From: Chitinophagaceae bacterium | GTDB lineage: Bacteria > Bacteroidota > Bacteroidia > Chitinophagales > Chitinophagaceae | Direction: 5' to 3' | DNA: 16,760 bases | Assembly (NCBI GenBank): GCA_025455245.1 | Contig: JALOMX010000005.1 | Location: forward strand, 1 to 16,760 | Shown here: piece by piece, positions 1 to 16,760 of the stretch | How positions within the stretch are numbered: the stretch's first letter is position 1 | Layout of the letters: each line of letters begins with the position of its first letter | The notes under the pieces: generated by a model | Seen by the model: the letters and a program-made list of their open reading frames with translations, nothing else | Told to the model about the DNA's origin: nothing | Databases searched by the model: none | Program-made: the position numbers and the translations under genes

Positions 1-90
1 TCCAAAGGGGTTGAAATATCAGTATTCAAATCCCAAATTCCAAATCGTCTAATTAATCCTAAATCCTAAATCCTCAATCCTAAATCAAAA
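1..90. repeat. 7-bp periodic low-complexity spacer after gltB
   Basis: This non-coding stretch follows the gltB stop. On the plus strand it is built from heptamers: taatcct, aaatcct, aaatcct, caatcct and a partial aaatc run head to tail from 54 to 86, and aaatccc, aaattcc, aaatcgt keep the same 7-bp period at 28-48. Read in the direction of gltB transcription the unit is AGGATTT. I see no G+C-rich terminator hairpin and no start of a downstream gene such as gltD, though the window ends here. The function of such arrays is unknown to me. Confidence 0.7.
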
Positions 91-684
91 TCATCCTGCC
101 GTTTTTTCTTTCGCCTTTTGCATTTGTAGCACGCGTTTGTAATCCTGCGGAAATACCTTGATAAAACGTCCGAGTTCACTATCAAAATCGCTGAGAATAA
201 AACGTGCCACTGAACTTTCGGTGTATGCAAGGTGCTTTTCGAGCATTCCTTTTACAAACATTGCATCTTCAGCATCACATTCTTCAAGGTTTACCATTTC
301 GGTATTGCAGTTTTCTGCAAAATTTCCATGCACATCGTACACGTATGCAATACCCCCGCTCATGCCTGCTGCAAAGTTGCGCCCGGTAGCGCCGAGGATA
401 ATGGCGCGTCCGCCGGTCATGTATTCACAGCCGTGATCGCCCACACCTTCCACCACGGTATTCACACCACTGTTACGTACGCAAAAGCGTTCACCTGCTT
501 TTCCGCGAATAAAGGCTTCGCCGCTTGTGCCGCCATAGAAGGCTACGTTACCAATGATGATATTTTCTTCCGCAACATATTTGGCTTCTTTGCTTGGATA
601 AATTATCAGCCTCGCACCACTAAGGCCTTTGCCAAAGTAGTCGTTTGCATCGCCTTCCGCCTTTGCCAAAGTAGTCGTTTGCAT
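91..684 (-). pseudogene. C-terminal fragment of gltB, separated by a frameshift
   Basis: This ORF encodes the C-terminal beta-helix (GXGXG) domain of the glutamate synthase large subunit, with the Gly-rich repeats typical of that domain ([45 protein letters not shown]). It is cut from the main gltB ORF by the 34-bp tandem duplication at 625-692. Its first eleven residues ([11 protein letters not shown]) are an out-of-frame reading of the extra repeat copy; from there on it matches the native frame. The ATG at 684 lies inside the duplication, so independent restart is conceivable, but nothing in the sequence supports it as a designed start. The domain has a structural role in GltS, so a product lacking it is probably impaired (inference). 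Confidence 0.85.
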
Positions 685-3600
685 CGCCTTCCAGCGTCAA
701 GGTTACCCCGTTGGTATTAAAAGCGCCAAAACTCTGTCCGGCAGTACCATTGAATTTAAACCTTATGGTATTGTCCGGCAGACCTGCCGATTTATACTTT
801 CGGGTTATTTCATTGGAAAGAATAGTTCCCGTTGTACGATCCGTATTAATTATGTTTAATTCTGCTTCAACGGGTATTCCATTATCAAGTGCCGGCTTTC
901 CCAGTTCCAGCAGTTTCCAGTCAAGCACGTTGCTAATGCCATGATCCTGCTGTTCGCTGCAATATAATGTCATGCCTTCGGGCGCAGGTTCTTTGTACAG
1001 GATGGGACTCAGGTCAAGCTTACTGTATTTCCAGTGGTTGATATCCTCTCTTGTTTCCAGAAATTGAACCTGTCCAACCATTTCATTGATGGTGCGGAAG
1101 CCAAGTTCTGCCATGATTTCGCGCAGTTCCTGTACAACAAAATGGAAAAAGTTTACAACATGTTCTGCTGCACCGGTAAATCGTTTGCGAAGATCAGGAT
1201 CCTGTGTTGCTACACCAACGGGGCAGGTATTCAAGTGGCACTTACGCATCAGGATACATCCTTCAACTACCAATGCCGCTGTGGCAATACCCCATTCTTC
1301 AGCTCCGAGAAGGGTGGCAATTGCTATATCCCTTCCGGTTTTCATTTGGCCATCGGCCTGCACCACCACTCTGCTCCGCAGCTTATTTTTTACCAGTGTC
1401 TGATGTGCTTCCGCCAATCCTAATTCCCATGGCAGGCCGGCATGTTTTATACTTGAAATAGGTGATGCACCGGTTCCTCCATCATGTCCGGAAATCAGTA
1501 CAACGTCTGCTTTTGCCTTGGTAACACCTGCTGCAATGGTTCCAACCCCTGCCTTACTTACCAGTTTTACATTTATGCGCGCACGGCGGTTGGCATTTTT
1601 TAAATCATAGATCAACTGAGCAAGATCTTCAATGGAATATATATCGTGGTGGGGTGGCGGAGATATAAGTCCTACCCCGGGAGTTGAGTGACGTACCCTT
1701 CCAATCCAATCATCCACTTTGAAGCCCGGCAATTGCCCGCCTTCGCCGGGTTTTGCCCCCTGCGCCATTTTTATCTGTAATTCATCAGCCTCTGTCAGGT
1801 AAAGGCTTGTTACTCCGAATCTGCCGCTGGCTACCTGCTTAATGGAGCTACGCATACTGTCTCCGTTGGGAAGCTGGTTATAGCGGGCTTCGTCTTCTCC
1901 ACCTTCGCCGGTATTGCTTTTGGCGCCTATGCGGTTCATCGCAATGGCAAGTGTGGTATGTGCCTCCCAACTGATGGAGCCAAAGCTCATTGCGCCCGTT
2001 GCAAAACGTTTCAGGATACTTTCTGCACTTTCTACTTCATCAATTGGTACAGATGGTTGAAGTTTTTTGAATTGCAGCAATCCGCGCAACGTTGCCGCTT
2101 TGGTACTTTGGTCATTTACAAGCTTTGCATACTTCTTATAAGTGCTGTAATCATTTTTTCTCGTACTATCCTGCAGCAGATGGATGGTTTGCGGGTTAAA
2201 CAAGTGGTATTCTCCTTTGCGCTTCCATTGATAAATACCACCTACGGGCAAACGGTCTACCGGTACTTCTTTGCGGCTGAAAGCAAAATAGTGCCGGGCG
2301 AGGATTTCCTTGGCAATTTCATCAAGGCCCATTCCTTCAATACGGCTTACAGCACCGGTAAAGTAAGTATCTACTACCTCTTTGTTGATCCCGATAATTT
2401 CAAATATTTGCGCTCCCTGGTAAGATTGCAATGTACTGATACCCATTTTACTGAATACCTTTAAAAGCCCATCACAAACAGCTTTAATATAATTCTTTTT
2501 TAATACTTCTGCATCAAGGTCGCTTTCAATTTTTCCGGAGATCTTCATATCGCGGATGGTGCTGAGCGCGAGGTAGGGATTAATGGCCGTGGCTCCAAAC
2601 CCAATCAGGCATGCAAAGTGGTGAACCTCCCACACATTACCTGCTTCAACTACAATACCCACCTTACCGCGATAGCCCTTGCGTATGAGATGATGGTGTA
2701 CGGCTGATGTGGCAAGCAGCATAGGAATAGGTGCATGATCACTGTCAATGGCGCGATCGCTTAAGATAAGCACTTCAAATCCATCTTCCACAGCATCTAC
2801 AGCGTATCGGCACAACCTGTCGAGCGCCTTTTTCATCGATCCGGGCTTCCCATCTGCACGGAAATAGCACTGTATTGTTTTTGCCTGAAAAATTCCCGTA
2901 TCAATACTTCTCAGTTTCTCAAGTTGATGATTGGTAAGAATGGGATGTTGCAATGCCACTATATGACAACTTAAAGGGTCCTCAACCAGAATATTTCCAT
3001 TATTACCTACAAATGCTGCAAGACTCATGACAAGTCTTTCGCGAATGGGATCAATGGGCGGATTGGTAACTTGTGCAAATAGTTGTTTAAAATAACTTGT
3101 GAGGTGTTGAGGCTGATCGCTCAATACAGCCAGCGGAACATCGGTTCCCATTGATCCGACCGGTTCTTTGCCATCTCTTGCCATTGGGGCAATGATGGTT
3201 TCGAGGTCTTCTGTTGAATACCCGAATGCCTTTTGATATTTGAACACCTGATCGTGTTCAAGATGTGTAAACATAACCCTTGGATCGGGTAACTCTTCCA
3301 GCCTGATTTTGTATTTATTCAACCAGTCTGCATACGGTTTTTGGCTGCAGATGGTTTGTTTCAGTTCCTCATCACTAATGATGCGCTCCTGCTCCATATC
3401 CACCACAAACATTTTTCCCGGCTGAAGACGTCCGTATTCTTTAACCATATTGGGTTGAATAGGCAACGTGCCGCTTTCCGATGACATTATGACCCGATCA
3501 TCGGTTGTAATACAGTACCTTGATGGACGCAAACCATTCCGGTCAAGGGTTGCCCCGATCATTTTACCGTCTGTAAATGAAATGGAGGCAGGTCCGTCCC

Positions 3601-4645
3601 AAGGCTCCATTAAGCATGCGTGATACTCATAGAAAGCCCGTTTTATGGGATCCATAGCGTCATTTCCATCCCATGCTTCCGGGATCAGCATCATCATTAC
3701 GTGCGGCAAGCTGCGCCCCGTCAGGGTCAGTAATTCAATCATATTGTCGAGGCATGCACTATCGCTTTGTCCTGCTGTTACAATAGGCAACAACAGGTCC
3801 ATTTCCTCACGGCTGAAGTAGGGGGAAGTAAAACCTTTTTCGCTAGACCTTAACCAGTTAATATTCCCTTGTAATGTATTGATTTCACCATTGTGCGCTA
3901 TGTAACGAAAAGGCTGTGCAAGTCTCCAACTTGGGAAAGTATTGGTAGCAAAACGGCTATGTACAAGTCCAAATGCACTTGTAAGGCTTTTGTTGGAAAG
4001 GTCAGGAAAATAACGGCGCACCTGCATACTTGTCAGTTGGCCTTTATACACAACGGTTTTGAATGAAAGAGAAGCAATATAGAAACCAATGGCATCTTGT
4101 TTAACTGTTTGTGCAATCAGGTGCGATGCGTAATTGCGCAGGACAAACAGTTTGCGTTCAAATGTTTGTGAATCGGGAATGTTGGATGGCATTGCAATGA
4201 AAACCTGTTCCATTTCAGGCTCCACGGACAGGGCAGTTTCTCCAATGTCGCTTTTATTTACAGGGACCTTTCTATAGCAAAGAATTTCAAGGCCAAGTTT
4301 CTCTGCAGCCCGGTTGAATATTTCCCTGCATGCCTCCCTTAAAGCAAGGTTTTGCGGAAAAAATATTACTCCAACACCATACTGACCTGCCTGCGGAAGG
4401 TGTACACCCAGTTTTATACATTCTTCATAGAAAAACTCATGCGGCACCTGAATCATGATGCCTGCACCATCTCCGGAGTTTTCTTCACAGCCGCATGCAC
4501 CGCGGTGCTCCATATTTTCAAGCACGGTTAAGGCATCGCTGATATGTTGATGACTCTTAATCCCTTTAATGCTTGCAACAAATCCAATACCGCACGCATC
4601 GTGTTCAAACGCCGGATTGTAAAGACCTTGCCCGCTTTCCAACAT
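620..4645 (-). CDS. gltB: Glutamate synthase large (alpha) subunit, frameshifted near its 3' end
   Basis: Glutamate synthase converts glutamine and 2-oxoglutarate into two glutamates, with electrons delivered by a small subunit (GltD) or ferredoxin. I start at the ATG at 4645 rather than the TTG at 4654; this puts the amidotransferase nucleophile at Cys18 (HDACGIGF) after a short propeptide, as in the family. An N-terminal class II glutamine amidotransferase domain, the central domain and the FMN synthase domain follow in order ([23 protein letters not shown]). The 3Fe-4S cysteines are in [15 protein letters not shown] (about 1198-1260). The ORF then reaches the 34-bp tandem repeat, leaves frame after DANDYFGKG, adds about 12 foreign residues and stops. 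The present product is 1341 aa; with one repeat copy removed it would be about 1506 aa, the normal family length. It lies 0.55 kb downstream of ilvC in the same direction. Confidence 0.93.
625..692. repeat. 34-bp perfect tandem duplication inside gltB
   Basis: Bases 625-658 and 659-692 are identical and directly adjacent. As 34 is not a multiple of three, the duplication shifts the reading frame of gltB on the minus strand. The unit encodes, in the native frame, the residues around [11 protein letters not shown] at the start of the C-terminal beta-helix. Deleting either copy fuses the two gltB ORFs cleanly, which shows that the duplication is the sole cause of the break. Confidence 0.95.
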
Positions 4646-4827
4646 GCAATTCAAATTTTGAAATAAGTTAAAAAATCAAATCTTCTTTTCAAAATGGCTA
4701 AGCAAGCGGATAAAATTACTAAAAAAAATTTCGACTTCTTCCGGATTGTTTAAAAAACGAAAGCCTGAAATGAAATTTCTTCAATAATCTTTCCCTTTAA
4801 TGGTCATCATGTGTTCATTTTTTTATG

Positions 4828-4841
4828 CAGGCAATTGCCTG
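4828..4841. promoter_or_regulatory. 14-bp perfect palindrome upstream of gltB, possible operator
   Basis: The sequence caggcaattgcctg equals its own reverse complement and has no loop. That fits a dimeric DNA-binding protein site better than an RNA hairpin. It lies about 180 bp upstream of the gltB ATG. No regulator is known from the sequence. Confidence 0.3.
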
Positions 4842-4919
4842 ATAATTTTCATTGTCACATAAATCAGGATCTACGAATTACCAAACCATATACCCAAGGA
4901 GCATCTCCAGAAATGCGCG

Positions 4920-4937
4920 ACAAACATTAGTGTTTGT
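4920..4937. other. Inverted repeat, 7-bp stem with 4-nt loop
   Basis: acaaaca, loop ttag, tgtttgt form a perfect stem in the ilvC-gltB gap. There is no T-run on either side, so it is not a typical terminator. Role unknown. Confidence 0.3.
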
Positions 4938-5059
4938 ACAGCCACCCGTGGGCATTTCATTTATTCGGTCCTGTACTTTTGATCCGCTATTCTTGCTTAG
5001 TCATTTTTTTTGATGATATCCGGCTTTTCCCAATGCAGAAAAAACATTAAAAATTTATA

Positions 5060-5079
5060 AATATAACTTTTGTTATATT
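5060..5079 (-). terminator. AT-rich hairpin downstream of ilvC, possible weak terminator
   Basis: aatataac and gttatatt form a perfect 8-bp stem around a 4-nt loop. In the minus (ilvC) direction the stem is followed by a T-rich stretch. The stem is entirely A/T except for one G-C pair, so termination would be weak. The G+C-richer hairpin at 5087-5109 comes just before it, and the two may act together. Confidence 0.3.
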
Positions 5080-5086
5080 GTATTTA

Positions 5087-5109
5087 GCGGGCTTTATCAA
5101 ATGCCCCGC
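5087..5109 (-). terminator. G+C-rich hairpin downstream of ilvC
   Basis: gcggg (5087-5091) pairs with cccgc (5105-5109) around a loop of about 13 nt. It is the only G+C-rich stem between ilvC and gltB, about 85 bp past the ilvC stop. A proper U-tract does not follow at once on the minus strand, so its role as a terminator is uncertain. Confidence 0.3.
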
Positions 5110-5192
5110 AGCTTGTTTTTAAAAATGTTTTTTTGTGTTCTTATCGACAGCCATTTTTTTTCCCGAACCAAAATGATATCCAATACAGGAAA

Positions 5193-6248
5193 CTATTTTG
5201 CAGGTTGATTTTCAGGACGAAGACTGCGGACCGTTTTTCCGGCTTGCCACATCTCGCTTTCACGAAGTTCTTTCAGTTCTTCTTCCAGTTTGGCGCGGTA
5301 ATCCGGCTGACTGTTGCTGTCAATGGAGCGCTGAGATTCTTTGCCTGTGGCAACGCTTTCGTACAACTCTTCAAAAACAGGAGCTGTGGCATCGCGAAAC
5401 TTTTTCCACCAATCAAGCGCACCACGCTGTGCGGTGGTAGAGCAGTTTGCGTACATCCAATCCATACCGTTTTCAGCCACAAGCGGCATGAGGCTCTGCG
5501 TCAATTCTTCCACCGTTTCATTAAATGCCTCGGAAGGAGAATGTCCGCGTTTGCGCAATACATCGTACTGTGCGGCAAATATGCCCTGTATGGCGCCCAT
5601 TAAGGTGCCGCGTTCTCCGGTGAGGTCGCTGAAAACTTCCTTTTTAAAATCGGTTTCAAAAAGATAACCACTGCCTACTGCAATGCCGAGTGCAATTACA
5701 CGCTCCCATGCACGGCCGGTAGCATCCTGATAAATGGCAAAACTGCTGTTAAGTCCGCGGCCTTCGAGAAACATGCGGCGCAATGATGTACCGGAGCCTT
5801 TGGGGGCAACCAGGAAAACATCTACATCGGCAGGCGGAATAATTCCTGTTTGCTCATTGAAAGTGATACCAAAGCCATGACTGAAATACAATGCCTTACC
5901 GGGCGTAAGGTGTTTCTTAACGGTGGGCCACAATTCAATTTGTGCAGCATCGCTCAGCAGGTAGCAAATAATAGTTCCACGCTGCAAAGCTTCATCAATG
6001 GAAAACAATGTTTCACCCGGTACGAAACCGTCTTTTACAGCCTTTTCCCAACTTTTTGAATTTTCCCTTTGACCAACAATAACATTGATGCCATTGTCTT
6101 TTTGATTCAATGCCTGACCCGGTCCCTGAACTCCGTAACCGATGACAGCAACAGTTTCATTTTTTAAAACTTCCTGCGCTTTGCTCAAAGGAAACTCTTC
6201 ACGGGTTACTACATTTTCTTCAGTACCTCCGAAATTTAATTTTGCCAT
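5193..6248 (-). CDS. ilvC: Ketol-acid reductoisomerase, fungal-type
   Basis: IlvC catalyses the Mg-dependent isomerisation and NADPH-dependent reduction of 2-acetolactate and 2-aceto-2-hydroxybutyrate, the second common step to valine and isoleucine. The 351-aa protein has the nucleotide-binding loop GYGVQGPGQ (37-45), SHGF with His124, VAPKGSG with Lys150, metal-binding Asp208 and Glu212 (SDLTGERG), and the knotted C-terminal part with NETVEE (243-248) and CSTTAQRGALDW (269-280). Compared from memory, residues such as GQALNQKDNGINVIVG, GHSPSEAFNETVEE and VRSLRPENQ are much closer to the yeast mitochondrial enzyme than to the HAHALN-type enzymes of most bacteria. It follows ilvN after 152 bp of low-complexity spacer and is the last branched-chain gene of the run. 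Confidence 0.96.
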   Translation of the reverse strand: MAKLNFGGTEENVVTREEFPLSKAQEVLKNETVAVIGYGVQGPGQALNQKDNGINVIVGQRENSKSWEKAVKDGFVPGETLFSIDEALQRGTIICYLLSDAAQIELWPTVKKHLTPGKALYFSHGFGITFNEQTGIIPPADVDVFLVAPKGSGTSLRRMFLEGRGLNSSFAIYQDATGRAWERVIALGIAVGSGYLFETDFKKEVFSDLTGERGTLMGAIQGIFAAQYDVLRKRGHSPSEAFNETVEELTQSLMPLVAENGMDWMYANCSTTAQRGALDWWKKFRDATAPVFEELYESVATGKESQRSIDSNSQPDYRAKLEEELKELRESEMWQAGKTVRSLRPENQPAK

Positions 6249-6400
6249 ATTTGTTGTTTATTGTTTTATTTTTTAATTATTGTTTGTGGTTTATTGTTGG
6301 GTTTGAAGTTTTGGTTTGGGTTTGAGGTTTCATCTCTAACTTTTCACCTTTCACTTTTCTTTTTCCATTTTTGGAATTTGTCATTCCTGAATTTCTTCAA
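6249..6400. repeat. Low-complexity spacer between ilvN and ilvC
   Basis: The 152 bp between the ilvN stop and the ilvC ATG are strongly strand-biased: T/G-rich on plus, so A/C- and purine-rich in the transcript. gtttattgtt occurs at 6256-6265 and 6289-6298, and the part near 6330-6360 is a degenerate repeat that reads GTGAAAGGTGAAAAGT on the minus strand. I see no ORF, hairpin terminator or promoter box. The spacer may keep the ilvC start region of the mRNA unstructured (inference). Confidence 0.55.
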
Positions 6401-6991
6401 TCACATGGAAAACACTTCTTCCGCCTGATTGAGATACTCATTTTCCTTAACTGCTTCGCCGGGCTCAATGGATTCAAACTCCTGCAACTTTTCGTGGAAG
6501 CCCTTACTGCTTTTGATGATGGCAACACGGGCGCTGCGTACAAATTCAATTAAACCAAAAGGCTCAAGTACCTTGATCAGTTTTTCGGTTTCTTCACGGT
6601 GACCGGTTGTTTCAAATACGGTGTAATCATTACGTATAACTACAGCGTTGGCACCGTGCTCACGTAAAAGCCTTTCTACCAAAGCTTTTTCAGCGATTTC
6701 GCTTGTAGGAACCTTATACAAAGCCATTTCCTGCCAAATTATTTCATCATTGGTATTGTAGTATGCCTTCAGTACTTCCACCTGCTTTTCTATCTGGCGA
6801 ACAAGCTTTTGTACAACCTCTTCCGTTTCATCTATTACAATATTGAAACGGTGAATCCCCGGGATTTCAGAAGGCGATGTATTCAGACTGTCAATATTTA
6901 TTTTCCTTCTGGAAAAAATAATGGCAATCCTGTTGAGCAAACCAATGTGGTTTTCGGTATAAACAGTAATGGTATATTCTTGCTTTGTCAT
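6401..6991 (-). CDS. ilvN: Acetolactate synthase small (regulatory) subunit
   Basis: This is the regulatory partner of IlvB; it activates the catalytic subunit and usually confers valine feedback inhibition. The 196-aa protein begins with an ACT domain (about 6-78) containing ENHIGLLNRIAIIFSRRKINIDSL. Gly17 and Asn32 appear to match the valine-contacting Gly14 and Asn29 of E. coli IlvH, so feedback inhibition is probably kept (inference). A second ACT-like domain follows (about 85-165), then an acidic tail of some 30 residues that makes it longer than the 163-aa E. coli IlvH. The start is the ATG 12 bp after the ilvB stop, which indicates co-transcription and probably coupled translation. Confidence 0.95.
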   Translation of the reverse strand: MTKQEYTITVYTENHIGLLNRIAIIFSRRKINIDSLNTSPSEIPGIHRFNIVIDETEEVVQKLVRQIEKQVEVLKAYYNTNDEIIWQEMALYKVPTSEIAEKALVERLLREHGANAVVIRNDYTVFETTGHREETEKLIKVLEPFGLIEFVRSARVAIIKSSKGFHEKLQEFESIEPGEAVKENEYLNQAEEVFSM

Positions 6992-7003
6992 TGCATTAAA
7001 TTT

Positions 7004-8743
7004 TTATTTCAAACGAATTTCGCCAACTCCGCAACCTTGTGGTACCATGGGAAATACATTATTTTCTTTACCAACAATAACTTCAAGGAGGTAGGCGCCA
7101 CTATGGTCAAGCATTCTTTTAAGAGCTGATTTCAAATCGGTACGGGCTACTACCTTTTCCCCTTCTATATGATAGCCTTTTGCCACCTGAACAAAGTCGG
7201 GGCTTGTAATGTCAACAAAAGAATATCGCCTGTCATTAAACAATTCCTGCCATTGGCGCACCATGCCAAGAAAATTATTGTTCAGAATAATAATTTTTAC
7301 ATCTGTTTGATATTGCATAATGGTGCCTAATTCCTGAATGGTCATTTGAATACCACCGTCACCTGCAATGGCCACCACCGTTCTGTCAGGTGCACCGAAT
7401 TTTGCACCAATGGCTGCGGGCAGGGCAAAGCCCATTGTGCCAAGTCCGCCGGAGGTAACATTGCTTTTGCTTTTTGTAAATTTTGCATAACGGCTTGCAA
7501 CCATTTGGTGCTGTCCAACATCGGTTACAATAACCGCATCTCCACCTGTCAATTCATTCAAAGCATCAATTACTTCAGCCATATTCAATATATCGCCACC
7601 GGGGTTGAAATCTTTTGAAATGACCTCTTTGTATTCCTCTTTTGCAAAATCCCTGAACCGCTGAAGCCATGCACTGTGGTCGCGAGAGATTATTTTTTCT
7701 GTCAACAATGGAAGCGTTTCCTTGCAATCGCCCCAAACCGGTACCGTTGTTTTTACATTTTTATCAATTTCTGCAGGGTCAATATCAAGGTGTACCACTT
7801 TAGCCTGCCTGGCATATTTATCAAGTCTTCCTGTAACCCGATCATCAAATCTCATTCCAATGGCAATCAAAACATCACATTCATTGGTAAGCACATTCGG
7901 ACCATAATTTCCATGCATACCCAGCATACCAACATTCAGGGGATGACCGGTTGGTAATGCACTTAGTCCCAAAAGTGTCCATGCTGCAGGAATGCCGCTT
8001 TTTTCAATAAAGGTTTTAAATTCTTCCTCAGCTTTGCCAAGGATTATTCCCTGTCCAAAAATAACATAAGGGCGTTCTGCTTTATTGATCAAATCAGCGG
8101 CAGCATCGATGTATTCCTGTCTTACAATCGGTTTGGGACGATAGCTGCGAATATGCCTGCAAGGTGTATATCCTATAAAAGCTACCTGTTGAATCTGAGC
8201 ATTTTTTGTAATATCGATCAGAACCGGTCCCGGGCGCCCGCTTCTTGCAATATAAAATGCTTTGGCAAGGGTATCGGCAATTTCGCTGGCATCAGTTACC
8301 TGATAATTCCATTTGGTAACCGGAGTAGTAATGTTTATTACATCCGTTTCCTGAAATGCATCAGTTCCAAGTAGATGCGCAAATACCTGCCCCGTTATGC
8401 AAACGAGAGGAGTGCTGTCTATCATGGCATCTGCAAGACCGGTAACAAGGTTTGTTGCACCGGGTCCGCTTGTGGCAAAAACAACCCCTACTTCCCCTGA
8501 AGTACGTGCAAAACCCTGGGCTGCATGTATGGCGCCCTGTTCATGGCGAACAAGTATGTGCTCTAATTGATCATTATAGTCAAATAGTGCATCATATATT
8601 GGCATGATTGCACCTCCGGGATATCCGAAAATTGTTTTTACTTTTTCGGATATCAGCGATTTCAAAACAATTTCAGAACCTGTAATCAGCGACACTTTCT
8701 GCTCTTTTGTTTCGGTAGGAGGTTGCTGAAGAGTAGCTTCCAT
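7004..8743 (-). CDS. ilvB: Acetolactate synthase large (catalytic) subunit
   Basis: IlvB is the thiamine-diphosphate and FAD enzyme that condenses two pyruvates to acetolactate, or pyruvate with 2-oxobutyrate, the first committed step to Val, Leu and Ile. In the 579-aa protein the catalytic Glu68 sits in RHEQGA, the FAD-domain motif RFDDRVTG is at 299-305, and the ThDP/Mg motif runs from GDGG (461-464) to LNNN (487-490). TSGPGATNLVTG (91-102) is also typical. It begins 17 bp after the ilvD stop and ends 12 bp before ilvN, so the three genes form one tight transcription unit. A 15-residue polar N-terminal extension (MEATLQQPPTETKEQ) precedes the first conserved segment; I keep the first ATG. 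Confidence 0.97.
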   Translation of the reverse strand: MEATLQQPPTETKEQKVSLITGSEIVLKSLISEKVKTIFGYPGGAIMPIYDALFDYNDQLEHILVRHEQGAIHAAQGFARTSGEVGVVFATSGPGATNLVTGLADAMIDSTPLVCITGQVFAHLLGTDAFQETDVINITTPVTKWNYQVTDASEIADTLAKAFYIARSGRPGPVLIDITKNAQIQQVAFIGYTPCRHIRSYRPKPIVRQEYIDAAADLINKAERPYVIFGQGIILGKAEEEFKTFIEKSGIPAAWTLLGLSALPTGHPLNVGMLGMHGNYGPNVLTNECDVLIAIGMRFDDRVTGRLDKYARQAKVVHLDIDPAEIDKNVKTTVPVWGDCKETLPLLTEKIISRDHSAWLQRFRDFAKEEYKEVISKDFNPGGDILNMAEVIDALNELTGGDAVIVTDVGQHQMVASRYAKFTKSKSNVTSGGLGTMGFALPAAIGAKFGAPDRTVVAIAGDGGIQMTIQELGTIMQYQTDVKIIILNNNFLGMVRQWQELFNDRRYSFVDITSPDFVQVAKGYHIEGEKVVARTDLKSALKRMLDHSGAYLLEVIVGKENNVFPMVPQGCGVGEIRLK

Positions 8744-8760
8744 ATAATCTTTTATTTTTA

Positions 8761-10446
8761 TTATTTATCAGTTACACAACCTTCAGCGGCTGTTGATACC
8801 TGTTTTGCATATTTGTATAGTACTCCGGATGTTGCCCGCGGCTCAGGTGCTTTCCATTCAGCCTTCCTCAAAATCATTTCTTCATCCGTTATGTGTACCG
8901 TCATTTTATTTTCAATAGCATCAAGGGTAATGATATCTCCGTCCCTTACAAGTGCTATTGGGCCACCTGCCATAGCTTCGGGTGTAATATGCCCTACTAC
9001 AAAACCGTGAGTGCCGCCACTAAATCGACCATCGGTTATCAATGCCACCGATTTGCCTAAGCCCGCACCAATAATGGCAGATGTAGGTTTGAGCATTTCA
9101 GGCATACCCGGTGCCCCTTTAGGGCCAACATACCTTATCACAACAACATCTCCGGGTTGAACCTTTCCGTTTTTTATTCCATCAATCAGTTCAAATTCTC
9201 CATCAAAAACCCTTGCAGGCCCCTGAAATTTTTCACCTTCTTTACCTGATATTTTAGCAACACTTCCCCCCGGTGCAAGATTCCCGTAAAGTATCTGCAG
9301 GTGTCCGCTGGGCTTTACCGGGTTTTCCAAAGGATAAATTATATCCTGGCTTTCAAAATCAATTTCCTGAATGTTTTCAAGATTTTCTTCCAACGTCAAT
9401 CCGGTCACAGTCAGGCATTCCCCATGAAGAAATCCTTTTTTCAGCAGATATTTCATGACAGCAGGAACACCACCTTTGTCATGAAGGTCTTTCATCAGGT
9501 ATTTTCCGCTTGGCTTCAGGTCCGCAAGTACCGGTGTCCGGTTGCTGATAGCCTGTACATCATCTTGTGTTAGGGTAATTCCCACACTATGGGCCATGGC
9601 TATAAGATGTAATACAGCGTTGGTTGATCCTCCAAGGATGGTGATGATGGTTAACGCGTTTTCAAAAGCCTTACGCGTCATAATATCACGCGGCTTAATA
9701 TCTTTTTCAAGTAACAACTGCATGTACTTTCCGGCTGCCTTACATTCTTCCTGTTTTTCATTGCTGAGTGCAGGGTTGCTTGAAGAGTAAGGGAGGCTCA
9801 TGCCCAATGCCTCAATGGCAGACGCCATTGTGTTAGCGGTATACATACCACCACAGGCACCGGGTCCCGGGCAACTGTTTTTAATTATACCCAGAAAATC
9901 ACCCTCATCAAGTTGGCCCGCAATTTTTTGTCCGAGGGCTTCAAATGCTGAGATAATATTCAGGTCCTGACCTTTATATTTTCCGGGAGCAATAGTGCCA
10001 CCGTAAACCATTATGGATGGCCTGTTTAAGCGTCCCATAGCAATGATGCATCCCGGCATGTTTTTATCGCAACCGGGAACAGCAATGATACCATCGTAAT
10101 AATGAGCTCCGCAAACCGATTCTATGCTATCGGCAATGAGGTCGCGGCTCACAAGCGAATAGCGCATGCCATCGGTTCCGTTGCTTATGCCATCACTAAT
10201 GCCAATGGTATTGAAAATAAGGCCAACCAGATCATTATTCCATACACCCTGCTTGATTACCCGTGCAAGGTCATTCAAATGCATATTACAGGTATTGCCA
10301 TCGTATCCCATGCTTACAATACCAACCTGTGCTTTTTGCATATCTTCTTCCGTGAGGCCAATACCGTATAACATGGCCTGTGCTGCGGGTTGCGTTACAT
10401 CTTGCGTAAGTGTTCGGCTGTATTTATTGAGTATTACGTTGGACAT
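8761..10446 (-). CDS. ilvD: Dihydroxy-acid dehydratase
   Basis: IlvD dehydrates the dihydroxy acids made by IlvC to 2-ketoisovalerate and 2-keto-3-methylvalerate. The 561-aa length is normal for the IlvD/Edd family. Three iron-sulfur cysteines are visible: Cys53 (DGNTCNMH), Cys126 (PGCDKNMPG) and Cys198 ([14 protein letters not shown]), the pattern of [2Fe-2S]-type dehydratases. The C-terminal part has [20 protein letters not shown] and [11 protein letters not shown], both standard. It is the first gene after the putative attenuator: the terminator stem ends 28 bp before the ATG, so its transcription and that of ilvB, ilvN and ilvC should depend on read-through. Confidence 0.97.
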
Positions 10447-10473
10447 TGATAAATTTTCAGTATTGGTTAAAAC

Positions 10474-10507
10474 AAAAGACCCGCCTCATTCGGAGGCGGG
10501 TCTTTTT
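10474..10507 (-). terminator. Intrinsic terminator (attenuator) just upstream of ilvD
   Basis: Bases 10474-10487 and 10493-10506 form a perfect 14-bp stem around a 5-nt loop, with a G+C-rich core (gacccgcctc / gaggcgggtc). On the minus strand it is followed by TTTTGTTTT, a good U-tract. It lies 17 nt after the stop of the leader ORF and 28 nt before the ilvD ATG, in the middle of a co-directional gene run. A terminator in this place makes sense only if it is regulated. It could work on the plus strand too, but no plus-strand gene leads into it. Confidence 0.9.
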
Positions 10508-10548
10508 ATAGATTTCTGTTTTTGTCAAATAAAAATCAAATCGCCTCC
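10492..10548 (-). promoter_or_regulatory. Alternative antiterminator pairing of the ilvD attenuator
   Basis: On the minus strand GGAGGCG (plus coordinates 10542-10548, the Gly27-Gly28 codons of the leader ORF) is exactly complementary to CGCCTCC (10492-10498) in the 5' arm and loop of the terminator. The 7-bp pairing excludes formation of the terminator core. A ribosome stalled at the Thr/Val codons upstream would leave GGAGGCG free; a ribosome that reaches the stop codon would cover it. The complementarity is seen directly; the mechanism is inferred from the classical leader-peptide model. Confidence 0.75.
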
Positions 10549-10626
10549 ATGTATAACAGGAATGGTATTGACCACCACATTGGTGGTAGTAATTTTAATG
10601 GTAATCCTGTTTGTTGTTGTACGCAT
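10525..10626 (-). CDS. ilv leader peptide (33 aa), Thr/Ile/Val-rich
   Basis: A short ORF starts with ATG at 10626 and ends with TGA at 10525-10527. Its product has 33 residues, of which 8 are Thr, 7 Ile, 4 Val and 1 Leu. The control region is TTTNRITIKITTTNVVVN (residues 3-20), with runs ACA ACA ACA, ACT ACC ACC and GTG GTG GTC. Such a composition is expected of a leader peptide that senses charged tRNA-Thr, tRNA-Ile and tRNA-Val, and it matches the downstream genes, which make Ile and Val (Thr being the precursor of Ile). The near absence of Leu codons fits the fact that leuA and leuB lie upstream of the leader. It begins 65 bp after leuB. No clear promoter is visible in those 65 bp, so the leader may be transcribed from the leuA promoter. 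Confidence 0.82.
   Translation of the reverse strand: MRTTTNRITIKITTTNVVVNTIPVIHGGDLIFI
10571..10587 (-). other. Hairpin within the leader-peptide control codons
   Basis: On the minus strand the Thr codons and the following Val codons form a perfect 7-bp stem (ACCACCA / TGGTGGT) with a 3-nt loop. It could act as a polymerase pause signal that keeps transcription and translation of the leader in step, a role known for the 1:2 hairpin of enterobacterial attenuators (inference). It could also be a by-product of the ACC and GGT repeats. Confidence 0.5.
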
Positions 10627-10632
10627 GTGATT

Positions 10633-10642
10633 CGGTATACCG
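10633..10642. other. 10-bp palindrome just upstream of the leader start
   Basis: cggtataccg is a perfect palindrome whose near edge is 7 nt upstream of the leader ATG. It may be a protein-binding site or chance. No Shine-Dalgarno sequence is present here, as is usual in Bacteroidota. Confidence 0.25.
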
Positions 10643-10691
10643 GACAAAACCAGGCGTACGAACAATATTTTTATTAAAAGAGCTAAAAAAA

Positions 10692-11807
10692 TTAAATTAT
10701 GGTTGATTTTCTGTATTCAATATTTGTCCTGTTTACCCCACCCGGAATTTTCCCGGAAACATAATCGCTGATCAGGTCGCCAACGGTTGAGGTAAAGTAA
10801 AAATTGACGGGGTCAATATCTTTGGTTACAAAGCCATTGATTAGTGTCCAGTCAACCGCTTCTCTCACCACATCTGCTTCTGTATGCAAACCAAAATGGT
10901 CGAGCATAAGTGCTGCACTTAGGATTGAACCGATCGGATTGGCGATATCCTGTCCTGCTGCCTGTGGATAAGAACCATGAATCGGTTCAAATAATGCTGC
11001 CTTGTCGCCAATCGAAGCACTTGGTAATAGTCCTATTGAGCCTGACAATACACTGCCCTCATCGCTCAGGATATCTCCAAACATATTTTCTGTAAGGATT
11101 ACGTCAAATTGTGAAGGGTTCAGGATGAGTTGCATTGCGGCATTATCTACAAACAAAAAATCGGTTTTTACATCAGGATAAGCCGCTGCAATTTCCTGTA
11201 CTGCTTTTCGCCATAATCTGCTGCTGTCGAGGACATTTGCTTTATCAACCAGGGTCAGTTTTCCTTTCCTCGTCATGGCGGCTTTGTAGGCAAGATGCGT
11301 TATTCTTTCAATTTCTGTTCTTGTGTAGATGCATGTATCTTTTGCCCAACTGTTATCTGTTGCTGTTTCCTTTTCCCCAAAATATATTCCTCCGGTAAGT
11401 TCACGATAGATGATAAAATCGACCTTTTCAAGGAGTTTCGGTTTGAGAGGGGATAAATGTGCAAGGTTGGAATATGCTTTTACAGGCCTTACGTTGGCGT
11501 ATAATTGCAATGCCTTACGGATGCTTAAAATGCCTTGTTCGGGTCTGACTTTTGCATTGGGGTCGTTGTCGTACTTTGGATGACCAACGGCTCCAAATAA
11601 TACGGCATCAGCACTCAGGGCAGAATCAATAGTTTGCTGCGGTAATGCCTCGCCCGTTGCATCAATGGCTTCTGCTCCAAGCAATGCACGTTCGTAAATA
11701 AACTCATGATTGAAGGTTTCTGCAATGGCATCCAATACCCGTACCGATTGTTTGGTTACCTCAGGCCCAATCCCGTCTCCGTAGATTAATGTTATCTTTT
11801 TGACCAT
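10692..11807 (-). CDS. leuB: 3-isopropylmalate dehydrogenase
   Basis: LeuB oxidises and decarboxylates 3-isopropylmalate to 2-ketoisocaproate with NAD, the third leucine-specific step. The 371-aa protein has the family motifs in order: YGDGIGPEV (9-17), substrate arginines Arg97, Arg107 and Arg135 (RELTGGIYFGE), DKANVLDSSRLWRK (188-201), metal ligands Asp221, Asp245 and Asp249 (NMFGDILSDE), and the coenzyme loop FEPIHGSYPQAAGQDIANPIG (273-293). Seeing EPIHGS and the DIAN signature makes isocitrate or tartrate dehydrogenase unlikely. It starts 99 bp after leuA on the same strand. The LeuC/LeuD isomerase that should act between LeuA and LeuB is not encoded in this window. Confidence 0.96.
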   Translation of the reverse strand: MVKKITLIYGDGIGPEVTKQSVRVLDAIAETFNHEFIYERALLGAEAIDATGEALPQQTIDSALSADAVLFGAVGHPKYDNDPNAKVRPEQGILSIRKALQLYANVRPVKAYSNLAHLSPLKPKLLEKVDFIIYRELTGGIYFGEKETATDNSWAKDTCIYTRTEIERITHLAYKAAMTRKGKLTLVDKANVLDSSRLWRKAVQEIAAAYPDVKTDFLFVDNAAMQLILNPSQFDVILTENMFGDILSDEGSVLSGSIGLLPSASIGDKAALFEPIHGSYPQAAGQDIANPIGSILSAALMLDHFGLHTEADVVREAVDWTLINGFVTKDIDPVNFYFTSTVGDLISDYVSGKIPGGVNRTNIEYRKSTII

Positions 11808-11843
11808 TTCCGTTTGCTTTGAAAAAAAATTCTATCCAATTTC

Positions 11844-11866
11844 CTGAAGTTAATTTTTTAATTCAG
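11844..11866 (-). other. AT-rich inverted repeat between leuA and leuB
   Basis: ctgaa and ttcag flank an inner ttaa/ttaa pairing, giving a bulged 9-bp stem in the 99-bp leuA-leuB spacer. On the minus strand a run of eight T follows about 20 nt later. This may be a weak partial terminator or an mRNA-stabilising stem; it is not strong evidence for either. Confidence 0.25.
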
Positions 11867-11906
11867 TAACAAAAAATAAATTCTAAAATATTTAATTTTT
11901 TTATTT

Positions 11907-13076
11907 TTAAATATGATCTGCTGCCACTGCCTGCCTTTCTTTGGCTAACTGCTCAAGGTCGGCGTCTTCAACTTCCTTTTTATTGTCGGCAACCTGTAAA
12001 AAAGTTTCGTACAGTGCATCAACATCATCGCGATCGAAATTGTAACCAAGTTCTTTTAGCCTGAAAGCAAGTGCGCTGCGTCCACTCCGTGCAGTTAAAA
12101 CGATTTTACTGCCATCTGCTCCAACTTCGGCTGGATTGATGATTTCATAGTTGATTGAATTTTTCAAAAAGCCATCCTGATGAATACCGGAGGAATGCGA
12201 AAAGGCATTGGCTCCAACAATGGCCTTATTGGGTTGAACAGGCATGCGCATCGTATCGCTCACCTTGCGGCTGATGGCAGTCAGCAGGTGTGGCTTAACA
12301 TCGGTATGCAGGCCAAGTTCCTTGTGCTGCCTTATAACCATCACGACTTCTTCAAGAGAGGTATTTCCTGCCCTTTCCCCAAGACCGTTAATGGTACATT
12401 CAATTTGCCTTGCCCCTGCGGCTGCCCCTGCAATACTGTTTGCAGTTGCAAGTCCAAGATCATTGTGGCAATGGCAACTGATAACAGCCTTGTCAATATT
12501 GGGAACGTTATTATAAAGGAATGCAATTTTTTCTCCGTATTGATGCGGAAGGCAATAGCCGGTGGTATCAGGGATGTTGACCGTAGTTGCGCCGGCATTA
12601 ATAACGGCTTCTACTACCCGTGCAAGATATTCGTTATCACTCCGGCCGGCATCTTCGCAGTAAAACTCCACATCGTCCGTAAATCTCCTTGCGAACTTTG
12701 CCGCCGCTATGGCGCGCTCAAGGATTTCTTCGCGTGTACTGTTGAACTTATACCGGATATGGTAATCCGAGGTGCCGATACCCGTGTGAATCCGGGGCCT
12801 GACTGCATACCGTAGCGCAGCGGCAGCAGCCTCAATGTCTTTTTCTACCGACCTGCTCAGGCCGCAAACGGTGGCATTTTTAACGGCAAGTCCTATTTGC
12901 TTAACACTTTCAAAATCGCCGGGCGATGAAATGGGAAATCCTGCTTCAATGATGTCGACACCTAATTCTTCGAGGAGCAAGGCAAGCTCAAGTTTTTCCT
13001 TTGTGTTTAATTTACAACCCGGCACTTGTTCGCCATCCCTCAGTGTGGTATCGAAAATGAAGACTTTTTCAGACAT
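11907..13076 (-). CDS. leuA: 2-isopropylmalate synthase, short form without the regulatory domain
   Basis: LeuA condenses 2-ketoisovalerate with acetyl-CoA, the first leucine-specific step. I start at ATG 13076 ([17 protein letters not shown]); the upstream TTG at 13097 would add seven unconserved residues. The 389-aa protein has the HMGL-like TIM barrel with DTTLRDGEQ (9-17), [13 protein letters not shown] (46-58), the metal-binding HCHNDLG (202-208), NGLGERAGN (230-238) and SGIHQDG (296-302). Standard LeuA is about 500-520 aa with a C-terminal leucine-binding dimer domain; that domain is absent here and no trace of it lies in the 99 bp downstream. Leucine feedback through it is therefore not expected. 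Homocitrate or citramalate synthase is an alternative, but the neighbouring leuB and the SSPGDFESV and SGIHQDG motifs favour LeuA. Confidence 0.9.
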
Positions 13077-13115
13077 ACGTAGAATAATTTGATACAAAAA
13101 AGCAGGGTGGAATTA

Positions 13116-13123
13116 TACTTTTG
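13116..13123 (+). promoter_or_regulatory. Bacteroidota-type -7 promoter element for the plus-strand genes
   Basis: TACTTTTG matches the TAnnTTTG -7 consensus of Bacteroidota sigma-A promoters and is followed by C. The nearest upstream TTTG (13088-13091) is 24 nt away, longer than the usual 19 or so, so the -33 element is poor. Transcription would start near 13130 and leave a leader of about 150 nt before the ATG at 13283. Confidence 0.45.
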
Positions 13124-13193
13124 CGGATGTGCCGCAGGGATAAATTCCTCCTGCAACACCGAAAATAGGGGTGCCTATACGACACGGAATTGC

Positions 13194-13201
13194 CAAATTT
13201 A
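13194..13201 (-). promoter_or_regulatory. Candidate -7 promoter element for leuA
   Basis: On the minus strand the sequence reads TAAATTTG, an exact match to TAnnTTTG. It lies about 120 nt upstream of the leuA ATG. No convincing TTTG is seen 19 nt further upstream. If used, the leuA and plus-strand promoters would be divergent with overlapping transcripts. Confidence 0.35.
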
Positions 13202-13282
13202 AGTCGTTTTTACAGGTCCTAACTGATGTTCGGCTGACAGGGAATTCAATTCCGGCGCGGGTTTTACACATTACTGATTACA

Positions 13283-14830
13283 ATGCCTAACCGACAAAAA
13301 GATGACTTATTCCAGTTGATCAAATCGCTGGGAAAGGGTGAAAAGCGTAACTTTAAGTTGTATGCACAGCGCCATAGCAGTGGCACTGAGTCTAAGTCTG
13401 TCATTCTTTTTGATGCCCTTGACAAAATGCAGGAATATGATGAAGAAACGCTGCTGTCAAAAAACAAAAGGCTTACCAAACTTCAATTAAGCAATATAAA
13501 AGCGGCCCTGTATAAACAAATACTCTCAAGCCTGCGGATGATTAAAGATGAGGACAATATTGACCTTCAGTTACATGAACTGATGGATCAGGCGAGGATT
13601 TTATACAATAAGGGGTTGTACCTCCAGAGCCTGAAAGCCCTTGAGCGCCATAAAGTGCTGGCAAGACAATATCATCAGGTTACCTACCTTCAGCAGGCCA
13701 TTTTTTTTGAGAAAAAGATCGAAGCCATGTACATCACCCGCAGCATGGAGCATCGTGCGGATGCCCTTGCTGAGGAAAGCGACGAGATTCAAACACGCAT
13801 AAGGGTGTCCAATGACTTAAGCAATCTAAGCCTGCAACTATATGCCTGGTATATAAAACACGGACATGCGCGAAACCGGTCAGAAGCGACTGAAGTAAAA
13901 GCTTTTTTTGATGAGCATTTACCCAAAGAAAAAATCAGGGATGATTGGTTTTACTGCCGGTTGTATCTCTTCCAAAGCCATTGCTGGCTGGCTTTTATAC
14001 GCCACGATTTTTTGACCTATTATAAATATGCGCAACGTTGGGTTGACCTTTTTGATGCCGAGCCTCAAATGCTGCTGGTTGAAACCATTCAGTATATAAA
14101 GGGCATGCACAACCTGCTTGGCGCCCACTACGACCTTCGCAACCGAAAGCCCTTTTTTGAATCGCTGAAGAAGTTCGAACTGTTTTATAACACGGATCTG
14201 GTTCAGGGAAATGACAACTTCCGGATTCAAACCTTTGTTTATCTCTACATCTCCAAAATCAACAGCTTTTTCTTTACCGGTGAATTTTCAAAAGGATGTT
14301 CCATTGTTCCGGAAATTGAACAATATCTTACAGAATATTCGTTGTATATGGACCGGCACAGGGTACTGGTTTTTTACTACAAAATAGCCTGTTTATATTT
14401 CGGAGCCGGAAACAATGAAATGGCCGTTGACTATCTCAACCGTATTATTCACCTCAAAGTTGACTTAAGGACTGATTTGCAATGCTATGCCCGCTTACTG
14501 CATTTAATTGCCCATTTTGAGTTGGGTAACTCGGAAATACTTCCCTACCTGGCAAAAAACGTTTACCGTTTTATGGCAAAAATGGAAAACCTCAGTCATG
14601 TAGAAGAAGCTATGTTCAAGTTTTTGCGTACTAACTTTCACACCCCTGTATCAAAACTGAAACCAAAATTTGAAAAATTATTGCATCAGATAAAACCTTA
14701 CGAAAAGAAGACTGCCGAGGCAAGGGCATTTGCTTATCTCGATGTAATCAGTTGGCTGGAAAGCCGTATCGAGGGGGTTCCTGTTGAAACAGTTATCAGG
14801 AGAAAGTTTGAGAAAATTAAAGAGAAATGA
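13283..14830 (+). CDS. TPR-like protein of unknown function
   Basis: I do not recognise a named gene. The 515-aa product has no signal peptide or membrane segment and looks cytosolic. It is rich in aromatic and charged residues and appears almost wholly helical. Paired-helix segments such as LYNKGLYLQSLKALERHKVLARQY and KIACLYFGAGNNEMAVDYLNRI resemble degenerate tetratricopeptide repeats (about 105-130 and 365-390). The N-terminus, LFQLIKSLGKGEKRNFKLY (9-27), resembles a segment I associate with conserved hypothetical proteins of Bacteroidota, possibly a small helical domain. It is divergent from leuA and ends 7 bp before the sulfotransferase-like gene, so the two are probably co-transcribed. 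A scaffold or protein-interaction role is the most that can be inferred. Confidence 0.85.
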   Translation: MPNRQKDDLFQLIKSLGKGEKRNFKLYAQRHSSGTESKSVILFDALDKMQEYDEETLLSKNKRLTKLQLSNIKAALYKQILSSLRMIKDEDNIDLQLHELMDQARILYNKGLYLQSLKALERHKVLARQYHQVTYLQQAIFFEKKIEAMYITRSMEHRADALAEESDEIQTRIRVSNDLSNLSLQLYAWYIKHGHARNRSEATEVKAFFDEHLPKEKIRDDWFYCRLYLFQSHCWLAFIRHDFLTYYKYAQRWVDLFDAEPQMLLVETIQYIKGMHNLLGAHYDLRNRKPFFESLKKFELFYNTDLVQGNDNFRIQTFVYLYISKINSFFFTGEFSKGCSIVPEIEQYLTEYSLYMDRHRVLVFYYKIACLYFGAGNNEMAVDYLNRIIHLKVDLRTDLQCYARLLHLIAHFELGNSEILPYLAKNVYRFMAKMENLSHVEEAMFKFLRTNFHTPVSKLKPKFEKLLHQIKPYEKKTAEARAFAYLDVISWLESRIEGVPVETVIRRKFEKIKEK

Positions 14831-14837
14831 AGAGGTT

Positions 14838-15566
14838 ATGAAAGATGAAAAGCGTATTTGCCTTTGGAGCAGTCCACGCAATGTCAGCACTGCTTTTATG
14901 TATAGCTGGGCCCAACGTCCCGATACAGTTGTTGTGGATGAACCATTATACGGGCATTATCTTACGCATTCGGGTACCTTACATCCGGGAAGGGAGGAGA
15001 TTATTGAATCAATGGAATGTGATGCGAACAAAATAATCGAACAGATGACATTTGGCAGCTATCCCAAACCCGTTGTATTTTTTAAGCATATGTCTCACCA
15101 TATGCCCGGGCTGCCGCTCGATTGGATGGAACACATGGTTAATATCTTTTTTATTCGACATCCGGGCAGGATCATCTCATCGTATGCTGAGGTGATCAAT
15201 AAGCCGGTAATGGATGATATAGGGATAGCTATGCAATGGGAGCAATATCATTATGCCCGGCAAAAAGGATTCAGTACAATTGTTCTTGATTCGGGGGAAT
15301 TATTAAAAAATCCTGAACCGGTTTTAAAAAAGCTTTGTGATATCATCGGTATTCCATTTTACAACGAAATGCTGCAATGGCCAGCCGGACCAAGGCCTGA
15401 GGATGGTGTATGGGCAAAATACTGGTATGCGCAGGTACATCGTTCAACCGGGTTTCAGCAGCCTTCGGATAATGATTACCTCATTCCCGGGCATCTTAAC
15501 CCGTTGTACACAAAGGCGATGGGATATTATGATAAAATGAGTGTTTTTTCATTGTCGGCAGATTAA
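14838..15566 (+). CDS. Sulfotransferase-like P-loop protein linked to an aminotransferase gene
   Basis: The 242-aa protein has the layout of PAPS-dependent sulfotransferases. Residues 11-19 (SSPRNVSTA), after a hydrophobic strand, fit the 5'-phosphosulfate-binding loop, and FFIRHPGRIISSYAEV (104-119) fits the 3'-phosphate site with Arg107 and Ser114/115. The ATG at 14838 is chosen because it starts just before the first strand (KRICLW); an in-frame ATG at 14784 would overlap the preceding gene by 47 bp. The gene sits 7 bp after the TPR-like ORF and 49 bp before the class IV aminotransferase. I recall plant proteins annotated as branched-chain aminotransferase-like in which such a P-loop domain is fused to an IlvE-like domain, which suggests a functional pair; this is from memory. 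The substrate is unknown, and sulfonation itself is unproven. Confidence 0.8.
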   Translation: MKDEKRICLWSSPRNVSTAFMYSWAQRPDTVVVDEPLYGHYLTHSGTLHPGREEIIESMECDANKIIEQMTFGSYPKPVVFFKHMSHHMPGLPLDWMEHMVNIFFIRHPGRIISSYAEVINKPVMDDIGIAMQWEQYHYARQKGFSTIVLDSGELLKNPEPVLKKLCDIIGIPFYNEMLQWPAGPRPEDGVWAKYWYAQVHRSTGFQQPSDNDYLIPGHLNPLYTKAMGYYDKMSVFSLSAD

Positions 15567-15615
15567 AAGAAAAACCATAAATTCTAAAGCGTTGATGATT
15601 TCTTAAAGACAAATT

Positions 15616-16518
15616 ATGCAGCAAACATATAATGAAAAAAATAAGGATATTCTGATTTGGGTAAACGATAAGCTTGTTCATCGGAATGAGGCAAAGGTAT
15701 CTGTATTCGACAGTTCGGTTCAGGGTGGAGATGCAGTATGGGAAGGATTGAGGATATACGACAAACGAATCTTTTGTTTTGATGAACACCTTGACAGGTT
15801 ATATGCATCGGCTAAGGCGCTTGCATTTGCGCACGTACCCGAACGATCATTTATAAAAGATGCTGTAAAACAAACGCTTGTAGCCAATGGTATGTTTGAT
15901 GGCGCACATATTCGCCTTACCCTGACCCGCGGAGAAAAGATTACTTCGGGTATGGACCCGCGGCTAAACCAATCGGGTAGCTGCCTTATTGTTCTTGCAG
16001 AATGGAAACCCCCTGTTTACAACAACGACAAGGGTATTTCGCTTGTAACCTCCAATATCCGTAGAAACAGTCCGCAGACCCTTGATTCACATATTCACCA
16101 TAACAACCTTCTCAATAACATCCTTGCGAAAATTGAAGCTAATCATACCGGTGCAGATGACGCGCTTATGCTGGACCTGAATGGCTTTGTGGCGGAAACC
16201 AATGCGTGCAATGTATTTATGATTAAAAATAAGGAATTGCACACCCCCTTGCCTGTAGCCTGCCTGCCGGGTATTACCCGGGGGCTGATGATACAACTTG
16301 CCCGTCAGCTTGGCATTACGGTCCTTGAACGAAACATCAGCCTTGTGGAGATGTACAACGCCGATGTGGTGTTTACCACAGGCACAATGGGTGAACTGAC
16401 CCCTGTGTGGGAAATAGATAAACGGCAAATTGAAAACCGGGGGAAAGATGGTTTACTCGAAATGCTGCAGGTTGCTTTCAGAAAACAGACGGAACTGTAT
16501 GGAGAGCCAATAATTTAA
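15616..16518 (+). CDS. Class IV (IlvE-like) aminotransferase-fold protein, catalytic lysine apparently missing
   Basis: The 300-aa protein has the fold-type IV pattern: VSVFDSSVQGGDAVWEGLRIY (28-48), RLTLTRG (100-106), VAETNACNVF (192-201) with Glu194 that should bind the PLP ring nitrogen, LPGITR (217-222) and TTGTMGE (254-260) for the PLP phosphate. The length is close to that of E. coli IlvE (309 aa). The expected Schiff-base lysine lies about 13-15 residues before the EA of the following helix; here that stretch is LDSHIHHNN (156-164), with His159, His161 and His162 but no lysine. All other PLP contacts are kept. It may be a non-canonical PLP protein or have lost transaminase activity. 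If it is active, branched-chain amino acid or D-amino acid transamination are the options. It lies 49 bp after the sulfotransferase-like gene. Confidence 0.85.
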   Translation: MQQTYNEKNKDILIWVNDKLVHRNEAKVSVFDSSVQGGDAVWEGLRIYDKRIFCFDEHLDRLYASAKALAFAHVPERSFIKDAVKQTLVANGMFDGAHIRLTLTRGEKITSGMDPRLNQSGSCLIVLAEWKPPVYNNDKGISLVTSNIRRNSPQTLDSHIHHNNLLNNILAKIEANHTGADDALMLDLNGFVAETNACNVFMIKNKELHTPLPVACLPGITRGLMIQLARQLGITVLERNISLVEMYNADVVFTTGTMGELTPVWEIDKRQIENRGKDGLLEMLQVAFRKQTELYGEPII

Positions 16519-16630
16519 AGGTTGTAGGTTAAAAAGGTAAAGGGGGTAAAAAAAATTGAAACCCTGTAACTTTCATAACCCATGATCGTATAATGACGTA
16601 AATAACCTTTTATACTGCAATTTTTTTATT
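16519..16630. other. Short non-coding spacer before the last gene
   Basis: These 112 bp are purine-rich at the start (runs such as ggtaaagggggtaaaaaaaa), again like the other low-complexity spacers of the window. I see no hairpin terminator. No exact TAnnTTTG box is found upstream of the next ATG. Confidence 0.5.
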
Positions 16631-16760
16631 ATGGCACGCACTACCTTCACGCTTACCATCATGGCATCCATCCTTATTCATGGTTTATTGTTTGCCCAGC
16701 ATTCCTCATTGGTTGACCCCTTTGATAAAGTAATTGTTAGCCCCTATATTCAGGTTGATT
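16631..16760 (+). CDS. Secreted protein, N-terminal part only (cut by window end)
   Basis: An ORF opens with ATG at 16631 and runs off the window after 43 codons. Its first 23 residues form a typical signal peptide: MARTTFTLTIMASILIHGLL, then FAQ as a likely cleavage site. The start of the mature part, FDKVIVSPYIQVD, resembles the opening strand of the GIN/DUF2807 beta-helix domain (putative auto-transporter adhesin head) common in Bacteroidota. With so few residues, export is well supported but the family is a guess. Confidence 0.65.
   Translation, partial: MARTTFTLTIMASILIHGLLFAQHSSLVDPFDKVIVSPYIQVD

Follow-up and report, generated by a model that had tools for sequence, protein, structure and literature searches.

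What separates the leucine genes from the isoleucine/valine genes in a Chitinophagaceae bacterium, and could it control the latter? The window, by which we mean the whole stretch of 16,760 nucleotides that we analysed, carries on its minus strand, in this order, leuA, leuB (10692..11807), a leader element, ilvD (8761..10446), which is the first gene 3′ of the element, ilvB, encoding the acetolactate synthase large subunit (7004..8743), ilvN, encoding the small subunit (6401..6991), and ilvC (5193..6248). Each of the six gene products has an NCBIfam match above the curated cut-off. A first-pass annotation of this DNA had proposed that leader-peptide attenuation controls the ilv genes. This proposal gained support from the conservation of the element in related genomes and from covariation in both of its competing stems. 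We consider it very probable, from comparative sequence analysis, that the element in the window and its relatives in the family represent a ribosome-mediated transcription attenuator of ilv genes.

Leader ORF, terminator and antiterminator in the window

The leader peptide ORF (10525..10626, minus strand) runs from an ATG at 10626 to a TGA ending at 10525 and encodes MRTTTNRITIKITTTNVVVNTIPVIHGGDLIFI. Reading the minus strand confirmed what the first-pass annotation had reported: 33 codons, of which 19 specify threonine (eight), isoleucine (seven) or valine (four), and almost no leucine codons, the exact number being one.

Downstream of the ORF, folding predicts an intrinsic terminator stem-loop (10474..10506, minus strand), AAAAGACCCGCCTC-CGAAT-GAGGCGGGTCTTTT, in which segments 3 and 4 form a 14-bp stem with the loop CGAAT. 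Its energy of -25.3 kcal/mol was matched by none of 200 shuffles, and a U-tract, TTTTGTTTT (10469..10477, minus strand), overlaps the end of the stem. The stem and U-tract were annotated correctly, except that the stem starts 18 nt past the stop codon, not 17. The antiterminator also agrees with the earlier reading. Its 5′ strand, segment 2 (GGAGGCG, 10548-10542, minus strand), occupies codons 27-29 and is an exact 7-bp complement of segment 3 (CGCCTCC, 10498-10492, minus strand), the sequence that antiterminator and terminator have in common. For the antiterminator segment, the folding energy is -15.9 kcal/mol, a value that one of 200 shuffles reached, and the whole segment of 175 nt has a folding z of -5.4, with none of 200 shuffles as good.

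Within the control codons there is a candidate pause hairpin, ACTACCAC-CAAT-GTGGTGGT (10571..10590, minus strand; -10.3 kcal/mol), which 3 of 200 shuffles equalled or bettered. Threonine codons 13-15 make up most of its 5′ arm. Since ACT ACC ACC pairs with GTG GTG GTC, the threonine run may serve the hairpin.

The element therefore has, at the sequence level, the parts that characterize an attenuator: a short ORF, a run of Ile/Val codons, an intrinsic terminator and a mutually exclusive antiterminator. From these parts we infer translation of the leader, stalling, termination in vivo and the direction of the response. RNA polymerase would either start at a promoter immediately before the leader, the option favoured by most relatives, or enter by read-through from leuB, and a ribosome would translate the ORF during its transcription. 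With ample charged Ile and Val tRNA, the ribosome would reach the end of the ORF and mask segment 2; segment 3 would then pair with segment 4, and transcription would stop before ilvD. If isoleucine or valine (or, in the window, perhaps threonine) were short, the ribosome would stall in the control codons and leave segment 2 free to capture segment 3 before transcription reaches segment 4, so that ilvDBNC would be transcribed. The earlier statement that a ribosome at the stop codon covers the antiterminator segment holds only roughly. In the window, 14 nt separate the end of segment 2 from the stop, and such a ribosome would thus mask it only partly. The corresponding distance in relatives is often about 4-10 nt.

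Elsewhere in the window, a branched-chain aminotransferase-like gene (15616-16518, plus strand; below the curated cut-offs) lies apart from the ilv run. A gltB-like gene, named by reading, contains an exact 34-nt tandem duplication (625-692), at which the frame switches between the ORFs 620-4654 and 91-684. It reflects either a mistake in assembly or a genuine frameshift.

Conservation of the element in Chitinophagaceae

Searching 59 neighbourhood genomes for IlvD gave matches in 32, and 30 loci were read. The same element occurs in 17 of the 30, between leuB and ilvD or, at loci with an intervening ilvE, between leuB and ilvE. From the alignment of these 17 elements (A2) we built a covariance model, R1. 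Its consensus structure has no stems beyond the leader hairpin and the terminator; of 17 predicted pairs, 7 are changed on both sides. At a threshold of E <= 0.001, R1 has a match in 159 of the 294 same-family genomes searched (67 of 101 genera), with one match per genome among the matches listed. The 135 family genomes without an R1 match include some without ilvD. Among 26 family genomes with a close IlvD, at least 19 have the element among the matches listed. The other seven, G004, G005, G007, G023, G025, G031 and G033, have no listed match, and the contig of G005 starts just before ilvE. R1 also matches 40 of 248 genomes in an order sample and 8 of 295 in a class sample, of which 38 and 3, respectively, belong to the same family. 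The nearest named IlvD records stem from metagenome-assembled genomes (MAGs), one assigned to Puia dinghuensis and two to Chitinophagaceae, and point to Chitinophagaceae as the probable family. The element is present at these three loci too, with 87, 64 and 41 bits (L087, L088 and L089). The family thus seems commonly to carry an amino-acid sensor of the classic E. coli type. Two weak R1 matches (L231 in G029, and L234) were rejected, as on reading they look like plain gene-end terminators.

Gene context was determined for 142 loci (80 fetched stretches and 62 others), a subset of the matches in which one genome is counted twice. Neighbours were assigned by proximity from a set of nine reference proteins, within the stretch examined, so a gene outside that set may intervene. 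At 129 loci, leuB is upstream of the element and either ilvE (86) or ilvD (43) is downstream; one locus has leuA and ilvE in these places, and at 12 one or both neighbours were undetected. The attenuator would explain why many family genomes conserve a short ORF and a terminator between leuB and the ilv genes. At one locus (L062 in G013, ~1501-1625, minus strand), a family element precedes a gene resembling that for the small acetolactate synthase subunit (32.4 bits against a cut-off of 68); leuB was looked for upstream of this element and none was detected.

The position directly 3′ of leuB is also where an ordinary intrinsic terminator could end the leu transcript. The ilv genes would then be transcribed independently, split from leu by the terminator, and the small ORF would be incidental. 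Against this reading, there is covariation between segment 2 and the terminator arm. The 2:3 pairing is not part of R1, with which we made two further alignments: A3, of 80 rows and no R1 training genome, and A4, of 61 distinct rows, part of which came from the training set. The 2:3 cells are paired in 91.5% (A3) and 89.2% (A4) of cases, and none of 500 shuffles reaches the covariation score in either alignment. All six slid registers pair less than the true one in both alignments; in A4, cells changed on both sides number 9 and 15 in registers -3 and -2, versus 8 in the true register. Covariation is also seen in the stored structure, i.e., the terminator together with the leader hairpin, where none of 500 shuffles did as well on any of the five measures. 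The alignment of relatives that the first-pass annotation had named as a check thus yields covariation in both the 2:3 and the 3:4 stems.

Individual loci illustrate the pairing. At L025, L187, L215 and L223, GGAAGTGG occurs with CCACTTCC, and Gly-Gly becomes Gly-Ser; at L017 and L168, GGAAGYG is paired with CGCTTC. In L227, segment 2 is in a different frame and is still complementary to the arm. The automated search for segment 2 ended at the leader stop; by reading the sequence, we found that in L075 and L230 segment 2 lies past this stop, with its complement to the arm kept. In these three loci, the RNA pairing is retained where the peptide is not.

We also folded the nascent RNA that would be clear of a stalled ribosome. 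It has a mean energy of -16.6 kcal/mol, versus -8.5 kcal/mol with the leader part shuffled. At least five arm bases are paired in 128 of 128 real folds versus 89.4 of 128 shuffled ones, which is poor discrimination. The family counterpart of the leader hairpin is rich in G-U pairs. We rejected it as a strongly conserved element, because its conservation is only moderate (3-column slides, 0.252 vs 0.331); codon repeats would give the same near-equal scores of 3-column slides.

A script found a leader ORF at 139 of the 142 loci, of which at least one (L231) is probably spurious. The following statistics refer to the 128 unique elements that have a leu gene upstream. Their leaders are 22-42 codons long (median 33), start with ATG in 125 cases and consist of 25.0% Ile, 16.2% Val, 6.8% Leu and 4.8% Thr, so that Ile and Val together account for 41% of residues. 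Threonine is absent from 19 leaders and occurs once in 52, twice in 36, three times in 17, four times in two and five times in one; the eight threonine codons of the window are unique among the 128. We therefore dropped threonine-specific control as a property of the family. The conserved codon runs anticipated for relatives exist for Ile and Val, but Thr is not a feature of the family.

The distance from the last Ile/Val run to the GG-type codons, which encode segment 2, is exactly four codons in 100 of the 125 scorable leaders, and this spacer is frequently P-A-x-H. A ribosome's footprint extends ~12-13 nt past the A-site codon. Given this footprint and the four-codon spacer, a ribosome starved at the last Ile codon would just clear segment 2.

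The leader of the family evolves as a coding sequence, judging from 27 pairs of similar leaders in which every locus was used once. Changes at codon positions 1, 2 and 3 number 96, 70 and 129, and 75 of 166 codons with a single change are synonymous, against an expected fraction of 0.269 (p = 3.4e-7). This mode of evolution also speaks against an incidental ORF beside a plain terminator. It could, however, be expected if the ORF encoded a functional small hydrophobic, membrane-like peptide, with the Ile/Val run kept for the sake of the protein: the common core, IIIVVVIIIPALHGGG, has the look of a hydrophobic segment, and its amino-acid sequence is conserved. On the other hand, threonine occurs within the run in the window, the leader ends ahead of the GG in L075 and L230, and in L227 the GG is read in a different frame. 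Codon choice is also biased relative to the downstream genes (ATT for Ile, 0.69 vs 0.43; GTC for Val, 0.30 vs 0.07), and leaders outside the family fit their pathways, with His before hisG and Thr/Ile before aspartate kinase. We regard a purely protein-level explanation as highly improbable, while a leader peptide with a dual role, regulatory and functional, is possible.

Sequences upstream of the leader

The consensus described for Bacteroidota promoters is TAnnTTTG at -7 with TTTG near -33 (PMC7366714), and the -7 box is reported to span -12 to -5 (PMC9723704). We counted such motifs in the 123 of the 128 leuB-leader gaps that measure 40-400 nt. Of these gaps, 100 contain TANNTTYG (shuffled mean 17.6), 45 contain TANNTTTG (shuffled mean 11.3) and 34 contain TTG-N16-23-TANNTTTG (shuffled mean 1.9). 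TANNTTYG lies within 60 nt of the ATG in 97 of all 128 elements, and in 81 it ends 15-20 nt upstream of the ATG. Taken together with the reported box position of -12 to -5, this spacing would place the transcript start ~11-16 nt before the ATG.

Most of the relatives examined have a Bacteroidota-type -7 box ahead of the leader, and in these an ilv transcription unit probably begins with the element. Its placement after leuB was annotated correctly, but it does not appear to be solely internal to a leu-ilv operon. Moreover, an ilv transcript that starts at a promoter-like sequence upstream of both leader and terminator would have to cross the terminator, which is at odds with a terminator that merely ends the leu transcript. 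We therefore think it very unlikely that the terminator serves leu alone, and prefer an attenuator that acts on ilv.

In the window itself, AGCTCTTT (10677..10684, minus strand) is similar to the -33 region of the family, AGTTCTTT, and a degenerate -7 box, TACGCCTG (10658-10651, minus strand), matches the family box in position. Scoring of the 110 nt before the ATG does not support a promoter here: the best score is 1.36, shuffles average 1.97 and 145 of 300 equal or beat the window. The median score in the family is 27.9, a figure that is inflated because the matrix was derived from those same loci. Since the window has no recognisable -7 box, we have to suppose that transcription of its element either enters from leuB or starts at a promoter that departs from the consensus. 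The element in the window appears somewhat atypical of its family, in its threonine codons, its longer tail past segment 2 and this lack of a recognisable box.

Relation to known leaders and to leaders outside the family

The E. coli ilvGMEDA leader (ilvL) likewise combines an Ile/Val-rich leader peptide with a U-tract terminator before ilv genes, and its run ...VVVIIIPP... compares with ...VVVIIIPA... in many leaders of the family. However, ilvL belongs to a different phylum, whereas the family element lies between leuB and ilvE/ilvD and, unlike ilvL, mostly behind a Bacteroidota -33/-7 promoter with a predicted mRNA start ~11-16 nt before the ATG. In a search with R1, ilvL was the ninth-best match (26 bits, E 0.013 in 51 kb), which codon runs and terminators alone could yield. 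The codon order GTGGTGGTGATTATTAT-CC of E. coli ilvL (L274:423-579) is common to many family leaders.

Genes of this kind are controlled by T-boxes in Firmicutes, so a leader that binds tRNA or another ligand (a T-box or riboswitch), with no ribosome as the sensor, could be imagined here too. Yet for the window and 11 other loci no such Rfam family was matched up to E = 1, and the consensus of 17 sequences holds the leader hairpin and terminator alone; of the alternatives considered, we give this one the least credence. The Rfam search that had been suggested earlier gave only sub-threshold matches for the attenuator in the window. The best is to RF00506 (Thr_leader), at 10538-10470 with 36.8 bits (E 9e-4; curated threshold 55 bits), and spans the terminator and the last leader codons. 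Family relatives with a listed RF00506 match score 31.9-32.4 bits, and L086, outside the family, scores 38.0. Thr_leader is associated with thr genes, the family element with ilv genes. Neither the window nor the 11 other loci have an Rfam match at threshold, and the Bacteroid-trp motif (RF01692) is absent from their matches.

Bacteroidetes are reportedly mentioned in the abstract of Vitreschak 2004. Naville and Gautheret 2010 state that, before their own case in Firmicutes, no leader-peptide system was known beyond Proteobacteria and Actinobacteria (PMC2965389). Actinobacterial ilvB leaders, as described in PMC1262725, also have an ORF rich in Ile/Val/Leu and a terminator before ilv genes. 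That paper describes their mode of regulation as unclear, and ORFs and terminators overlap; by contrast, the family element has a defined, covarying antiterminator. The first-pass annotation had left open whether such leaders were described for Bacteroidota. Leader-peptide attenuation in this phylum is in fact already in print: a report on Flavobacterium psychrophilum mentions ‘strong clues’ of it upstream of amino-acid biosynthesis operons, as well as several structured 5′ elements without Rfam hits, including ones upstream of hisG and pheA (PMC9723704). The term ‘ilv’ is absent from the main text of that report, and its attenuation section gives no alignment or pairing. A transcript map of B. 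thetaiotaomicron describes sORFs reminiscent of leader peptides (PMC7366714). Our literature search found no description of a Chitinophagaceae ilv attenuator family, its promoter or its pairings. The kind of attenuator is thus known, and its presence in Bacteroidota was noted before; this ilv family is one that we did not find described. With it, Bacteroidota gain a well-defined, alignable family of ilv attenuators, none of which reaches an Rfam threshold at the loci searched.

Classical attenuation requires a ribosome close behind RNA polymerase, and the family could therefore be a natural reporter of transcription-translation coupling in a group whose ribosomes are reported to fail to recognise Shine-Dalgarno sequences (PMC9976891).

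In a class sample of 22 IlvD loci outside the family (L247-L268), a short ORF rich in Ile/Val/Leu/Thr and a terminator occur upstream of ilvD or ilvE at eight, a count made without a chance control and from which a long-spaced ORF at L249 was discounted. We then compared leader-arm complements with those of shuffled arms at 18 loci, 17 of them outside the family, chosen for a visible leader and terminator. The complement has p <= 0.03 at 12 of these chosen loci, and at six of the 12 (L030, L255, L266, L267, L270 and L271) it lies at or beyond the stop. The remaining six (L082, L083, L085, L248, L252 and L254) have a leader and terminator and no significant contiguous 2:3 complement.

A broader reading, to which we give somewhat less than an even chance, is that leader-peptide attenuators occur class-wide, for ilv in several families of Bacteroidia and for his and thr in others. 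A leading ribosome would then control RNA polymerase throughout Bacteroidota despite ribosomes that are blind to Shine-Dalgarno sequences, with initiation ~11-16 nt from the transcript start. The element in the window would have lost its promoter and become an internal Thr+Ile+Val valve in a leu-ilv operon.

Two of the 12 loci with a complement precede genes of other pathways, named by NCBIfam models above cut-off. In L084 (~1501-1614, minus strand), the leader MKFIQLHHHHFHTCSQARS has four successive His codons and is followed by a terminator and then hisG; it is likely a histidine attenuator outside the family. In L086 (~1501-1626, minus strand), the Thr/Ile leader MTINNTIITTIITTGIKDGGR has an exact 9-bp 2:3 complement and is followed by an aspartate kinase gene.
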